NCBI RefSeq assembly: GCF_024227435.1
Contig: NZ_CP100446.1
Span: forward strand, 124,001-188,000
DNA: 64,000 bases
Direction: 5' to 3'
From: Natrinema caseinilyticum
Lineage (GTDB): Archaea; Halobacteriota; Halobacteria; Halobacteriales; Natrialbaceae
Position numbers and translations under genes: made by a program. The notes below the pieces were generated by a model, which was not told where the DNA came from, made no database searches, and saw only the letters and a list, made by a program, of their open reading frames with translations. This document shows positions 1 to 64,000 of this stretch, one piece after another. How positions within the stretch are numbered: the stretch's first letter is position 1; each line of letters begins with the position of its first letter.

Positions 1-78
1 CGCCTCCGGACGGGTCACGCGAACGATCCCGATCGAATCGTGTCGTTCCACCGCTACTGTCTGGTAGTCGGATGACAT
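1..78 (-). CDS. Enoyl-CoA hydratase/isomerase, N-terminal 26 codons (runs off window)
   Basis: Read leftward from an ATG at 78, the first 26 codons stay open to the window edge. They encode a crotonase-type start: an acidic beta-strand (VAVERHDSIGIVRV) followed by TRPEA, the usual first strand and 'RPEARNAL' lead of enoyl-CoA hydratases. The remainder lies outside the window. It points away from the acyl-CoA dehydrogenase at 319 but fits the same beta-oxidation theme. An AT-rich stretch at 112-121 could be its TATA region, somewhat far from the start. The family call rests on only 26 residues. Confidence 0.6.
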   Translation of the reverse strand, partial: MSSDYQTVAVERHDSIGIVRVTRPEA

Positions 79-318
79 TCGTCCGGTCTTCGAGGTATCG
101 TGTGTTAATAGTTCCCCATACGATGGGAGTGACGACTCGGAGCGGTCTCGAACCGAAGACCAGACGGTCTCGAGCGGATGATCGTGCAGTCGTGGCGGCT
201 CCGCTCCGGGGCGTTGACCGCTCCGTCAGTCGCGACGGGTGGTCGCTGGTCCGTTTCGGGAGCGGGAGCTGTGCGGTCGTCGCGACGGGTGTTCGCTTCG
301 GGGGTGAGAGCCGATTCG

Positions 319-1485
319 TCAATACGATCGCGGGAGGTCGAGAACGTTCGTGCTCACGAACGACTTTACCAGTTCGTCGCTGACCGGTGCGACGCGGGCC
401 AGTCTAACGTCGCGGTACAGGCGTTCGACGTGGTATTCGTCAGCAAAGCCCATTCCACCGTGGGTCTGGATCGCCCGATCGCACGCCTTGAAACCGGCGC
501 GGGCCGCCATGAACTTCGCCGCATTGGCCTCCATCGAGCAATCCGCGCCCTCGTCGTACAGTGACGCCGCCTTGTAGATCATCAACTTGGCCGTCTCGAG
601 TTCCATCTTCGATTCGGCCAGTGGGAATTGGACGCCCTGATTCTCGCCGATGGGGCGTTCGAAGGCTTCCCGCTCGTTCGCGTAGTCGACTGCCAGGTCG
701 AGCGCCAGTTCGCCCGCAGCGAGCGGAATCGCAGCCCAGATTATCCGCTCGGTGTTGAGCGTCCCGAGGACGTGATAGAATCCGTCGTCTTCGGTGCCGA
801 GCAAGTTCTCGTCGGGCACGTGGACGTCGTCGAAGACGACCTCACAGGAACCGAGACTGCGCATACTGAGTTTATCGATTTTGTTCGTGGTTATCCCATC
901 CGCATCCGCCGGAACGACGAACAGCGAGATACCGTCGTGGCGAGAGCCCTCATCGATCGGCGACGTCCGGGCCAGCGTGATGATGTAGTCGGAAACGTGT
1001 GCGCCGGTCGTCCAGATCTTCGTTCCGTCGATGCTGTACCCGTCACCGTCTCTCTGCGCAGTCGTCTTGATGCCGGCCGTATCGAGGCCGGCGTCGGGTT
1101 CCGTGAGACCCAGCGAGGCGATCGCTCCGTCGGCGATCGCCGGTAACCAGCGTTCCTTCTGGTCTTCGGTCCCGTGTTCCGTGATCGATATGCCGCCGAA
1201 CACCGGGCCGAGCGTCAACATGTTCGGTCCGCTGACGCCCCCGCCGTTGCGCCCGAGCGCCAGTGCGACCGCAACGACCTCTTCCATGCCGAGGCCCTCA
1301 CCACCGTACTCCTCCGAGACGGTCAGGCCGGCGAACCCGGCCTCGGTGAGATCGTCCCAGATCTCGTGAGGAAACTCACCGGCATCGTCCTTCTCACGCC
1401 AGTATTCGAGATCGTAGTCGGAACAGATATCTTCGACGAGACGTTGCATCATCTGCTGCTCCTGGGAGAGCGCGAAGTCCATCAC
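319..1485 (-). CDS. Acyl-CoA dehydrogenase
   Basis: FAD-dependent alpha,beta-dehydrogenation of an acyl-CoA, the first oxidative step of beta-oxidation. At 388 aa it has the full family length: an N-terminal helical domain (1-120), a middle beta domain with LTEPDAGLD and the WTTGA loop (about 127-163), and a C-terminal helical domain with QTHGGMGF near 342. The usual C-terminal 'YEGT' glutamate is absent, and that stretch reads ARVAPVSDE. A glutamate at residue 246 (NTERI) sits at what I recall as the catalytic-base position of isovaleryl- and long-chain-type enzymes, hinting at a branched or bulky substrate. It starts with tandem ATGs, so 1482 is an alternative start. The E2 gene lies 159 bp upstream on the same strand. 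Confidence 0.93.
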   Translation of the reverse strand: MMDFALSQEQQMMQRLVEDICSDYDLEYWREKDDAGEFPHEIWDDLTEAGFAGLTVSEEYGGEGLGMEEVVAVALALGRNGGGVSGPNMLTLGPVFGGISITEHGTEDQKERWLPAIADGAIASLGLTEPDAGLDTAGIKTTAQRDGDGYSIDGTKIWTTGAHVSDYIITLARTSPIDEGSRHDGISLFVVPADADGITTNKIDKLSMRSLGSCEVVFDDVHVPDENLLGTEDDGFYHVLGTLNTERIIWAAIPLAAGELALDLAVDYANEREAFERPIGENQGVQFPLAESKMELETAKLMIYKAASLYDEGADCSMEANAAKFMAARAGFKACDRAIQTHGGMGFADEYHVERLYRDVRLARVAPVSDELVKSFVSTNVLDLPRSY

Positions 1486-1644
1486 CGGACTATTTAGGTC
1501 TCCCGGCTTAGTGTTTTTGTAGCGTTTTTATCATTTCGAGTGCTCGAGAGCCCGGCCGATTCGAGTGCGAAGGAGTCAAATCATCAATTTCGTGTCGACG
1601 GCCGTCCGCTATCGAGTCAGCGGCTCCCCATCACCGTCACCGGC

Positions 1645-3438
1645 TCAGCGAAAGTCGATCTCCGGGTCTCGAATCCCCGAGATCGTATCTGCGTACGCCG
1701 AGTCGCGACAGGCCGCGTACGTGAGTCGCTTCATCGTCGCGTCGGAAGCGCCGGCGGGCGATTCGACCGTCACCGACGGATCGCCATCGCCGAGTTCGAC
1801 CTCGAACGACGGGATCTGCCAGTCGTGAGCGGCGGCAATCTCGCGAGCTGTCGCCTCGAGATCCCGTGTGACGGCCGCTTCGACGCTGGTTCCCCGCGTC
1901 GTCGACTGCGCATCAGTCCGAAGGTTCGGTTCCGTGACCTCGTGCGAAGCGCCGCTCGTGGCCGACCGGTCTGCCACGGTCAGCGACGGCGCTTCGACGC
2001 CTGCAACCAGGTCGTCGAGGAACCGCGCGGCGTCGGCACCGTCGACCACGCGGTGGTCGAACGAAAGCGAGAGCGTGCAGGTCCGTCCGTCACCATCGTC
2101 TCGAACCCGTCCGACGCCGAGGATGGCCACCTGTGGCGGGTTGATGATCGGGTCGAACGAATCGACGCCGAACATTCCGAGGTTCGAGATCGTGAACGTG
2201 GCGCCTTGCAGGTCGTCCACCGAGTACTCCTCCTCGAGGATGGCAGCGGTGAGGCGACGTCGCTCGCTCGCGATACTGGCCAGCGTCCGCTCGTCGGCCG
2301 ACCGTATGACCGGCGTCACGAGGCCCCCGTCCATGTCCACGGCGACCGCGACGTTCCGCTCGGCGACGACCCTGATCGTCTCGTCCTCGAACCAGGCGTT
2401 GAACGTCGGGTGCGCGTCCAGCGCCCGAACCGTCGCGCCGACCAACACGTCGGTGAAACCGATCGGCGCGTCGGACTCGCTCGCCAGTTCCTCGGCCGTC
2501 CGGAACGCTCGCTCGACGGCTACCGTTCGATCGAGCGTGACGTGGGGTGCCTGCTGGGCAGACCGAGACATTCGATCGGCGATCGTCTCTCGCATTCCGG
2601 TGAGGCGTCGCTCCTCGGCGACGGTGACCCCGACCCGGTCGGCGTCGGTCGGCGTGGTTCCCGTCGTCGAAGTGCGGTCGGTCGCGGGCTCTGCGGAAGC
2701 GGATCGCGAAATCTGTCCACCCGCCGCTCGGACGTCGGATTCGGTGACGCGATCTCCGATGCCGGTCCCCTCGATGTCGTCGATCGAAACGCCGAGTTCA
2801 CGGGCCAGTCGCCTCGTGCTCGGACTGGTGAAGGTGGGGCGAGACGGCGCAGTCCGGTCCGGACTCTCGTTTCCTCTCTCGTCCGCGTCGATTCGCTCCG
2901 CCACGTCGGCGCGGAGAATCGCCCCCTCCGGCCCGGTGCCGTCGACCGTCTCGAGGTCGATATCTTGGTCCGTCGCCAGTTTGCGCGCACCGGGGGCTGC
3001 TCGTACTCCTGCCTCGTCGCTTGCGGCGGACTCCTCGCCCGACGGAGTCTCCTCGCCCGATGCAGCAGAGGGGGCGCTCGAGGCGACCCGCTCGGCTTCG
3101 TCGGCGGAGTCTGCGTCTGGGCCGTCACCGACGCGCTGGCCGCTCGCAGATTCGGGATCGATGCGGCTTCGCGGAGCGGGCGCATCGTCCAGTCGTTCGT
3201 CGGGACCGCACACGATACCCATGACCGTACCGGGGGGTACCTCTTCGCCCGCTTCGACGTCCACCCGTGCGAGCGTCCCGTTCCGTGAGGCCTCGACCTC
3301 TCCGGTGGTTTTCTCGGATTCGACCACTGCGATGATGTCGCCCTCGATAACCTCCTCGCCCTCGTCGGGCCCCCACTCGACGAGGAGGCCGCTCTCCATC
3401 GTATTGCCCATCATCGGCATCCGAACTGCCTGAACCAT
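1645..3438 (-). CDS. 2-oxo acid dehydrogenase E2 component (lipoyl acyltransferase) with C-terminal extension
   Basis: Dihydrolipoamide acyltransferase core of a 2-oxo-acid or acetoin dehydrogenase-type complex. The start at 3438 begins directly with the lipoyl domain (1-78, lipoyl-lysine near residue 43 in ESEKTTGE). An acidic linker follows, then two peripheral-subunit-binding domains (about 147-183 and 203-240) and the catalytic domain (about 270-485) with the active-site DHRVVDG motif at 461-467. Residues after about 485 form a further ~110-aa tail ending in its own alpha/beta-like segment, not usual for E2. No E1 or E3 gene is in the window, so partners must be encoded elsewhere. It is divergent from the synthetase at 3662. 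A longer upstream in-frame start is possible but adds an arginine-rich leader with no E2 features. Confidence 0.9.
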   Translation of the reverse strand: MVQAVRMPMMGNTMESGLLVEWGPDEGEEVIEGDIIAVVESEKTTGEVEASRNGTLARVDVEAGEEVPPGTVMGIVCGPDERLDDAPAPRSRIDPESASGQRVGDGPDADSADEAERVASSAPSAASGEETPSGEESAASDEAGVRAAPGARKLATDQDIDLETVDGTGPEGAILRADVAERIDADERGNESPDRTAPSRPTFTSPSTRRLARELGVSIDDIEGTGIGDRVTESDVRAAGGQISRSASAEPATDRTSTTGTTPTDADRVGVTVAEERRLTGMRETIADRMSRSAQQAPHVTLDRTVAVERAFRTAEELASESDAPIGFTDVLVGATVRALDAHPTFNAWFEDETIRVVAERNVAVAVDMDGGLVTPVIRSADERTLASIASERRRLTAAILEEEYSVDDLQGATFTISNLGMFGVDSFDPIINPPQVAILGVGRVRDDGDGRTCTLSLSFDHRVVDGADAARFLDDLVAGVEAPSLTVADRSATSGASHEVTEPNLRTDAQSTTRGTSVEAAVTRDLEATAREIAAAHDWQIPSFEVELGDGDPSVTVESPAGASDATMKRLTYAACRDSAYADTISGIRDPEIDFR

Positions 3439-3629
3439 TGCTTGTCCCTCTATGCAGAGCGAAAGACCAAAACTGTAGCGTCGACACTCGCACCGGCCTG
3501 CGGTCGGACTGTCGCAGTCCCCCTCGAGGTGGGCCAGTCGCCGGCGTCGAGCGTGGGCGGACGACCCGTGACGCCGAGAGTACCGTTCGTCCGGATCGAG
3601 TTCGTGCGCGAGAGATGATACTGTTGCTA

Positions 3630-3641
3630 CATAAACCATAA
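3630..3641 (+). promoter_or_regulatory. Likely TATA box of the 3662 acyl-CoA synthetase
   Basis: The AT-rich cataaaccata is centred about 27 nt before the GTG at 3662, the spacing expected for a leaderless haloarchaeal transcript. This supports 3662, or the ATG two codons later, as the start. Confidence 0.5.
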
Positions 3642-3661
3642 GACCGGGTCTCACACAGGTT

Positions 3662-5200
3662 GTGAGTATGCGACAGGCGAACTTCGGTTACATCGTTCGA
3701 AAGAAGTCGTACTATCGACCCGAGGATATCGCGATCGTCGAACAGGCGACACAAGCGGAACACACCTACGCGGAACTGGAACGGCGCTCGAACAGTCTCG
3801 CACGGGCGCTTGCGGACCGGGGCATCGGGAAGGGGGATCGAGTCTGCGGACTATTTCGAAATTCCGTCGAGTTTTTCGAGCTGTTTTTCGCCACGTGCAA
3901 ACTGGGTGCCGTCCTCGCCCCGTTCAACTACCGCTTGTCCCCCGGCGAACTCTCGTACCTCAAAGACGACGTCGACCCAGCCCTGTTCGTCTACGAGGGC
4001 GTCTTCGAGGAGACGGCGTCTGCGCTCTCGCCCGACGACGTCACGACCGTCCGTATCGGCGACCCGGCCATCGAGACGGACCTCGAGCCGGAGAACTGGG
4101 AGTCGTTCTACGAGTACGACACCGACGAAGTGAGCGTGGCGGACGGGTTCGAAGACCCCGCGATCGTGCTGTATACGAGCGGTTCGACCGGGCGACCGAA
4201 AGGGGTCCCGATCTCGCACAAGAACCTGTTCTTCTCGTCGGTCAGCTACAACGTCGACACCGAACTGAACAGCGACGACGTGACCGTGACCACGGCCCCG
4301 ATCTTCCACGTCGGCGGCCTCAACATCTTCACGCTCCCGCTCGTACACACGGGCGGCACCTGTATCCTCCAGCAGGAATTCGAGCCCGAAGAGACCTGGG
4401 CGATCATGGCCGAGTACGACGTCACGAAGATGTTCGCTATTCCGACGATGTTGAACGCGATGATCGGCGTCGATGGCTGGCAGTCGTACGATCTCGAGGC
4501 GCTCGAACTGGTCGTGGGCGGGGGCGAACCGGTGCCGACGGAACTCAAAGAGAGCTTCGCGGAGATCGACGTTCCCTGTATCGCGGCCTACGGTCTGACC
4601 GAAACGACCGACGGGTCGCTGTTCCTCCGCCCCGAGGACGCGATGGACAAGCCGCCGAAGTGTAACGGGAAGACGTTCACCCACGTCGACGCGAAGGTCG
4701 TCGACGAGAACGGCGACGAGTGTCCGCCCGGTGAAGCCGGCGAACTCCTCCACCGCGGGCCGTCCGTCTCCGAGGGGTATCTCGAGTTGCCGGAGAAGAC
4801 GGCCGAGACGTGGGACGAGGACGGGTGGTTTCACACGGGAGACATCGCCGAAGTCGACGAGGACGGCTTCTACCACATCCACGGTCGCGTGGACGACATG
4901 ATCATCTCCGGCGGCGAGAACATCTACCCCAGCGAGGTCGAAGAGGCGCTCTACTCCCACGACCGAGTCGACGAGGTCGTCGTGTTCGGGGCCGACGACG
5001 AAGAGTGGGGTGAGATCGTCACGGCCGTCATCGCGACGACCGACGGCGACCCGATCTCCGACGGCGAACTCGCCACGTTCCTCGACGACCGGCTCGCGCG
5101 ATTCAAACACCCGAAAGCGGTCACGTTCGTCGATACGCTTCCCAAGAGTGGGACGGGCAAGATCGAGCGACAGACCGTCGTCGACCGGCACGGGGACTGA
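3662..5200 (+). CDS. AMP-dependent acyl-CoA synthetase/ligase (1)
   Basis: Activates a carboxylic acid to its acyl-CoA through an acyl-adenylate (ANL superfamily, 512 aa). The P-loop-like motif LYTSGSTGRPKG lies near 170, YGLTETT near 303, the hinge region TGDIAEVDEDGFYHIHGR near 396 and the C-terminal catalytic lysine in GTGKIERQ near 500. All core motifs are intact. The GTG start at 3662 fits the TATA spacing, and ATG 3668 is an alternative. It is divergent from the E2 gene and followed by a short-chain dehydrogenase, so it likely feeds the local beta-oxidation set. The substrate cannot be read from sequence. Confidence 0.92.
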   Translation: MSMRQANFGYIVRKKSYYRPEDIAIVEQATQAEHTYAELERRSNSLARALADRGIGKGDRVCGLFRNSVEFFELFFATCKLGAVLAPFNYRLSPGELSYLKDDVDPALFVYEGVFEETASALSPDDVTTVRIGDPAIETDLEPENWESFYEYDTDEVSVADGFEDPAIVLYTSGSTGRPKGVPISHKNLFFSSVSYNVDTELNSDDVTVTTAPIFHVGGLNIFTLPLVHTGGTCILQQEFEPEETWAIMAEYDVTKMFAIPTMLNAMIGVDGWQSYDLEALELVVGGGEPVPTELKESFAEIDVPCIAAYGLTETTDGSLFLRPEDAMDKPPKCNGKTFTHVDAKVVDENGDECPPGEAGELLHRGPSVSEGYLELPEKTAETWDEDGWFHTGDIAEVDEDGFYHIHGRVDDMIISGGENIYPSEVEEALYSHDRVDEVVVFGADDEEWGEIVTAVIATTDGDPISDGELATFLDDRLARFKHPKAVTFVDTLPKSGTGKIERQTVVDRHGD

Positions 5201-5251
5201 TACGCCTCGGGCCATCGGAACGTAACTGATACGCCTCGGGCCATCGGAACG
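5196..5251 (+). repeat. 27-bp direct duplication over the synthetase stop codon
   Basis: The 27-nt string beginning actgatacgcctcggg occurs at 5196-5222 and again at 5225-5251 (period 29). The first copy contains the TGA stop of the preceding gene, so the 3' end has been copied downstream. Confidence 0.9.
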
Positions 5252-5292
5252 GTGGACAGAACTGTTTTCACGCTCCCCGCAGAGATGTGGAT

Positions 5293-6048
5293 ATGCAACT
5301 CGATGGCACGACGTGTCTCGTCACCGGCGGGAGTTCCGGTCTCGGGCGTGCGACCGCACTCGAGGCGGCAGCGGCTGGTGCGTCCGTCGTCAACGCCGAC
5401 ATCAGCCGAGACCCGCGAGACGGCGGCGTCCCGACGGACGAACGGATCGCGGCCGATGGCGGCGAGGCGGTCTACGTCGAGACGGACGTGACGAGCCTCG
5501 AATCGGTTCGCACAGCTATGGACGCCGCCCGAGAGGAGTTCGGGGGTATCGACGCCGTGGTCAACAACGCGGGCCGCGCGGAATCCTACGCCATCGTCGA
5601 CACCGACGAGAGCAACTGGCGGGCCACGTTAGAACTCAACCTCACCGGCGTCTACCACGGGTGTCTCGCCGCGGTCGAACGGATGGTAGCGGACGGCGGC
5701 GGTTCGATCGTCAACATCGGGAGCGTCTTCGGCGTGGTCGGCGCGCCGAATTCGGCCTCCTACAGCGCGACGAAGGGCGGCGTCCTCGCGCTGACCCGAC
5801 AGATCGCACGCGACTACGCCGACGATGGGATCCGCGTCAACGCCGTCTCGCCCGGATTCGTCGATACGCCGCTGTTGCAGGAGGATACCCACGAGGGGAC
5901 TATCGCGTATGCCGAGCGTGAGACCCCGATGGGGCGCGTCGGTGACCCAGCCGAAATCGCCGACGCGGTGGTTTTCCTGATCGGTGACAGTGCCTCGTTC
6001 GTAACCGGACAAAACCTCGTCGTCGACGGCGGGTACTCGATGTCGTAA
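5293..6048 (+). CDS. Short-chain dehydrogenase/reductase (SDR) 1
   Basis: Classical NAD(P)-dependent SDR of about 251 aa, probably a 3-hydroxyacyl-CoA or alcohol dehydrogenase in the local acid-degradation pathway. Visible motifs are the nucleotide-binding TGGSSGLG near residue 10, NNAG near 92, the catalytic Ser in NIGSVFG near 142, YSATK (Tyr and Lys) near 156-160, and the C-terminal VVDGGYS. An in-frame GTG lies two codons upstream (5287). I chose the ATG because it places the Rossmann motif at the usual distance. Confidence 0.92.
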   Translation: MQLDGTTCLVTGGSSGLGRATALEAAAAGASVVNADISRDPRDGGVPTDERIAADGGEAVYVETDVTSLESVRTAMDAAREEFGGIDAVVNNAGRAESYAIVDTDESNWRATLELNLTGVYHGCLAAVERMVADGGGSIVNIGSVFGVVGAPNSASYSATKGGVLALTRQIARDYADDGIRVNAVSPGFVDTPLLQEDTHEGTIAYAERETPMGRVGDPAEIADAVVFLIGDSASFVTGQNLVVDGGYSMS

Positions 6049-6077
6049 CGTGTTAGAGGAGATGCGTTTCCCAATAC

Positions 6078-6088
6078 AATAATTAACA
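6078..6088 (+). promoter_or_regulatory. Likely TATA box of the 6109 synthetase
   Basis: aataattaaca is centred about 26 nt before ATG 6109. This supports that start over the in-frame GTG at 6094 and suggests a leaderless mRNA. Confidence 0.5.
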
Positions 6089-6108
6089 TAGATGTGTTTG
6101 TGGATACC

Positions 6109-7728
6109 ATGGACATCGACCTGAGCGAGTACGACGGGTACGACGAGGCCTACGAGCAATTCGAGTGGGATATCCCGGACACGTTCAACATCGCGGAGGC
6201 GGTCTGTGGTCGGTGGGCGGGCCGGGACGATGGCAAACACCGCGTCGCCTTCTTCTACGAGGCCGAAGACGGAAGCCGTGAGACGTACACCTTCTGGCAG
6301 GTCCAGCGGATCGCAAACAGGGTCTCCAACCTGCTCTCGGACGTCGGCGTCGAGCGAGGGACTCGCGTCGGTGTCGTTCTGCCACAGCGTCCCGAGACGC
6401 TCTTTGCGAACCTCGGCGTCCTTCAACTGGGGGGCATTTCCGTTCCGCTTTCTGTTTTGTACGGTACCGAGGGGCTGCGATACAGGCTGGATCACTCGCA
6501 AACGGAAGTCGCGATCGTCGACGCGGAACGCGCGAACGTCGTCGCGGATCTGCGTGAGGAACTCGACCACCTGGAGACGATTATCACTCTCGACGACCCC
6601 GTCGGGGTAGACGGCCGCTCCTGGGAACAGGGGGTTGCAGCCGCTGCAACGGATTTCCAAACCGTCGAAACCGACGCCGAAGATTCGGCGTACATCATCT
6701 ATACGAGCGGGACGACCGGCAAGCCGAAAGGGGCACACCACGCCCACCGGAAGCTTCTGGGGTACATACCGGGCTGGCAACTGATAAACGAGTTCCCCGG
6801 TGACGGATCGGTCCACTATACTGCGTCCGGCTGGTCGTGGGTCGGCGGGCTATTCGCGGTGGTCTGGGGCGCGTGGTATCACGGCCAGCCGGTCGTCGGG
6901 TACGGCGGACAGTTCGAGCCGGAAACGGTCTACGGGCTGTTGGAACGGTACGGCATCACCAATCCGCTGTTGACCTCGACCATGATCCGAATGATGAAAG
7001 ACGTCGACCACTCACAGTACGACTTAGACGTCGAGGTCGTCCCCAGCGGCGGGGAAAAGGTGACCACGGATATCTTCGAGTTCGTCGAGGACGAGTGGGA
7101 CGCCGTCGTAAACGAGATTTACGGACAGACCGAGTGCAACTTCCTCGTCGGGACCAACCACGAGTTGATGGACGAAAACCGGGACGCCACCGGAAAACCG
7201 TGCCCGGGACACACGGTCGCGATCATCGACGAGCAGACCGGCGACCGAAAGGACCCGGGCGAAATCGGTCACATCGCCGTTAAACGACCCGATCCGTCGA
7301 TGTTGCTCGACTACTGGAACCAGCCTGACCTCACGGCGGATCTGTTCGTCGGCGACTGGATGAAAACCGGCGACGCCGGCTCCGTCGACTCGGACGGCTA
7401 CATCTACTACGAGGGCCGAGCCGACGATGTCATCATCACGAGCGGCTACCGAGTCAGCCCGCTCGAGCTCGAGGAGTGCCTTCGAGAACACGGGAGCGTA
7501 AACGACTCCGTCATCGCGGGCATCGACGACGAGGAGCGAGGAACGATCGTCAAGGCGTTCATCAAGCCAGAAGACGCCGTCGATCCGTCGGACGATCTCG
7601 TGTCGGAACTCCAGAAATTCGTCAAAGACCGCGAAGCCGCCTACAAATATCCCCGCGAGGTGGAGTTCGTCGACGAATTCCCGACGACCGTCTCCGGGAA
7701 GGTCCAACGACACAAATTAGTGGAGTAG
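6109..7728 (+). CDS. AMP-dependent acyl-CoA synthetase (2), ACSM/acetyl-CoA-synthetase-like
   Basis: ANL ligase of 539 aa, closer in layout to medium-chain/2-arylpropionate or acetyl-CoA-type synthetases than to the gene at 3662. Its N-terminal region (NIAEAVCGRWAG, then a diglycine-containing ligand loop) matches the ACSM type. It carries IIYTSGTTGKPKG near 196, YGQTECNF near 340, MKTGDAGSVDSDGYIYYEGR near 420 and the C-terminal VSGKVQRHKL with the catalytic lysine. A TATA box sits about 27 nt before the ATG. It follows SDR 1 with a 60-bp gap and is probably separately promoted. The substrate is unknown. Confidence 0.92.
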   Translation: MDIDLSEYDGYDEAYEQFEWDIPDTFNIAEAVCGRWAGRDDGKHRVAFFYEAEDGSRETYTFWQVQRIANRVSNLLSDVGVERGTRVGVVLPQRPETLFANLGVLQLGGISVPLSVLYGTEGLRYRLDHSQTEVAIVDAERANVVADLREELDHLETIITLDDPVGVDGRSWEQGVAAAATDFQTVETDAEDSAYIIYTSGTTGKPKGAHHAHRKLLGYIPGWQLINEFPGDGSVHYTASGWSWVGGLFAVVWGAWYHGQPVVGYGGQFEPETVYGLLERYGITNPLLTSTMIRMMKDVDHSQYDLDVEVVPSGGEKVTTDIFEFVEDEWDAVVNEIYGQTECNFLVGTNHELMDENRDATGKPCPGHTVAIIDEQTGDRKDPGEIGHIAVKRPDPSMLLDYWNQPDLTADLFVGDWMKTGDAGSVDSDGYIYYEGRADDVIITSGYRVSPLELEECLREHGSVNDSVIAGIDDEERGTIVKAFIKPEDAVDPSDDLVSELQKFVKDREAAYKYPREVEFVDEFPTTVSGKVQRHKLVE

Positions 7729-7777
7729 TCGGTACGTCAGCGGCGAGAGCGACTCGCCATCTGCCTATCTCCCGTCT

Positions 7778-7827
7778 CTGAATCCGTCCTCTCTCTCCCG
7801 TCCTGAATCCGTCCTCTCTCTCCCGTC
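7778..7827 (+). repeat. 25-bp tandem duplication
   Basis: The unit beginning ctgaatccgtcctctc occurs at 7778-7802 and 7803-7827, 50 bp after the synthetase stop. It has no coding function that I can see. Confidence 0.85.
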
Positions 7828-7939
7828 TCGGTGTCCATTCTCTCGGTATCGGGACACTCCGGCGAGGCCCCGTTCTACCGCTGCCGACGGTTCACCGTGT
7901 AACGTAATGTTCTTATCCGAGATTTGGCAATCTGATACT

Positions 7940-8707
7940 ATGGGACTCGACGCATTCTCTCTGAAAGGCCGTGTCGCAGTAGTAACTGGCGGGAGTCGTG
8001 GTATCGGCGAGGAAATCGCAGTGGCGATGGCCGAGGCCGGTGCGGACGTCGCACCGGTCGCCCGGTCTGAAGACGCTCTCGAGGCGACGGCGGACCGTAT
8101 CGAGGAGGCGGGCGGGACTGCCCACCCGCGCCCGCTCGACGTGACCGACGTGGCAGCCGTCGAAGCGATGTTCGACGACGTCGAGGCAACCCTCGGAGAG
8201 GTCGACGTGCTCGTCAACAACGCCGGAGTCAATCCCTACTTCGGAAACACGCGGAACCTGGACGTCGAGACGTGGAACACGATCCTGAACGTAAACGTCA
8301 CCGGAGCGTTCCACTGCGCGCGTGAGTTCGGCCGGCGGGTCGACGAACGCGATGGCACCGGGTCGATCGTGAACGTAGCCAGTGTCGGCGGCGTCGTTGC
8401 ACTTCCCTACCAGACGCCGTATACGGCATCGAAACACGCGATGGTCGGGATGACCAAATCGCTCGCGGTCGAGTGGACGCCACAGATACGCGTGAACGCC
8501 CTCGCGCCGGGCTACGTGAAAACGGAGTTTACCAAGGGCGTTCGCGAAAACGAGGACATCCGCGACGACATCCTCGAGACGATCCCGCAGAACCGCTTCG
8601 CCGACCCGGACGAGATCGCTGCGAGTGCGGTCTACCTCGCGAGCGATGCGGCCGGGTACGTTACGGGGGAAATCCACGTCGCTGACGGTGGGATCGCCGC
8701 CCAGTAG
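7940..8707 (+). CDS. Short-chain dehydrogenase/reductase (SDR) 2
   Basis: SDR of 255 aa with TGGSRGIG near residue 15, NNAG near 92, Ser in NVASVGG near 142, YTASK near 157 and the C-terminal IHVADGG. It is a likely 3-hydroxyacyl-CoA dehydrogenase or alcohol dehydrogenase partner for the hydratases here. Translation from 7907 would add 11 residues without homology. ATG 7940 has the AT-rich gttcttatcc about 27 nt upstream, so it is preferred. SDR 1 at 5293 is clearly paralogous but not a recent duplicate. Confidence 0.92.
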   Translation: MGLDAFSLKGRVAVVTGGSRGIGEEIAVAMAEAGADVAPVARSEDALEATADRIEEAGGTAHPRPLDVTDVAAVEAMFDDVEATLGEVDVLVNNAGVNPYFGNTRNLDVETWNTILNVNVTGAFHCAREFGRRVDERDGTGSIVNVASVGGVVALPYQTPYTASKHAMVGMTKSLAVEWTPQIRVNALAPGYVKTEFTKGVRENEDIRDDILETIPQNRFADPDEIAASAVYLASDAAGYVTGEIHVADGGIAAQ

Positions 8708-8780
8708 CGCCACGTCGTAATTCGACGTTCGATTCTCGAGATAGAACTCGCTGACTCGGACTCGTCACATTGATCGACGT

Positions 8781-8880
8781 GCGCAGCAGGCCGTGCGCCG
8801 TCGAACTACCGGCCAGCAGGCTGGGCACCGTCGAACTACCGGCCAGCAGGCTGGGCACCGTCGAACTACGCACGCAACAG
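8781..8880 (+). repeat. 30-bp imperfect tandem repeat between convergent genes
   Basis: A unit containing cgtcgaactaccggccag recurs with period 30 at about 8801, 8831 and 8861. A further partial copy (gccgtcgaact) lies at about 8887. It occupies the gap between SDR 2 and the convergent MaoC-like gene. Confidence 0.8.
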
Positions 8881-8951
8881 AATGTGCGCCGTCGAACTGA
8901 GCGCTCCTGTAGACCGAGTTCGGTGAGTCCGCCACCTCGAGTGCGCGGCCG

Positions 8952-9413
8952 TTACAGCGCGTCGTTGTCGGCGGTCGCGACGAGCATGGTGTGTACGTCT
9001 ACGACTGCCGTCTTCCCGCCGTCCGTCACTAACTCGTTTCGGGCAGTCACGAGTCCCCACTCGTCGGTTCGCCGCTCGGTGTCGGTGATCTCGATCTCGC
9101 CGCGGACCGTCTCGCCCGGGGACACGGACTCGAGATACCGGACCTCGTCGTGACCGTAATTCATGACCAGTGCGGCATCACTCGCGACTGCCTCGACGAG
9201 GAACCCGTTCGCGATACCCAGTAGCAGCGTGCCCTGAGCGACCACGTCGTCGACCAGGGGGTGATCCGCCGCATAGTCTCGGTCGACGTGGATTGGATCG
9301 GTCGCATCGGTCGCGCCGATGAACAGTCGAATATCCGAGTCGGTCACCGTTCGGCCGTCGGTCTCGTACTGTTCCCCGACGTCGAAATCCTCGAAGACGC
9401 GGCTGTCGGCCAT
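8952..9413 (-). CDS. MaoC-like (R)-hydratase / hotdog-fold protein
   Basis: 153-aa single-hotdog protein of the MaoC dehydratase family, which hydrates trans-2-enoyl-CoA. The hydratase-type motif TDATDPIHVDRDYAADHP (Asp and His of the D-x4-H hydratase dyad) lies near 37-54, followed by DDVVAQGTLLLGI. ATG 9413 (MADSRVFEDFDVG) is preferred over a start 14 codons upstream because the family begins this way. It could provide a second hydratase stereochemistry beside the crotonases. It runs convergent with SDR 2. Confidence 0.88.
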   Translation of the reverse strand: MADSRVFEDFDVGEQYETDGRTVTDSDIRLFIGATDATDPIHVDRDYAADHPLVDDVVAQGTLLLGIANGFLVEAVASDAALVMNYGHDEVRYLESVSPGETVRGEIEITDTERRTDEWGLVTARNELVTDGGKTAVVDVHTMLVATADNDAL

Positions 9414-9685
9414 GCGAGAGACTGACTCGGTGGGCGGTATAGAAAGTTGTGGCACGAGCGTCGCCTCGAGTCGGCCGACGCGAACGCTGTCTCGAGTTTG
9501 GTGACGAGAGAGGTAGCCGAGGACAACCGGCAGCCGACGACGTCCGAAGTGGAAACTCTGGATAGCGAGATCGGACCGATCGTTTCCTGTTCGAATTCGT
9601 CCGAGCAGTACGGCCGTGGCCGTTCAGCGGAGGGCGGATCGCTCGGCGAGAACGCGACTGGGGGAGTCGACGGGCACCGAGCCGA
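9414..9685. other. Intergenic gap without recognisable gene
   Basis: About 270 bp between two leftward genes. Open frames exist on both strands but lack family features and look like GC-driven shadows. It probably carries the promoter of the MaoC-like gene. Confidence 0.5.
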
Positions 9686-10621
9686 TCACTCCGGGAGCAA
9701 TTTCGCCGCACCGGCGCCCAGGATAGTGTCGACCTCCGCCTGCGTGAAGGTCGGGTCGACGGTCCGGTCTGCGAGGCCGGCAACGAGTTCGATCCAGTCA
9801 TCTTTCGGAAAGACCGGATCGAACGCCGGGTCGTCGGTGCCGAAGTGAACGCGCGTCGCACCGAGTGCATCGACGAACCCGCGGACGGCGGTCGCGAACT
9901 CGTCGGGGTGTTCCGGGGCGCGGTCCTGCCAGGCCGAGACGTCTACGTGGAGGCCAGTGTTGATCTTCGCATCCGCGATGGCGAGGAGGTCGCGCCACCA
10001 GCCAAGCGCCATGTGTGCGACCACGACGTCGAGGTCGGGAAAGTCCACTAACACTTCGTCGACGTGGATGGGGTGTGAGTACTTGCTGTAGAGGGGCGCC
10101 GAAATGGGACCCGAGTCCGTCAGTACCGGAACGTCGTAGTCGTCCGCGACTTCCAACAGCCGGTACGTCTCCTCGTCGTGGAGGTGAAATCCCGCGGTAG
10201 GATGGAGTTTCAGTCCCGACATCCCCCACTCCCCCAGCGCGCGGTCGATAAACTCCACGGCCCCGTCGCGGCGCGGGTCGATGGTGGCGAACGTGATCAG
10301 TTCGTCGTGGGCTGCGCCCAGGTCCGCGAAGTGACGATTGACCGTTTCGATCGACGTATCGGGTTCGCCCAGGTGCAGTCCCCAATCGATGGGGAACACC
10401 ACCTGCTTGTCGATGCCGGCCTCCTCCATGCGCTCGAGTAGGTGCTCCGCTTCGGGGTCCCAGTACGTCGGCAGATACCGCTCGCGCACCGTCGACCGGT
10501 CTATCTCGGTTCCGTGCGTTTCGTTTTCCCGGACGATGACGTCTACGAGGCTCTCCCACCAGCGCTTCGGAAGCCAGTCCTCCGCCCAGAGGTGGGCGTG
10601 AATATCTATCACTTCGCTCAT
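9686..10621 (-). CDS. Amidohydrolase family 2 (ACMSD-like TIM-barrel metal hydrolase/decarboxylase)
   Basis: 311-aa TIM-barrel protein with the amidohydrolase-2 metal signature: IDIHAH at 6-11, a mid-barrel KLHPTAGFHLHD segment near 152, VVVAHMALGWW near 207 and the late Asp in HFGTDDPAFD near 276. Known members include 2-amino-3-carboxymuconate semialdehyde decarboxylase, gamma-resorcylate decarboxylase and cyclic-lactone hydrolases. A ring-cleavage or non-oxidative decarboxylation step is therefore plausible here, but the substrate is not deducible. It is divergent from the 10794 synthetase, across a 172-bp promoter gap. Confidence 0.88.
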   Translation of the reverse strand: MSEVIDIHAHLWAEDWLPKRWWESLVDVIVRENETHGTEIDRSTVRERYLPTYWDPEAEHLLERMEEAGIDKQVVFPIDWGLHLGEPDTSIETVNRHFADLGAAHDELITFATIDPRRDGAVEFIDRALGEWGMSGLKLHPTAGFHLHDEETYRLLEVADDYDVPVLTDSGPISAPLYSKYSHPIHVDEVLVDFPDLDVVVAHMALGWWRDLLAIADAKINTGLHVDVSAWQDRAPEHPDEFATAVRGFVDALGATRVHFGTDDPAFDPVFPKDDWIELVAGLADRTVDPTFTQAEVDTILGAGAAKLLPE

Positions 10622-10760
10622 TCACCCGGGGGATTTCGTAGCCGCGATTATCAATATGTAGGGTCGGTTCGGTCGGGTGTCGGTGGGAGACGTGACCGGT
10701 CCACGCATCAGTCACGAACTGAGGGACCTGCGAATCGCCTCCCGGTTCGAACGGTCAGAA

Positions 10761-10770
10761 ACGTTAAAGC
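10761..10770 (+). promoter_or_regulatory. Likely TATA box of the 10794 synthetase
   Basis: acgttaaagc is centred about 28 nt before ATG 10794, consistent with a leaderless transcript and with this start rather than the earlier in-frame start at 10677. Confidence 0.5.
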
Positions 10771-10793
10771 CCCGCCGTGGACGTGTCTATGAT

Positions 10794-12374
10794 ATGGATT
10801 CACAAGTCAGTGGCTGGCAGCCGAGTCTCAGCGACTGGACAAATCTGGTCGAGTTGCTCGACGCGCGAGCGGACGAACACGGGAACACTGATTTCGCGAC
10901 GTTCCCCGAAGAGACACTCACGTACGGAGAATTGGCCGAGCGATCCGAACGGATCGCCGCGGGCTTCGATGAAATCGGGGTCGGAGCGGGCGACCGGATC
11001 GTCGTGATGATGTACAATCGCTCGGAGTTCCTGCCGGTGTACTTCGGCGCACTGCGTGCGGGAGCCGTCCTCGTTCCCCTCAACGTCTCGCTACGCGGCG
11101 ACGACCTGGAGTACACGCTGACCGACGCCGATCCGTCCGTCGCCATTATCGGGGACGAGTGCCTCGAGAACTATCGTGAAGTCGAAGACGACGTCGACGT
11201 TGCACACCGGTACTGTGTCGGCACCGAAGCCGATGGATTCGAACCCCTCGGCGCGCTACGCGCGTCCGGTGATCCGCCTTCGCCGGACGCGACGCAGGCC
11301 GACGCCGCGACGATAATATACACGAGCGGGACGACGGGAATGCCGAAGGGTGTCGTCCTCCCGCACGGGGCGTTCCTCACGGTTGCGACCGAAATAGCCG
11401 ATCGGATCGTCAAGCCAACTGACGACGACGTCCTCTACATGTCCCAGCCGCTCTTTCACATCTTCGCACAGATGGTCGTGACGGAGGCGCTCGTCGCGTC
11501 CGTTCCGTTCGCGATGGAGCGATGGTTCTCCAAATCGAAATTCTGGGACCGGGTTCGGTCCCACGACGCGACGATCATCCACTTCTCGTCGGCGATCTCC
11601 GAAATCCTCTACAAGGAGACCGACGCACCGGACAACCCCGTTCGGATCGCCTTCGGCGCGATCGCCGACGACCGACAGGCCGACTTCGGAGACACGTTCG
11701 ACTGTACCGTCGTGCCGCTATACGGCCTGACCGAGAGCGGCGGCCTCGCCCTGAGTGGGACCGTCGAGGAGCCGCGTACCGGGAGCCTCGGCCGACCGAC
11801 GGAGTACCAGGAGGTAGCTGTCGTCGACGAGGACGACACGCCGGTCGGGCCGGGGACGGAAGGCGAGATCATCGTCCGACCGACGCGACCGAACGCCATG
11901 TTCAAACGGTACTTCGAGAAGCCGGAAGCCACGGTCGAGGCGACCGAGAACCAGTGGTTGCACACCGGCGACATCGGTTACTACGACGAGAACGGCGATT
12001 ACCACTTCGTCGAACGAAAGTCGTACTTCATCCGACGGATGGGGGAGAACGTGTCCGCATTCGAGGTCGAACGGATCGTCGAGGACCACCCCGACGTCGC
12101 CGACGTCGTCGTCGTCGGTGCCGACGACGAAGTGGCCGGTCAAGAGGTATTCGCCGCGGTCAAACTCGAGGACGGGGCAGCCCTCGATCCGGTCGACATC
12201 GTGAAACACTGCGAAGGCCGCATCGCGTACTTCAAAGTACCGCAGTACGTCGCGTTCGTCGACTCGTTCCCGACCACCGAGACGAAAGAGACGGTCCAGC
12301 GCTTCCGAGTCGTCGACGAATACCTCGCCGACGCCTGGGACCGCGACGAGGCGGGCTACCAACTCGAGCGGTAG
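10794..12374 (+). CDS. AMP-dependent acyl-CoA synthetase (3), CaiC/FadD-like, altered C-terminal lysine motif
   Basis: 526-aa ANL ligase with IIYTSGTTGMPKG near 175, YGLTESG near 308 and LHTGDIGYYDENGDYHFVER near 390. The last motif, usually G-K-(I/V)-x-R, reads E-T-V-Q-R (in TETKETVQRF). The invariant adenylation lysine is therefore replaced by threonine, with a lysine two residues earlier. The enzyme may adenylate poorly, use the shifted lysine, or mainly catalyse thioesterification. A fourth of the proteins in this cluster are such ligases. It is convergent with the thioesterase at 12402. Confidence 0.9.
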   Translation: MDSQVSGWQPSLSDWTNLVELLDARADEHGNTDFATFPEETLTYGELAERSERIAAGFDEIGVGAGDRIVVMMYNRSEFLPVYFGALRAGAVLVPLNVSLRGDDLEYTLTDADPSVAIIGDECLENYREVEDDVDVAHRYCVGTEADGFEPLGALRASGDPPSPDATQADAATIIYTSGTTGMPKGVVLPHGAFLTVATEIADRIVKPTDDDVLYMSQPLFHIFAQMVVTEALVASVPFAMERWFSKSKFWDRVRSHDATIIHFSSAISEILYKETDAPDNPVRIAFGAIADDRQADFGDTFDCTVVPLYGLTESGGLALSGTVEEPRTGSLGRPTEYQEVAVVDEDDTPVGPGTEGEIIVRPTRPNAMFKRYFEKPEATVEATENQWLHTGDIGYYDENGDYHFVERKSYFIRRMGENVSAFEVERIVEDHPDVADVVVVGADDEVAGQEVFAAVKLEDGAALDPVDIVKHCEGRIAYFKVPQYVAFVDSFPTTETKETVQRFRVVDEYLADAWDRDEAGYQLER

Positions 12375-12401
12375 GCGACGGAACGGTGAGTGACGGGGAC
12401 C

Positions 12402-12797
12402 TCAGCTGTACTCGGCCAACCCCTCGCGGAGCGACTCGGGGACCGGATGGGACTCCATCGTCGACATGTCTACCGAAACGCGGGTCTCGCTCGCCCGGAA
12501 CACCTCCTCACCGTCGCGCGTGGCGAACGCGTCGAACCGTATCGAAGACTCGCCCACTGAGGGCGTGACGTCTATGCGTATGTCGTCGCCCTCTCGCATC
12601 GGCCGCGAGTACTCGGATTCGGTTCGAACCACGAGCAGCCCCAGGTCCTCCTCGAGGTTGTCACGATAGGGATGGCCAGTCGCGGCGAGGAGTTCCTCGA
12701 CCGCCCGGCCGACGTACGTCGGAACGGTCGCGTAGTAGAGGGTCCCCGCTGTACTCGTGTCTTCCAGGCGAACTCGCTGGGTAAACGTAAACGGCAT
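12402..12797 (-). CDS. Acyl-CoA thioesterase (4HBT hotdog family)
   Basis: 131-aa hotdog thioesterase of the 4-hydroxybenzoyl-CoA/YbgC type. It shows the early EDTSTAGTLYYATVP segment (residues 12-26, where the family has 'D..GhvyfanY'), a central helix AVEELLAATG, and the LVVRTESEYSRPMREGDDI strand typical of the fold. The catalytic Asp of the canonical 'D-x-x-G-x-V/I' is near residue 13. It probably releases free acid or recycles CoA in the local pathway. A shared AT-rich box at 12823-12832 lies about 27-30 nt before its ATG. Longer upstream starts run into the divergent crotonase gene and are rejected. Confidence 0.82.
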   Translation of the reverse strand: MPFTFTQRVRLEDTSTAGTLYYATVPTYVGRAVEELLAATGHPYRDNLEEDLGLLVVRTESEYSRPMREGDDIRIDVTPSVGESSIRFDAFATRDGEEVFRASETRVSVDMSTMESHPVPESLREGLAEYS

Positions 12798-12822
12798 GAG
12801 AAACGAATTCGATAGGGGGTCA

Positions 12823-12832
12823 CTTAATAGAG
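12823..12832. promoter_or_regulatory. AT-rich box between divergent thioesterase and enoyl-CoA hydratase genes
   Basis: The only AT-rich element in the 72-bp divergent gap. It is about 27 nt from the thioesterase ATG (leftward) and about 44 nt before ATG 12870 (rightward), so one region may serve both genes. Confidence 0.4.
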
Positions 12833-12869
12833 CGGGAACGTTATGAGGCCCCGCTCGAAGAGAAATCGT

Positions 12870-13637
12870 ATGGACGACGACCACCTCGACATCGAACAGA
12901 CGACAGTCGGAGACGAACGTGTCGGACGAATCACGCTCGACAGACCGGACAAACTCAACGCCCTCCCGCTTTCTTCGGTCGAGCGATTGACCGAGAGACT
13001 CGACGATATAGACGGCGAGAGCGTGGACGCGGTCGTACTTAGCGGTCGGGGGAAGAACTTCTGTGCCGGGATAGATCTCGCGGATATGCCCGACGGTGAC
13101 GCCGTCGTGGAAGGCGGAGCGGTAATGCACGACGTCGTCGAGGCGTTACGCACGTGTCCGGTCCCTGTCGTCACTGCCGTGCAGGGCCGGGCGTTCGGCG
13201 CCGGCTTCATGCTCTGTCTGGGCGCCGACGTCGTCCTCGCCACAGAAAATGCGACGTTCGGCCTGCAGGAAGTGAACCTCGGCATCCCGATCGCGGGCTA
13301 CGTGACGAAGATTCTGCCCCGGTCGATCGGAGAACACCGCGCCCGGGAGTGGCTCCTGACCGGCCGGGAAGTGTCGGCGACCGAGGCGGAGCGTGCAGGG
13401 CTCGTCGCGCGAGTAACCCCGGCAGAATCGCTCGATGACGCCGTCACCGAGACGCTCACTCACTTCGAGACGAGTAGCGGGCTCACCATCCGTTTGCTCA
13501 AGGAGCGACTCGCGGACCCGACCGATTCGCTCGAGGACGGGGAGTGGGCACCGCTCGCAGAACGCGAACTTGCGGACATGCGAAAAGCCGCGGACGAAGG
13601 CGATGTAGAGGAACGTCTGAGCACGTTCAGGGACTGA
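12870..13637 (+). CDS. Enoyl-CoA hydratase/isomerase (crotonase)
   Basis: 255-aa crotonase. Oxyanion-hole segments are visible: SGRGKNFCAGIDLADM near 58-73 and the GRAFGAGFML helix start near 105-114. The catalytic-loop region FGLQEVNLGIPI (a Glu at the position of one hydratase acid) is near 130, and TGREVSATEAERAGLV follows near 165. It probably hydrates or isomerises the enoyl-CoA made by the dehydrogenase at 319. ATG 12870 is preferred over 12843 because the earlier start lies only 17 nt from the AT box. Confidence 0.93.
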   Translation: MDDDHLDIEQTTVGDERVGRITLDRPDKLNALPLSSVERLTERLDDIDGESVDAVVLSGRGKNFCAGIDLADMPDGDAVVEGGAVMHDVVEALRTCPVPVVTAVQGRAFGAGFMLCLGADVVLATENATFGLQEVNLGIPIAGYVTKILPRSIGEHRAREWLLTGREVSATEAERAGLVARVTPAESLDDAVTETLTHFETSSGLTIRLLKERLADPTDSLEDGEWAPLAERELADMRKAADEGDVEERLSTFRD

Positions 13638-13671
13638 CGAGATCGGACGTTCCGAGGCGAGAGGGGAGAGG

Positions 13672-13983
13672 GGTACCGGTCCCCGACCCGATCGCAAAAA
13701 CGGCGTACTGATACTGGTCCCCCAAACCCGTCACGCAAAACGACGTACTGGTACCGATCCCCCCCAAACCCGTCACGCAAAACGACGTACTGGTACCGAT
13801 CCCCCCCAAACCCGTCACGCAAAACGACGTACTGGTACCGATCCCCCCCAAACCCGTCACGCAAAACGACGTACTGGTACCGATCCCCCCCAAACCCGTC
13901 ACGCAAAACGACGTACTGGTACCGATCCCCCCCAAACCCGTCACGCAAAACGGCTTACTGGTACCGGTCCTCGACCCGATCGC
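13672..13983 (+). repeat. 42-bp minisatellite (about 5 copies) with matching 24-bp flanks
   Basis: From about 13715 to 13957 a 42-bp unit (core acgtactggtaccgatcccc) is repeated about five times, almost perfectly. The outer edges carry a 24-bp string starting ggtaccggtcc at 13672-13695 and 13960-13983 (one mismatch). The right copy is the 3' coding end of the synthetase at 13955, whose TAA lies in the last unit. The array therefore looks like amplified, degenerate copies of that gene end. Read backwards it gives a 14-residue repeating frame, which I regard as non-coding. Confidence 0.9.
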
Positions 13984-15568
13984 GGAGTTCGTTTTTCTGG
14001 ATCTTTGCACCGTGGGGCCCCTCGGTGCGCGGGAACTCCTCGACGACGACCACGTCCGCCGGGATTTTGTAGTCGGCGATCTGCTCCTCGAGGTACGCGA
14101 CGATCTCGTCGCCGGTTACCGTGTCCTCGACGGTGACGAACGCCACCGGGACCTGTCCGTGACGCGGGTGTGGAGCCCCGACGACCTGCGAAACCGCGAC
14201 TGCGGAATGATCGTCGATGGCCGCTTCGATTTCCGCCGGTGACACGAGAAAGCCACGAACGCGGAGCGCGTCGTCGATTCGCGAGTGGTAGTACAATCGG
14301 CCCTGCTCGTCTCGCTCACAGAGGTCACCCGTGTACAGCCACTCCTCGTCGTCGAACACCTCGGCGGTGGCCTTCGGCTTACCGAGGTACCTCTGCATGA
14401 CGTTGTATCCCCGCAGTGCGAGTTCGCCTCGCTCGCCGGGCGGCAATTCCTCGCGCGATTCGGGATCGACGATCTTTGCCTCCAGGTCCTCGTGGACGAG
14501 CGGTCCGCCGACTTTCTTTCGCTGCGCCATCGAGGCCTCGGGGTCCCCGACGAATATCTGTGTGTTCGCTTCCGAAAGGCCGTACGGCTGGCAAATCGGA
14601 AAGCCAACTGCGTCCTCGATGCGCTCGAAGTCGGGTTCGTTGTATCCGTTCGCGAAGAACATCGCTCCGCGGCGCAGCGTTTCGACGCGCTCGGGGGCGA
14701 AGGTGTCGGCATCGATCATTCGAAGGTACATCTGAGCCGTCGCGGAAAAATACGTCACGTCGTGGCGGTCGACGAGTCCGACCGTCCGTTCGGGCTGGAA
14801 GTGCGGCTGAACGACGAGCGGGATGCCGTGGGAGAGACAGGAACACATGATATTGAACCCGAAACTTCCGCAGAACGGGATCGCTCCGAGCCCAACGTCC
14901 CCGTCGGTGACTCCCAGATACGAAGCGATGTTGTACGAGTGATTGAGCACCGATCGATTGTCGTGTACGCATCCCTTCGGGTCTCCGGTGGTCCCGCTCG
15001 TGTAGAAAATGACTGCGGGCGTGTCACCGTCGCCCGTCGGATCGAATGCGGTCGGTCGGTCCGTCATCACCTCCCCGAACCCTTCGACGGCGCTGTAGTC
15101 CGTGTCCTGCTCGATCGAGACGACAGTCGTGAGGTTCGAGAACGAGTCCGGACCGAACGACTCGGGCTCTACACTCGAGAGAGACGGGGCGAGATCCGCG
15201 ACCATTTCCAGGTACTCGCGACCCAGGAACGACTCTTCGAGAACGAGCGCAGTCGCGCCCGAATCTCGGAGCATATACTCCAGTTCGTGCTTGCGGTACC
15301 GGGTGTTGACGGCGACGACGCTCGCACCCAGGAACGACGCGGCTAGTTGTGTGACCACCCACTCCGGTCGGTTCGCGAGCCACACCGCGACGGTGTCGCC
15401 CTCGCCGATACCGCGGTCCGCGAGCCCCGCCGCGAACGACAGGCTCCGGTCGCGGAGGTCACCGTAGCTGATAGGGTCATCGTCGAATACGAGCGCAGTG
15501 TCGTCGGGTCGTCGGTCGGTGACGGTCGAGACTGCCTCGTAAATCGTGCTAGTAGGCCACTCGAGCAT
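13955..15568 (-). CDS. AMP-dependent acyl-CoA synthetase (4)
   Basis: 537-aa ANL ligase with FYTSGTTGDPKG near 190, QPYGLSEANTQ near 332, LYTGDLCERDEQGRLYYHSR near 420 and the C-terminal GPHGAKIQKNELR containing the catalytic lysine. It is the fourth distinct ligase in 12 kb, and motif differences show they are not recent duplicates. Its stop codon falls in the minisatellite. It is divergent from the luciferase-like oxidoreductase at 15641, with a 72-bp gap. Confidence 0.92.
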   Translation of the reverse strand: MLEWPTSTIYEAVSTVTDRRPDDTALVFDDDPISYGDLRDRSLSFAAGLADRGIGEGDTVAVWLANRPEWVVTQLAASFLGASVVAVNTRYRKHELEYMLRDSGATALVLEESFLGREYLEMVADLAPSLSSVEPESFGPDSFSNLTTVVSIEQDTDYSAVEGFGEVMTDRPTAFDPTGDGDTPAVIFYTSGTTGDPKGCVHDNRSVLNHSYNIASYLGVTDGDVGLGAIPFCGSFGFNIMCSCLSHGIPLVVQPHFQPERTVGLVDRHDVTYFSATAQMYLRMIDADTFAPERVETLRRGAMFFANGYNEPDFERIEDAVGFPICQPYGLSEANTQIFVGDPEASMAQRKKVGGPLVHEDLEAKIVDPESREELPPGERGELALRGYNVMQRYLGKPKATAEVFDDEEWLYTGDLCERDEQGRLYYHSRIDDALRVRGFLVSPAEIEAAIDDHSAVAVSQVVGAPHPRHGQVPVAFVTVEDTVTGDEIVAYLEEQIADYKIPADVVVVEEFPRTEGPHGAKIQKNELRDRVEDRYQ

Positions 15569-15604
15569 GTCCTATGAATGGAGGTCGGTCGTTTAAAAGC
15601 ATGG

Positions 15605-15614
15605 GTATATTTAT
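15605..15614 (+). promoter_or_regulatory. Likely TATA box of the 15641 oxidoreductase
   Basis: gtatatttat lies about 31 nt before ATG 15641 and supports that start over the frame opening at 15578. Confidence 0.45.
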
Positions 15615-15640
15615 GCGCCTGCCCTGCAATCTGCGTGTGT

Positions 15641-16573
15641 ATGGCAGCCACTGTCGAGTTTGGCATCATGCTCACACCGTTCGGACCGCACGCGTCACCA
15701 TCCGTCTTCGAGGATCTCGCGACCACCGCGGAAGAACAGGAATTCGACGTCGTGTGGACCGGTGACCACGTCGCTTTCCCCGCGGAGATTCCGAACGAAT
15801 ATCCGTTCACACCGAGCGGGAAGGCACCGCCTGCACAGGGGATCGACCGCGAAGCCTACGATACGTTCACTGTGCTCTCCTATCTCGCGAGCCAGGTGGA
15901 AGACGTTCGGCTCGGGACGAACGTCTGCGTCGTGCCCTACCGGAACCCGGTCGTACTCAGTAAACTCGCGCTGTCGGTCGAGGGGCTCACGAACGGCCGG
16001 TTCGAATTCGGCGTGGCACCGGGGTGGCTCCGGACGGAATTCGACGTCCTCGACGTTCCGTTCGACGAACGCGGGTCCCGAACCGACGAGTTCCTCGAGA
16101 TATTCACGCGTGCCTGCGAAGAACACGAATTCTCCTTCGATGGGCCACATCATTCGTTCCCCGAAACCGGGTTCTATCCCGCTCCCGAAGGGGATCGACC
16201 GCCGATCTGGATGGGAGGGTTTTCGGGCGCGACGTTCCGACGCACCGCGCAGTACGCGGACGGGTGGTCGATCTACGGTGCGCGCCCGGATGCAGTTGCC
16301 GAGGGATACGAGCGCCTCCGTCCCGCATGGGACGACTTCGATCGGTCGGGCACCCCGAACGTGGCCGCCGGCCGATCGGCCCACGTCGGTACCGATACGG
16401 ATCTCGACACTGACAGACCGCTTATCGGTGACGCTGACAGCGTCATCGAAGACGTCGAAGCCTACGCCGACGCCGGTGCGACGCACGTCTTCATCGACTT
16501 CTTTTCGGTCGATCCGGCCGAGCAATGCGACCAGATCGAACGGTTCGGCGAAGAAGTTATCCCGTCCTTTTAA
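15641..16573 (+). CDS. Luciferase-like (LLM) F420/flavin-dependent oxidoreductase
   Basis: 310-aa TIM-barrel protein of the bacterial luciferase superfamily. An N-terminal strand FGIMLTPFGPH is followed by VVWTGDHVAFP near 38-48, LGTNVCVVPYRNPVVLSKLA near 92, the GRFEFGVAPGWLRTEFD motif near 118-134 and WMGGFSGATFRRTAQYADGW near 190. Related enzymes use F420 or FMN to oxidise alcohols, reduce enones or hydroxylate ring compounds. In this setting it may handle a cyclic or keto intermediate. ATG 15641 gives the usual short N terminus. Confidence 0.9.
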   Translation: MAATVEFGIMLTPFGPHASPSVFEDLATTAEEQEFDVVWTGDHVAFPAEIPNEYPFTPSGKAPPAQGIDREAYDTFTVLSYLASQVEDVRLGTNVCVVPYRNPVVLSKLALSVEGLTNGRFEFGVAPGWLRTEFDVLDVPFDERGSRTDEFLEIFTRACEEHEFSFDGPHHSFPETGFYPAPEGDRPPIWMGGFSGATFRRTAQYADGWSIYGARPDAVAEGYERLRPAWDDFDRSGTPNVAAGRSAHVGTDTDLDTDRPLIGDADSVIEDVEAYADAGATHVFIDFFSVDPAEQCDQIERFGEEVIPSF

Positions 16574-16859
16574 TCGATAAATCGACTACTACTGCTGCTA
16601 CTACTACACCTCATCGTTGAACCGATCATTTCGATTCGCACCGCCGTGTTCGTTTCCAGTTCGTATCTCCGGTTTCGAATCTCCGGAACCGCGTTCCTCT
16701 ACGTACCTCCGGATACCCAACTTAGCATAGTTCGAGGACATTAAGTTGATAAACTGGTAAATTAGTTAAGGTATTATTGATTATTTAAAGACATATGCCC
16801 CAGAAGGTCAATGTCTTCGATAGATATAAATCCCTGGACGGGAGACGTTGGTACATCCC
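16574..16859 (+). promoter_or_regulatory. AT-rich upstream region of the ABC importer operon
   Basis: 286 bp without a gene. The distal half (16730-16800) is strikingly AT-rich for this genome (runs such as aaattagttaagg), and gatataaatccc at 16822-16833 lies about 30 nt before the substrate-binding protein ATG. It is probably the operon promoter with regulatory sites. No clear palindrome was found. Confidence 0.5.
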
Positions 16860-18104
16860 ATGGTAGAGAATGACACTCGAAATCGGCGGTCAGTCTTGAA
16901 AGTGATCGGTGCAACGGGTGGGGCGATTAGCCTGGCCGGCTGTACGGGAGGCGGTGGGAGCAGCGACGCGTTCACGCTCGGAACGCTCGCGCCACAATCC
17001 GGTGGGTTCTCGGCATCCGGCCCGAGCGTCGTCCAGGGTGACGAACTGGCGGTCAAACACATCAACGAGGACGGCGGCGTCAACGGCGAAGACGTCGAGA
17101 TGATCGTCCGAGACACCGAGACGGACCCGAACGCGGGGGTTCGCGCGGCGCGGGAACTCATTCGTCAGGAGAACGTCGACGCCCTCTCGGGTGCGGTGAG
17201 CAGTTCCGTGGGGATGGCCATCGCCTCGATGGCAAACCAGGAAGAAATTCCGTACATCGGCGGTATCGGATCGGCCGCCATCGTCAACGCCGACTGTGGC
17301 CCGTACGTGTACACGAACAATCCCAGTACGTATATCGTGGCACAGGGGACGATTCCGTACCTCATCAACGAACAGGGGTCCCAGAGCATCTACTGTATCA
17401 CCGCAGACTACACCTGGGGTCAAACGATCCAGAAGACGTACGAGGAGATCATCCCTGCAAACGGCGGTGAAATTGCCGGCACCAGTTTCGCGCCGTTCGG
17501 GGCCAACGACTTCTCGAGCCAGATTTCCAAAGCGATAGACAGCGGTGCTGACACGCTAATGATGACCTTGTGGGGACAGGACCAGGTCAAATGCGTCAAC
17601 CAGATGCTCCAGTTCGGCGCCCGCGAGGAATTCGAGAATATCGCGATGGCCTGGAACAGCATCGCCCTGAACAAATCGATGGACTCGGTCGAGGGCATCT
17701 ACGCCGGCGGCCCCTATTACTGGGGTATCGAATCCGACCAAAACCAGACGTTCGTCGAGTCCTACGAGAGCGAGTACAACGAAAAACCGCCGATGGCCTC
17801 GGGAATGCAGTACGGTTCGACCACGACGCTGCTCAACGCGGCCAACGACGCCGACAGTATCAGCGCCGACGACGTCGCGACGTCGCTCGAGGGCTGGACG
17901 AACGACCCCTACTACAAGGGCGGTAACCAGGAGTTCCGGCCGTGCGACCACCAGAACGTCAGCGACTGGTTCGTCCTGCAGGGGACGGCCGAGAGCGAGC
18001 GAAGCGCCGACGCCGAGTACATGAAGGTCATCCAGCGCCGTGCCGGCGGAGAAGTCGTCCAGGATTGCTCGAGCGCCTGCGAAGCGCTCCCGGCATGGTC
18101 CTAA
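16860..18104 (+). CDS. ABC transporter substrate-binding lipoprotein, branched-chain amino acid/amide (LivK) type
   Basis: 414-aa periplasmic-binding-type protein exported by Tat and lipid-anchored. Twin arginines (NRRSVLKVIGATGG, residues 8-21) are followed by a lipobox LAGC near 24-27 and a glycine/serine spacer. The mature part matches the type-1 binding fold: LGTLAPQSGGFSASG, INEDGGVNGEDVEMIVRDTETDP near 65-87, then a VSSSVGMAI segment. These HAAT-family binders take amino acids but also urea, amides and aromatic or alicyclic acids. Given the catabolic cluster upstream, an acid substrate is plausible. It is first gene of a five-gene operon. Confidence 0.93.
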   Translation: MVENDTRNRRSVLKVIGATGGAISLAGCTGGGGSSDAFTLGTLAPQSGGFSASGPSVVQGDELAVKHINEDGGVNGEDVEMIVRDTETDPNAGVRAARELIRQENVDALSGAVSSSVGMAIASMANQEEIPYIGGIGSAAIVNADCGPYVYTNNPSTYIVAQGTIPYLINEQGSQSIYCITADYTWGQTIQKTYEEIIPANGGEIAGTSFAPFGANDFSSQISKAIDSGADTLMMTLWGQDQVKCVNQMLQFGAREEFENIAMAWNSIALNKSMDSVEGIYAGGPYYWGIESDQNQTFVESYESEYNEKPPMASGMQYGSTTTLLNAANDADSISADDVATSLEGWTNDPYYKGGNQEFRPCDHQNVSDWFVLQGTAESERSADAEYMKVIQRRAGGEVVQDCSSACEALPAWS

Positions 18105-18106
18105 CG

Positions 18107-19015
18107 ATGGTCGCCGACCTGACCACGGCCTCGCACGTGACGATGTTCGTGGACCCCACTGCGGTCCTCAACGGCCTCTCGAGGGCCCTGTTGTTGTTCC
18201 TCATCGCGTCGGGGCTCTCGCTCATCTTCGGATTGATGGGCGTGGTGAATTTCGCCCACGGCGCTTTTTACGCACTCGGGGGGTACCTCGGGGTCTTCGT
18301 TTTCGGATTCTCCGAGAGTTTCCTCGTGGCGTTGTTCATCGCGCCGTTCCTCGTGGCTCTGGTGGGAATCCTTACCGAGTCGACGACCATTCGGCCGCTG
18401 TACGACCGCGACCCAATTTATCAGGTGTTGCTGACGTTCGGCGTGTCCATCATCCTCGACGAGCTCATCAAACTCGTCTGGGGGTCGTCACCGCTGAGCC
18501 TCGGAGCACCGGAGGCCCTGGGCGGCGTCTCGGAGCTCGGATTCATCTCCTATCCCACGTATCGGGTGTTCATCATCGGCTTCGGCCTGTTGATGGCGCT
18601 CGGTCTGTGGTTGTTCATCCAGCGCACCAGGGTGGGCATCATCATCCGAGCCGGAACGCTCGACAGCGAGATGGTGGAGGCGATGGGCATCAACGTACAG
18701 CGTGTGTTTACCGGAATGTTCGGGCTGGGCGTCGGGCTAGCCGCTGTTGGCGGGGTTGTCGCCAGTCCACTGCTGGGCGTGTACCCAACGATGGGCACCG
18801 AGATACTCATCGAAGCGTTCCTGGTGGTCGTACTCGGTGGCCTCGGAAGCGTCCGCGGGGCGCTGCTCGGTGCACTCATCATCGGCATGGCCCAGGGAAT
18901 CGGGGCCTACTACATCAGTAGTTTCGTCGGCTTGTTGTTGTTCGTGATTATGATCGCGGTCTTACTGATCCGACCGTACGGTTTGCTCGGCCACTCGGGC
19001 ATCGCGGAGCACTGA
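18107..19015 (+). CDS. ABC transporter permease, LivH type
   Basis: 302-aa polytopic permease (about eight hydrophobic segments) of the branched-chain amino acid type. It contains SLIFGLMGVVNFAHGAFYALG near 36-56, the family's conserved loop, and RAGTLDSEMVEAMGIN near 185, the cytoplasmic coupling loop. ATG 18107 sits 2 bp after the binding-protein stop. An in-frame ATG at 18095 would overlap it and is possible. It pairs with the LivM-type permease downstream. Confidence 0.93.
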   Translation: MVADLTTASHVTMFVDPTAVLNGLSRALLLFLIASGLSLIFGLMGVVNFAHGAFYALGGYLGVFVFGFSESFLVALFIAPFLVALVGILTESTTIRPLYDRDPIYQVLLTFGVSIILDELIKLVWGSSPLSLGAPEALGGVSELGFISYPTYRVFIIGFGLLMALGLWLFIQRTRVGIIIRAGTLDSEMVEAMGINVQRVFTGMFGLGVGLAAVGGVVASPLLGVYPTMGTEILIEAFLVVVLGGLGSVRGALLGALIIGMAQGIGAYYISSFVGLLLFVIMIAVLLIRPYGLLGHSGIAEH

Positions 19016-19017
19016 CC

Positions 19018-20109
19018 ATGAACGAAGGAAATATCCCACAATCTGTCGCGAAAGATGGTGGCATCGTCGCCGAACTTCGATCGTCGCCGTGGAAACTCGG
19101 CATCGTTGCGGTGCTGATCGCGTTCCCGTTCGTCGTAACCAGCGCGTTCATCGACGCCGGATTCTGGCTCCTGTTCGCCATCGAGGTGTTCGTGTTCGGG
19201 ATCGCCGTGTTGAGTTACGACCTCATGTTCGGTTACACTGGCCTGCTTACGTTCGGCCACGCCCTCTTCTTCGGGGGCGGGGCCTACGGCATCGCCATCA
19301 TGGCACACGTCTACGACCTGACCTACCTCGAGGCGTTTCCCGTCGTCTTGGTTCTCCTGTTCGTCCTAGGCCTGGTCGTCGGCGTCGCCGCGTTGCAACT
19401 GTCTGGCGTGTACTTCGCCATCATCACGCTCGCGTTCGCGCAACTCGCACACGAGCTCATCTTGCAATTCAACGGCATCACCGGCGGCGTCAACGGCATC
19501 TATAGCATTACCATTCCGGACGTGGCCGGGTTCAGTCTCACCGAACCGATCGTCACGTATTACGTGACGCTCGCGGCCTGTTTCGCCGTGTACCTCGCGC
19601 TGCGACGGGTCACCGCCTCACCGTTCGGACGGGTCATTCAGGGCATCCGAGAAAACGAAGAGCGCATCGAGATGCTCGGAATCAACACCTTCCGATACAA
19701 ATTGTCATCGTTCGTGCTCGCCGGTGTCATCGGTGGCTTCGCCGGGATGCTCTACCCGCTTTTCATCACGTTCGTCAGTCCACCGCTCGCCAACTGGACG
19801 ACGACGGGTGACCTCCTGATGATGACGCTCATCGGTGGCTTCGGCACTCTCTGGGGGCCGCTTCTCGGAACCGGCTTCTACGTCCTTCTCGAGACGGTTC
19901 TCAGCGGCGTCATCGAACAGTGGCGCCTGTTGATGGGAGTCATCTTCGTCCTGTTCGTCCTGTTCTTACCGTCGGGGATCGCCGGACTGCTTCAGGGCGA
20001 GCTGTCCACCGCCGCAGCGCAGCTTCGAACTATGATACCGGGCGGATCCGACGACGCATCGTTAGATATGGAACGAAACCTGAATCCGGAGGAAGAGGAA
20101 CATGAGTGA
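19018..20109 (+). CDS. ABC transporter permease, LivM type
   Basis: 363-aa permease with about ten membrane segments. It carries the LivM hallmark YDLMFGYTGLLTFGHALFFG near 64-83 and the coupling loop GRVIQGIRENEERIEMLGIN near 204-223. Its N-terminal 25 residues are cytoplasmic and its tail is acidic. It starts 2 bp after LivH and overlaps the LivG start by 8 bp, so translation is probably coupled. Confidence 0.93.
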   Translation: MNEGNIPQSVAKDGGIVAELRSSPWKLGIVAVLIAFPFVVTSAFIDAGFWLLFAIEVFVFGIAVLSYDLMFGYTGLLTFGHALFFGGGAYGIAIMAHVYDLTYLEAFPVVLVLLFVLGLVVGVAALQLSGVYFAIITLAFAQLAHELILQFNGITGGVNGIYSITIPDVAGFSLTEPIVTYYVTLAACFAVYLALRRVTASPFGRVIQGIRENEERIEMLGINTFRYKLSSFVLAGVIGGFAGMLYPLFITFVSPPLANWTTTGDLLMMTLIGGFGTLWGPLLGTGFYVLLETVLSGVIEQWRLLMGVIFVLFVLFLPSGIAGLLQGELSTAAAQLRTMIPGGSDDASLDMERNLNPEEEEHE

Positions 20110-20878
20110 GACGGTACTCGCTTGCGAGAACGTTACGAAAGAGTTCGGCGCGATCGTCGCGTCCGACCGGGTCACCTTCGAAATTCCCGAAGGGCATACG
20201 AAAGGGCTTATCGGCCCCAACGGCGCCGGGAAGACGACACTGCTCAACTGCATCAGTGGTGTATACGACGTCACCGACGGAAAAGTCCGGTTCAACGGAG
20301 AAAACGTCACCAACGTTTCGCCCGACGAAATGGCCCGTCGGGGGCTCGCACGTACCTTCCAGATAACGAACTTGTTCGATGGATTCTCCGTCTTCGAGAA
20401 CCTCCGATTAGCCGGTCAGATCGCCTCTGGAGGCAATTTCAACGCCTGGAATCGGTACACTGCTTTCGACGATCCCATCGAGCGTGCCTCGGAGGTAATC
20501 GACGAGATCGGCCTCTCCGAGAAAGCCGACGCTTCCGTTCACGACCTGTCCCACGGCGAGAAACGACAGGTCGAGTTCGGCATGGTGATGGTCGTCGACC
20601 CCAATCTCATCCTGCTGGACGAACCGAGCGCCGGGATGGCGAGAGACGAGATCGGAACGATCACCGACCTCATCAAGGACCTGAAAGACGAGTACGCGAT
20701 GATTCTGGTCGAACACAATCTCGATATGGTCATGGATCTCTCCGATTCGATCATGGTACTCGACAACGGACAGCTCATAGCGGACGACCGACCGGCCGAG
20801 ATCCGAGAAGACAAACGCGTCCGTGAGGCGTATCTCGGCACGGAAGCTGACGCAGCCGAACTCGGAGGGTCACGATGA
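20102..20878 (+). CDS. ABC transporter ATP-binding protein, LivG type
   Basis: 258-aa ATPase. Walker A GPNGAGKTTL is near 38-47, a Q-loop region ARTFQITNLFDGFSVFENL near 84-102 (the LivG pattern), the signature LSHGEKRQVEFGM near 147 and Walker B NLILLDEPSAGMA near 165-177. The switch His is in VEHNLDMV near 203. The signature uses LSHGE, a common LivG variant of LSGGQ. It energises the LivHM pore together with LivF. Confidence 0.94.
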   Translation: MSETVLACENVTKEFGAIVASDRVTFEIPEGHTKGLIGPNGAGKTTLLNCISGVYDVTDGKVRFNGENVTNVSPDEMARRGLARTFQITNLFDGFSVFENLRLAGQIASGGNFNAWNRYTAFDDPIERASEVIDEIGLSEKADASVHDLSHGEKRQVEFGMVMVVDPNLILLDEPSAGMARDEIGTITDLIKDLKDEYAMILVEHNLDMVMDLSDSIMVLDNGQLIADDRPAEIREDKRVREAYLGTEADAAELGGSR

Positions 20879-21585
20879 CGGCTCCGCTGCTCGAACTCGA
20901 CAGGATCAACACGGCATACGGAGACAGCCACGTCCTCCACGACGTGTCGCTGTCGGTCGACGACGACGAGGTTGTCGCCCTCCTCGGCCGCAACGGTGCG
21001 GGGAAGACGACGACGTTACGCTCTATCATCGGCATCCAGCGGCCGTTCAGCGGTGCCGTGCAGTTCCGCGGCGAGGACATCACCGACGAGGAGACCTACG
21101 ATACGGCCGGTCGAGGCATCAAGTACGTCCCCGAAGAGCGTCGAGTGTTCGATACGCTAACCGTCGAGGAACATATTCGGATGGCTGTCCAATCCGATTT
21201 CCGCTCGTTTGCGGAGGAACGCGAACGCGTTTTCGGCGTCTTCCCGGAATTGGAGGAATTCAGCGACACGCAGGCACGCAACCTCAGTGGTGGCCAACAA
21301 CAGATGTTGGCTATCGCACGGGCGCTCATCGGCCCAACGGAGTTGCTGATGCTCGACGAACCGTTCGAAGGGCTTGCACCGAAGATTATACAGACCATCC
21401 AGGAGACCATCATGGAACTCAAAGAGAACAACACCATCCTGATGGTCGAACAGAATTTCCCGATGGCTCGCGTCGTTGCTGACCGCTACTACATACTCGA
21501 CCATGGAAGCGTCGTCAGTAGCGGTCCGATCGAGAAACTCGACGAGAACGACCAACTGAAAGAGAAATACCTCGGCGTGACCTGA
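20875..21585 (+). CDS. ABC transporter ATP-binding protein, LivF type
   Basis: 236-aa ATPase with Walker A GRNGAGKTTT near 37-46, YVPEERRVFDTLTVEEHIRM near 83-102 (LivF type), signature NLSGGQQQMLAIARAL near 138 and Walker B LLMLDEPFEGLAP near 158-170. ATG overlaps the LivG stop by 4 bp (ATGA). It is the last gene of the importer operon. Confidence 0.94.
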   Translation: MTAPLLELDRINTAYGDSHVLHDVSLSVDDDEVVALLGRNGAGKTTTLRSIIGIQRPFSGAVQFRGEDITDEETYDTAGRGIKYVPEERRVFDTLTVEEHIRMAVQSDFRSFAEERERVFGVFPELEEFSDTQARNLSGGQQQMLAIARALIGPTELLMLDEPFEGLAPKIIQTIQETIMELKENNTILMVEQNFPMARVVADRYYILDHGSVVSSGPIEKLDENDQLKEKYLGVT

Positions 21586-22312
21586 CGGTTTCGGTCACGG
21601 ACGGGGACCGGCCGTCCGGCGACCGGGCCGTTGGACGTCTATTACGGTCCCTGTCGCTGGTGCGTTCTCCCTGTCGCTGGTGCGTTCTTCCTTTCGCTGA
21701 TACTCTCACTCTCGTGTGGATGTTTCAATGCATCGGCGTATCGTCTCGCTCGCACACTACGCCAATCGAGACAGAACCGGTCCCAGCACAGCGCTTCCGA
21801 TGAGACCCCGAGCATGAGGACTGCGGCAAATTCACACGTTTAGACTGCTCCAGTGGATGAAAGGGAAGATCGTCCCGTCGTGTTCGGCAGACAAATCGGC
21901 CTCACTGCGAGTCCCCTCGAGAAAAACATCAGCGACAGGAACACGATACACGAGGCCGAGCGAATGACTACGATGGGGTCGTCGACAACGCCACGATACA
22001 ATTACGAGCGCCACGTTCCCGAACACCGCACCCTATTTCGAATACGTCGTCACCACCTACAGGGCGAGTACTGCGCCGGGCCCTCCGCTAGGTCAGAGTC
22101 AGAACGATCGTACGGAGACGGGCTGAAATCCTTCGACCTGGAACAGGCTGAAGATTATCGATCATGGTCGACTCTCGACTGGAATCCGGAGAACCCGCTG
22201 GGGTGTACACAAGAGCGGGATCACTATCAGAAGTGAAGAAGGTTCGTCGAGGTTGATCCGTTTCTGCTTTCAGAATGGAGGCAACGCCAGGATTCGAGAT
22301 TGAGAAATGGAT
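21586..22312. other. Intergenic region between importer operon and origin repeats
   Basis: About 725 bp without a recognisable gene. It contains a 20-bp tandem duplication (tccctgtcgctggtgcgttc at 21648-21667 and 21668-21687) just after the operon. The longest open frame, rightward from 21853, encodes no known motif and has mixed codon use. I see no promoter or RNA gene that I can support. Confidence 0.5.
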
Positions 22313-22332
22313 ACACTTCGATAGAGGGGTGT
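22313..22332 (+). repeat. Origin recognition box (ORB) copy
   Basis: Matches the local consensus acac(t/a)tcgatagaggggtgt exactly. It lies downstream of the orc1/cdc6 gene. Confidence 0.75.
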
Positions 22333-22355
22333 CATTGTTCTCAGTATTTGAAAAA

Positions 22356-22377
22356 ACACATCGATAGAGGGGGGTGT
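22356..22377 (+). repeat. ORB copy with extended G-run
   Basis: acacatcgatagagg followed by a six-G-rich stretch and tgt. It is 24 bp after the previous box, in the same orientation. Confidence 0.75.
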
Positions 22378-22468
22378 TCGTATCGAATCGCACTCGAGAC
22401 GGCGGTGAGAAATCACAACCCGGCGGTCAGTACCAGAACGTAATTACCGACGGCTATCCGACCCGAGC

Positions 22469-22488
22469 ACACTTCGATAGAGGTGTGT
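22469..22488 (+). repeat. ORB copy adjoining the 23-bp array
   Basis: acacttcgatagaggtgtgt. Its 3' end runs directly into the 23-bp tandem array, which begins with the same gtgtgtga string. Confidence 0.75.
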
Positions 22489-22490
22489 GA

Positions 22491-22628
22491 TGGATCAGTT
22501 GGAGGGTGTGTGATGGATCAGTTGGAGGGTGTGTGATGGATCAGTTGGAGGGTGTGTGATGGATCAGTTGGAGGGTGTGTGATGGATCAGTTGGAGGGTG
22601 TGTGATGGATCAGTTGGAGGGTGTGATG
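22491..22628 (+). repeat. 23-bp tandem repeat array (six copies)
   Basis: The unit tggatcagttggagggtgtg plus tga occurs at 22491, 22514, 22537, 22560, 22583 and 22606, nearly perfect. It is followed by degenerate copies to about 22650. There are no spacers, so it is not CRISPR. Its position between ORBs, downstream of the initiator gene, suggests iteron-like or slippage-derived DNA at the origin. Confidence 0.92.
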
Positions 22629-22852
22629 GGTCCGTTCGAGGGTGTCTGATGACCACCCGCCATCTCCCACAACCATATCTGATGGTCGATATCTGAGACG
22701 ACGGTGTGATCGACTCGGGAATCACTGGTGTGGAGTCCATCGGGTCGGAGACGAAAGGCTGATCGAATTGTTTCAGTCAGACCACCATTCGGCTGTGTCT
22801 GAGCCGCTATTCGTCTCGAACGGGGCCTGAACGGAAGACGTCGACCTGGCGT

Positions 22853-22870
22853 ACACTTCGATAGCAGTGA
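22853..22870 (+). repeat. Degenerate ORB
   Basis: acacttcgatagcagtga keeps the left half of the box but has lost the G-run. It lies 68 bp beyond the stop of orc1/cdc6. Confidence 0.5.
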
Positions 22871-22937
22871 GTCGTCGACGCACGAAGATGGGTACTGATT
22901 GTCGAGGCGACTGCCACGGAATTTGACTCCGATCGGC

Positions 22938-24395
22938 TTAGGTTTCGTCCCTAATCTGTGCTTTTACCACACTCGAAACCTCACTCGGAGAGACGACATC
23001 GATACGCGAATCCTCGCGCAGCGTTTCGAGGATTGTCTCAGGTCGTTCGCCGAACTGGAACTCGAGGAACATCCCGGAACTCGGCCCGTGGCTCCGACGC
23101 TCGAAATCGACCAGCGAGTACGTCGTCATCTCCTTCATCTTGTTTACGTACGTCTCCTGGTGATACTGCTCGGCGTCGATCGCGTCAGTGAGGAACTGGT
23201 AGACACGATACCCGGTCGTACTGCGAGCAGCTTCGTCGTCCGTCTCGGCCGCGACGGCAGCAGTCGCATAGAGACACAGTTTCTTCTGTGTGCTGATACC
23301 GCGAACGACCTCGAGGACACGGTTCTTCTCGACTTTGTCCTGTGCCTGACGGACGTGGACCTCGCGCACGTTATCGTCCCCTTCCCGTTCTGCGAGTTCG
23401 CCTGCGACGCGCATGAGATCGATCGCTTTCCGCGCATCACCGTGTGTTTGGGCCGCAAATGCAGCTGCCAAGGGGATGACATCGTCGTCGAGAACGTTTT
23501 CGTAGAACGCGTCCTGGCGCCGGCGGAGAATCGACTGTAGCTGATTGGCGTCGTAATCGTCGAAGTGAACGTCTTCCGGCGTGAACGAACTCAGAGCACG
23601 GCTTCCCACGGATTCCATCATTTTCGTATCGTTGGAGATCGCAACGACGGATATGTGAGCGGTGAGTTCGTTATTGGCACCAGCTCGCGATAGTTGATAG
23701 AGAAGCCGAGAGAACGCCGGCTCTTGCTTGTCTCGGCGGCCAACGAGCATATCGAGTTCGTCGAGGACGAAGACCGCAGAATCGAAATTTTCGTTGACGA
23801 TACGATAGAGTTCGTCCCACTTTTCCTTCGTTGCGACGCCGTGTTTCGGAACCTCTACTTCGACGTGCGCCTCGTCGGCAGCACAATTTGCCAGTTCGTA
23901 GACAGCGACTCCAAGAGTATCAAGGTCCTGGCAATTTACTTCGATTGTCCCAAATCGAATATCTCGTGTTTCGCAGATCTCACTGATATTCTTACAGACA
24001 GCTTTAGTGATGAGCGATTTTCCGGTCCCCGACGGACCGTAGAGAAAGAGATTCGGCGGCCGATTGTCACCGAGTGCAACTCGAAGCATTTTGGTCACTT
24101 CCTGGAGTTGTCTGTCCCGACCGACGATTCTATCCTCTTCGACGATATGATTCGGATCGAGCAGCGATCGGTCGCGAATGAGCCCCTCTTGTTGATCGAA
24201 CTCCAATAACATATCCTCGATCGATTGCGAATCATCGGCCGCTTCCGATTCGTTCGAGGCGGCCGCTTCCGATTCGTTCGTGGAGAAAGATTCCAGCCCC
24301 TCTGAGGAGTCCGAGGAGGGAGTGCTGCCTTCGGACGGCCCGTCCTTCGATTTCCTCGTTCCCTCTCGAGGATCGTCGAAGTCGTCTGTACCCAT
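22938..24395 (-). CDS. Orc1/Cdc6-type replication initiator
   Basis: 485-aa origin-binding AAA+ ATPase. An acidic, Ser/Glu-rich N terminus (about 1-65) precedes the AAA+ core with the ORB-contacting ISM region. Walker A is GPSGTGKS near 118-125 and Walker B is VFVLDELD near 212-219. The sensor-1 segment VVAISND is near 248, followed by HGDARKAIDLMRVAG (sensor 2, near 314). A C-terminal winged helix (about 390-485) binds ORB DNA. ATG 24395 (MGTDDFDD) is preferred, with in-frame ATGs at 24407 and 24422 possible. Repeats on both sides with the local box consensus mark this as the initiator's own origin. Several haloarchaeal replicons each carry such a pair. Confidence 0.95.
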   Translation of the reverse strand: MGTDDFDDPREGTRKSKDGPSEGSTPSSDSSEGLESFSTNESEAAASNESEAADDSQSIEDMLLEFDQQEGLIRDRSLLDPNHIVEEDRIVGRDRQLQEVTKMLRVALGDNRPPNLFLYGPSGTGKSLITKAVCKNISEICETRDIRFGTIEVNCQDLDTLGVAVYELANCAADEAHVEVEVPKHGVATKEKWDELYRIVNENFDSAVFVLDELDMLVGRRDKQEPAFSRLLYQLSRAGANNELTAHISVVAISNDTKMMESVGSRALSSFTPEDVHFDDYDANQLQSILRRRQDAFYENVLDDDVIPLAAAFAAQTHGDARKAIDLMRVAGELAEREGDDNVREVHVRQAQDKVEKNRVLEVVRGISTQKKLCLYATAAVAAETDDEAARSTTGYRVYQFLTDAIDAEQYHQETYVNKMKEMTTYSLVDFERRSHGPSSGMFLEFQFGERPETILETLREDSRIDVVSPSEVSSVVKAQIRDET

Positions 24396-24432
24396 ACAAA
24401 GGTCCATACAGGGCGGAACCAAAAGTGTTCCC

Positions 24433-24449
24433 CACCTCTATCGATGTGT
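24433..24449 (-). repeat. ORB copy (inverted), next to orc1/cdc6 start
   Basis: cacctctatcgatgtgt, the reverse complement of the box with a shortened G-run. It lies 38 bp before the chosen ATG, so initiator binding could autoregulate the gene. Confidence 0.7.
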
Positions 24450-24619
24450 GTTTCACCGAGTGAGACTGCTAATAGACGAAATTCGGTCGATCGGATCGAT
24501 AGATCGTCGAAGCGACGAGTTGATGAAACGTCTGCGGAAATACTGGCTACTCGAGGGACTTGCAGCCTACGCACGGGAAATTAACTGCGCGTGTGATGGG
24601 CGAATACGTGGAGGGACAG

Positions 24620-24639
24620 ACACCCCTCTATCGATGTGT
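24620..24639 (-). repeat. ORB copy (inverted)
   Basis: acacccctctatcgatgtgt is an exact inverted box. A half box, tatcgaagtgt, follows at 24649-24659. Confidence 0.78.
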
Positions 24640-24903
24640 TTCGGTCCGTATCGAAGTGTCCGTTCGACTGGGTAGGAGAGAACCAGTCGAAGATGGAGAA
24701 AAATAAACTTGGATGATTCAGAACAAAATGGGCCTGGGGACGATTATCCTACAGAAAATGAAAGAAAAGGCTGGTGTATCAGTGAATATCTACAGTATTT
24801 CTACACATCTTCGGACGAGGTCTATAGAGATATACGACCGATGAAAGACGTACAATATGACGCTACCGAAACGATAAATACGTATAGATTAGGAACACAT
24901 CGA

Positions 24904-24924
24904 ACACTTCGATAGAGGGGTGTG
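24904..24924 (+). repeat. ORB copy on the far side of the AT-rich element
   Basis: acacttcgatagaggggtgt followed by g. It is a full box, opposite in orientation to 24433 and 24620. A partial box (acacatcga) directly precedes it. Confidence 0.78.
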
Positions 24925-25122
24925 GGTGTTCTATCTAGTCTAGCTAGATGAAAAGAAGAAGAAAGAAACGTGATGGATCTCTTTTCGTCGGCATCTCTTC
25001 AAGAGATATCTAAATTCTCCAATACAGCTGTGGAATAATGGACGAATGTTGAATTTCTGGCTTTGGCTGGGTATTCCCTGCAATCTCGTCGTGCTCATCG
25101 ACCCCCCCACCTCCCTGCGGAA

Positions 25123-25143
25123 ACACATCGATAGAGGGGTGTG
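25123..25143 (+). repeat. ORB copy
   Basis: acacatcgatagaggggtgt followed by g. It is a full match to the box consensus. Confidence 0.78.
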
Positions 25144-25310
25144 GGTGTCCTCGAGAAACTCATACTCTGTCTCCATATGGTCGATGCGGTAGGTTGTTCT
25201 CACCGTTGTTCTTCCGACCAGTTGTACCGGCTCGACGCATTTCGATCGGTGATCCATCTGGATCCGATAAACCGACAAACGCTTCGGTAGGATCTACGTC
25301 GTTACGACAA

Positions 25311-25330
25311 ACACTTCGATAGAGGTGTGT
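25311..25330 (+). repeat. ORB copy
   Basis: acacttcgatagaggtgtgt, the same variant as at 22469. It is the outermost box on this side. Confidence 0.75.
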
Positions 25331-25985
25331 CCTAGTACAATCACCGTTCCGGGGATCTTGTCGCCGTTTCTCCCGAAATTCGAACGAGAACAAGACGTTC
25401 CGCTAAGGGGTCTGGAGTTCTCGAACTGGCGTGACGGCGAACGTATCTGGCTCGCTGGCTGACGCGTCACGCTCCGTCGTCGGGGATGCCGATCCTGTGA
25501 GTTGGGCGACGAACTCGACTCGAACTGTCTATTGAGGGGCGGTGGTCTTGTGCCAGCCCAGCCGGTCGTCGAAGCGCTGTTTCTGGAACTGGTTGCCGAC
25601 ATCGTCACCGGCATCATACTAGCTGTGCTTCTTTCTCCTCATCTACTGTGAGATGAATACGGCTCCCACGTCTCCGTGCGTCAGCTCGACGAGGGCACAC
25701 TCCACGAGCGGGATGACCGACGCATGATCTCGGTCGGTCGGAATACTCAGATCGAAGCCCGTCCGCGGGGCCTCACTGCAGGATTGTTCGTCTCTCGATG
25801 CATCCTTTGCGTCTCGGTAGTCCGTTCCGAAGCTATATTCTGGAGACCGCGCGTGATGCGTTCCTCTACACCCTTACGAAAATAATTCTCCGGGTGACGA
25901 CGACTACCACTCGGTCTGAGAAAGCCGGCGGCCTTGGCACACTCTACACACTCCGTGAGTTGGCTTCGGATATCAGCTACGTGCT
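25331..25985 (-). other. Gene-poor flank of the origin with possible coding remnants
   Basis: No intact gene is recognised. Leftward, a frame ending at 25643 encodes PLVECALVELTHGDVGAVF, resembling FVECVLVELTHADVGAEY at about 39,165-39,220 on the plus strand. A second leftward stretch (about 25,800-25,970) has coding-like composition. Neither has a start codon or full domain, so I treat them as decayed fragments of an unidentified haloarchaeal family. Confidence 0.3.
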
Positions 25986-26329
25986 CTAGTCACCGATAAG
26001 AGGGATGCCTCGATCGAAGATCGTCTCCGCCAGTTCCGGTGACGTTGTTTGGTGATCGACGAAATCGACATTGTCAGTTTCGAGTGCCTCGCTGAGATCA
26101 GCACTCAACCCAAAAAAGCCTCGTTGTAATCCGGGTCGCTCGGACGGACTGTGTCGAATTCCACTGCGATATCGACGTCACTTCGAGAGTGGGACTGGCC
26201 ACTTGCGTGAGAACCGAAGAGAATTGCCAGCTGTATTGAATGCACCTGCAAGTCCTCCCGACGAGTCTCGAGAAGGAGGGATTTATCGATAAGGGATTTA
26301 CCGATAGTAGCTTCTTCACTGGTTCTCAT
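25986..26329 (-). pseudogene. MNT-type nucleotidyltransferase, frameshifted
   Basis: The N-terminal frame (from ATG 26329) carries the minimal nucleotidyltransferase signature GSHASGQSHSRSDVDIAVEF (G-S-x-x-x-G, D-x-D) and stops early at about 26105. The expected C-terminal half (SADLSEALETDNVDFVDH to GIPLIGD) continues in another frame to 25986. Adding one T to the six-T run near 26112 restores a single frame of about 114 codons. MNT proteins are usually antitoxin partners of HEPN toxins, and no HEPN gene follows here. A homopolymer sequencing error is an alternative to true decay. Confidence 0.75.
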
Positions 26330-26460
26330 TGCCGGAAAATACGTTCTCGTGACATATAAACACTCAGGAGCCCAGTGAACGATCGAACTCGTTCTGCCAC
26401 GGTAGCCTCAGTGTACTCTGATCCTAGAAATCGACCCTCTTTCGATGGATGTGGTACATG

Positions 26461-26498
26461 TGACACTCTCGATTATTGGTGACACTCTCGATTATTGG
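26461..26498 (+). repeat. 19-bp tandem duplication downstream of the TrmB gene
   Basis: tgacactctcgattattgg occurs twice in tandem at 26461-26479 and 26480-26498, starting 20 bp after the leftward TrmB stop. Confidence 0.85.
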
Positions 26499-26518
26499 TG
26501 AGGAGATACGAGCGAAAA

Positions 26519-27277
26519 TCATTGGCGATCCCGACCGGAATTCATCCCCGACCGCATAAATGCCGCCAAGATGCGACCGATTCTCGAGTCGCCAGTCCAG
26601 AGCGCCTCTTCATTGATGGGTGCGTCATCTCTTTCGGCGGCGAGTAGCACGGTGCGGTCGTCGACCATCAGGGCCCGACCGGCGAAATCCGCGGGGTTGT
26701 CTTCCGCCATGACGAAAACGCTCACCGGATCGTCGGCGAACAGATCGTTGAGCGATCGATCGGCGGTGACCACGGTAACGGTGGCGACGTTGGTGCTTGC
26801 CTCTCGGAGGGCGTCCGCAATCTCCGGGGTCATCACGTCGGCTGTCGGTGAGACGAAGACAACAGTGTGATCGGCCGACCGAACAAGCGTCGTGATCCGA
26901 TCGTCGATCGGCTGTCGACCACGGAGCATCGAGACGTCCTGTCCAGCCGGTTGGTCGGTTCCCGTTCCTTGGATCGACTCAAGCCGGTCGAACGCTCTTG
27001 AAGTCTCTCGTTCGAGGCGTTTGGTCAGGAGGTCACGCGCGGTCGATAGCTCGACAGGTCGGTATGCTTTCGGCGATGCTTCCACGATCTCGAGGAGGCC
27101 TTTGTCTGCCAGGTCGTCGGCCGCTCCGTACACCTGTGACCGGGGAACCTCCGATAGCTCACTTATCTCCTGGGTAGTACCACTGCCGAGTTGTTGGAGG
27201 GCAACGAACACCTGCGCCTCGTAGTTCGACAGCCCCAGCGTCCGTAACGCTTCGACCGCCTCGAACTCATTCATCAT
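26519..27277 (-). CDS. TrmB-family transcriptional regulator
   Basis: 252-aa regulator. An N-terminal winged helix (ALRTLGLSNYEAQVFVALQQLGSGTTQEIS..., recognition helix EVPRSQVYGAADDLADKGLL near 43-62) is followed by a basic, coiled-coil-like stretch (SRAFDRLESI) and a PLD-like/sensor C-terminal domain (about 120-240, VVFVSPTADVMTPEIADALREA). TrmB proteins in haloarchaea sense sugars or other small molecules. It is divergent from the RND exporter with a 16-bp palindrome between them, so it probably controls that exporter and itself. Confidence 0.92.
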   Translation of the reverse strand: MMNEFEAVEALRTLGLSNYEAQVFVALQQLGSGTTQEISELSEVPRSQVYGAADDLADKGLLEIVEASPKAYRPVELSTARDLLTKRLERETSRAFDRLESIQGTGTDQPAGQDVSMLRGRQPIDDRITTLVRSADHTVVFVSPTADVMTPEIADALREASTNVATVTVVTADRSLNDLFADDPVSVFVMAEDNPADFAGRALMVDDRTVLLAAERDDAPINEEALWTGDSRIGRILAAFMRSGMNSGRDRQ

Positions 27278-27356
27278 CTATCGTTCTTCGACGGGGGGTT
27301 GATCTCATTTTCGTCTCCAATCCGATCACGCTAGTCCGCCCGGCTGGTAGTAAATA

Positions 27357-27372
27357 TTGTAGATATCTACAA
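27357..27372. promoter_or_regulatory. 16-bp perfect palindrome, putative TrmB operator
   Basis: ttgtagatatctacaa is self-complementary over all 16 bases and lies in the divergent gap. It sits immediately before an AT-rich TATA-like stretch (cacttaataagg, 27376-27387) that would drive the exporter. Repressor binding here would overlap or abut the promoter. Confidence 0.65.
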
Positions 27373-27494
27373 ACACTTAATAAGGTAGGGTCGTGAGAGG
27401 TGGTTAACGAGGAATCACAGGTGTACGAGAAAGACTGCGGTAAGCTGTGTACAGTCGGGAATTCGTCGCCACACGAGATGGGTGGTTCCTGAAC

Positions 27495-30077
27495 ATGGCT
27501 GGGCAATTATCCCGGTGGTACGCCCAGAAGATAACCACACACAGCAAACTCGTCATCGTCGCTGTGCTGGTGCTCACGGCTGTCGTCGTGGCAGGAACGG
27601 CTCTCGGCGGCGCGGGCGAGGAGGACATAGGCGGGTTCCAAGTCGAGTCTGAAGAGACCGACGCACAAGAATTCGTACAGAACAACTACGGCGGTGACGA
27701 CGGGGTCGCTGCTCAACTTGTCGTCCGTAACGAGAGCGGCGACGTCCTCACCCGCGAATCACTGCTAGACGGACTGTACCTCCAACAGGAAATACGCGAG
27801 ACCGAGACGCTGAACGTGACACTGGCTGAACCGGGATTCGTCGGTATTGAGAACATCGTCGCCACGGCGGCTGTCTATGAGGATACCCGACAGCCACCGA
27901 CTGCCCAACCATCGTTGTCCGAACAGATCGACGCGCTTGAATCACGTGACAACGAGGCAGTCAAACAGCTACTCGCGGACGTTCTTGATCCCGAGAGCGA
28001 CACGCCTGGCCAGCAGGATCCTTATGAGTTCCTTCCCCGGGACTACGAGCCGGGTTCGACGACGGCGTCGGCACGATTGACACTCATCGCACAGGTCGAC
28101 GACAGCGGTGAGGATGCGGAGCCACAGGCCGCTTACGACGCTCAGGTGGCCATCGACAAAATTGTTCAGGATCGGTTCGACGACGCGTTCGTGTTCGGAC
28201 AAGGGATTCAGGACGACGCCTCATCACGAGCAACGGGGGACAGCTTTGCGATCATTACGCCGTTCGCGCTTGTTCTCATCGTTCTCGTCCTCGGGATTAC
28301 GTATCGTGACCTCCTGGACATCTTGCTCGCATTCTTGGGGATCGGAATCGTGATGGCGTGGCTCGCGGGCCTCATGGGCTGGCTCGCAATCCCGATGAAC
28401 GTCATCCTCATCGCTGTACCCTTCCTGCTCATCGGACTGAGTATCGACTACGCGCTCCACGTCGTGATGCGGTATCGAGAGGCCCGCGATGGAACACTTG
28501 GCGAGAAAGACGATGAACGTGACCATGACCATGGGGAACCAGTAAACCGATCGATCCGAACCTCGATGGCGCTTGGATTCGGGAGCGTCGTACTGGCTCT
28601 TGGCGCTGCGACTGTCACGACCGGAGTCGGTTTCCTCTCGAACGTCGTCAGTCCGCTTCCGGCGATTCAGGACTTCGCTATCCTCAGTGCAGGCGGCATC
28701 CTCGCCACGTTCGTCGCGTTCGGTGTCTTCCTCCCGGCGCTGAAAATAGAGGTCGATGAAATTCTCGAGAATCGACTCGGCTGGAGCCGTCGGAAACCCG
28801 CCTTCGGTGTCGATAGCGGCCGTGCGAATGCGGCTCTCGAACGGTTGGCCGATCTCACTACCCGCGCCCCAATCGCTATCGTTGTCGTCGCGCTCTTGCT
28901 GTCGTCGTCAGGTGCCTATGGCGCGACAACCATCGACACAGAGTTCAACCAGGCCGACTTCCTCCCGGAGGACGCTCCCGACTGGGCACAGTACCTGCCG
29001 GGCGGGCTAGCACCAGACACCTACACTATCGCTGAGGATTTCCAGTATCTCAGCGACAATTTCCAGCTACGAGGTGAGGGCGGGCAATCGCAAGTTCTGT
29101 TACGCGGAAGCGTTTCGGACCCGGCGGTTCTCAGGGCCGTCGACGACGCGGGTAGCAGCGTCGAAGACAGCAGTTCTATCCAGCTTCGTCCCGACGGGCG
29201 GGCGGCTGTCGAGGGGCCGCATACGGCGATCCGCGCCGCCGCAGCCGACAACGAATCGTTTGCGGAAATGGTCGATGCGACCGACACGACCGGCGATGGA
29301 TTGCCCGACGAAAATGTCTCGGCGGTGTACATGGCACTGTTCGATGCTGACGAGCAGGCTGCCAGCCAAGTCCTTAGCCGCGACGATGACGGGAATGTCA
29401 CTTCGGCACGGCTACTGGTTTCCGTCAGAAGTAGCGAATCGGCACAGGCGATTGCTACTGACACGAGGGCGTATGCCGACCGGATCGAAGGTGACATAGC
29501 CGGTGTCAATGCAGTTGCAACGGGCGGAACAGTCACGACCGCTGTCATCCAGGATGCACTGCTTGAAACGCTAGTCGAGGCGTTTGCGGTAACGCTGATC
29601 GTCATCCTCTTGTTCCTAACCGGACTGTTCTGGGCACGCTACCGGTCACTGTCGCTCGGGGCGCTGATACTCGCGCCGGTCGTGATGTCGCTTGCGTGGC
29701 TGTTGGGCGCGATGTCGCTTCTCGACATCGCGTTTAACAGCGAGACAGCCGTCATCACCAGTCTAGCCATCGGTCTCGGCGTCGACTACAGCATCCACGC
29801 CGGCGAGCGGTTCGTCGACGAGCGCGAGAAACGTGACACGCTCAACACTGCCGTTACCAATACGATCACCGGAACTGGTGGCACGCTGCTTGCCAGTGCC
29901 GCCACGACAGCCGCCGCCTTCGGCGTCCTCGCGTTCGCGCTTTCTCCCCCACTCCAGCGGTTCGGTATTGTGACCGGGCTGGCGATTCTATTCGCTTTCG
30001 TGGCTGTCGTTATGATCCTGCCAGGTCTACTCGTCCTTCGAGAACGAGTGCTTGAACGCTGGAATATGCGAGAGTAG
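27495..30077 (+). CDS. RND-superfamily (MMPL-type) exporter
   Basis: 860-aa membrane protein made of two similar halves. Each has one N-terminal membrane helix (near 20-40 and 460-480), a large extracellular loop, and a cluster of about five membrane helices (near 255-430 and 705-850). The second cluster holds GLGVDYSIHAGERF and the first GLSIDYALHVVMRY, the conserved 'G-x-x-x-D-Y' proton-relay region. Such archaeal exporters move lipids, drugs or pigments. ATG 27495 is chosen because the protein then starts just before the first helix, and an in-frame GTG at 27447 is possible. It is divergent from TrmB, its likely regulator. Confidence 0.9.
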   Translation: MAGQLSRWYAQKITTHSKLVIVAVLVLTAVVVAGTALGGAGEEDIGGFQVESEETDAQEFVQNNYGGDDGVAAQLVVRNESGDVLTRESLLDGLYLQQEIRETETLNVTLAEPGFVGIENIVATAAVYEDTRQPPTAQPSLSEQIDALESRDNEAVKQLLADVLDPESDTPGQQDPYEFLPRDYEPGSTTASARLTLIAQVDDSGEDAEPQAAYDAQVAIDKIVQDRFDDAFVFGQGIQDDASSRATGDSFAIITPFALVLIVLVLGITYRDLLDILLAFLGIGIVMAWLAGLMGWLAIPMNVILIAVPFLLIGLSIDYALHVVMRYREARDGTLGEKDDERDHDHGEPVNRSIRTSMALGFGSVVLALGAATVTTGVGFLSNVVSPLPAIQDFAILSAGGILATFVAFGVFLPALKIEVDEILENRLGWSRRKPAFGVDSGRANAALERLADLTTRAPIAIVVVALLLSSSGAYGATTIDTEFNQADFLPEDAPDWAQYLPGGLAPDTYTIAEDFQYLSDNFQLRGEGGQSQVLLRGSVSDPAVLRAVDDAGSSVEDSSSIQLRPDGRAAVEGPHTAIRAAAADNESFAEMVDATDTTGDGLPDENVSAVYMALFDADEQAASQVLSRDDDGNVTSARLLVSVRSSESAQAIATDTRAYADRIEGDIAGVNAVATGGTVTTAVIQDALLETLVEAFAVTLIVILLFLTGLFWARYRSLSLGALILAPVVMSLAWLLGAMSLLDIAFNSETAVITSLAIGLGVDYSIHAGERFVDEREKRDTLNTAVTNTITGTGGTLLASAATTAAAFGVLAFALSPPLQRFGIVTGLAILFAFVAVVMILPGLLVLRERVLERWNMRE

Positions 30078-30113
30078 TCTGCCATTCTACGGCCGTCTAC
30101 ACGTTTCTCATAT

Positions 30114-30290
30114 TTGATGGCCGATAACTCGGGTTGCGTGCGGACACTTCGGGTGATGGAGTTGTGGACAAGCCATCTCGGGCACCTGCTCGTCGAACGA
30201 AATGGATACCCAATCGGAATGGCGACGCAGGCAGACGTGATGAATGTACTCGATCTCCACAAGGAGGCCGAAATCGTTTCATCATTACAT
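30114..30290 (+). pseudogene. C-terminal CBS-domain remnant of an M50 site-2 protease
   Basis: The frame VMELWTSHLGHLLVERNGYPIG...ADVMNVLDLHKEAEI closely matches the last 40 residues of the intact protease at 59790-60938 (MELWTSNFEHLLVERDGHPIG, then ADVMEVSDLHKEAEI). Nothing of the catalytic domain remains. DNA similarity continues beyond it into the gene at 30344, showing that this is one end of a duplicated segment. Confidence 0.8.
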
Positions 30291-30343
30291 GCAATTCGAA
30301 TTTTATCAGTGGTGGAGAGTCTACCCTAGTTCTCACAGAGGAC

Positions 30344-31390
30344 TTACCTGACTTTACTTCTCGTTGTGCGCCATATCGGCTGCAATAGGGTGACCGTTCC
30401 GACACCATACAGGAGCGGGAGCCAGTATGTCGCCGCTCGATAGAGAAACGTTGCTGCTGTTGCTTCTGGGGCCGGTATATTCGATGTTGTAACGAGAAGG
30501 AGAATGAATACAGATTCGACACTTCCTAGACCACCAGGGAAGGGTAGCACGTTCGTTATCCCACCCAATGGTACGACAAACAGTACGATTTCAGGCGGAA
30601 CGGTGAAACCGACGGCGTAGAGGGTGAGCCAGAGCGTAGTCGAGAGGAGCAACCAACCGCTAGCCGAGTACGCGAGTCCACGCTTCAAGTTCCGTCGATC
30701 GGCAGTCACCTGTTCGACCTCGTCAACGAACACGTTTAGATGTCGCCTGAGGCTTTCAGGAGACACTACGTGAACGCCAGGAACGATCGAACTCATTTTG
30801 GCTGAAAGACCACCAAGAAACACCGCAACACCATCAACGACTCGTCTCCGACGCCGCCAACCGTACACTGCTCCGCTGACGAACAGTAGAAATACTGTGA
30901 AGACAGCTGCAAGTGCAAGTTCGATACGCCGGCCGATAGCGGCTGTCACCGTGAAGTAGAGGATACCGACTCCGGCAAGGGGCACCATCGGTGCGTAATT
31001 AAGTAAGTCAACGCTCGAGACGGTTGCAAAGCTAGATTCGTAATCGATTTTCGCGTGACTGGTTAGCAAGTATGCTGCAAGTGGCTCACCACCGAGGTAT
31101 GTCGACGGAGCAATACTATTCGCTAATAGAATGTCGCCGAATAGGAGCAAGCAATCTATCTGATTGTGTTCGATATCGAGAATTGATAACACGATCGACA
31201 GCGTTTGGGACCACGCGACGAGCCAGAGGATTACAACCCCAAAAAGTGAGGCAAGGATAAACCGATTCGCAGTCGTGATCTCCGTAACTGTCTCTTGGAT
31301 GCCAACCACGGAGAGAATCAGGAGTAACAAACCGATGGCGACGACGAACCCGATAGTTACAGTGGTCCACCGGATCCCAACAGCAGCCAT
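30344..31390 (-). CDS. UPF0104/YbhN-type integral membrane protein (lysylphosphatidylglycerol synthase-like)
   Basis: 348-aa protein with about seven to eight membrane helices, of the family that includes the AglD/LPG-synthase membrane domains. The conserved APSTYLGGEPLAAYLLT stretch is near 92-108, and PLGGITNVLPFPGGLGSVE near 272-290 holds the family's GG-x-G motif. ATG 31390 is preferred over a TTG 22 codons upstream. It shares strand with a glycosyltransferase and DedA protein upstream, consistent with lipid or polyprenyl-linked glycan handling. Its C-terminal end is duplicated in decayed form at about 59,655-59,770. Confidence 0.82.
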   Translation of the reverse strand: MAAVGIRWTTVTIGFVVAIGLLLLILSVVGIQETVTEITTANRFILASLFGVVILWLVAWSQTLSIVLSILDIEHNQIDCLLLFGDILLANSIAPSTYLGGEPLAAYLLTSHAKIDYESSFATVSSVDLLNYAPMVPLAGVGILYFTVTAAIGRRIELALAAVFTVFLLFVSGAVYGWRRRRRVVDGVAVFLGGLSAKMSSIVPGVHVVSPESLRRHLNVFVDEVEQVTADRRNLKRGLAYSASGWLLLSTTLWLTLYAVGFTVPPEIVLFVVPLGGITNVLPFPGGLGSVESVFILLLVTTSNIPAPEATAATFLYRAATYWLPLLYGVGTVTLLQPIWRTTRSKVR

Positions 31391-31479
31391 AGGGAACGGA
31401 CTATGGATGGGACCAAAGCAGTATGGTGTCGACACGTGTCCAGATTCGACACTCAAGTCAAAGCTTGTGTGAAATCCTC

Positions 31480-31497
31480 CCCGGCGTAAACGCCGGG
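31480..31497. terminator. Hairpin after the GT4 gene (terminator or IS605-type end)
   Basis: cccggcg-taaa-cgccggg is a perfect 7-bp stem, 45 bp beyond the leftward GT4 stop. It could end transcription. Similar hairpins with flanking 'aatcctcc...ggattctcc' also occur at haloarchaeal IS200/IS605-type element ends, so a remnant is possible. Confidence 0.45.
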
Positions 31498-31541
31498 ATT
31501 CTCCGGCTGATTAAAGATAGTGGTCGTGAATCTACCTACAC

Positions 31542-32657
31542 TCAACGACCTGCGGTGACGTTATCGTAGAGCGATTCGACTCGGTCTAATGAATGCTCGA
31601 CGGAGAGTGTTTCCCGTCGGCGCAGACAGAACTCACGGAGCCTCTCTTGATTAGCTAGTACCCGACGAATTGCCTTTCGGAGCGCTCTAATATTTCCAGG
31701 TGGGTAGTGATAGCCGGTCTCGCCGTCGAGAACAGTAATAGGCAAGGCTCCGGCCTCAGCCGCGACAACCGGTGTTCCACAGGCAGTTGCCTCGAGTGCG
31801 ACAAGTCCCTGCGTTTCGATACGACCGGGGAAAACGAAAACATCGAGTGCTGAGTAAAACGCAGGCAGTTCTTCGCGGGAGAGAAACCCGAGAAACAGCG
31901 TATTGCAACCGAGATCCTGTGCACGTTCGATCAACTGTGGCCGACATGGCCCATCACCCGCGAGCAGTACTGTCACGTCCAAGTCAGCAGCCGCCTCGAT
32001 TAGCTCCGAGAGAAACTTTTCTGGACCGTGTCGCCCGGTGTATCCGATCAGAGGGCCTTGATCATCGATGTCGTACTTGGCTATGAACTCGTCTGAGTCG
32101 ACCGGCCGAAACGTGGCCGTGTCGATTCCGTTCGAGACGACCTCGATTTGTGTGTCGGGGTCTATCTCATCTCGTACATACCGCCGAGCTGCTACCGTCG
32201 GTGTCACGACGAGGTCGACAGCATCGTAGAAGCGTTGCTCGTATTTGCGACACACATCTTTGAACTGAGAGACGACTCTCGGATGTGAAAACCGTTGTTC
32301 GATCCGATCGATGAGAACGGTGTGATACGATGCAACGACCGGGACCGCGCTTCGAGTTGCAAATCTGAGTCCAGCTAGTCCAAGCGTGAACGGGGAATGA
32401 ACGTGAACGACATCTGGGTGTGGTAAGGTGGATGGTGATACTGGAAACCCAAGCCGGTGGCCTCGATACGTCGGAACTGGTACGCTCGGAACGGGATACT
32501 CTCTTCCTCGAGCGTCACGATCTGGGGATCGTGGATACACGACGTCCATTCGTCCGTACCGATCGTTCCAGCGGGACTGCCAGAGATCAATCGTATACGT
32601 CACGCCATTAACCGTCGGCAGATACGTATCTGTGAACGCGGTGACGTGTACGGTCAC
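31542..32657 (-). CDS. Glycosyltransferase family 4, glycolipid-type
   Basis: 371-aa GT-B enzyme. The N-terminal donor-like motif TDTYLPTVNGV near 8-18 is typical of diacylglycerol/archaeol glucosyltransferase-like GT4s, with HVHSPFTLGLAGL near 92. The acceptor/donor lobe carries IGYTGRHGPEKF near 210, LLAGDGPCR near 238 and the E-x7-E motif in FVFPGRIETQGLVALEATACGTPVV near 282. The GTG start at 32657 immediately precedes VTAFTDTYLP. Upstream in-frame codons add an unlikely arginine/serine-rich leader. It probably glycosylates a lipid or polyprenyl carrier in the membrane block with the UPF0104 and DedA genes. Confidence 0.88.
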   Translation of the reverse strand: MTVHVTAFTDTYLPTVNGVTYTIDLWQSRWNDRYGRMDVVYPRSPDRDARGREYPVPSVPVPTYRGHRLGFPVSPSTLPHPDVVHVHSPFTLGLAGLRFATRSAVPVVASYHTVLIDRIEQRFSHPRVVSQFKDVCRKYEQRFYDAVDLVVTPTVAARRYVRDEIDPDTQIEVVSNGIDTATFRPVDSDEFIAKYDIDDQGPLIGYTGRHGPEKFLSELIEAAADLDVTVLLAGDGPCRPQLIERAQDLGCNTLFLGFLSREELPAFYSALDVFVFPGRIETQGLVALEATACGTPVVAAEAGALPITVLDGETGYHYPPGNIRALRKAIRRVLANQERLREFCLRRRETLSVEHSLDRVESLYDNVTAGR

Positions 32658-32688
32658 TTCTCTGTATACGGCACCCGGTGATAAGTTA

Positions 32689-33162
32689 TTATGGTGTCGC
32701 CTGACGGAACGAGATGTCGTTCGACTGGAGTAGCGATCGCATCGTCTTGACACCACCAGCAGTATCCCAACTTGTCGCCTGGTAGTGGTCGATTGGGTGT
32801 CTGATCCATGACCGTTCCCAGTGGGCGTACGTCTCGACTTCGCTGTCATCGGCAACAAAAAGGGTCACATGGAGTTGTGTGTCCGCGAGAAGCGACCCTC
32901 GGCGGACCCAACTTCCAGCCGACTTGCGGCCATCGCGATGACGCTTCAACGCCGCGATCGGCTCGGAACGAAATCCCATTGACTTGAGATCGGACCGAAA
33001 TCGCTCCAGCGAGCGTTCGACAGTTCCGACGTACTCAGCCGGGTGCATGACACACTGGACATAGCCACCGAACCGCTGAGCAATGCCGTGAAGAACAGGA
33101 TAGACAGACCGACGGAACGCCGTGACTCGATCGATTTGGTGGTGTTGCGTTTCACCAGTCAT
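32689..33162 (-). CDS. Hypothetical protein, 157 aa, between GT4 and DedA genes
   Basis: I do not recognise the family. It is soluble and fairly basic: a helical N-terminal half (ERSLERFRSDLKSMGF) then a beta-rich part (GSLLADTQLHVTLFVAD) with several Trp residues (AHWERSWIRHPIDHYQATSWD near 119-139). It is followed by the GT4 gene 31 bp downstream on the same strand, suggesting co-transcription. ATG 33162 is chosen, with 33171 also possible. The strong codon use and lack of an alternative reading make it a credible gene. Confidence 0.65.
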   Translation of the reverse strand: MTGETQHHQIDRVTAFRRSVYPVLHGIAQRFGGYVQCVMHPAEYVGTVERSLERFRSDLKSMGFRSEPIAALKRHRDGRKSAGSWVRRGSLLADTQLHVTLFVADDSEVETYAHWERSWIRHPIDHYQATSWDTAGGVKTMRSLLQSNDISFRQATP

Positions 33163-33171
33163 CAATAGCAT

Positions 33172-33361
33172 CTTGCGTAGTATCCCGGGTTACAATACAG
33201 TATCGGTACTACCGTCCGCCGACGTGAGAGACACACCTCTGTACAAGCTACTCTTAAGACAAGTCTGTTCAGACGATCACTATCCGGTAAATAGCTGTTA
33301 CGGAACTCGAGTGAATCGTACTGAAACTACGCGCCAGAAGTGGCTCTCTCTATCCATATGT
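33172..33361. other. Intergenic gap, AT-rich
   Basis: 190 bp between the DedA-like and hypothetical genes. No gene or repeat is seen. It may hold the promoter of the 33162 gene. Confidence 0.4.
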
Positions 33362-34342
33362 TTATTTATAGTGATGGTTGAGTGACGACAACACAGCCAA
33401 CCCGACTGTGTACACTATGAGTGAGCCTCCACACAGAGCGAGGCCCGAGAGGACAAGAGCGGTTTGTGGCGATGCGCCCAGTTGAACAAAGAAGCGAGGA
33501 TCGTTCCAGATCCATGCGATGAGCGCATAGGCGTCTGCCGGCGTTGCTGCGGCTGCAGTGATTAATAGAAGACCGACAGCGGTACCAACGATTCGAATTG
33601 CCCGTAATGCCACTTCTATTGCGGAAAACGGATGGGCTTGAATCCAGTGACGTTTCCACCAGATAATACCGGAAAGAATACAAAGACTGACAATCTGTAG
33701 TGCTAAGATCGCTGGTCGCGCCCAAAGATACCCCAAATCTAATGAGAAAAGCGCAATTGTCGCATCGATCGCACGTTGCAGGGGTGTCCCTGCTTGTGTC
33801 CCCATATAGACAAGGTAGGTAATACCCGTGTTGAATATGAGACTACCGAGGGCCGAGTAAAGAACGAACCTTCGAAGGTTCATTGACGCCATTCCCGCGG
33901 GGACGGAAACAAACGCGCGCACGACTGGGAGAAGGCGTCCCCAAAGTACAATCGTTTCACCCCAGTGGGTGAACCACTGTTCCCAACGGTTGAGATCGTG
34001 CTCACCGAGATGGACATACCCACCGTACCCACGAAGCGCACGTTCGGCGTTTTGTCCAAACAGGTAGTACGCTACAAGACAGCCGATCACTGCGCCAGAA
34101 GTAGCAACTACGACAAAAATAACGAACGTGACTGGGCCGGTAACGAGAAGTGCAATGGCCACCGGGAGTATGACCTCACTTGGTACGAAGTGGAGCAGTA
34201 GCGATGTCTCGAGGAAAATATAGATGAAAACAGCAACGAATCCATATGTTGAAACGAACGTAAGTACCGTATCCGTGAGGTAACTCCCATGAAATATGAC
34301 TAACGGGTATGGGGTCACGTGCTGGAGATACGATGCCAGCAA
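33362..34342 (-). CDS. DedA family (SNARE-associated/VTT) membrane protein with extended C terminus
   Basis: 326-aa protein. The DedA/VTT domain (about 25-195) contains FLETSLLLHFVPSEVILPVA near 42-61, the re-entrant loop with the conserved Glu and Pro, and WGETIVLWGRLLPVVRAFVSVPAGMASM near 127-154 (R-x-x-P-x-x-R and G motifs). After it come three or four more membrane helices not usual in DedA proteins (about 215-322). DedA proteins scramble or flip lipids and support membrane homeostasis, which suits the neighbouring lipid-glycan genes. A decayed second copy lies at about 59,245-59,650. Confidence 0.87.
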   Translation of the reverse strand: MLASYLQHVTPYPLVIFHGSYLTDTVLTFVSTYGFVAVFIYIFLETSLLLHFVPSEVILPVAIALLVTGPVTFVIFVVVATSGAVIGCLVAYYLFGQNAERALRGYGGYVHLGEHDLNRWEQWFTHWGETIVLWGRLLPVVRAFVSVPAGMASMNLRRFVLYSALGSLIFNTGITYLVYMGTQAGTPLQRAIDATIALFSLDLGYLWARPAILALQIVSLCILSGIIWWKRHWIQAHPFSAIEVALRAIRIVGTAVGLLLITAAAATPADAYALIAWIWNDPRFFVQLGASPQTALVLSGLALCGGSLIVYTVGLAVLSSLNHHYK

Positions 34343-34399
34343 TCAAATAACTGGTTGGGTTGTCACTGGTGAAAAGTCAGGCTATTTTAATATATGGGG

Positions 34400-34506
34400 G
34401 CGTATTAGGGCAGTGTTCAGATAAGGTCGAAGGACGAGGCGGACGTGGTTTCTTGGTGCCTTGCCAGAAATCGCCCGCCTCACCGAAGCTAGTGACTTCC
34501 CGGAGT
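34400..34506 (+). pseudogene. Possible fragment of an ISH-type transposase
   Basis: The stretch beginning gggcagtgttcagataagg resembles what I recall of haloarchaeal IS5-type element ends, and the frame PEIARLTEASDFPEL resembles their transposase N terminus. It is cut off at 34507 by the IS630 element. The call rests on recalled sequence patterns only. Confidence 0.3.
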
Positions 34507-35565
34507 TATAGTAACCGTTAAAACCTTCTACTCAGAGATGGTTTCTGAGGGTAGTGGATCATCTCGACGAAATCTCTGTCGAGAAATTGTAAGATGCTCT
34601 CGACAACGTGGAGGGAAAGAAGCCGACACAACGGCTCTTAGCGGAAATAGCGTACAAAAACGGCGTTACACAGACTGAACTCGCCGAGTGGTACGACGTT
34701 CAGCGACGCACGATCTATAGCTGGCTCAAGCGACTCGACACCGACGAGTCGCTTGAGCAGGCTGTAACTGATGCTCACCGATCTGGGAGAAAGCGAAAAC
34801 TCTCAGAAAAAGAGCAACAAGAATTCGAAGAAGCTGTCCACGGCTCGCCCAAAGAAGTCGGGGTTGACGCGCCGGCGTGGACGTCGGCGCTCGTCCAGCA
34901 GTACCTCAACGAGACCTACGATGTCGAGTACTCAATCCCGAGTTGCCGGCGGTTGCTCAAAGAGGCGGGATTGAGCTATCAAAAACCACGCCGTACGGTC
35001 GCTGAAGCTGAGGCTGACGAACAAGAAACGTTCCACGAAGAACTCAAAAAAAGCGGCGGGAGATGGACGCCACAATAGTCTGTATTGATCAAACCAAGAA
35101 ATCCGTGCAAGTTGAGCCGCGTGCCGCGTGGTTTCCGCGCGGCGCGCGGCCAGCCGTCGAATTGTCCGGGCAACGCGACTGGACGTGTCTCTTGGGTGCG
35201 ATCACCGAGGACGGCGATCGCTTTTTCTCTCGATTCGAAGAGTACGTGACCGCCGAACATGCGAAACATTTCATTCTCGCGTTATGCAAAGAGTTCGAAG
35301 AGAACTTGGTCGTCGTGTTGGATGGAGCGCCGTATTTCCAGGCATCGGCCGTCACGGACCTCGCGGCTCGTGACGACCTCGCCTTCGTCACGTTACCAGC
35401 GTATTCACCGGAACTCAATCCAGTCGAAGAGTGCTGGAGACAGCTTCAATCAGCTCTTAGCAACCGATTCTTCGACTCACTTTCTGAGCTAACAACAGCG
35501 ATCGATACCGCTCTTGATCAACTCTCTATTCCCAAAGTGAGCAACTATTTCTAACTTCTACTATA
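34507..35565 (+). mobile_element. IS630-family insertion sequence
   Basis: About 1.06 kb bounded by TA dinucleotides. The left end (tatagtaaccgtta, 34507) and the right end (taacttctactata, to 35565) are imperfect inverted repeats sharing tatagta...gtta. That, with TA target use, is typical of IS630/Tc1-mariner. It carries a two-frame transposase and directly abuts, and probably truncated, the gene at 35577. Confidence 0.85.
34608..35554 (+). CDS. IS630 transposase, two overlapping frames (likely -1 programmed frameshift)
   Basis: Frame 1 (34608-35078) encodes the helix-turn-helix DNA-binding part (TQTELAEWYDVQRRTIYSWLKRL) and linker. Frame 2 (from within 35063 to 35554) holds the DDE catalytic domain: Asp in VCIDQTKK, Asp in VVLDGAPYF and Glu in NPVEECW. 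They join across an A7 run at 35046-35052 (the codon phase before ELKK), a classic slippery site where -1 slippage gives one protein of about 315 aa. Both halves look intact, so the element may be active. Confidence 0.88.
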
Positions 35566-35576
35566 GCCACGATGCA

Positions 35577-36737
35577 TTGCTCATGGATACAGAGGTGGCG
35601 CTCACTGAACGCGGTTTCAGCGTCGAAATCCTCGAGCAGGACGAGAGCGAACAGCCTGACGCCACTGCGACACACCCTGACCACGACGGTGTGTTCAATA
35701 TCGAGGCCGAGACGACGACGCCTGACCGTCCCGCGAAGGTACTACAGAATCTCAAACGCGCTCACGAGGAGGATCGTATTCCGATCTTCGTTGTCCGTCC
35801 CGGTGACCCTGAGACTGAATGGGCTAAGCGGGTCGAGAACATCCTGTCGCCGCCACTGCGCGAACGAGCGGACGGGACAGAGCAGTTCTATAATTTCGAT
35901 GAGATCGTGACGTTTGGCGGTGGCGCAACAGCTCACGGTGGCGTAACCGCTGTTCGGCCACGCACATCCGGGTCAAATCGGACGGTCTGGATGCGTGAGG
36001 GCGAGGACCGTGTTCTATCTGATGGCGACATAGAGTTGGCCCGTGTTCCGGACGATAGACCGCTTTCGAAGGATAGCGTTCCGGCGTACTACAGTCACGA
36101 CCGGGAAACCGGACAGTACACCGTCTATGAGACTGGTGAGAGTCATGTATACGATTCAAAAGCCGACTTCAAACAGGATTGGACGCCAATCAAACGACCG
36201 TTTATCCCAGCCACCGACCTCCCTAACGCAGACTATTCACGAGACAGTTATCTCGTGGTGATCCTACCACCCGACGGTGATCCACTGGTTTTCCAGCATG
36301 GAGAGACGTATCCGCTACCCGAGAATCCAGATCGCGAGGATCTGTGGCCCAGTGAATCTACAGTTGAGTCGCCTCAAGCCGTTGGTACGGTGGCAGATTT
36401 TGGCGAGGGTTCGTCATCACCATCGGTAGAATCTGATCCACCAGCTACGAATGCGACAGTGGACATCGATCCTGATGGGGACGGTGTCGAAGCGTTCACC
36501 GCGATGTACGTTAGGCAGGTTGAGGGTGCAAAGGTGCCGCAGGACGATCTGTTTCAGGCCTATGCTACCTGGACTGACCAGCAGAATATTGACGGAACGA
36601 CCAAGGGCTGGTTCACCCGGAAATTACGGAACGTCGTTGATCTCGAGACCGATCGGTCTAGAGTAGACGGAGAGCGTGTCCAGTTCTACATCGGTCTGAC
36701 CCTGACACAGGAGGGGAACGCACTGCTCGATCAATAA
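35577..36737 (+). CDS. Probable 5'-truncated accessory replication/nuclease-like protein with winged-helix tail
   Basis: 386 aa as open from 35577 (TTG, ATG at 35583), beginning 12 bp after the IS630 end, and its reading frame stays open back to the IS junction. The N-terminal part has a nuclease-like pattern: QPDA near residue 22 followed by FNIEAETTT near 38 (the D and E-x-E arrangement of PD-(D/E)XK folds, my inference), then LKRAHEEDRIPIFVV. The C-terminal 90 residues (EAFTAMYVRQVEGAKVPQDD, then a GWFTRKLRN-type helix) resemble the winged-helix tails of plasmid/viral primase proteins. It is followed by a PrimPol-like gene, suggesting an integrated plasmid or virus replication module. Confidence 0.6.
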   Translation: MLMDTEVALTERGFSVEILEQDESEQPDATATHPDHDGVFNIEAETTTPDRPAKVLQNLKRAHEEDRIPIFVVRPGDPETEWAKRVENILSPPLRERADGTEQFYNFDEIVTFGGGATAHGGVTAVRPRTSGSNRTVWMREGEDRVLSDGDIELARVPDDRPLSKDSVPAYYSHDRETGQYTVYETGESHVYDSKADFKQDWTPIKRPFIPATDLPNADYSRDSYLVVILPPDGDPLVFQHGETYPLPENPDREDLWPSESTVESPQAVGTVADFGEGSSSPSVESDPPATNATVDIDPDGDGVEAFTAMYVRQVEGAKVPQDDLFQAYATWTDQQNIDGTTKGWFTRKLRNVVDLETDRSRVDGERVQFYIGLTLTQEGNALLDQ

Positions 36738-37104
36738 GACCCACCAGCCATATGACACACGTTAATCGTATCTCAGCAGTCGTTCGCTGCCGGTGGTGCT
36801 CAATCTACAGTACTGCCCAATACAGGGCCTTAAATAGCCATAATTGCGCATCTCAATCAACTGTCCACGCAGACTGGGCGGCCAAACAAACTGCATGGAC
36901 ATGGGTGTCCAGCCAAAATCGCATGTCGGAAGCGCTGTCCACGCACAGATTCTGTCCAGAACCAACTAGTATACACTGGGTTCATCCCGCAGAACGATGC
37001 GGGGACAGGCAAGTCGGACAGCACGTAGGCTACCAGTCGTTTTCTCGAGGATATGACATAGTTTGTTCGAGGGCAGTAGCAGGTACCCCTCAAGGGAAAC
37101 ACCA
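36738..37104 (+). other. Intergenic, repeat-rich leader of the primase gene
   Basis: No gene seen. Motifs such as tgtccacgcaga and tgtccacgcaca (about 36,861 and 36,937) and ggacatgggtgtccag recur, suggesting binding sites for a replication or regulatory protein. Confidence 0.4.
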
Positions 37105-38373
37105 ATGAGTTTCGAAAAGTCAATCGACACAGCAGCACTGCCAAGTGGCTTGCAAGAGCGCGACCAGTGGGTCTGCTGGCAAGAAGAATCTCGAGATGGG
37201 AAGCCAACGAAGATACCAGTGACACCAGGCAGTGGTGCGTTCGCGTCATCGACGGATCCGGAAACATGGAAGTCCTTTGAAACAGCGCTCGAGTACGCCG
37301 ACACAGAGAATGCCGATGGTATCGGGTTTGTCTTTTCTGACGACGATCCCATTGTCGGCGTAGATCTGGATGACTGTCGGGATCCCGAAAGCGGCGACGT
37401 CGACGAAATAGCGCTGGATATCATCGAGCGGCTGGACTCCTACACGGAAGTCTCACCTTCTGGCACTGGCTATCATGTACTCATCAAGGGAGACCTCCCA
37501 GACGGGCGGAACCGTCGGGGAAGTATCGAACTATACGACACCGCTCGGTTTTTCACCGTTACCGGCGACCACCTCGCGGACACGCCAGCTCGTGTCGGAC
37601 GTCGACAGGATGCACTCACGGCGATCCATCGTGAGTACCTCCAAGACTCTGACCCGGATTCAGAGCACGAATCTGGGGACCGTCGCACTAGCGACGAGAC
37701 GGAAACGACGGGCAGTGCAGCCGATACCAACGTCGACCTCGAGGACCAGGACCTGCTCGAGCGAGCGCGGAACGCATCGAACGGCGAGAAGTTCCAGCGG
37801 TTGTGGCGTGGCTCGACTGCCGGCTACGAGAGTCAGTCAGAAGCGGATATGGCGCTGTGCTGTCTGCTGGCGTTTTGGACTGGTGGTGGTCCGCAGCAAA
37901 TGGACCGACTCTTCCGCCAATCGGGGCTGCTTCGAGACAAGTGGGACGAAGTCCACTACGCAGACGGCTCTACGTACGGCGAGAAGACCATCGAACGAGC
38001 GATTGCGAGTACCTCTGAGTTCTACGACCCGGACACTCGAGAGACAGCAACCGAATCTGTTTCCAGAACGAGCGAGTCGTCGACCACTGCCAGCCGTGAC
38101 AAATCGGAGCGGACTCCGAATCGTGCGTATCCGGTTGAGAAGAATCGACTGTTGACTGACCGTGTCGACGAACTCGAGGCGACGCTCGAACAGAAAACTG
38201 AGCGCATCGAGCAACTCGAGGCAACGATCGAGGATCTCAAAACCGAACTTGCAGAGCGTGACCGAGAGGTCGAGCAGACTCGAGAAGAGCAAGCCGAGAC
38301 GACATCCAACTGTGATACCGCTTCGGAGACAGCCTCTCTGTGGAGACGATTATTCGGCGATAGCTCCAAGTAA
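37105..38373 (+). CDS. PrimPol-like (NrS-1-type archaeo-eukaryotic primase) replication protein
   Basis: 422 aa. The N-terminal AEP catalytic fold shows GIGFVFSDDDPIVGVDLDDC near 71-90 (D-x-D metal site), SGTGYHVLIKGDLP near 117-130 (His motif) and SIELYDTARFFTVTGD near 139-154 (third acidic motif). A helix-bundle domain follows (ALCCLLAFWTGGGPQQMDRL and FRQSGLLRDKWDE, about 248-285), as in NrS-1 polymerase. The tail (about 350-405) is a coiled coil (DELEATLEQKTERIEQLEAT). There is no helicase domain. ATG 37105 is chosen as the natural start of the primase fold. It probably primes replication of a plasmid or provirus of which this island is a relic. Confidence 0.82.
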   Translation: MSFEKSIDTAALPSGLQERDQWVCWQEESRDGKPTKIPVTPGSGAFASSTDPETWKSFETALEYADTENADGIGFVFSDDDPIVGVDLDDCRDPESGDVDEIALDIIERLDSYTEVSPSGTGYHVLIKGDLPDGRNRRGSIELYDTARFFTVTGDHLADTPARVGRRQDALTAIHREYLQDSDPDSEHESGDRRTSDETETTGSAADTNVDLEDQDLLERARNASNGEKFQRLWRGSTAGYESQSEADMALCCLLAFWTGGGPQQMDRLFRQSGLLRDKWDEVHYADGSTYGEKTIERAIASTSEFYDPDTRETATESVSRTSESSTTASRDKSERTPNRAYPVEKNRLLTDRVDELEATLEQKTERIEQLEATIEDLKTELAERDREVEQTREEQAETTSNCDTASETASLWRRLFGDSSK

Positions 38374-38437
38374 CAATCGTGGGGAGGATCGTTTCTTCAA
38401 TTCAGAGCAAGGCACTTGACTCGGTAAGTCTGCGAAG

Positions 38438-38855
38438 TTAGCACTCCTTTTGGAGAAACTCGACAGACATGTCCTCCAATACTCGAATAATTAACTGTTG
38501 GTGGTAACAATCAGCTGCTGTCCACGTTGTTGTGAATGGACCAGCACTCTCCGATTTGTCATCAGATTCGGTTTTCACCTCAACATCGTACGTTCCTGTT
38601 TCAACAACATTCGTATCACCGCTCCGAGAATGTCGCGTCTGGAATACCCGATAGCGACTCTCGTAAGCGACCTCCCTGGATGAAAAGAAACCATCAGATG
38701 AGATGATAGCTGTTTCCACCCACTTCTTGATCTCGCTCGTTCGCCCACTCAATGGAGCCGTATCCAGTCGATAGCAGGGACGTGCCCGTATACATCCCAG
38801 CACCACCGATGAGACCGCCTCCAACAGAGAATAGAAGCTCTCGTCGTGCAACCAT
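38438..38855 (-). pseudogene. Frameshifted Tat-exported hypothetical protein
   Basis: From ATG 38855 one frame encodes a clear Tat-like signal (MVARRELLFSVGGGLIGGAG) and continues as GYGSIEWANERDQEVGG, stopping near 38694. The overlapping frame from about 38770 to 38438 encodes the remaining C-terminal part (REVAYESRYRVFQ, VETGTYDVEVKTESDD). A single indel between about 38,697 and 38,770 would join them into a ~130-aa exported protein. The family is unknown. Taking the second frame alone from its first ATG would give an implausible N terminus. Confidence 0.55.
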
Positions 38856-39349
38856 AACTATCAAAATAGAACTGATGGGGTATGTTTTCTGGTTCCTCTG
38901 AACTTACCGCGAGTTTCGTGACCCGTTCAAAATAAAGAAACAGAGCAACGAGCTACCGGTGCCGTTGCGACTGGATGTCGTGTTTTTCGCCCCCGGGATG
39001 GGTGCGGGGCGGTCGAACTGCCCCGAGATAGCGAATGACCATTGAGCGACAGCACCCACGAGACCGTGGTATTGATCGAACACCAACTCACCGACAGCCC
39101 TCCAAGCCACCTTGGTCTGGCCTCGAGTTACGCGTTCCGAACGATCGGAGTCGAGAGTCACTCATTTCGTTCGTCGAGTGTGTTCTCGTCGAACTCACAC
39201 ATGCAGATGTCGGGGCCGAGTATCGATCGTCGAATATCTGGGGAAGTAAATTGACGCAGTACATCGCCGCCGAGACGACTGGCCAGCTATTCAGGAAGCG
39301 CCATTATGACGAACGGCTCGGCTGCCACGAGCAGATGATGCCCCGACAG
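38856..39349 (+). other. Region without intact gene
   Basis: A rightward frame from 39035 to 39499 reads FVECVLVELTHADVGAEY (about 39,165-39,220) and then into the 149-bp repeat. A leftward frame (38904-39161) has some coding character. Neither has a recognisable family or a convincing start, and they are likely decayed plasmid genes. Confidence 0.35.
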
Positions 39350-39498
39350 GACGTGCGTGATGAACTGATCAACCGCCTCGCACGGCCCGCGTCACTAGCG
39401 ACGAATCAGAGTCATTCCCATCCTGCTGAGGAACCAGATACGTTCCAGGTGAAGCCAACGTGGCAACTGCGAACAGATCTTCGGGCCAGCGAGAGGTA
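39350..39498 (+). repeat. 149-bp direct repeat, left copy, flanking the TumE/TumA cassette
   Basis: About 88% identical by eye and exactly the same length as 40428-40576. Both encode, in one frame, DVRDELINRLARPAS...KPTWQLRT. Together they bracket the toxin-antitoxin pair, making a potentially mobile or deletable cassette of about 1.08 kb by homologous recombination. Confidence 0.85.
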
Positions 39499-39626
39499 AA
39501 CTCGTTCTCAATGTCTCTGAACCCAGTTGATCAAGCGTATCATGCTCTTGTAAAGAAGCAAATCACACACCTATGTTATGAAGTCCATAGATTTATGCCT
39601 ATGGAGGCCATCACATAAGATGACGG

Positions 39627-39932
39627 ATGGCGTCCTACACCACCGTTGAAGATTGGCAGGATGTCGAAGATGGGTACGTCATCGATGTGACCATCCGACA
39701 GACGGAGGATAAGAAGTACCCGTGTGGATGGGACTACAGCCTACACCACGGGGAAGTCGGCGGCGACACCATCCTTCGATACGACAACGCCCATGAACAG
39801 ACGAAAGGCCATGAGCGCCACACCCGAAACGATGTTGAAATCATCGAATTCCCCGGGATGTTGACGCTCTACGATCGCTTTCAACGCGAAACCGAAGAGA
39901 TGTCGCCTGTCTCATGGGACTGGTCGGAGTAG
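39627..39932 (+). CDS. tumE: TumE-like (DUF6516) toxin
   Basis: 101-aa small protein with the DUF6516 pattern: an N-terminal beta-rich part, CGWDYSLHHGE near 33-43, then RYDNAHEQTKGHERH near 51-65 (the conserved R-x-D-N-x-x-H and spaced histidines) and a helical tail. TumE proteins are the toxin half of the TumE/TumA system, and the cellular target is not deducible here. It ends 24 bp before the antitoxin ATG. It lies inside the 149-bp-repeat cassette. Confidence 0.72.
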   Translation: MASYTTVEDWQDVEDGYVIDVTIRQTEDKKYPCGWDYSLHHGEVGGDTILRYDNAHEQTKGHERHTRNDVEIIEFPGMLTLYDRFQRETEEMSPVSWDWSE

Positions 39933-39942
39933 GACGTCTCCA

Positions 39943-39948
39943 GGAGGT
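39943..39948 (+). promoter_or_regulatory. Shine-Dalgarno site of tumA
   Basis: ggaggt 8 nt before ATG 39956 is an unusually strong ribosome site for this genome, which mostly uses leaderless starts. It marks the second cistron of a two-gene operon and fixes the tumA start. Confidence 0.75.
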
Positions 39949-39955
39949 ATACATC

Positions 39956-40360
39956 ATGCCCACGCTCAAAGTCACCGTCGGTGAACGTAATCGCCTCAAC
40001 CAGCGCACGCGTAGCCGCATCAAGGCTGCCCAAGAGGGTGAAGACCTTGACGATGCCCAGCCGGTGTTGAACTTCGGATCGTATGCAGAACTCAGCCGCC
40101 TGCTTAGCCCAAAGAATCTAGAGTTGTTGGAAGCAATCTCCAAACACCAGCCCGAGAGCATCCGCGAAGCCGCTGATCTGGTGGAGCGAGACTACAAACA
40201 GGTCCATCGGAACCTTTCCGAACTCGAAGACATCGGCGTCATTGAGTTTGAAAATGGCGGGCCTGGTCAGGCAAAGAAACCGAAACTGGCCTACGACGGT
40301 CTTGAAATCGACATCCCGTTCGCAGGATCGAACGGGAGTGTCGGTGCAGCAGCACCCTGA
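39956..40360 (+). CDS. tumA: TumA-like HTH antitoxin
   Basis: 134-aa protein with a winged-helix core (SPKNLELLEAISKHQPESIREAADLVERD, DYKQVHRNLSELEDIGVIEF, about 55-105) after a basic N terminus (MPTLKVTVGERNRLNQRTRSR). This matches the MarR-like antitoxin/autoregulator that follows TumE toxins. It presumably represses the operon and neutralises TumE. Confidence 0.75.
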   Translation: MPTLKVTVGERNRLNQRTRSRIKAAQEGEDLDDAQPVLNFGSYAELSRLLSPKNLELLEAISKHQPESIREAADLVERDYKQVHRNLSELEDIGVIEFENGGPGQAKKPKLAYDGLEIDIPFAGSNGSVGAAAP

Positions 40361-40427
40361 AAGATCCTGTTCTTGGCCATCTGGAAACGAACCCTTCGCT
40401 CTCTGTTCTCGCTACACGTGGTTGACG

Positions 40428-40576
40428 GACGTACGTGATGAACTGATCAACCGCCTCGCACGACCCGCGTCATTATCGACGAATCAGAGTCATACTCTTC
40501 CTGTTGAGGAACCAGATACGTTCCGGGTGAAGCCGACGTGGCAACTGCGAACAGGTCGACGGACCAGCAAGAGGTA
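40428..40576 (+). repeat. 149-bp direct repeat, right copy
   Basis: Partner of 39350-39498, with no indels and about 17 substitutions by eye. It lies 68 bp after the antitoxin stop. Confidence 0.85.
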
Positions 40577-40900
40577 GTCACCAGCCGTCGGTACTCCAGC
40601 CTGTTGTTGAATATCTACGCGATCTCGAAAGGCACCTCGTTCGTGACGCTATTCTCGTAGCAGTTGGTGTCGAGTACGTCGATCGTGTCGAGTTCGCTAT
40701 TGACGGTCGTGAAGAACGAGATCGGATAGATTAGGCTGAACTTCGAATGTCGTTGAGGTGAGCTTGTTGACCCATCGAGCAAGGTGTTCGGCCTTCGATG
40801 TGAACATAGGCTAGTCGTTCGGCGAGAGTGATTAGCAGTTTCGTCGATGAATTGGAGATCCGCTTTTTTGGGTTATTGTACAACGTCAGACTACGTCAGC
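40577..40900 (+). other. Intergenic with a short coding-like remnant
   Basis: About 320 bp. A rightward frame after the repeat (about 40,592-40,730) reads PVVEYLRDLERHLVRDAILVA and then VEYVDRVEFAIDG, with haloarchaeal codon use but no start. It is probably the tail of a deleted gene. Nothing else is recognised. Confidence 0.35.
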
Positions 40901-42082
40901 TCAGTGGTCAGCACTCCCTTGGTAGAGATGGGTATTGTGGTACTCGAGAAAGTCGGCACTGATCTCGTGGTTGGGTCGTCTGTCGAGTCGCCTTCCGTCA
41001 ACTGAATCGTCGTACAGGTGCTTAACCGAGCGGTCATTCGGGTCTACTCGAAGCATTCCGTTGTCGAAGTCTGCGTGGTGGTTCGGACAGAGAACGAGCA
41101 TGTTTGACGGTGCGTCCGGACCCTCATGTGGGCGTCCAAGTGGCTTGATATGGTGTACCTCTGAGTATCCATCGCCATTTCCTTGCTCAAGCCGAGCGTT
41201 ACACACCTGACACCGGTCCTGATAGCGCCGTTTCAACTCGTTCACTTGCGTTGTGTCACGCTGTATCCGGTCGTACTCGGTCGTAACTCTCTTCGGAGAC
41301 TCGAGACGGCTTGCCGGTGAGACCGGTTCCGTATCAAAGAGTGCAGCGTCAAGCGACCCGAAGTGCTGTCGGAGATCGGCGACGAGGTCGTCGTCGACGC
41401 GCATGAATCCGTTGACGACTTTTCGTTTCCCGTAATCCAGTCGGTCCCAGACGTCGTCGATACTCGGTGCCCAGTCCTGATAGCGCGTGACTGTAAAGAC
41501 GTGGAGACTCTCGGTGTGGTTCCACAGCCAGTCGCCTACTTCGGGGCTCTCGAAGATGTGGCCGACCTGGCCGGCGGCGAAAAAGTCGCCGTCAGCGTAG
41601 AACAGGAGGTGGTCGGTTGGCCGGAGGCGACGGATGTAGGACTGCTTTGCCGGACTTTCGGTCTCGGTCGTCCCCCAGATACGAGCTGGGAGGAATGGTT
41701 CGATGGCCGCAGGGGTGTCTGCATCGGTGGGGACTGGTGAGTTGACCGTTTTCTTGAACTTCGGTCGCCATTCATCCGAGACGGGCACCAGATAGAGGCC
41801 TGGTGGTTCGACGATCCATGTACCTGATTCGGTGCCGCTGATTCGGCTTCCATCCTGTCGTTTGAGCTGTTGTTGGACGCGGCGGACTGCGTGTTTCCAC
41901 TCTGGTTGGTCGTTGCCGTTTGAGCAAACCTCGCCGCAGCGATAGTTATCGTCACAGAGGTCCGGGTGGGCGTCCTTCACTGCTGGGTAGAAGTCGTCCG
42001 TGGTTCGTCGCTGACCAGATGGGACGCACGCAAACTGTGAAGCGAGCAGGGTGTCCTGCAACTGTCGGATGTCATGCCGCAT
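40901..42082 (-). CDS. HNH endonuclease with reader-like domain, putative modification-dependent restriction enzyme
   Basis: 393 aa. N-terminal domain (about 1-95) is Cys-rich (CDDNYRCGEVC) and may be a DNA-binding winged helix. The middle (about 95-250) has an EVE/PUA-like pattern (LRPTDHLLFYADGDFFAAGQVG), as in readers of modified bases. The C terminus (about 285-385) is a zinc-stapled HNH nuclease: CQVC near 291, YSEVHHIKPLGR near 308 (catalytic His-His) and NMLVLCPNHHADFDNG near 325. Reader plus HNH is the layout of Type IV modification-dependent restriction. No methyltransferase is adjacent, which supports this reading. The neighbouring small HTH/toxin-like pairs fit a defence island. 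Confidence 0.72.
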   Translation of the reverse strand: MRHDIRQLQDTLLASQFACVPSGQRRTTDDFYPAVKDAHPDLCDDNYRCGEVCSNGNDQPEWKHAVRRVQQQLKRQDGSRISGTESGTWIVEPPGLYLVPVSDEWRPKFKKTVNSPVPTDADTPAAIEPFLPARIWGTTETESPAKQSYIRRLRPTDHLLFYADGDFFAAGQVGHIFESPEVGDWLWNHTESLHVFTVTRYQDWAPSIDDVWDRLDYGKRKVVNGFMRVDDDLVADLRQHFGSLDAALFDTEPVSPASRLESPKRVTTEYDRIQRDTTQVNELKRRYQDRCQVCNARLEQGNGDGYSEVHHIKPLGRPHEGPDAPSNMLVLCPNHHADFDNGMLRVDPNDRSVKHLYDDSVDGRRLDRRPNHEISADFLEYHNTHLYQGSADH

Positions 42083-42292
42083 TTGGTTAGGGTGTCGGGT
42101 TGGTGTGAGAAAGATTTTGGCTCAGTAGTATGTCCTATTCCAAGGAAACTTGCAAGCCTTCGACTACTCGACAGCCCGCGACCATATGAGACTGCGTTTC
42201 GGTACCGTGTGAGCCCTATGCAGATCGGATCTCTGCTCACACATATTTGAGAAATGCGAACATATATTGAGTATGACTACGTACAGTTGGAT

Positions 42293-42820
42293 ATGACTGA
42301 GTTCAATCCGGCCCCAGAATCTGACGCTGCTCAGCGGCGGTGGCAAGAGGGTACGGACACGTTTGGTCGTGTTTACGATGTTTCCCTTGGAGTGACATCG
42401 CCCACCGCGTACACCGAGATTGCGGAGCTTGCCGATTGCTCTCCGAACGCCGCTAAAAAGCATCTCGAGCGTCTGACCGAGATGGGTATCGTTCGAGCAG
42501 ACCGTGATAGTCGCCCCGCGCAGTACGAACGAAACGATGGGTATCTCGAGTGGCAGGAGGCCAGCCAAATTGCAGATGAGCTCTCCATCGACGAGATAAT
42601 CGACCGCGTGGCAGCACTCGAAAAACAGCTCACAGAGTATGAGGAACAGTTCGGAACCACTGACCCGACAGCGGTCTCGATTGTCGAGCATGACGACCAC
42701 GAGATGGTCCATGAACAGATGACTGCGGTTAGTGAGTGGCAAGGCATTATTCGAGAGATTCGGCTGTATGAGCTTGCTCGACAGCTCTCCCAGAATGATG
42801 GGCATCTAATTCCTGCCTGA
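42293..42820 (+). CDS. Winged-helix regulator (DUF7342-like), putative antitoxin-type
   Basis: 175 aa from ATG 42293 (an in-frame start at 42254 adds 13 residues). The HTH is near 40-75 (EIAELADCSPNAAKKHLERLTEMGIVRAD). A helical region and coiled coil follow (IDRVAALEKQLTEYEEQF, about 105-122), a dimerisation-type tail. Such proteins are common on haloarchaeal plasmids. Its stop and the next ATG touch (TGA then ATG), so the two are translationally coupled, as in toxin-antitoxin pairs. Regulation of its own promoter is likely. Confidence 0.72.
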   Translation: MTEFNPAPESDAAQRRWQEGTDTFGRVYDVSLGVTSPTAYTEIAELADCSPNAAKKHLERLTEMGIVRADRDSRPAQYERNDGYLEWQEASQIADELSIDEIIDRVAALEKQLTEYEEQFGTTDPTAVSIVEHDDHEMVHEQMTAVSEWQGIIREIRLYELARQLSQNDGHLIPA

Positions 42821-43276
42821 ATGAGTCGGCCACCATCAGATTCGGCCCCTGACTCGACAGGGCCACCGGATCGCCAGACGTTGCGATTGCTCGAGCGACA
42901 TCTCACATCGGATTCACTCGTCGCCGAGACAGCATTCGATCCAGATTCCTACGAGCCGCGACTCCTCAAGACGTTCCTTGATATGGAGCGATATCCAGAA
43001 TCAGTCTCAACAGCCCGGCTTGACATTCGGTGGTTCACGACTGGGGATTTCACATTCCACTATGTCGAAGATCACGACGATAGCAGCCGGTGGGAATGCC
43101 GTTGGGACCGGCACCCAAACACGCACAATGCCCGGTTACACTTCCACCAGCCACCGACTGCCAACGACATCACTGATCTTGAACTCCCGTCGCTCCACCC
43201 GCTTGAAGTGTACTCGACGGTGCTTACTGCGATTGAGCAGCGTCTCGAGGCTCTCTGGTCTCGTGAAGGTATGTGA
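42821..43276 (+). CDS. Hypothetical protein coupled to the HTH regulator, possibly toxin-like
   Basis: 151 aa. The C-terminal half carries a dense His/Trp/Arg motif: RWECRWDRHPNTHNARLHFH near 89-108, then LHPLEVYSTVLTAIEQRLEAL. This resembles the R-x-D/His arrangement of TumE-like toxins (compare the gene at 39627), but alignment by eye is weak. The ATG directly follows the upstream TGA. I regard a toxin role as an inference. Confidence 0.6.
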   Translation: MSRPPSDSAPDSTGPPDRQTLRLLERHLTSDSLVAETAFDPDSYEPRLLKTFLDMERYPESVSTARLDIRWFTTGDFTFHYVEDHDDSSRWECRWDRHPNTHNARLHFHQPPTANDITDLELPSLHPLEVYSTVLTAIEQRLEALWSREGM

Positions 43277-43350
43277 CTCTCACTGGCCTCTCGCACACAG
43301 TATTTGCGAGGATGTCAGCGGGGTTTTTCTACAGTCTTACAGCGAGAGTG

Positions 43351-43506
43351 CCTCGGGTATTTATCCCGAGGATGAATTACTTAATTTTTATTGGTTTCTC
43401 TAACGTGTTTAAAAATACAGTATGCGAATTAAAGACCGTAATTCGTCGCAACTGTGCGCAGTTGCGGAGGAATGTGGCTCTCTCAAAACCCACGTCTTCG
43501 GCGTGG
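43351..43506 (+). mobile_element. Hairpin-rich fragment resembling an IS200/IS605 (TnpB-type) end
   Basis: Three hairpins lie in 155 bp: cctcggg-tattta-tcccgagg type (43351-43371), gcaactg-tgcg-cagttgc (43448-43465) and ccacgtc-ttcg-gcgtgg (43490-43506). Between them it is AT-rich. Subterminal hairpins like these mark IS200/IS605 ends, and no TnpA or TnpB coding remains. It could be a solo relic of such an element or its guide-RNA region. Confidence 0.4.
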
Positions 43507-44087
43507 TGAGTCTGCGCAGGAGAAACTAGATCGGTTGTCGGAGAAGTTGTCCGATCGCGAAGAGTGAGTCGGCGCTGGCGGTAATGAAGAGTGACTCTCA
43601 AGGAAAAGTCTGTAGTGGACACTTGGTTCTGTTTCGAAGTTCCGTCTGATAAGAGGCGAATCGTGGATTGTCAACAGCTCAGTACAGCGACGGTACTGAA
43701 CGGTACAAAGAAGAAGCGAGCCAAATTTCGGTTTTAGTTCACAGAGAGAGCGACCACTCATGTCCACAAGTTCCGCGCCGGAAGTCCGCTGTCGCCACAC
43801 CATCGACAGCATACTTTGTGAGCAGTTCTCCCAACCCATTTTCGCATTCGGGGCAACAAGCGTTCATGGCCACCTCTGCTAGTGACGGGCCGGTATTATG
43901 CTCAATTCCCAATCATATAGGTGTGCAAAATAATGAACGATCTAATTTGACTGGGTGGTCACTACGCAGCGGTAGTGTGCGGGTGGGTCACTAAAACAGC
44001 TATCATGAAGTAGATCTCAGTAAACGGCTTGCAATCACTGCTTTCGATATAGGGTGAAAGCCCCTGGCGCGCTCGAGTCCCGCGCCT
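43507..44087. other. Region without recognised gene
   Basis: About 580 bp. Short frames on both strands lack family features. The leftward frame 43483-43839 has a moderately coding look (NCSQSMLSMVWRQRTSGAELVDMSGRS-type text) and may be the remnant of a plasmid gene. No other structure was found. Confidence 0.4.
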
Positions 44088-44770
44088 GGCGAGACGTGTG
44101 CGTCTCGCCGCCCTTCGCTCGTTTCGCTCGCGAAGACCTCGCTGCGCTCCTCACAGGTTGCGGTGCTTGCGTCGGCGGGGTTCCCCGAGCGCGCCAGCCC
44201 CTTTCGATCCCACCCTTGTGGACTGATCGGGATGCTGTAGCGTTGGTTGTTCGCTCTTGGGTACCGGCTCGCCCCGCTCGCCGCGTGCTGCCCTCCGCGT
44301 CGCTCGCGACCGACCATTCCGGGCTGCGGTTCGCTCCTAGCGTCGCTCACCGTTCCGGGCTACAGTGAATCTGGTCTCGACGCCAGCATTAAGCGCGTTT
44401 TCGGTTGCGCCCCTCGCGGGTTTTCGCGTTCCAGCGCTTGGTGCCGCCTGCGCTGTCGCGCGCCACATCGCGGCGCGCGTTCTCGACGACAGTCGCGCTG
44501 GACACGAACCCGCAGTCCGGGCCGGACACGAGAAACGGCTTAAAGATGGCCGCTCACTTCGGGCGGGTCGCCGAGGCGCTCACGCTGTTCGCGCCTCGAG
44601 CCCTGCCTCGCTTTGCTCGGCAGGACGCCGCGCGGTGCTGGTTGTGTAACCTCATTCAGGCGCGCTCTCGCTCGCGCCCAGATGGGCGCTCGCGAAGGCG
44701 CGAGCGCGAGCGCGCAGATGGTTCTGTCGGTCGGTGTTGTCGGAAAACCGCGATGTTGCAGCATCGCGGT
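44088..44770 (+). other. GC-rich, hairpin-bracketed non-coding block upstream of the OB-fold gene
   Basis: About 680 bp, opened by a perfect 9-bp hairpin (ggcgagacg-tgtg-cgtctcgcc at 44088-44109) and closed by another (accgcgatg-ttgcag-catcgcggt at 44747-44770). A long imperfect inverted repeat lies at 44661-44678/44697-44714 (17 of 18 match). Multiple overlapping frames are open on both strands, as expected from GC bias, and none has a domain. Its placement 42 bp before the ssDNA-binding gene suggests a regulatory or replication-related RNA/DNA structure. Confidence 0.55.
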
Positions 44771-44811
44771 GACAGGCGCGTGAACGCCTTCAGCGGTACA
44801 GGTGAGTACCA

Positions 44812-45708
44812 ATGTCTAGTAACAACTCGAGTAGCAAGGTCGTTACGGTCGATGAACAGGCACTCAAACAGGCGGGTGAGCAAGCGGTCGATGAAGACGG
44901 TTTCCCGGTCGTCGACGAGACGCCGGAATTCGAGGCAACGGTCGAGCAAGAGGTCCAAGCAAAGGTAGATGCGAACCACCCAGACGGGGTCGTCGATACG
45001 AGCGACGACCGGATACACGGAGCCACCCTCGAACAAGAAGAGCGCATTCGAGCACGAGAGGACGAACTCGAACTGATCAGTGCCCAAGCCGAACTGGGAA
45101 CGCAGGAGGGCCGTGAGAGACGGACGCGAACGATCGCTGCGAACCAGAACAAAGCGCGGCGTGTGGAATTCCAGAAACGGGCGGCGAGCGTGGACCCAAT
45201 GGCGGATCCGGAGCGGGCAGATCCCCGTACAGAACTCTCTCGAGAGCAGCTGGCGGCCGTGAACAAGCAGTCGATGCGACTCGCAAAGCAGTTGGATGGT
45301 TGGTCTCGAGCAGCGATCAGCCGGCGGTTGAGTGAAGCCGTCGTCGGTGGCCAGGACCTGACGAGTGCAGTCGTCAACGTGTTCGAGGAGCTGCAGACGG
45401 CACCCGGACACGTCATCCCCATCGGAAAACTCGAGGAGGTCTCTCGGAAGGAGGTGAGCATCGAAGGGCGTGTCGAAACCCTGTGGGATCCCTCGCATCC
45501 AAGCATCGCGCAGGTCGGTCTTATCGCAGACGACAGTGGCCAGACACGCGTGACGATCTGGAAGTCATCAGATGCACCGTGGATCGAGGAAGACGAGCAG
45601 GTACGCATTCACAAGGCTGCCCGGAACTGGCACGAAGGCCGTGTCTCACTGGCCGTGACCGGGTGGTCGATGATCCACTTCCCGGAGCGCGGCTGCTGGT
45701 GGGAATAG
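44812..45708 (+). CDS. OB-fold single-stranded DNA-binding (RPA-like) protein
   Basis: 298 aa. An N-terminal acidic/charged region (about 1-120) precedes a basic helical stretch, and a C-terminal OB fold (about 200-298) carries VSIEGRVETLWDPSHPSIAQ, VGLIADDSGQTRVTIWKSSD and WHEGRVSLAVTGWSMI. These are haloarchaeal RPA-type repeats from plasmid-borne proteins. It probably coats ssDNA during replication or transfer of the island. The ATG has no upstream alternative in frame. The hairpin-rich block precedes it. Confidence 0.8.
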   Translation: MSSNNSSSKVVTVDEQALKQAGEQAVDEDGFPVVDETPEFEATVEQEVQAKVDANHPDGVVDTSDDRIHGATLEQEERIRAREDELELISAQAELGTQEGRERRTRTIAANQNKARRVEFQKRAASVDPMADPERADPRTELSREQLAAVNKQSMRLAKQLDGWSRAAISRRLSEAVVGGQDLTSAVVNVFEELQTAPGHVIPIGKLEEVSRKEVSIEGRVETLWDPSHPSIAQVGLIADDSGQTRVTIWKSSDAPWIEEDEQVRIHKAARNWHEGRVSLAVTGWSMIHFPERGCWWE

Positions 45709-46144
45709 CCGGAGCGGTGCCCCTTTTTTGCTGGTGTGAACGCAATCACCGCCACCTCCCACCACCTCCACGGTCCGGGCTGCTCACGGCCAGTGGCCGT
45801 TGCGCTTCCGGGCTTTCGCCAGAGGGTATGAATCCGTTCGACGGCGTTGCCGCCACCTAGCGGTTAGAAGGAAGTTTCTTTATCCAAAGTCGGATGTGAA
45901 AATGCCCATCTCGGTTTGGTAACTATGCGTGTAAACTGAACGGCAGACTGTTCACACCCACTCCGCAAGAACACGGACCACACCAAACTAAGAGAACTGT
46001 GGATACATCGAAAGTATTCCGCCATTGTGACGCACCAGACACTATTGGCCCAACTCTTGCCAGATAGTGGTTAAGCATCCACATTCGCACGGTATTTTAG
46101 GATTTTGTAATCGTTGTTGGCGGCTTTTGAAAACAAATGCGGAA
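45709..46144. other. Intergenic gap between OB-fold and cold-shock genes
   Basis: About 435 bp with no gene that I can support. It becomes AT-rich toward the cold-shock promoter. Confidence 0.5.
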
Positions 46145-46153
46145 TACTTAACC
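46145..46153 (+). promoter_or_regulatory. TATA box of the cold-shock gene
   Basis: tacttaacc is centred about 31 nt before ATG 46180, consistent with a near-leaderless start. Confidence 0.5.
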
Positions 46154-46179
46154 GTATAGTCGTATTTTGGGTTAGTGTA

Positions 46180-46374
46180 ATGGCAAACGGTACGGTTGAT
46201 TTCTTCAACGACACAGGCGGCTACGGTTTCATTTCGACGGACGATGCGGACGACGACGTGTTCTTCCACATGGAAGACGTTGGCGGTCCGGACCTCGAAG
46301 AAGGCACAGACATTGATTTCGATATCGAACAGGCCCCCAAGGGTCCCCGCGCGACGAACGTCGTCCGCAACTAA
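46180..46374 (+). CDS. cspA: Cold-shock domain protein (CspA family)
   Basis: 64 aa, a single cold-shock OB domain. Both RNP motifs are present: GTVDFFNDTGGYGFIST (RNP1 with G-Y-G-F near 13-19) and DDVFFHMEDV (RNP2, near 26-35). It binds single-stranded nucleic acid and probably acts as an RNA chaperone. Haloarchaeal members show the same acidic surface (DDADDD). Translation from earlier starts adds a hydrophobic leader unlike the family. Confidence 0.95.
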   Translation: MANGTVDFFNDTGGYGFISTDDADDDVFFHMEDVGGPDLEEGTDIDFDIEQAPKGPRATNVVRN

Positions 46375-46601
46375 TTCCGACTTCATTGTCGCCTTGGCGA
46401 CCGTGAACGACGATTTCGTTTTTAGACTCGTACGGCTGAGTCCGTGTCTTTCGTGATCGCTCCTTCACTGGTACTTATCGTGAGTTTCACGAAGAGCCCT
46501 AAATAAAGGAGCACTGTTACTGCCTACTGAGAGTGCGGTTTCTGTGCCCCACGAGTGGGGTGAGGGGCGGTCGGAGTTACACATCGCCCCTCGTGAACAT
46601 C

Positions 46602-46787
46602 ATGATTCTCAAAGAGGTTTACGAGACGACGTTCGATGAAGACGTCCAACCCGACTCGAGCGCCAGTCCGTGTCCCAGATGCAATGGCCGAGTCACCACC
46701 AACGCAGTCGAAACTCGTTGTGAAGACTGTGGTCACCTTCTCGAACCGCAACACCAGCAGACGAAGAAAAGAGTCAATCATGCGTAG
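46602..46787 (+). CDS. Small TFB-like zinc-ribbon protein
   Basis: 61 aa from ATG 46602. It carries a Cys4 ribbon CPRCNGRVTTNAVETRCEDCG (residues 24-44; the second pair is CEDC) in the style of the N-terminal ribbon of archaeal TFB, preceded by the VYETTFDEDVQ lead found in TFBs. The cyclin folds of TFB are absent, so it is either a truncated TFB or a stand-alone ribbon that could contact RNA polymerase. A lysine-rich tail ends it. Confidence 0.7.
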   Translation: MILKEVYETTFDEDVQPDSSASPCPRCNGRVTTNAVETRCEDCGHLLEPQHQQTKKRVNHA

Positions 46788-46862
46788 ATGGAATGCCATT
46801 GAGAAAACTACACAAGTAATTGGGTCAAGATATTTACTGGAGTAACAACATAGATTTGGATA

Positions 46863-47000
46863 ATGCCAGAATGTGATGGCTGTGGCTCTCATGTCACGGA
46901 AAACTACTACCGGGTTTTCGCTGTTAATGGTGATCTGCCAGCGTGTATCCATTGTGCCAGCAACCGTGAAGCGCGAGAAGCAGGACTCCGCCAGCAATAG
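46863..47000 (+). CDS. 45-aa zinc-finger protein (DUF7563-like)
   Basis: ATG 46863 to TAG 47000, too short for common gene callers. It has two Cys pairs, CDGCG (residues 4-8) and CIHC (28-31), and a basic, Arg-rich tail (NREAREAGLRQQ). Such mini zinc fingers are frequent in haloarchaea and in their viruses and plasmids, and the function is unknown. It sits 75 bp after the zinc-ribbon gene in the same direction. Confidence 0.72.
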   Translation: MPECDGCGSHVTENYYRVFAVNGDLPACIHCASNREAREAGLRQQ

Positions 47001-47086
47001 CGTCTCAGTGATCACATTTCCAGATCTTCTCTCTCGAACTGGAGCCTGCATCGAGACGTGAGGCAATACAACCCACTCCCCACTCA

Positions 47087-47971
47087 ATGACTGATCGAGA
47101 TTCTGACTTCGAGGAGCTTCGTCCGACCGGCGAAGCGTCGCATATCCCAGATGAGACACTCAGCGAAGTTGATGACGGCGAACCTGATCAACAGCGGATC
47201 GAGACGTCGACGACTGGATACCCAGACATTCCAACGGAAACGGATACCGAGTGTCGTTCCTGTGGGGCACCGATCCCAACTGATCAGACCAAATGCCTGT
47301 TCTGTCTCACCAACCATCTCGAGGACCGCTCTTCTGAAATAGACGGACCAGCAACGGAGTGGACACTGCTTGGCGTCGTTCACATGTTTGTCGAGTCGTC
47401 GACGTTCTACGGCGCTGTCGCGAAAGGCGCGGCCGCTGCGACGCTCCTTGCCTCGAATCCGACGGAATCAACCGTCGACGTCTGCACGATCATCTACGAT
47501 CTCGAGGACGAGCCTGCAGCCCAACTGGCTGATCGGTGGCCCGTGCTTCCTGCTGCAGCACGGATCTCATCCACTGGCGGTGAGCAACTTCTCGCGGCTG
47601 CCCGTGATCGAACAGCGTGGACTGACCAATCAGCGGTGGATAGCGACTGCGAACCAACAACCTATCTCTACGACGAGGGTGGATCCGGCATTCGCGATGA
47701 GCAGCGACTTGCGACGGTGCTCGACAATGCCGGTGATGATGCGTGGCTAGTCCCCGCAATTGCTCTCCAGCAGACACCTGACAAGCGTGAACCTGAGCAT
47801 CAGGACAGTCTGATTCCGACCAAAGAACGCCTCGAGTGTCACCAGTGCGGACGCACAACCGATCACCGATTCAGCGCTCATGAATCGGTTCCCGACGAAA
47901 CCTGGACCGGCCACGCAATCTGGGAGTGCCAGGTCTGCGGGACGCCGCGCTATGGGCCGAGCCCAGAATGA
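47087..47971 (+). CDS. Plasmid-type zinc-binding protein ('biosurfactant protein 1'-like)
   Basis: 294 aa. It has two zinc knuckles: CRSCGAPIPTDQTKCLFC near 57-74, and C-terminal CHQCGRTTDHRF near 250 with CQVCG near 283. A central alpha/beta part follows the pattern seen in haloarchaeal plasmid proteins annotated as biosurfactant protein 1 (FYGAVAKGAAAATLLA, YDLEDEPAAQLADRWPVLP). I recall the family by this pattern only, and its true function is unknown. It starts 86 bp after the 45-aa zinc finger. Confidence 0.65.
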   Translation: MTDRDSDFEELRPTGEASHIPDETLSEVDDGEPDQQRIETSTTGYPDIPTETDTECRSCGAPIPTDQTKCLFCLTNHLEDRSSEIDGPATEWTLLGVVHMFVESSTFYGAVAKGAAAATLLASNPTESTVDVCTIIYDLEDEPAAQLADRWPVLPAAARISSTGGEQLLAAARDRTAWTDQSAVDSDCEPTTYLYDEGGSGIRDEQRLATVLDNAGDDAWLVPAIALQQTPDKREPEHQDSLIPTKERLECHQCGRTTDHRFSAHESVPDETWTGHAIWECQVCGTPRYGPSPE

Positions 47972-48095
47972 CTTGCTCCGCGTCATGTCTTAACCAACAG
48001 ACGGCGATAGTGCAGCGTGGCTGTTGGTTAACAGACCGGTCGCCCGTGCTATCGTGTCATGTTTGTTTGCGCCGCGATCGGCTGAGGCGCATTCA

Positions 48096-48257
48096 ATGGA
48101 CCCACGAAACACACCAGGATACAGACTGCATCGTGCACTCAGCCAACTCAATGATCTCGAGGGTGATCAGCTGACTGACGCAGACAGCGAACGAATCGAG
48201 ACAGCAACGGCGCTCTTGGAGGAAGTGTGTCTTCTCACTCGACCAAAGAGTGAATAA
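48096..48257 (+). CDS. Small acidic hypothetical protein, 53 aa
   Basis: MDPRNTPGYRLHRALSQLND then LTDADSERIETATALLEEVC: a short amphipathic helical protein with haloarchaeal codon use. The ATG at 48096 is preferred over an upstream GTG-started frame. It is not recognised beyond being typical of plasmid-borne small proteins. It lies 68 bp before the antitoxin gene at 48326. Confidence 0.55.
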   Translation: MDPRNTPGYRLHRALSQLNDLEGDQLTDADSERIETATALLEEVCLLTRPKSE

Positions 48258-48325
48258 TTCACCCGCTATCTGTCATTGCAGACTCTCCATAGACGTTTAA
48301 GTCATCCCGAGCCGATTGTGTAGAC

Positions 48326-48577
48326 ATGGCCACCGATCTCACCGAACGTGTCCAAGAGATCGCAGAAGCACGAGATGTCGCCGAGTCGGAGATCCTTGAA
48401 CAGGCTCTGGAACGCGGTGTCGAAGATCTCTGGATCGATCTGGTTCTCTCGCGGTATGTCAACGACGAAATCGATCGGGAAACGGCAATTGACCTCGTCG
48501 GGCGAGATCGCGTCAAGCGTGCAGAACGCGAACTCCAGGTAGTTGAAGACGACGTTCAGTGGGGTCTGAGTGCGTGA
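48326..48577 (+). CDS. Antitoxin of a PIN-domain toxin (UPF0175-like)
   Basis: 83 aa, all-helical. The N-terminal RHH/helical motif (VQEIAEARDVAESEILEQALERGVED, about 9-34) is followed by YVNDEIDRETAIDLVGRDRVKRAERE, the standard UPF0175 layout. Its stop overlaps the toxin GTG start by 4 bp (GTGA), so the pair is one operon. It probably binds the operator as well as the toxin. Confidence 0.78.
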   Translation: MATDLTERVQEIAEARDVAESEILEQALERGVEDLWIDLVLSRYVNDEIDRETAIDLVGRDRVKRAERELQVVEDDVQWGLSA

Positions 48578-49047
48578 TTGTCGCGGTCGCTGATACAGGC
48601 CCACTCATTCATCTCGACGAAATCGGTGCGATTGACGTGCTGTCAGCAGTCGATGGATTGCTCATCCCTCAGACCGTGTACGAGGAACTCGAGGCAGGTA
48701 CAGTTCCTCCTGCACTCAGCAATCTCGAGTACGAACTCGTCGAGGCTGATCCGACTGAACTCACAGTGAATCTGAACCTCGATCCCGGTGAAACTGCCGC
48801 TCTCGCGGTTGCGTCTGACCGCTCAGCTGTTCTGTTGACTGATGATCTTGAAGCTCGAGATGCTGCTAACGATCTCAGTATCGAAGTGCATGGTTCAATC
48901 GGTGTTATCGTTCTCGCGTATCATCGTGACCAACTTACGAAATCAAAAGCAGCCGAGCTAATGCGGGCACTACAAACAGAAACAAGCCTATTTATCACGG
49001 ATTCAGTGGTTGAACAAGGAATTTCGTTGCTTGAAAACTCATCTTGA
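48574..49047 (+). CDS. vapC: PIN-domain toxin (VapC-like, DUF3368)
   Basis: 157 aa from GTG 48574. The PIN nuclease acids are Asp in VAVADTGPLIHL near residue 7, Glu in LDPGETAALAV near 73, and Asp residues in VLLTDDLEARDAA near 90-96. It probably cleaves RNA (tRNA or rRNA) when released from its antitoxin. GTG 48574 overlaps the antitoxin stop. An upstream in-frame start at 48559 lies inside the antitoxin gene and is less likely. Confidence 0.85.
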   Translation: MIVAVADTGPLIHLDEIGAIDVLSAVDGLLIPQTVYEELEAGTVPPALSNLEYELVEADPTELTVNLNLDPGETAALAVASDRSAVLLTDDLEARDAANDLSIEVHGSIGVIVLAYHRDQLTKSKAAELMRALQTETSLFITDSVVEQGISLLENSS

Positions 49048-49132
49048 TTTTCTGCGCCGGTGATGGGTGCCGGCGCACTGGGTAAGACCAAGCGAACACT
49101 GATCAGAGCGTCGGCGCAGTGAGGTATCCGAG

Positions 49133-49632
49133 ATGCATATGTTAATTTACGCACTGGTAGAGGCATCGACAGCAGACGAGGCACTGTCAACCGGAAAAAC
49201 CGTGTTCGACCGACTGGTTGGCGCGGAGCCCGATTCTTGTGCAGTGTTCGACTACTACGTCACCTTCGACGAGGGGGAGACGACAGTGGCTGGAAAAGCA
49301 CGGTGGGCGACCTACCGACAGCTGCACCCGTTACGTCTGACGAAGGTGAAGAACTCCTCGAGCGGGCCTGGGAGACCACAACAGAAACGTTCCAGCAGAA
49401 TCTGGACCAGGTGAAGAAAGCACTCGAAGAACATAACGACGACGAGATCATGCGCGACGAGGGCCTCGCTCGGCACGCCTTCCAGCAGGTCGGTGCTTCC
49501 CGTGGCCCGTCGATCTGCCTGTATGATCAACACGCGACAGGCATCCGCCATCGCGGACATCTCGATCGCCTCCTCGAGGAGATTGATGAGCGCGAGACAT
49601 GCTGGGTCGTGCCAGCAGACGTCCATTTCTGA
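49133..49632 (+). pseudogene. Plasmid-type hypothetical protein, frameshifted
   Basis: The first frame (from 49133) encodes MHMLIYALVEASTADEALS...FDYYVTFDEGETTVAGKARW, and the rest (GDLPTAAPVTSDEGEELLER to CWVVPADVHF) continues in another frame to 49632. Adding one G to the three-G run at 49305-49307 joins them into a single ~166-aa protein of a haloarchaeal plasmid family. It is either a decayed gene or a base-call error. Confidence 0.75.
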
Positions 49633-49638
49633 GTAATC

Positions 49639-50055
49639 ATGCCCCGAATCACCAACTGGATACGAGAGAGTCGAACACCCACGCTAGCATATCGAAACAC
49701 AGTGACTGAAGCCCAAGCCATCCTGCATCGTGCCCCGGACTCCTACGCGTACAAGTGGCGGGCAGCGATCCTCGTCGACGGCTATCCGGTGTGGTCGCGT
49801 GGCTTCGAGACAAAAGAGACGACCAGCGTTCGGGATGCACTTCGGGACAGACCAGCCCCCGAACTCGCTTGTCCGGAGTGTCCGAACGACGATGTCATCA
49901 TCGACCAGAAATCTGCCGCTGGTGCGAAGGTCCAGCGATGGTTTGACTGTCCCGACTGTGTGGCTACGAAGCTCCCTCGCAGATCGTCTACGGTGCAGAG
50001 CGCTAACAGCAGGTTCCGGTTCGCTGATGAATACCGTTCGTACCGGCTCTCTTGA
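49639..50055 (+). pseudogene. DUF7568-like zinc protein with frameshifted C terminus
   Basis: MPRITNWIRESRTPTLAYRN...WRAAILVDGYPVWSRGFETK then a Cys-pair ribbon (CPECPNDDV near 76, CPDC near 105). After the second CPDC, the natural ending (GYEAPSQIVYGAER, stop at 50007) is in another frame. The TGTGTG at 49957-49962 carries one TG too many, and removing it restores a ~122-aa protein. The frame as it stands ends in unrelated residues at 50055. It is the second frameshifted gene in a row. Confidence 0.7.
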
Positions 50056-50311
50056 GCTGCTCGGGGAGTTATAGGTTTGGGTGGTGTGATTTCACGGGAT
50101 GAAGGCACTACCGAAGTCGTAATTACTCCGGTTTACTGAGAAAGCGATCCACTTGGAACGCCGAGCCATCTCTCGGTACTCCCCGAAACACTCCAAAAAA
50201 CGCTATACACTTCTTCAACACGTTGTTCTGCTGTGTCCCAAAGTTCGGAAGACTACAATCTACCGTGGGCCGCTTGACAAGTTGATCGAGATATAGAACG
50301 GGTAACTGAAG
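50056..50311. other. Intergenic gap
   Basis: 256 bp. No gene or repeat is recognised. It separates the accessory island from the membrane/hydrolase genes. Confidence 0.4.
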
Positions 50312-51610
50312 ATGGGCCGCCGATCCGAGAACCCACCGTCGTTCCAGTACGTTCTTAGTCGGCTGTTACAGCTGACTATCAGCGCCATATTCGTCGTCGG
50401 ACTCGTCACCCTGAACCTGAGCGTGATCGTAAACGCGGCCATCGCACTCGGGGTGACGTTCGTCCCGGCCATTCTGCAACGCGACTATCGACTCAGTCTC
50501 GGTCCATGGATGACACTGTGGATCACGGGGGCACTCTTCTTGCACACGGTCGGAATGCTCGGCCTGTACCACGACGTCTGGTGGTACGACCACGTGACCC
50601 ACACGCTCTCGGCGACGATCGTTGCCGGCGTCGGCTACGTGACCGCCCGTGCAGTCGACGAGTGGAGCGACGCGATCTATCTACCGCCACGGTTCATGTC
50701 GGTGTACGTCCTCCTCTTCACGCTCGGTTTCGGCGTCTTCTGGGAGGTCACGGAGTTCGTCGTCCGAATCGGCGCCGACCTGCTCGGGCTCAAGGCCGTG
50801 CTCATCCAGTACGGCCTCGAGGATACCCTCCTTGACCTGCTGTTCGACGTGGTCGGGGCCGTCATCGTCGCCGTGTTCGGGACGGGACTGGTGTCGACGA
50901 CGACCGAAAGACTCGCAGCCAGAATCGGCGAGCACCGTGACGGCGCGCGCGATGGGGGCGAGGACGGCCCCGCCGCTGGACGGGTAACGACACGAAGCGA
51001 TGGCGACTCCGGACACTTCGGTGGGTTCGTGTCCGACGGACCGGCGAAGGCGCGTGCGTCCTGGGCGGTCACCGTCTTCCTCGGCGCCGCCGCGATCGGC
51101 GGGGTGTTCGCCGGTGCCATCCTCACAGCGATACACGTCGGCGTCGTGCTGGTGCTGGCGTTGCTCCCGGCGCTGGCGTATCGTGATCTTCGGGCGACGC
51201 TTCCGTGGCCGGTCCTCGGACTCGCCAGCCTCCCGGTGTTCAGCGCCGTAATCGAACAGCCGTGGCTGAACTCGAATCTCGTCACCTACGTCGCCGTCGC
51301 GACGGTCGTACTCGTGATTGCGGTCGAACTCAACCTGTTCACGGCCGTCACGATGTCACCTCGGTTCGCCGTCGTCTTCGTCGTCGTCACGACGATGGCA
51401 ACGGCGGGACTCTGGGCGCTCGGTCGCTGGTTCGCGGGTCTCTATCTGGGAACGGAGCTGCTCTTCGAGCCCGGCCACACGGACGCCGAAATCGAGACCG
51501 CTCTTATGTGGGAGTTCCTCCACGCCGTAGTGGCCGGGGTAGTCGCTGGCATCGTGTTCGAATGGGGCTTCCGGGCGAGGAGAGTGACGTCCCGCGACAC
51601 GGACGGGTAG
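50312..51610 (+). CDS. DUF2238/YjdF-type membrane protein, duplicated/extended
   Basis: 432 aa. The first half (about 20-190) is a DUF2238 domain: DVWWYDHVTHTLSATIVAG near 89-107, FGVFWEVTEF near 140-149 and GLEDTLLDLLFDVVGAVIV near 169-187 (family acids and His). A polar loop rich in Arg/Asp/Gly (about 200-245) links to a second group of about five membrane helices (about 250-430) that I do not recognise as the same family. Function unknown. Confidence 0.78.
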   Translation: MGRRSENPPSFQYVLSRLLQLTISAIFVVGLVTLNLSVIVNAAIALGVTFVPAILQRDYRLSLGPWMTLWITGALFLHTVGMLGLYHDVWWYDHVTHTLSATIVAGVGYVTARAVDEWSDAIYLPPRFMSVYVLLFTLGFGVFWEVTEFVVRIGADLLGLKAVLIQYGLEDTLLDLLFDVVGAVIVAVFGTGLVSTTTERLAARIGEHRDGARDGGEDGPAAGRVTTRSDGDSGHFGGFVSDGPAKARASWAVTVFLGAAAIGGVFAGAILTAIHVGVVLVLALLPALAYRDLRATLPWPVLGLASLPVFSAVIEQPWLNSNLVTYVAVATVVLVIAVELNLFTAVTMSPRFAVVFVVVTTMATAGLWALGRWFAGLYLGTELLFEPGHTDAEIETALMWEFLHAVVAGVVAGIVFEWGFRARRVTSRDTDG

Positions 51611-51623
51611 GCGCCACTGCTCA

Positions 51624-52268
51624 CTACTCCTCCTCGAACAACAGAGGTACGTCGACTGACCGATCTCGACGGTCGAAAGGCAGTGCCCCCTTGATCATCA
51701 TCGGCAGGTTGATACGGCCCTTGGCTGTCCAGGTGTCGATCGTCTTGTGGAGCCGGACGGACCGCGTGAGGTCAGCCGGAGTGACCCGGTCGCACCCATC
51801 GACGAAGTCGACCATCCACTCGAGGTGCGACTGAAAGACCGGGTCGTCCGGGTCGTCAGGTGCATAGTACCACGCCAGTTCGAGGTTCTTCCCGAGACCG
51901 TCCCACGTGAGGTTTGCAGAGCCCATGACAAGCGCGGGGTCGGGGCCGTCACGGATGTAGAGCTTCGGGTGGACGAAGCCATCGCGGTAGGTCAATAGTT
52001 GAATTCTGTCGTCGAAGTCGAGCTCCCAAAGGGTGGTGGCGACCAGACGGGAGAACTGGTCGGCCCCAGTCGAGACGACGATGACGACGCGATTGTCGGC
52101 CGACCGTGCGAGAAACGTCTGGAGCTGGTCGCGGATAGTGAGGTAGCCGGACCAGGTGAAATACCCTGTCGCGAGGTACACGGTTCCGTCCGCGTCGAAC
52201 AACCGGCGGACCGCCTCCCCGACCAGTCGGCCCGTGAATCGGTTGTCGAATACCGCCTGTTCGACCAT
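51624..52268 (-). CDS. Phospholipase D-like (single HKD motif) protein
   Basis: 214 aa. A single HxK(x4)D motif, HPKLYIRD near 99-106, is followed by the conserved VMGSANLTWDGL near 114-125. One motif per chain means the active enzyme is probably a dimer, as in PLD-family nucleases such as Nuc or in NucT-like proteins. The strong beta start (DGTVYLATGYFTWSGY) is typical. It is convergent with the DUF2238 gene, 14 bp apart, and shares strand with the metallophosphoesterase upstream. Confidence 0.82.
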   Translation of the reverse strand: MVEQAVFDNRFTGRLVGEAVRRLFDADGTVYLATGYFTWSGYLTIRDQLQTFLARSADNRVVIVVSTGADQFSRLVATTLWELDFDDRIQLLTYRDGFVHPKLYIRDGPDPALVMGSANLTWDGLGKNLELAWYYAPDDPDDPVFQSHLEWMVDFVDGCDRVTPADLTRSVRLHKTIDTWTAKGRINLPMMIKGALPFDRRDRSVDVPLLFEEE

Positions 52269-52341
52269 TCCCTTGTCGTACGTCTCCGACGGATGTAAAT
52301 CACCCGCCCGATGACGACCCAGATGAAGGACACATCGAATC

Positions 52342-53220
52342 TCAACTCACGGCGGACCGGTCGGCCACGTCGCGGTCGTCCAGCAGGCCGTCGCGTAATG
52401 CTGTGGGGTCGATCGGGGCGTCGGGGCCGTCTGCGTCGTGGCGGTACAGTTCGATCTTGCCATCCTCAACCACGAGGTACGTGTTGTGGACCGGTGCGGT
52501 AACTTTCCACGAACCCGGGTTGGCCGCAACGTTGTCCGGATGGACGTACGGAGTGTGTGTGTGGCCGTAGACGAGTTTGTCCTCCGGGATTTGCTCCAGG
52601 AATGCGTGCGCTCGTCGTTCGCGTCGGGGGTACGTGGGATCAGCAGGGGAGGCGGACCCGTTTGAGGTTGCGATGTGGTCCGGGCCGCGTCCACTCCCGA
52701 TGGTCTCGTACACCGTCCGGAGTCGTCGCTTTTGCGCCTGCAGAATCGAGCGACCTTTCGCGACGAGTGGATCCTTCGCGCCCCGAGTGGGATCGATGTC
52801 ACCTCGATCGCCCGGCCCCGAGAGGCGGTTCGAGAGAGCGTCGAACTGGAGGCGATCGAACGCGTTTCCATGGCGGAATCGGATGCTGGCGTCGCCGCTG
52901 TCGAGGACGAATTCGTCGCGGAACGCAACGTTGTACAACGACGTATCGAGGTTACGGAGATGCGTGTCGTGGTTTCCGAAGACGACGTACACAGGGAGTT
53001 CGTCGGCGAGTCGTTTAATTCGCGTTATCGTCTCGCTCGTCTCCCAGGCGGAGCCGAACGAATCGCGACGAATCATGTCCCACACGTCTCCGAGCAGGAT
53101 CAGCGCGTCAATCTCGGCCCTGTTTCGGTACTGCTCCTCGAGAAAGGCGGTGAACGCAGCAACGTCCGCGTGTTCAGCACCGAGGTGCGCGTCGCCAGCG
53201 ACGACGATCCGTTCGGCCAT
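52342..53220 (-). CDS. Calcineurin-like metallophosphoesterase
   Basis: 292 aa with the full two-metal motif set: GDAHLG near 9-14 (D-x-H), LLGDVWD near 41-47, VFGNHDTHL near 81-89 and VYGHTHTPYVH near 211-221. Fold and length match haloarchaeal phosphodiesterases of the UDP-2,3-diacylglucosamine-hydrolase-like or Mre11-like group, and the substrate is unknown. The ATG at 53220 is clear. Confidence 0.9.
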   Translation of the reverse strand: MAERIVVAGDAHLGAEHADVAAFTAFLEEQYRNRAEIDALILLGDVWDMIRRDSFGSAWETSETITRIKRLADELPVYVVFGNHDTHLRNLDTSLYNVAFRDEFVLDSGDASIRFRHGNAFDRLQFDALSNRLSGPGDRGDIDPTRGAKDPLVAKGRSILQAQKRRLRTVYETIGSGRGPDHIATSNGSASPADPTYPRRERRAHAFLEQIPEDKLVYGHTHTPYVHPDNVAANPGSWKVTAPVHNTYLVVEDGKIELYRHDADGPDAPIDPTALRDGLLDDRDVADRSAVS

Positions 53221-53567
53221 TGTCAGTCCTCACCCACCGACTGTCCGTGGGTACGTGCTTGTCGTGTCGTCTCCGATCGTCCGTTCGCTCCAGTTCGATT
53301 GTCGAACCGGCTCTCCGGTTCGTACTGATCGTCGTTCATTCCTGATCGTCGGTGCCCGGGATTGGAACTCGTCGCTGATATATCTTTCAGGGACCACAGC
53401 GTCCGTCTGGGAGTCAGTCTGGGAAGAGATAACAATTTAAGTGAGCGGGCACGGGCTTCGCCACTGGGCGAATTGGTGACCGGCAGACGAGATCGGTTCG
53501 CCCGACCGACTGACACATTGACCGATGCTGTCGTGATATACACATCTAACGAAAGGCAGCGCACTTA
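53221..53567. other. Intergenic gap
   Basis: About 350 bp without a supported gene. Opposing long frames here are coding-shadow effects of high GC. Confidence 0.4.
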
Positions 53568-53847
53568 TTATGATCGCGTACCTCCTCAGACCGGCGCTGG
53601 TCGGATGACACGGCATCTTCCTCGGGCCCTTCCTGCTGGTGGTCATCGTTGTCTTCATGCAACGGATTCGCCCGGTGCCGGCGCCCCCGTCGCTATCATC
53701 TCCAAGCGGTGGTTCCGATTCCGCGACATATACGGCGTCGAGGTGATGGGTGGCGAGGACGACGCGTTCGTTCTCGCTGTCACAGCCGCCATTGACACGA
53801 TCGTGGCGAAGGGCGATCAGGGCCGGAACCGCCGTCGGGGTCGGTGA
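53568..53847 (+). pseudogene. Remnants of a membrane protein and a LURP-one/scramblase-like protein
   Basis: A frame with an internal stop reads MIAYLLRPALVG(stop)HGIFLGPFLLVVIVVFM (53570 on), resembling the last helix of an AI-2E-type transporter. Immediately after, in another frame, AIISKRWFRFRDIYGVEVMG then EDDAFVLAVTAAIDTIV (about 53,690-53,815) matches the C-terminal strand-helix pattern of haloarchaeal LURP-one-type proteins. Both are fragments. Confidence 0.45.
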
Positions 53848-54217
53848 CCTGACTCGCCTCCGTCTTCGTTCATGACGATCGAACCGGAGGAGTTGCTCGT
53901 CAGGACGACGCCTACTGCCGCGCTCGGACGGGAAATTAAAGTGATCTGGTGAGTTCCTCACCACCAATCGGAATCGGTCACTTGCAAAACTGTACACAGC
54001 CGGCCTGCAGTCGGGGACGAAGTCACGACGGTCGATCGAGTGTGCTCGTGTCAGTGAACGCCAAAAATGGGGTCACACGTCGATTATGATCTAAGAGGGT
54101 GACGATCCGATAGCCATCGACGTCTACGTTCAAACAATCATCCAGTCCGTGTGGTTGCACTGTCCGTATCCCGTGAAACGAGGTTTATCGCCTTTGACAG
54201 CGTAGTAACAATTGATC
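53848..54217. other. Intergenic gap with promoter of the DUF5518 gene
   Basis: 370 bp, no gene. Short AT-rich stretches upstream of 54218 (tgacagcgtagtaacaattg) may hold the promoter. Confidence 0.4.
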
Positions 54218-54622
54218 ATGGACATCAACTGGACAGCTGTAATAACTGGATTCGTTGTGACCCTCGCGTTAGGATTCATCAGCGGCCTCGTCTTCGTCGG
54301 ATCGGGGGCCTCGATCGTGCTCCTGTACTGGGGCGGAATCGGACTACTCGGCGGCCTCACCGCCGGATATATCTCTGGCGGGACGATGGGGTCCGGTGTA
54401 ACCCACGGCGGTATGGCAACCGTCTTCGGGTCGCTGGTTCTGTTAGTCCTTGCGACGTTTACGACCCTGCTCTTCGGGGGCCTCGTCGCATCGTTCAGCG
54501 TGCTCGTCTTCGGCCTGCTCATGCTCGCGTTCTATGCCATCCCTGGTGGCGTGGGTGGCGCGATCGGGTCGTGGGCGAAGCATCGTCGGGCGACTCCAGA
54601 GCCGACGACGACACGAGCCTGA
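54218..54622 (+). CDS. DUF5518 membrane protein
   Basis: 134 aa, four hydrophobic segments (about 6-30, 32-55, 62-88, 92-115) rich in Gly, with the family's GGIGLLGGLTAGYISGGT near 44-61 and YAIPGGVGGAIGSWAK near 109-124. This is a haloarchaeal family of unknown function. ATG 54218 directly opens with MDINW. It has a short Thr-rich, charged tail. Confidence 0.85.
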   Translation: MDINWTAVITGFVVTLALGFISGLVFVGSGASIVLLYWGGIGLLGGLTAGYISGGTMGSGVTHGGMATVFGSLVLLVLATFTTLLFGGLVASFSVLVFGLLMLAFYAIPGGVGGAIGSWAKHRRATPEPTTTRA

Positions 54623-54661
54623 ATAGATCACTGGCGACCTGTACCGAGTTTTTGTGGACTA

Positions 54662-55216
54662 TAATCGGCAGATGAATTTCATCGTCGTCACGAATCGCTT
54701 ATCGTTGCCGGCTTGCAGGCGATACTGACCGTTCTGGCCTTCGTGGTCATCGACTTCGAGGATCTCATCTTCTGGGGCGTGGTCACGTTCGTCCTATCGT
54801 TGCTTCCGCTGATCGGTGCGTCGATCGTCTGGATTCCAGCAGTGGTCTATCTCGCGATTGTGGGGAACATTCCAGCAGCGGTGGGGCTGCAGGTATATGG
54901 AACCGTCGTCATTAGTAGCTCGGATAACTTTGTCCGGCCGCTCGCAATGCAACGCGGAGCGCGTCTTAACTCCGGGCTGCTCGTTCTCGGCATCTTCGGT
55001 GGGGTGGCCGTTTTCGGGTTCCCTGGTCTCTTCACCGGCCCAGTCATACTGGGGCTGTCGAAAGTCATCGTCAATCTGCTGGTGGAACAGTCATACTGGG
55101 GCTGTCGAAAGTCATCGTCAATCTGCTGGTGGAAATACGTGGTACACCTAGAGAAAGCCGATGAGAGACCGGCCTGCGCGAACCGCTGGCCGTCAGTGAT
55201 ACCCTGTCTTTGGTGA
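54662..55216 (+). pseudogene. AI-2E family transporter, internally deleted and frameshifted
   Basis: The frame from about 54713 encodes only the C-terminal helices (GASIVWIPAVVYLAIVGNIP, NFVRPLAMQRGARLNSGLLV, GIFGGVAVFGFPGLFTGPVI), homologous to residues about 215-335 of the intact gene at 61432. The DNA at 54672-54705 (gaatttcatcgtcgtc) matches the leader of the intact gene (61348), so the N-terminal coding part was deleted between. A 47-bp tandem duplication at the end (55041-55134) breaks the frame. Confidence 0.82.
55041..55134 (+). repeat. 47-bp tandem duplication
   Basis: The unit beginning cagtcatactggggctgtcg occurs at 55041-55087 and 55088-55134. Its length is not a multiple of three, so it frameshifts the pseudogene end. 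Confidence 0.92.
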
Positions 55217-55253
55217 ATCGGTCGACGACTGCACTACAGTACATTGTGAAGTA

Positions 55254-55274
55254 CCTCGGGGTCACACCCCGAGG
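55254..55274. terminator. Hairpin (terminator or IS605-type end)
   Basis: cctcggggt-cac-accccgagg has a perfect 9-bp stem. It shares its cctcggg...cccgagg stem with the hairpin at 43351. Confidence 0.5.
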
Positions 55275-55388
55275 CACTCGCCTTGTTCATTTGTAGATAA
55301 ATTAATAGTCTCCCGAGACATGGCTCGACGGCCGACCGTACACAGCTACCCGCCGTCTCGAGGTTCGTTTCTCAGTAATTCAGTACGA

Positions 55389-56360
55389 GGGTGCACTTTC
55401 GTTAATCGCTCTTGCGTAGTTCATTGTTGATTTCAGAGTGTTGCTCGAATAGCGTGTTTGAGTGCGTCTCGTCCCGGTTTTCGATATAGTTCTCGGCGAA
55501 GCTGGAACGCTCTGAGATACTGTGTCTGCTTATCTTTCGAGATACCTCGATGCGGCGAGAGCCACGCGTCGCTAACGCGACGGTGGCTCTCGCAGATATT
55601 GACGTGGACCTCTTCGTCGACGTATTCACCGTCACTGTGGACGACGTATTCACGGGTGAATGCGTCGTCCTGTTTGAGTGGCTCGTACGCTCGAAAGCCG
55701 TCAGAATAGACAGTCAACGACTCCTCTTGGCGGTCTGCCAAGAGGAGTCGAATCGTCGATTCATCCGCAGCTTTCGCTGGAATCACGTACCGCTGTCCCG
55801 TACCGCGATCAGCGAGAATGAACATGGGTGGCTTGTCGCCATCATATGTTCCGCGCCCACGCGTGGACAGGCCACGCGAGCGCGACTCCTGGTCGCGCTC
55901 GCGGCCTTTCTTCCCGGCAGAGACATACACTTCGTCGATTTCGACCGGTCCGACAAGATCGAGGGAAGGCGCATCGAGCGCTCTGGCAAAGCGCTCGATG
56001 CGCCGGTGGATCGTCTTATGTGTCACCCCGATTTCGCACTGCAGCTGTCGGAGACTCGTGTTAAACCGGAGAAACGCATAGATTGAGAACAACCACCGGC
56101 GAAGTGCGATCTTCGAGTGAGCGAAGATCGTGCCCGTCTTGTCGTTGAACGTGCGGTCGCAATCCTTACAGAGATACCGGCTGAAAGTGCCCATAGCTGC
56201 CGTTACTGACCGTTCGGTCAGAACGGCAGCGAGGACAACTCACACCATCACGCCAGCGAACCTGTTGGAGCAGGTCCGCTGCGACTGATTCCGAGCCAAA
56301 CACATCGAGCGGAATCATCCGTGTCGGGCACCGCTGACGCGGTGCCCTTGTTCTCTTCGA
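55389..56360 (-). mobile_element. ISH4-like (IS1595 family) insertion sequence, decayed
   Basis: About 0.95 kb around the frameshifted transposase. The outer ends could not be set firmly. A gggtgcac-type string at about 55,391 and ggtgccc at about 56,340 may be the terminal repeats. Inverted repeat ctgccgtt...aacggcag lies near 56,206-56,232 inside the coding part. Confidence 0.55.
55433..56318 (-). pseudogene. ISH4-like (IS1595) transposase, one-base frameshift
   Basis: Two frames form one transposase. The N-terminal part (from ATG 56318) reads MIPLDVFGSESVAADLLQQV then a zinc-ribbon Cys pair CPRC and SNGSYGHFQ. After that, YLCKDCDRTF to the end at 55433 is in the next frame. Removing one C from the cc at about 56,177 restores a ~295-aa protein. 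The catalytic part holds EIDEVYVSAGKKGRERD (acidic residues), DGFRAYEPL and NICESHRRVSDAW. Without correction the element is probably inactive unless supplied in trans. Confidence 0.82.
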
Positions 56361-56601
56361 CTCTCCAGCGACTGCTTAGTAGTATCAACAATCTCCTACG
56401 GAAGAGCGTAACGGGGTCGGTGAGCGCTTATTACAGGTACAGGACGTCCATTGAGAATTCAGAAACAGTCGTAAATCTAATACCGACTCCACATCATGAA
56501 ATTATTCTCGAATCTCATCACTGTATTATATGGAATGCTGGAGTACGAGCGTGTGAGTCGGTCGCAACTACTACTGTGGGCCACTCAGAGAGACACAAGT
56601 T
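56361..56601. other. Intergenic gap upstream of the DUF1254 gene
   Basis: About 240 bp. No gene is recognised. AT-rich stretches around 56,480-56,530 could contain its promoter. Confidence 0.4.
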
Positions 56602-57732
56602 ATGAGCAAAGAAACAACCCACATGACGCCAGAATCAAACTCCGAACTGCTGCGGGCAACGCGCCGAAGTGCACTTCGTGGGGCGGGCCTTGCCGGAATG
56701 CTCGCACTAGCCGGTGGCAGTGCCACTGCCAGCCAAAACGCCTCGGAGGCGAACACCCAAGAGGCTGAAACCGAGACGTCAGCAGCTGACGAGTCAGTCC
56801 CAGTGACCTGGGAAAACTTCCCACGGGCACAGATACATCTCATAATGAAGAACGTCGTCGAACAGGGCGGGTTTGGCGAGTTTTATCATTACCGAACCCT
56901 CCTCCCCCCGGGTGAGCAGCCCGCAGCCTTGCCCAATCACGACACGTTCTATTCGTTCGGTGTCTTCGATCTGACCGAGCCGGTCACCATCACCAAACCG
57001 GACACCGGTGACCGCTACCAGTCGATGGTCGTCCTCGATGAGGACCAGTACGTGAAAGGGACTCTCTACGATCCCGGCGAGTACACGTTGACCCGGGACG
57101 GGATCGGGACGCGGTACACCATCGTCCTCGCCCGCACGTTCGTCGACCCGAACGATCCAGACGACGTAGAAACTGTCCATGGCTTACAGGACGAACTCGC
57201 AGTGAGCCAGGACTCGGCCGGCACGTTCGAGATTCCCAACTGGGACCGCCAGGCACACGACGAACTCTTCGACGCGCTCGTCACGCTCGTCAAAACAATG
57301 GACGACTTTGGCGGCGCGTATGGCGATGTCGGCGAGGTCAATCCCGTGAAGTACTTGCTCGCTAGCGTGACACCGTTCGGGTTTCCGGAATCCGAAACGA
57401 TCTACTCATCGAGGATTCCCGACCAGAACGACGGTGAGACGCCATACACACTCACTGCCCAAAACGTCCCCGTCGACGCGTTCTGGTCGGTCACCGTCTA
57501 CAACAGTGATGGGTTTCTTGAGGAGAACGAGTACGACGCATACACGATTAACAACGTGACTGCAGAGCAAGCCGATGACGGCAGTGTCACGATCCATTTC
57601 GGCGGAGACCCCGATCAACCGAACTTCCTCTACACCCCAGCGGAGTGGTTCTACGTGGTCCGACTCTACGGTCCCCGCGAGGAGATTCTCGACGGGAGCT
57701 ATCAGTTTCCCGAAGCCGAACCAGTCGAGTGA
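56602..57732 (+). CDS. DUF1254/DUF1214 secreted protein
   Basis: 376 aa. A Tat signal (TRRSALRGAGLAGMLALAGG, about 19-38) directs it outside the membrane. A Ser/Ala/Glu-rich linker leads to DUF1254 (about 65-200; ENFPRAQIHLIMKNVVEQGG, PNHDTFYSFGVFDLTEPVTI) and a DUF1214 domain (about 255-376; TPYTLTAQNVPVDAFWSVTVYN). The function of these families is not established. It is transcribed toward the APC permease but separated by 170 bp. Confidence 0.88.
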   Translation: MSKETTHMTPESNSELLRATRRSALRGAGLAGMLALAGGSATASQNASEANTQEAETETSAADESVPVTWENFPRAQIHLIMKNVVEQGGFGEFYHYRTLLPPGEQPAALPNHDTFYSFGVFDLTEPVTITKPDTGDRYQSMVVLDEDQYVKGTLYDPGEYTLTRDGIGTRYTIVLARTFVDPNDPDDVETVHGLQDELAVSQDSAGTFEIPNWDRQAHDELFDALVTLVKTMDDFGGAYGDVGEVNPVKYLLASVTPFGFPESETIYSSRIPDQNDGETPYTLTAQNVPVDAFWSVTVYNSDGFLEENEYDAYTINNVTAEQADDGSVTIHFGGDPDQPNFLYTPAEWFYVVRLYGPREEILDGSYQFPEAEPVE

Positions 57733-57902
57733 CAAGGACACGAACATCGATGTTCTGGCGGCTGAGGCGGTGTGAATCGACCGTCGCTCGTCCTCCACTT
57801 CACATCTTTATTCAGAGTCGGATTCGAAACAAGCTCGCCTTGTTCATACACAATATCCAACTTACTCTCAAGACTTTACCTTGGTTCGTGGATAGGGGTG
57901 AT
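57733..57902. other. Intergenic promoter region of the APC permease
   Basis: 170 bp. Upstream in-frame codons to 57645 overlap the DUF1254 gene and are not part of the permease. Confidence 0.4.
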
Positions 57903-59192
57903 ATGGCTGACAAGATTGGGTTGTCAGAGTCGATTGCGATGGCCGTTGGGGGAATGGTTGGTGGTGGGATTTTCGCGGTTTTAGGTGTTGTTGCCGTCAA
58001 AGCTGGCCCATCAGCATGGATGGCATTCGTCGCATCTGGATTCATTGCTGCGTCTGCTGGATACTCATTCGTTACGCTCAATAATCAGCTACGACAGCCG
58101 GGAACACCAATCACGTTCATCGAGGTGTACACGGGACGAACAGCCCTTGCTGGGATGATGGGGTGGACGTTCGTAATCGGCTATATTGGGACAATGGCAC
58201 TGTACGCATATGCGTTCGGGAGTTACCTCGTTGCTCTTATCGGTCTTCAAACAGTGGCTGGCATACCAGCACAACCATTTGTTTCGACAGTAGTTGTCGT
58301 GCTATTCGTCGGTATTAATGCTGCAGGTGCACACGCCTCCGGACGGACAGAAGACACACTTGTTGGGCTGAAAATAGCACTTCTGCTTGCTTTCTGTGGC
58401 GGCGGACTATACTACGGATTCGTTCACGGGCAACTCAAATCAGGTCTCACCACACTTGGTATAGGGCCGCTTGTCGCTGCTGCGGTTTCGTTTGTTGCGT
58501 TTGAGGGGTGGGAATTACTTTTGTTCGATCAAGAGAGTATTCATAACCCACGAACGACAGTTAAAAAATCAATTTTCGTTTCAATTACAGCTGTTACAGT
58601 GCTTTACGCCCTCGTTGCAATTGTGACAACGAGTCTCCTCTCCCCACGAACGATTCTATTGAACTCAGAAACAGCACTCGCAATAGCTGCACGGCCGTTT
58701 TTCGGTGCGATTGGTTTCACGCTTATTTCTATCGCTGCGCTGTTTTCAACAGCAAGCGCACTCAACGCGACTTTGTTTAGTACATCACGACTCATGCGAC
58801 AGTTAGCCACGGACAAACTCTTACCAAAGCGCCTCGAGAGTCGTGGGAGCGAACCGGTTTGGTCGCTCGTTATCCTCGGTGTACTAACGGCGACTCTGGC
58901 ATCGCTCGGAAGCCTCAATGCGATTAGTTCATTCGCGTCACTCACCTTCATAACAATATTCGGTCTCATCAGCTTTCTCGCATATCAAGAACGCTCTCGG
59001 TCGATACCGTCTGTGATACTCCCAGCAATCGGTACAATAGGTGCAATTGCAACCATTATTGCGCTCATCTGGAATCTAGCAACTACCGAGTTTGGAACGT
59101 TTGTGATTGTCACTGTACTTTCATTGATCGTTATCACAGCTGAACTGGTATATTTCGAGCGTACACCTATCCAACAGGAATTCAAAAAATGA
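57903..59192 (+). CDS. APC-family amino acid/polyamine permease
   Basis: 429 aa with about 12 membrane helices. The first carries the substrate-binding GGMVGGGIFAVLGVV near 16-30, typical of APC transporters, and AFEGWELLLFDQESIHNPRT near 198-217 gives the helix-6 region. Sodium- or proton-coupled uptake of an amino acid is likely. It is markedly less GC-rich than its neighbours (poly-T and A runs, TTG/TTA leucines), a sign of recent transfer. ATG 57903 is the natural start before the first helix. Confidence 0.87.
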   Translation: MADKIGLSESIAMAVGGMVGGGIFAVLGVVAVKAGPSAWMAFVASGFIAASAGYSFVTLNNQLRQPGTPITFIEVYTGRTALAGMMGWTFVIGYIGTMALYAYAFGSYLVALIGLQTVAGIPAQPFVSTVVVVLFVGINAAGAHASGRTEDTLVGLKIALLLAFCGGGLYYGFVHGQLKSGLTTLGIGPLVAAAVSFVAFEGWELLLFDQESIHNPRTTVKKSIFVSITAVTVLYALVAIVTTSLLSPRTILLNSETALAIAARPFFGAIGFTLISIAALFSTASALNATLFSTSRLMRQLATDKLLPKRLESRGSEPVWSLVILGVLTATLASLGSLNAISSFASLTFITIFGLISFLAYQERSRSIPSVILPAIGTIGAIATIIALIWNLATTEFGTFVIVTVLSLIVITAELVYFERTPIQQEFKK

Positions 59193-59224
59193 AAACTGAG
59201 TGGTGTTTTGGCAGATTTGTTATA

Positions 59225-59780
59225 ATACACTATAATATGTTAAAATGGGCGGACTTTTCACCAGTGGCATCTCAATCGATTATTTGATCGCTGCATCGTA
59301 TCCCCTGAACGTGTTTCTATATCTACTTATCATATTTAATAGTATTTATCGTACGGATGCGGTACTTACGTTTGTTTCAATATATGGATTCGTTGCTGGC
59401 TTCGAGCGTGTCATACAATGGTTCCCAACAGCTATTATCCTCCGCCCATATTTTGAATCAAACTATAACTGACGAGACTCACAGGATATTCGCGAAATGC
59501 GGACTGTACAATCGCCAAGTAGCGGGTGTGAGACGAATTCTATGACACGCTGGGCTTCATCTATATTTTTCTCGAGACATCGCTACTACTCCACTTCGTA
59601 CCAAGTGAAGTCATACTCCCGGTGGCCATTGCACTTCTCGTTACCGGCGCCAGAAGCAACAGCAGCAACGTTCCTCTATCGAGCGGCGACATACTGGCTC
59701 CCGCTCCTGTATGTGGTATCAGGTAGGTCCTCTGTAGGAACTAGAGTAGACTCTCCACCACTGATAAAAGATCTAGTGGC
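59225..59780 (+). pseudogene. Decayed, fused copy of DedA and UPF0104 genes
   Basis: From 59225 the DNA matches the DedA region upstream of 34342 in inverted orientation. The frame FIYIFLETSLLLHFVPSEVI and ILPVAIALLVTG (about 59,550-59,655) is the DedA N terminus. At 59,645 it switches within a shared taccggc to the C-terminal end of the UPF0104 gene (PEATAATFLYRAATYW equivalent) until about 59,780. Everything between the two genes at 30.5-34.1 kb is missing here. A 147-bp insertion interrupts it. Confidence 0.8.
59405..59551. mobile_element. 147-bp MITE-like insertion inside the DedA remnant
   Basis: Absent from the intact gene at 34.3 kb, where the sequence runs directly from gttgctg into ttttcatctat. 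It is bounded by imperfect inverted repeats (agcgtgtcatacaat at 59405-59419, inverse at 59537-59551, 14 of 15 match). ggcttc occurs on both sides, a candidate target duplication. It has no coding capacity. Confidence 0.65.
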
Positions 59781-59789
59781 AGGTAATGA

Positions 59790-60938
59790 TCAACCGATTT
59801 CAGCCTCTTTGTGGAGATCGGAAACTTCCATCACGTCTGCCGGCGTCACTATTCCGATTGGGTGTCCGTCTCGTTCGACGAGCAAGTGCTCGAAATTACT
59901 TGTCCACAACTCCATCAGAACATCCATGGCAGCAGTATCTGCTGGAACTGATGGTACATCTTGAGCCATGACATCACCGACGGTATTGGTAGTGTGGTCA
60001 CGCGAACGGCTGAGCGTATCGAACGTGATTGTTCCAACGATGTCGATGTCGGTACCAGCGCGTCTCCCGTTTTCAACAACCAGAAATGTCAACTGCCGTT
60101 CTCGAATCATTTGCCGGACCAATTCATCAATCGGCGCATCAACCGAAACCGTCGGAGGATTACGCTCCATTACATCAGCGGCAGTCAATCCCTCCAGTAA
60201 TTCGGCTAGCGCGACCGTCCGATACTCAGAGACTGCTGCCACATAGACGAACAGTGCGATAAAAATCAAAATGACATTGAAAGAGAGAATGCCGATAATC
60301 GTGAAGAGCAATGCAAATAGCTCACCAACTCTGGCGGCAGTATGCGTCGCTTGGGTGTAGGACAGCCATTGAGACAAGAAGGCGCGAAAAATCCGGCCAC
60401 CGTCCATTGGGAATGCCGGGAGAAGATTGAACAGGGCGAGAACGACATTCATCAACGCTAGCCAGCCGATGACGAATATGATGACCGGAAACTCTACTGG
60501 AATAATATTTACCACGACAAAACACAGCCCTCCGAGCAGCAAACTCGTGATAGGGCCAGCGATCGCGATTCGGAGTTCCTGATTCCATTCTTTCGGTATT
60601 GACTCCATGTTGGCAACGCCGCCGAAGATCCAGAGCGTGATCGACTGAATCACCACCCCGTATCGACGGGCAACCACCGAATGACCAAGTTCGTGGATGG
60701 TGACGCTCGCGAAGAGACCGAGCGAGGCAGCGGTTCCGATCACCCATGGTGTAGCGCCCTGTGCAAGTGTGGCCGTATCGACCGGTGCTCCAACCATAGA
60801 ACCGATAATCCCAGAATACAGCCCAAGATTGACGCCATTTCCGATCAGCCACACCAGTATCGGTAAGAACACGATCAACGATATGTTGATCCGAATCGGA
60901 ATGCCCCCGATACGTCCAATTGTAAAGCTAGTCGTCAT
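59790..60938 (-). CDS. Site-2 protease family (M50) metalloprotease with CBS pair
   Basis: 382-aa membrane protease. About six helices hold the zinc motif TIHELGHS near 80-87 (HExxH) and LPAFPMDGGRIF near 172-183 (the N/DG ligand loop). A C-terminal CBS pair (about 250-380; VMERNPPTVSVDAPIDEL, MAQDVPSVPADTAAMDVL) probably senses adenine nucleotides. It cleaves membrane-bound substrates, possibly in stress signalling. It overlaps a small upstream gene by 4 bp. Its C-terminal end is duplicated as the remnant at 30114. Confidence 0.9.
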   Translation of the reverse strand: MTTSFTIGRIGGIPIRINISLIVFLPILVWLIGNGVNLGLYSGIIGSMVGAPVDTATLAQGATPWVIGTAASLGLFASVTIHELGHSVVARRYGVVIQSITLWIFGGVANMESIPKEWNQELRIAIAGPITSLLLGGLCFVVVNIIPVEFPVIIFVIGWLALMNVVLALFNLLPAFPMDGGRIFRAFLSQWLSYTQATHTAARVGELFALLFTIIGILSFNVILIFIALFVYVAAVSEYRTVALAELLEGLTAADVMERNPPTVSVDAPIDELVRQMIRERQLTFLVVENGRRAGTDIDIVGTITFDTLSRSRDHTTNTVGDVMAQDVPSVPADTAAMDVLMELWTSNFEHLLVERDGHPIGIVTPADVMEVSDLHKEAEIG

Positions 60939-61222
60939 GACCGATCAACTCGAGAGCCCTCTCGTGCGCCAGGATCGTGATAAAATACCATCTGGCAAAG
61001 ATCAGGGACAGACACTGGTTCGTAGTCAGTGTAGTCGAGAGCGATTTTCTCGTTGACGTACCAAAAGACGCCATTGCAAGCAGAGACGAACGCGATGAAT
61101 AGCCGACCGATGAGCACGAGATATACAACAATCGAATCGAGGGTTACACGGTTTACTCCATTCTCTGAAGGCATCTTGGTTATCCACCACATCACAGAGT
61201 AAAAACGTGTAGGAAGTGCCAA
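60935..61222 (-). CDS. Small membrane protein preceding the site-2 protease
   Basis: Up to 95 aa (ATG 61222; an in-frame ATG at 61174 is also possible). One clear membrane segment (SIVVYLVLIGRLFIAFVSAC) is followed by a Tyr/Asp-rich part. Its stop overlaps the protease ATG by 4 bp, suggesting coupling. I do not recognise a family, and a role as protease partner or substrate is conjecture. Confidence 0.5.
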   Translation of the reverse strand: MALPTRFYSVMWWITKMPSENGVNRVTLDSIVVYLVLIGRLFIAFVSACNGVFWYVNEKIALDYTDYEPVSVPDLCQMVFYHDPGAREGSRVDRS

Positions 61223-61431
61223 TCAGTCCTCCCTGCCAGCGTAGTACTCGTGTGACGACGTGTCTGATTGAATCAATTTCGTGACCATCTCTGATGCTCT
61301 GATGGTCTGATTTTATGCGAACCTCTTCAACCACTACCGAGTAGTGAATTTCATCATCGTCGCAAACCGTCTTTAATAGCCTTCGACGTGGTACTCATCT
61401 GTAACCACTGTCTAGAGGATTTCACAACCGT
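61223..61431. other. Intergenic gap with AI-2E gene leader
   Basis: 209 bp. The string gaatttcatcatcgtcgc at 61348 is repeated, slightly changed, before the AI-2E pseudogene at 54672. Confidence 0.5.
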
Positions 61432-62463
61432 ATGAGTGCTGAGTCGAAGCGTTCGAAACGGTTCCTCCTTCTAATCGGTGCTCTAGTTGGACTGGTCTCG
61501 TTATTCATCGTCTTGCCGTTTCTCACTTGGATTTTTATCGCAGTCATCCTCGCATACGCGCTTACACCTCTCAACGACCGGCTCTCACAGCGGCTCGGCG
61601 CGGGACTGTCTGCCGGCCTGTCAATGCTCATTGGTCTCTTTCTGATCGTCCTTCCGATCGTCATCATCTTGGGTATCGCAGTGAATCAGGCCCGGCAACT
61701 CTTTGCAGACTTTGAGCTTAGAGATGTTACCCAACTCGACAAGGTGATCGCAGAGAGGATTGGTCTTCAGGTCGATACCGCAACTCTTCATGAGGCATTC
61801 AGCGGTGCAATCAAAACTGGTGCGCAAGGCCTTGCCGGCAATCTCTTCAGTATCATTGGTGGACTCCCCGAGCTCTTCATCGGATTCACCGTCCTGTTTT
61901 TTGTCCTGTTCTACTTGCTAAAAGATGGGGACAAGGCTGTTGCGTGGTTTCGAGAAATGCTCCCGATCGAACCAGAGGTACGGGAAGAATTGTTCGAAGA
62001 AACCAGCCTGTTGCTCCACAATTCACTTGTGGGGACCGTCACCGTTGCTGGGGTACAGGCAATCCTGCTTGGCCTTGTGTTTCTCGTTCTCGGCCTCGGA
62101 AACGTCATTTTCTGGATCGTGACGACATTCATCGCAGCGATGATTCCCATAGTCGGTGCGTCGATCGTCTGGATTCCAGCGTCGCTCTATTTGTTCCTTG
62201 CCGACCGTCCCTTTCCCGCGGTCGTGTTGTTGATCTTCGGAGCAGGCGTTGTCAGTACAGTCGATAACATTCTCCGTCCGATAGTAATACGACGGGGAAC
62301 ACAACTTAGTCCAGCTGTCACAATCATCGGCATTTTCGGCGGAATTTCGCTCTTCGGATTTATCGGCCTCTTTATCGGCCCGATCGTCCTTGGGTTGATG
62401 AAGCTTATCATTGAGATACTCGTACAAGAGTATTCTGAGTCAGGAGCAGTCAAACAGGAGTGA
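61432..62463 (+). CDS. AI-2E family transporter
   Basis: 343 aa with about seven to eight membrane helices in the AI-2E layout. The long soluble loop is near 85-125, FFVLFYLLKDGDKAVAWFRE near 155-174, and the conserved block VGASIVWIPASLYLFLAD then STVDNILRPIVIRRGTQLSP (about 240-300). Family members export signals or act in Na+/H+ transport, and the substrate here is unknown. A deleted paralogue is at 54662. UspA follows 154 bp downstream. Confidence 0.88.
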   Translation: MSAESKRSKRFLLLIGALVGLVSLFIVLPFLTWIFIAVILAYALTPLNDRLSQRLGAGLSAGLSMLIGLFLIVLPIVIILGIAVNQARQLFADFELRDVTQLDKVIAERIGLQVDTATLHEAFSGAIKTGAQGLAGNLFSIIGGLPELFIGFTVLFFVLFYLLKDGDKAVAWFREMLPIEPEVREELFEETSLLLHNSLVGTVTVAGVQAILLGLVFLVLGLGNVIFWIVTTFIAAMIPIVGASIVWIPASLYLFLADRPFPAVVLLIFGAGVVSTVDNILRPIVIRRGTQLSPAVTIIGIFGGISLFGFIGLFIGPIVLGLMKLIIEILVQEYSESGAVKQE

Positions 62464-62617
62464 GAGGCACATTGAAATCATCAACACTTGATTTTATCTG
62501 TACCATACAAGTGCTGTGTTTTTAGGACAACTGTGGAACCTCTCATCTCAGAGGGTTTCAATGCTCTGCAAATGCAACTGACACGGCTATCATTACACTT
62601 TCCACCATCTAAACTCG

Positions 62618-63031
62618 ATGTACGAACGCGTTCTCATACCGACCGATGGAAGCGAAAACGTCGCTCATGCAGTCGAAAACGGAATCGCGATCGCGGACCA
62701 GTTTGGAGCATCAGTCCATGCACTTTCGGTTGTGCCGTACGTCGTGACGCGTGATCATATTCGATACTATCCGGAGGAGCATGCAGAACATGCCGTTGAA
62801 GATGTCGAACAGCAATGCCATGAGAAAGGAGTCGACGTAGTGACCGAAACCCGGAAAGGGGAACCAGCACAAGAAATCCTGGAATATAGTGAAGAGAACA
62901 ACATTGATATCATCGTGATGGGTACTCACGGGAGATCTGGATTCGATCACGTGCTTATCGGCAGCGTCGCGGAACGAGTTGTCCGACACGCGACGATTCC
63001 TGTCTTAACAGTTCGGTCAAAAGCCGAATAG
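62618..63031 (+). CDS. Universal stress protein (UspA)
   Basis: 137 aa with MYERVLIPTDGSENVAHAVE at the N terminus (the Asp contacts adenine) and the ATP loop GTHGRSGFDHVLIGSVAERV near 107-126, the G-2x-G-9x-G(S/T) pattern. It probably binds ATP and acts in stress responses. It is in tandem with the AI-2E gene. Confidence 0.94.
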   Translation: MYERVLIPTDGSENVAHAVENGIAIADQFGASVHALSVVPYVVTRDHIRYYPEEHAEHAVEDVEQQCHEKGVDVVTETRKGEPAQEILEYSEENNIDIIVMGTHGRSGFDHVLIGSVAERVVRHATIPVLTVRSKAE

Positions 63032-63352
63032 CTTCGCGGAACCGCCAACTTGTGAACTGCCTCGGGATCGATACCTGTGGATTCACACAGGATTAGGGCA
63101 AATACTGCTTGTCGATGAAGCCCGACGATCGTCGCATCGCAACATAGGAGCGGCATCGAGACGTGGATAGAAGATCTCTGATAGAGTCTGAAACCCCCCG
63201 ACCGATTCGGCTGCGGCAGATCAGTGAACCGGACGATATCACGGAGGTGACGTTCTTTCTCGCGAGTGATCATTCGTCATCGATGACAGGGAGACCAACA
63301 CTGGATGACCAACTTCGATACAAAGCCCAAAGCCGACTTCGAGAGCCGATCA
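63032..63352 (+). other. Intergenic region with an SDR-type fragment
   Basis: The frame at about 63,190-63,300 reads IRLRQISEPDDITEVTFFLA then SDHSSSMTG, the C-terminal signature of short-chain dehydrogenases (EPEDIA...FLASD.SS..TG). No Rossmann part or start precedes it, so it is a leftover of a deleted SDR gene. Nothing else is recognised. Confidence 0.45.
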
Positions 63353-64000
63353 TCAGTACCTCGCCCGCCAGCGTTTGTGTATCGAATCAACCACCAGCAA
63401 AACGGGTGACGCAAGTAGAGCGACAAGGCCACCTTCCAATGGCGGTGGTGCCTGCCCGAGAATCCTTGCAATCGGCCCAACGAAGAGGAAGGCAAGCAAC
63501 GCCAGTAGTTCGACAATGACGGCACCGACCAGAAGGCGGTTCGATGTCCAACCCAACTCGCCCGGCCAGTGAGTCGTGCTCCGACAGGCGAATGCGTTTG
63601 CCATCTGGCCCACAACGACGGCAGTAAACGCCGCACCTGACGCAGCGAATAGTTCAGGTTGCTCGGGAAATGGCCCGCCCGGTACCCAACCAAAGGCAGC
63701 GAGCGAGACGACGAATGCGGTCATCTCGACGGTTGCTTCAGCCGGGCCGAGAACGCCGAATGCACGACCGAGTACCGTCTCGTCGATAAGATGTTCGGCC
63801 TCGAGGGGCTGCTCGAGCACATCTTCAGCGGGCGGTTCCGAACCGAGTGCGAGTGCTGGAAGGAGATCTGTTCCGATGTCGAGTGCAAGAATCTGGAGGA
63901 TGCCGAGCGCAAGCGGGAACTGACCCGCCGCGAGTGCCCACACAACGAACGGGGTGAGTTGGGCGACATTGTCAGTGAGATGGTAAGTAAGGAACCGTTT
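63353..64000 (-). CDS. P-type cation ATPase, C-terminal membrane domain (N terminus beyond window)
   Basis: The leftward frame is open from the window edge (KRFLTYHLTDNVAQLTPFVV) to the stop at 63353, giving about 215 residues. ILQILALDIGTDLLPALALGSEPP near 35-58 of this part and the LGLTSNR-like GWTSNRLLVGAVIVELLALL match the Cation_ATPase_C segment of Ca2+/Na+-type P2 ATPases. GDG and DKTG regions lie outside. A ribosomal start at GTG 63943 would be internal and is rejected. Confidence 0.88.
   Translation of the reverse strand, partial: KRFLTYHLTDNVAQLTPFVVWALAAGQFPLALGILQILALDIGTDLLPALALGSEPPAEDVLEQPLEAEHLIDETVLGRAFGVLGPAEATVEMTAFVVSLAAFGWVPGGPFPEQPELFAASGAAFTAVVVGQMANAFACRSTTHWPGELGWTSNRLLVGAVIVELLALLAFLFVGPIARILGQAPPPLEGGLVALLASPVLLVVDSIHKRWRARY

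Follow-up and report, generated by a model that had tools for sequence, protein, structure and literature searches.

What does a group of ORB boxes do on the far side of an initiator gene whose upstream flank already looks like a replication origin? The question is raised by positions 22313-25330 of the window (the whole 64,000-nucleotide stretch analysed here, C2:124001-188000 of a 4.77-Mb Natrinema genome on three contigs), where a first-pass annotation had described a complete origin with about ten ORBs around orc1/cdc6 and had suggested that the downstream ones, thought to be a less usual feature, might form a second binding region or a replication-control site.

A probable origin with boxes on both sides of orc1/cdc6

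Eight exact copies of ACACNTCGATAGAGG and two degenerate ones flank the minus-strand gene, five exact and one degenerate lying upstream and three exact and one degenerate downstream (Table 1). The positions of the boxes, the inversion of the upstream group and the composition of the downstream group were thus all as first described. The boxes carry a terminal G-string, their consensus ending in GAGGGGTGT. When up to three mismatches are allowed, ACACNTCGATAGAGG has 20 matches in the window against 7.6 expected and a maximum of 14 in 100 shuffles, several of the 3-mismatch matches being attributable to chance or self-overlap. At up to two mismatches there are 53 matches genome-wide, as against 10 for the reversed pattern, and the exact sequence occurs ten times, always on contig C2: in the eight copies described here and at C2:318931 and C2:319954.

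Table 1. Features of the origin region (positions in the window)
Feature	Position	Strand	Basis or remark
Downstream ORB 1, exact core with G-string	22313..22332	+	core search
Downstream ORB 2, exact core	22356..22375	+	core search
Downstream ORB 3, exact core, adjoins 23-bp array	22469..22488	+	core search
23-bp tandem array, 7.5 copies, adjoins third downstream ORB	22482..22651	+	tandem-repeat scan
Degenerate downstream ORB, 2 core mismatches	22853..22872	+	core search
orc1/cdc6 replication initiator, 485 aa	22938..24395	-	TIGR02928
Conserved AACACTTTT / AACCTTTTT element	24421..24429	-	start-proximal listing
Start-codon-proximal ORB, -54 of orc1/cdc6, beside TATA-like AACACTTTT	24430..24449 (core 24435)	-	
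Upstream ORB, gene-proximal arm	24620..24639 (exact core 24625)	-	
Degenerate upstream ORB, 3 mismatches	24640..24659 (core 24645)	-	
AT-rich stretch between inverted ORBs	24690..24889	.	62% AT, top 0.3% of the window's 200-bp stretches
Upstream ORB, distal arm, exact core	24904..24923	+	
Upstream ORB, distal arm, exact core	25123..25142	+	
Upstream ORB, distal arm, exact core; last before 170-kb segment	25311..25330	+	

The central gene matches the TIGR02928 profile at 2e-127 (425 bits, cut-off 181). Its best solved relatives are 2qby_A, which we take to be Sulfolobus Cdc6-1, and another Cdc6 homologue, 2v1u, and its closest relative is found in Natrinema gelatinilyticum (94%). Among plasmid records 382, drawn from many genera of haloarchaea, match the initiator at 1e-30, and in 50 of these the identity reaches at least 60%; the phage records searched gave no match. 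When the window was scanned for Rfam families and tRNAs, nothing was found. Since this is the sole TIGR02928 match on contig C2 (715,316 bp), the region is very probably where a secondary replicon of 715 kb, a megaplasmid or minichromosome of this Natrinema species, starts its replication. The cumulative GC skew of C2, a weak proxy, has no extremum at the locus, whether or not the 170-kb segment discussed below is included. The adjacent orc1/cdc6, the boxes and the AT-rich element all support the original description of a haloarchaeal origin at the level of sequence.

In the orientation of the gene, the exact upstream boxes are arranged < < < > >, the commonest order in relatives being < < > > > (24/49), and they are inverted about an AT-rich stretch that is probably the duplex-unwinding element. 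The 80-bp AT peak lies inside the innermost inverted boxes in only 12 of 50 sequences, which leaves the unwinding site unfixed by this measure; that of the window itself lies outside this pair, about 65 bp beyond. Closer to the gene, 32 of 50 sequences (the window and 49 relatives) have a box about 54 bp ahead of the start codon, with AACACTTTT or something very like it next in line, although in L058, which is among these 32, the TTTT element was not seen. The AACACTTTT / AACCTTTTT element is probably the TATA region of the orc1/cdc6 promoter, and the start-proximal ORB, which would overlap this promoter, is probably an autoregulatory site at which orc1 would repress itself. A helical phasing of the ORB spacings was also considered, the gaps between innermost inverted boxes seeming to cluster near 183, 194 and 206 bp, and was rejected by a tree-aware analysis: of 22 disjoint nearest pairs only 9 had changed by at least 5 bp, and those 9 had no 10.5-bp phase (p 0.37).

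Conservation of the downstream group

To count downstream boxes in relatives, 57 related loci were fetched, eight divergent ones (L059, L061 to L067) were removed, and boxes with up to one mismatch were recorded within 700 bp downstream of the initiator gene. At least one box is present in 47 of the 49 relatives, all of which share the box type of the window, at least two in 41 and at least three in 31, the number ranging from 0 to 7, whereas 200 permutations of the pattern, searched for in like manner, yielded a mean of 0.005 matches. In the two exceptions, L034 and L046, the boxes are displaced to +1.3 to +1.9 kb, past long open frames. Far from being less usual, then, a downstream group is the rule among close relatives. 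Orientation is equally regular, 149 of the 153 downstream boxes pointing the same way. Among the divergent loci, L062 to L067 have oppositely oriented boxes when up to two mismatches are allowed, whereas none is present in L059 or L061.

The boxes have outlasted the DNA around them. With boxes masked, the downstream DNA of 48 of the 49 relatives has no detectable similarity to that of the window, and still 46 of these 48 have a box within 700 bp. Moreover, downstream boxes match the consensus as well as upstream ones do (18.02 and 18.05 of 19 positions, respectively). Because the boxes were kept while their surroundings turned over, and because their match to the consensus is equal, we conclude from these comparisons that the downstream group has been maintained by selection and not by recent copying.

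The 23-bp array beside the third downstream box is a different matter. That array and boxes are mixed, as the first-pass annotation had it, holds at this locus but does not extend to the family: the array (in which 7 copies are matched if up to 5 mismatches are allowed) is absent from all 57 related loci scanned, a set to which the plasmids pHLAC01 and pL131 considered below do not belong, and in the host genome it is confined to this locus. N. gelatinilyticum has the three downstream boxes, with a matching spacing of 112 and 43 bp as compared with 113 and 43 bp in the window, without the array, which among the 57 loci is private to the host species. The 23-bp unit made a weak candidate for a degenerate ORB, 68 of 2000 shuffles scoring equally well, and we do not claim it as one. 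Other tandem repeats in the window are a 42-bp repeat at 13697-13970 (6.6 copies, 96% match), a perfect 47-bp duplication at 55041-55134 and, just past the origin, a perfect 19-bp repeat of 2.2 copies at 26460-26501.

A probable split origin

The two remaining perfect ORBs of the genome, C2:318931 and C2:319954 (L072 2931-2953 and 3954-3976), lie 170 kb from the origin. Their flanks match those of the outer ORB pair at the origins of two sister species, N. gelatinilyticum and N. halophilum, in which the pair is on the same side. The spacing between its members there is 312 and 328 bp, and it is located at roughly -2.4 to -2.7 kb and -1.2 to -1.6 kb. Between the two remote boxes a transposase-like gene with inverted ends has been inserted (so labelled from its translation and not from a family match). 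The 169.6 kb that separate the core from the pair (C2:149340-318917, starting at window position 25340 and running past the end of the window) have 55.9% GC compared with 61.6% elsewhere, and are enriched in plasmid-like matches. We read the remote boxes as the outer pair of this very origin, which would have been cut off by insertion of the low-GC segment, replacement being a possible alternative to insertion. The idea that the segment is a copy of the 165-kb plasmid of N. gelatinilyticum was dropped, as only 19% of it matches and the matches are not colinear, other parts of C2 having about 1% or nothing matching that plasmid; it is read instead as plasmid-like accessory DNA. In Natrinema zhouii (the L019 genome), a single exact ORB (G002:C3:341569) is likewise remote, some 66 kb of the contig separating it from the origin there.

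That part of the origin now stands 170 kb away from the rest might be taken as a sign that the replicon carries a dormant or degenerate origin, and dormant origins do exist in haloarchaea (PMC4595724). We consider this very improbable, however, given that Orc1 is intact, that eight boxes are exact and that C2 has no second TIGR02928 match.

Precedents and possible roles of the downstream boxes

The two-sided layout is already known. According to the accessible text of the respective papers, a 2012 survey describes ORBs on either side of several genes (PMC3528665) and a review calls the structure common and ascribes it to many predicted origins (PMC4010727), a comparison of Haloarcula origins adding nothing on downstream clusters in the part available (PMC4441112). 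The layout is also that of Haloarcula hispanica, and the present finding therefore belongs to a known type, to which this origin adds another case. The downstream group tested in these sources is oriC2D of H. hispanica, which was shown to be a negative regulator and has 11 ORBs spread over 722 bp on the downstream side of cdc6E; it is reported not to be deletable alone, to have no ARS activity and to reduce the copy number of oriC2 plasmids, and its authors proposed that it titrates Cdc6E (PMC3936714). The C2 origin resembles oriC2-cdc6E-oriC2D in having ORBs upstream and, directly downstream of the initiator gene, a one-way cluster of several like ORBs without an origin structure of its own, that is, without a strong AT-rich element. 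It differs in its initiator family and box sequence, in the size of the cluster (three exact boxes and one degenerate, against 11) and in its location on a 715-kb contig and not on the main chromosome. The initiator is only 29% identical to the probable cdc6E product of H. amylolytica (L084), so the two do not qualify as orthologues; L084 was assigned by its one-way group of 11 downstream boxes, which is as reported for H. hispanica oriC2D, and not by synteny, no 16S having been found in the H. amylolytica assembly when an rRNA operon was looked for.

Boxes on both sides recur in other replicons. When repeated 10-mers were collected automatically and then assessed by eye, seven of 14 H. amylolytica orc genes (L075, L076, L077, L080, L082, L083 and L084) had recurring boxes in both flanks, the remaining seven having none, boxes on one side only or repeats unlike ORBs; the set runs from L075 to L088, with L092 counted with L086 and the short above-cut-off L089 and L090 left out. 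The protein of L075, a locus that also has downstream boxes, shows no difference from Cdc6K of H. hispanica pHH400 over 405 residues. Within the host genome, an orc1/cdc6 on the 114-kb contig C3 is flanked on either side by boxes of a different type, ACACWTCGATGACGGGGGG (L131 3669-6094), and three orc genes of C1 had no clear boxes on testing. Closest in kind are H. lacusprofundi pHLAC01 and N. pharaonis pL131, which share the initiator family (81% and 87%) and the box, with five boxes each upstream and four each downstream; in plasmid origins like these, the order and number of upstream boxes vary.

Against this background we propose, with a probability of about 0.7, that Orc1 fires the C2 origin from the upstream ORBs, represses its own gene and is braked by the downstream ORBs. 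By extension from known archaeal origins, Orc1 made from the central gene would bind the inverted upstream boxes and open the AT-rich stretch, while the ORB at the start codon would probably let it repress its own promoter; the one-way downstream boxes would probably take up Orc1 and so restrain initiation, by analogy with H. hispanica oriC2D. The elements that can be read directly from the DNA are the boxes, their layout, their conservation amid sequence turnover and the single orc1/cdc6 of the contig. That the downstream group is a replication-control site was a good guess of the first-pass annotation, and oriC2D supplies it with a published precedent. A likeness in working only is offered by datA of E. 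coli and the inhibitory sites of the Vibrio cholerae chromid, clusters that bind the initiator away from the minimal origin and reduce initiation, the initiator being DnaA or RctB instead of Orc1/Cdc6 (PMC6090056; for datA also PMC3936714).

The brake could also be a copy-number control of another kind, in which Orc1 on the downstream ORBs would pair with Orc1 bound upstream, be it on one and the same molecule or on its sister, and would thereby block firing in the manner of bacterial plasmid iterons. The anatomy is shared with iteron replicons that have inhibitory repeats near the initiator gene. The plasmids P1 and F have the same order of parts, namely origin iterons, initiator gene and inhibitory iterons downstream. 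This is an analogy only, as their initiators RepA and RepE are unrelated to the Orc1/Cdc6 found here. The uniform direct orientation of the downstream group would suit such handcuffing, and in the V. cholerae chromid titration and handcuffing are reported to act jointly (PMC6090056). On the other hand, plain titration explains the H. hispanica data, and a literature search on handcuffing by cdc6 in archaea returned no paper whose title concerned archaeal origins; we thus hold handcuffing at this origin to be unlikely. More doubtful still is an extended scheme in which the megaplasmid family would practise an iteron-like copy control through a eukaryote-type Orc1, with the one-way downstream ORBs handcuffed to the inverted upstream ones and an outer pair acting like datA from 170 kb away. 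The good preservation of the downstream boxes, equal to that of the upstream ones, speaks for their being a second start or a positive element such as a spare loading platform. Nevertheless, the boxes are one-way and have no comparable AT-rich element, the highest AT content of any 200 bp being 0.525 in the downstream group as against 0.62 upstream, and mixed box orientation occurs in only two of the 47 main-clade relatives having such boxes; oriC2D alone, moreover, is reported to lack ARS activity (PMC3936714). A second start or positive element is hence hardly probable.

The downstream cluster has been retained almost throughout a family of plasmid origins that extends across many haloarchaeal genera. 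Within the literature found, and as far as its available text goes, downstream clusters have been tested at one chromosomal origin; their conservation here opens the replication control that they may exert to testing on a secondary replicon as well. The host strain, with its split origin, is in addition a natural experiment on whether the outer ORBs must be in cis.
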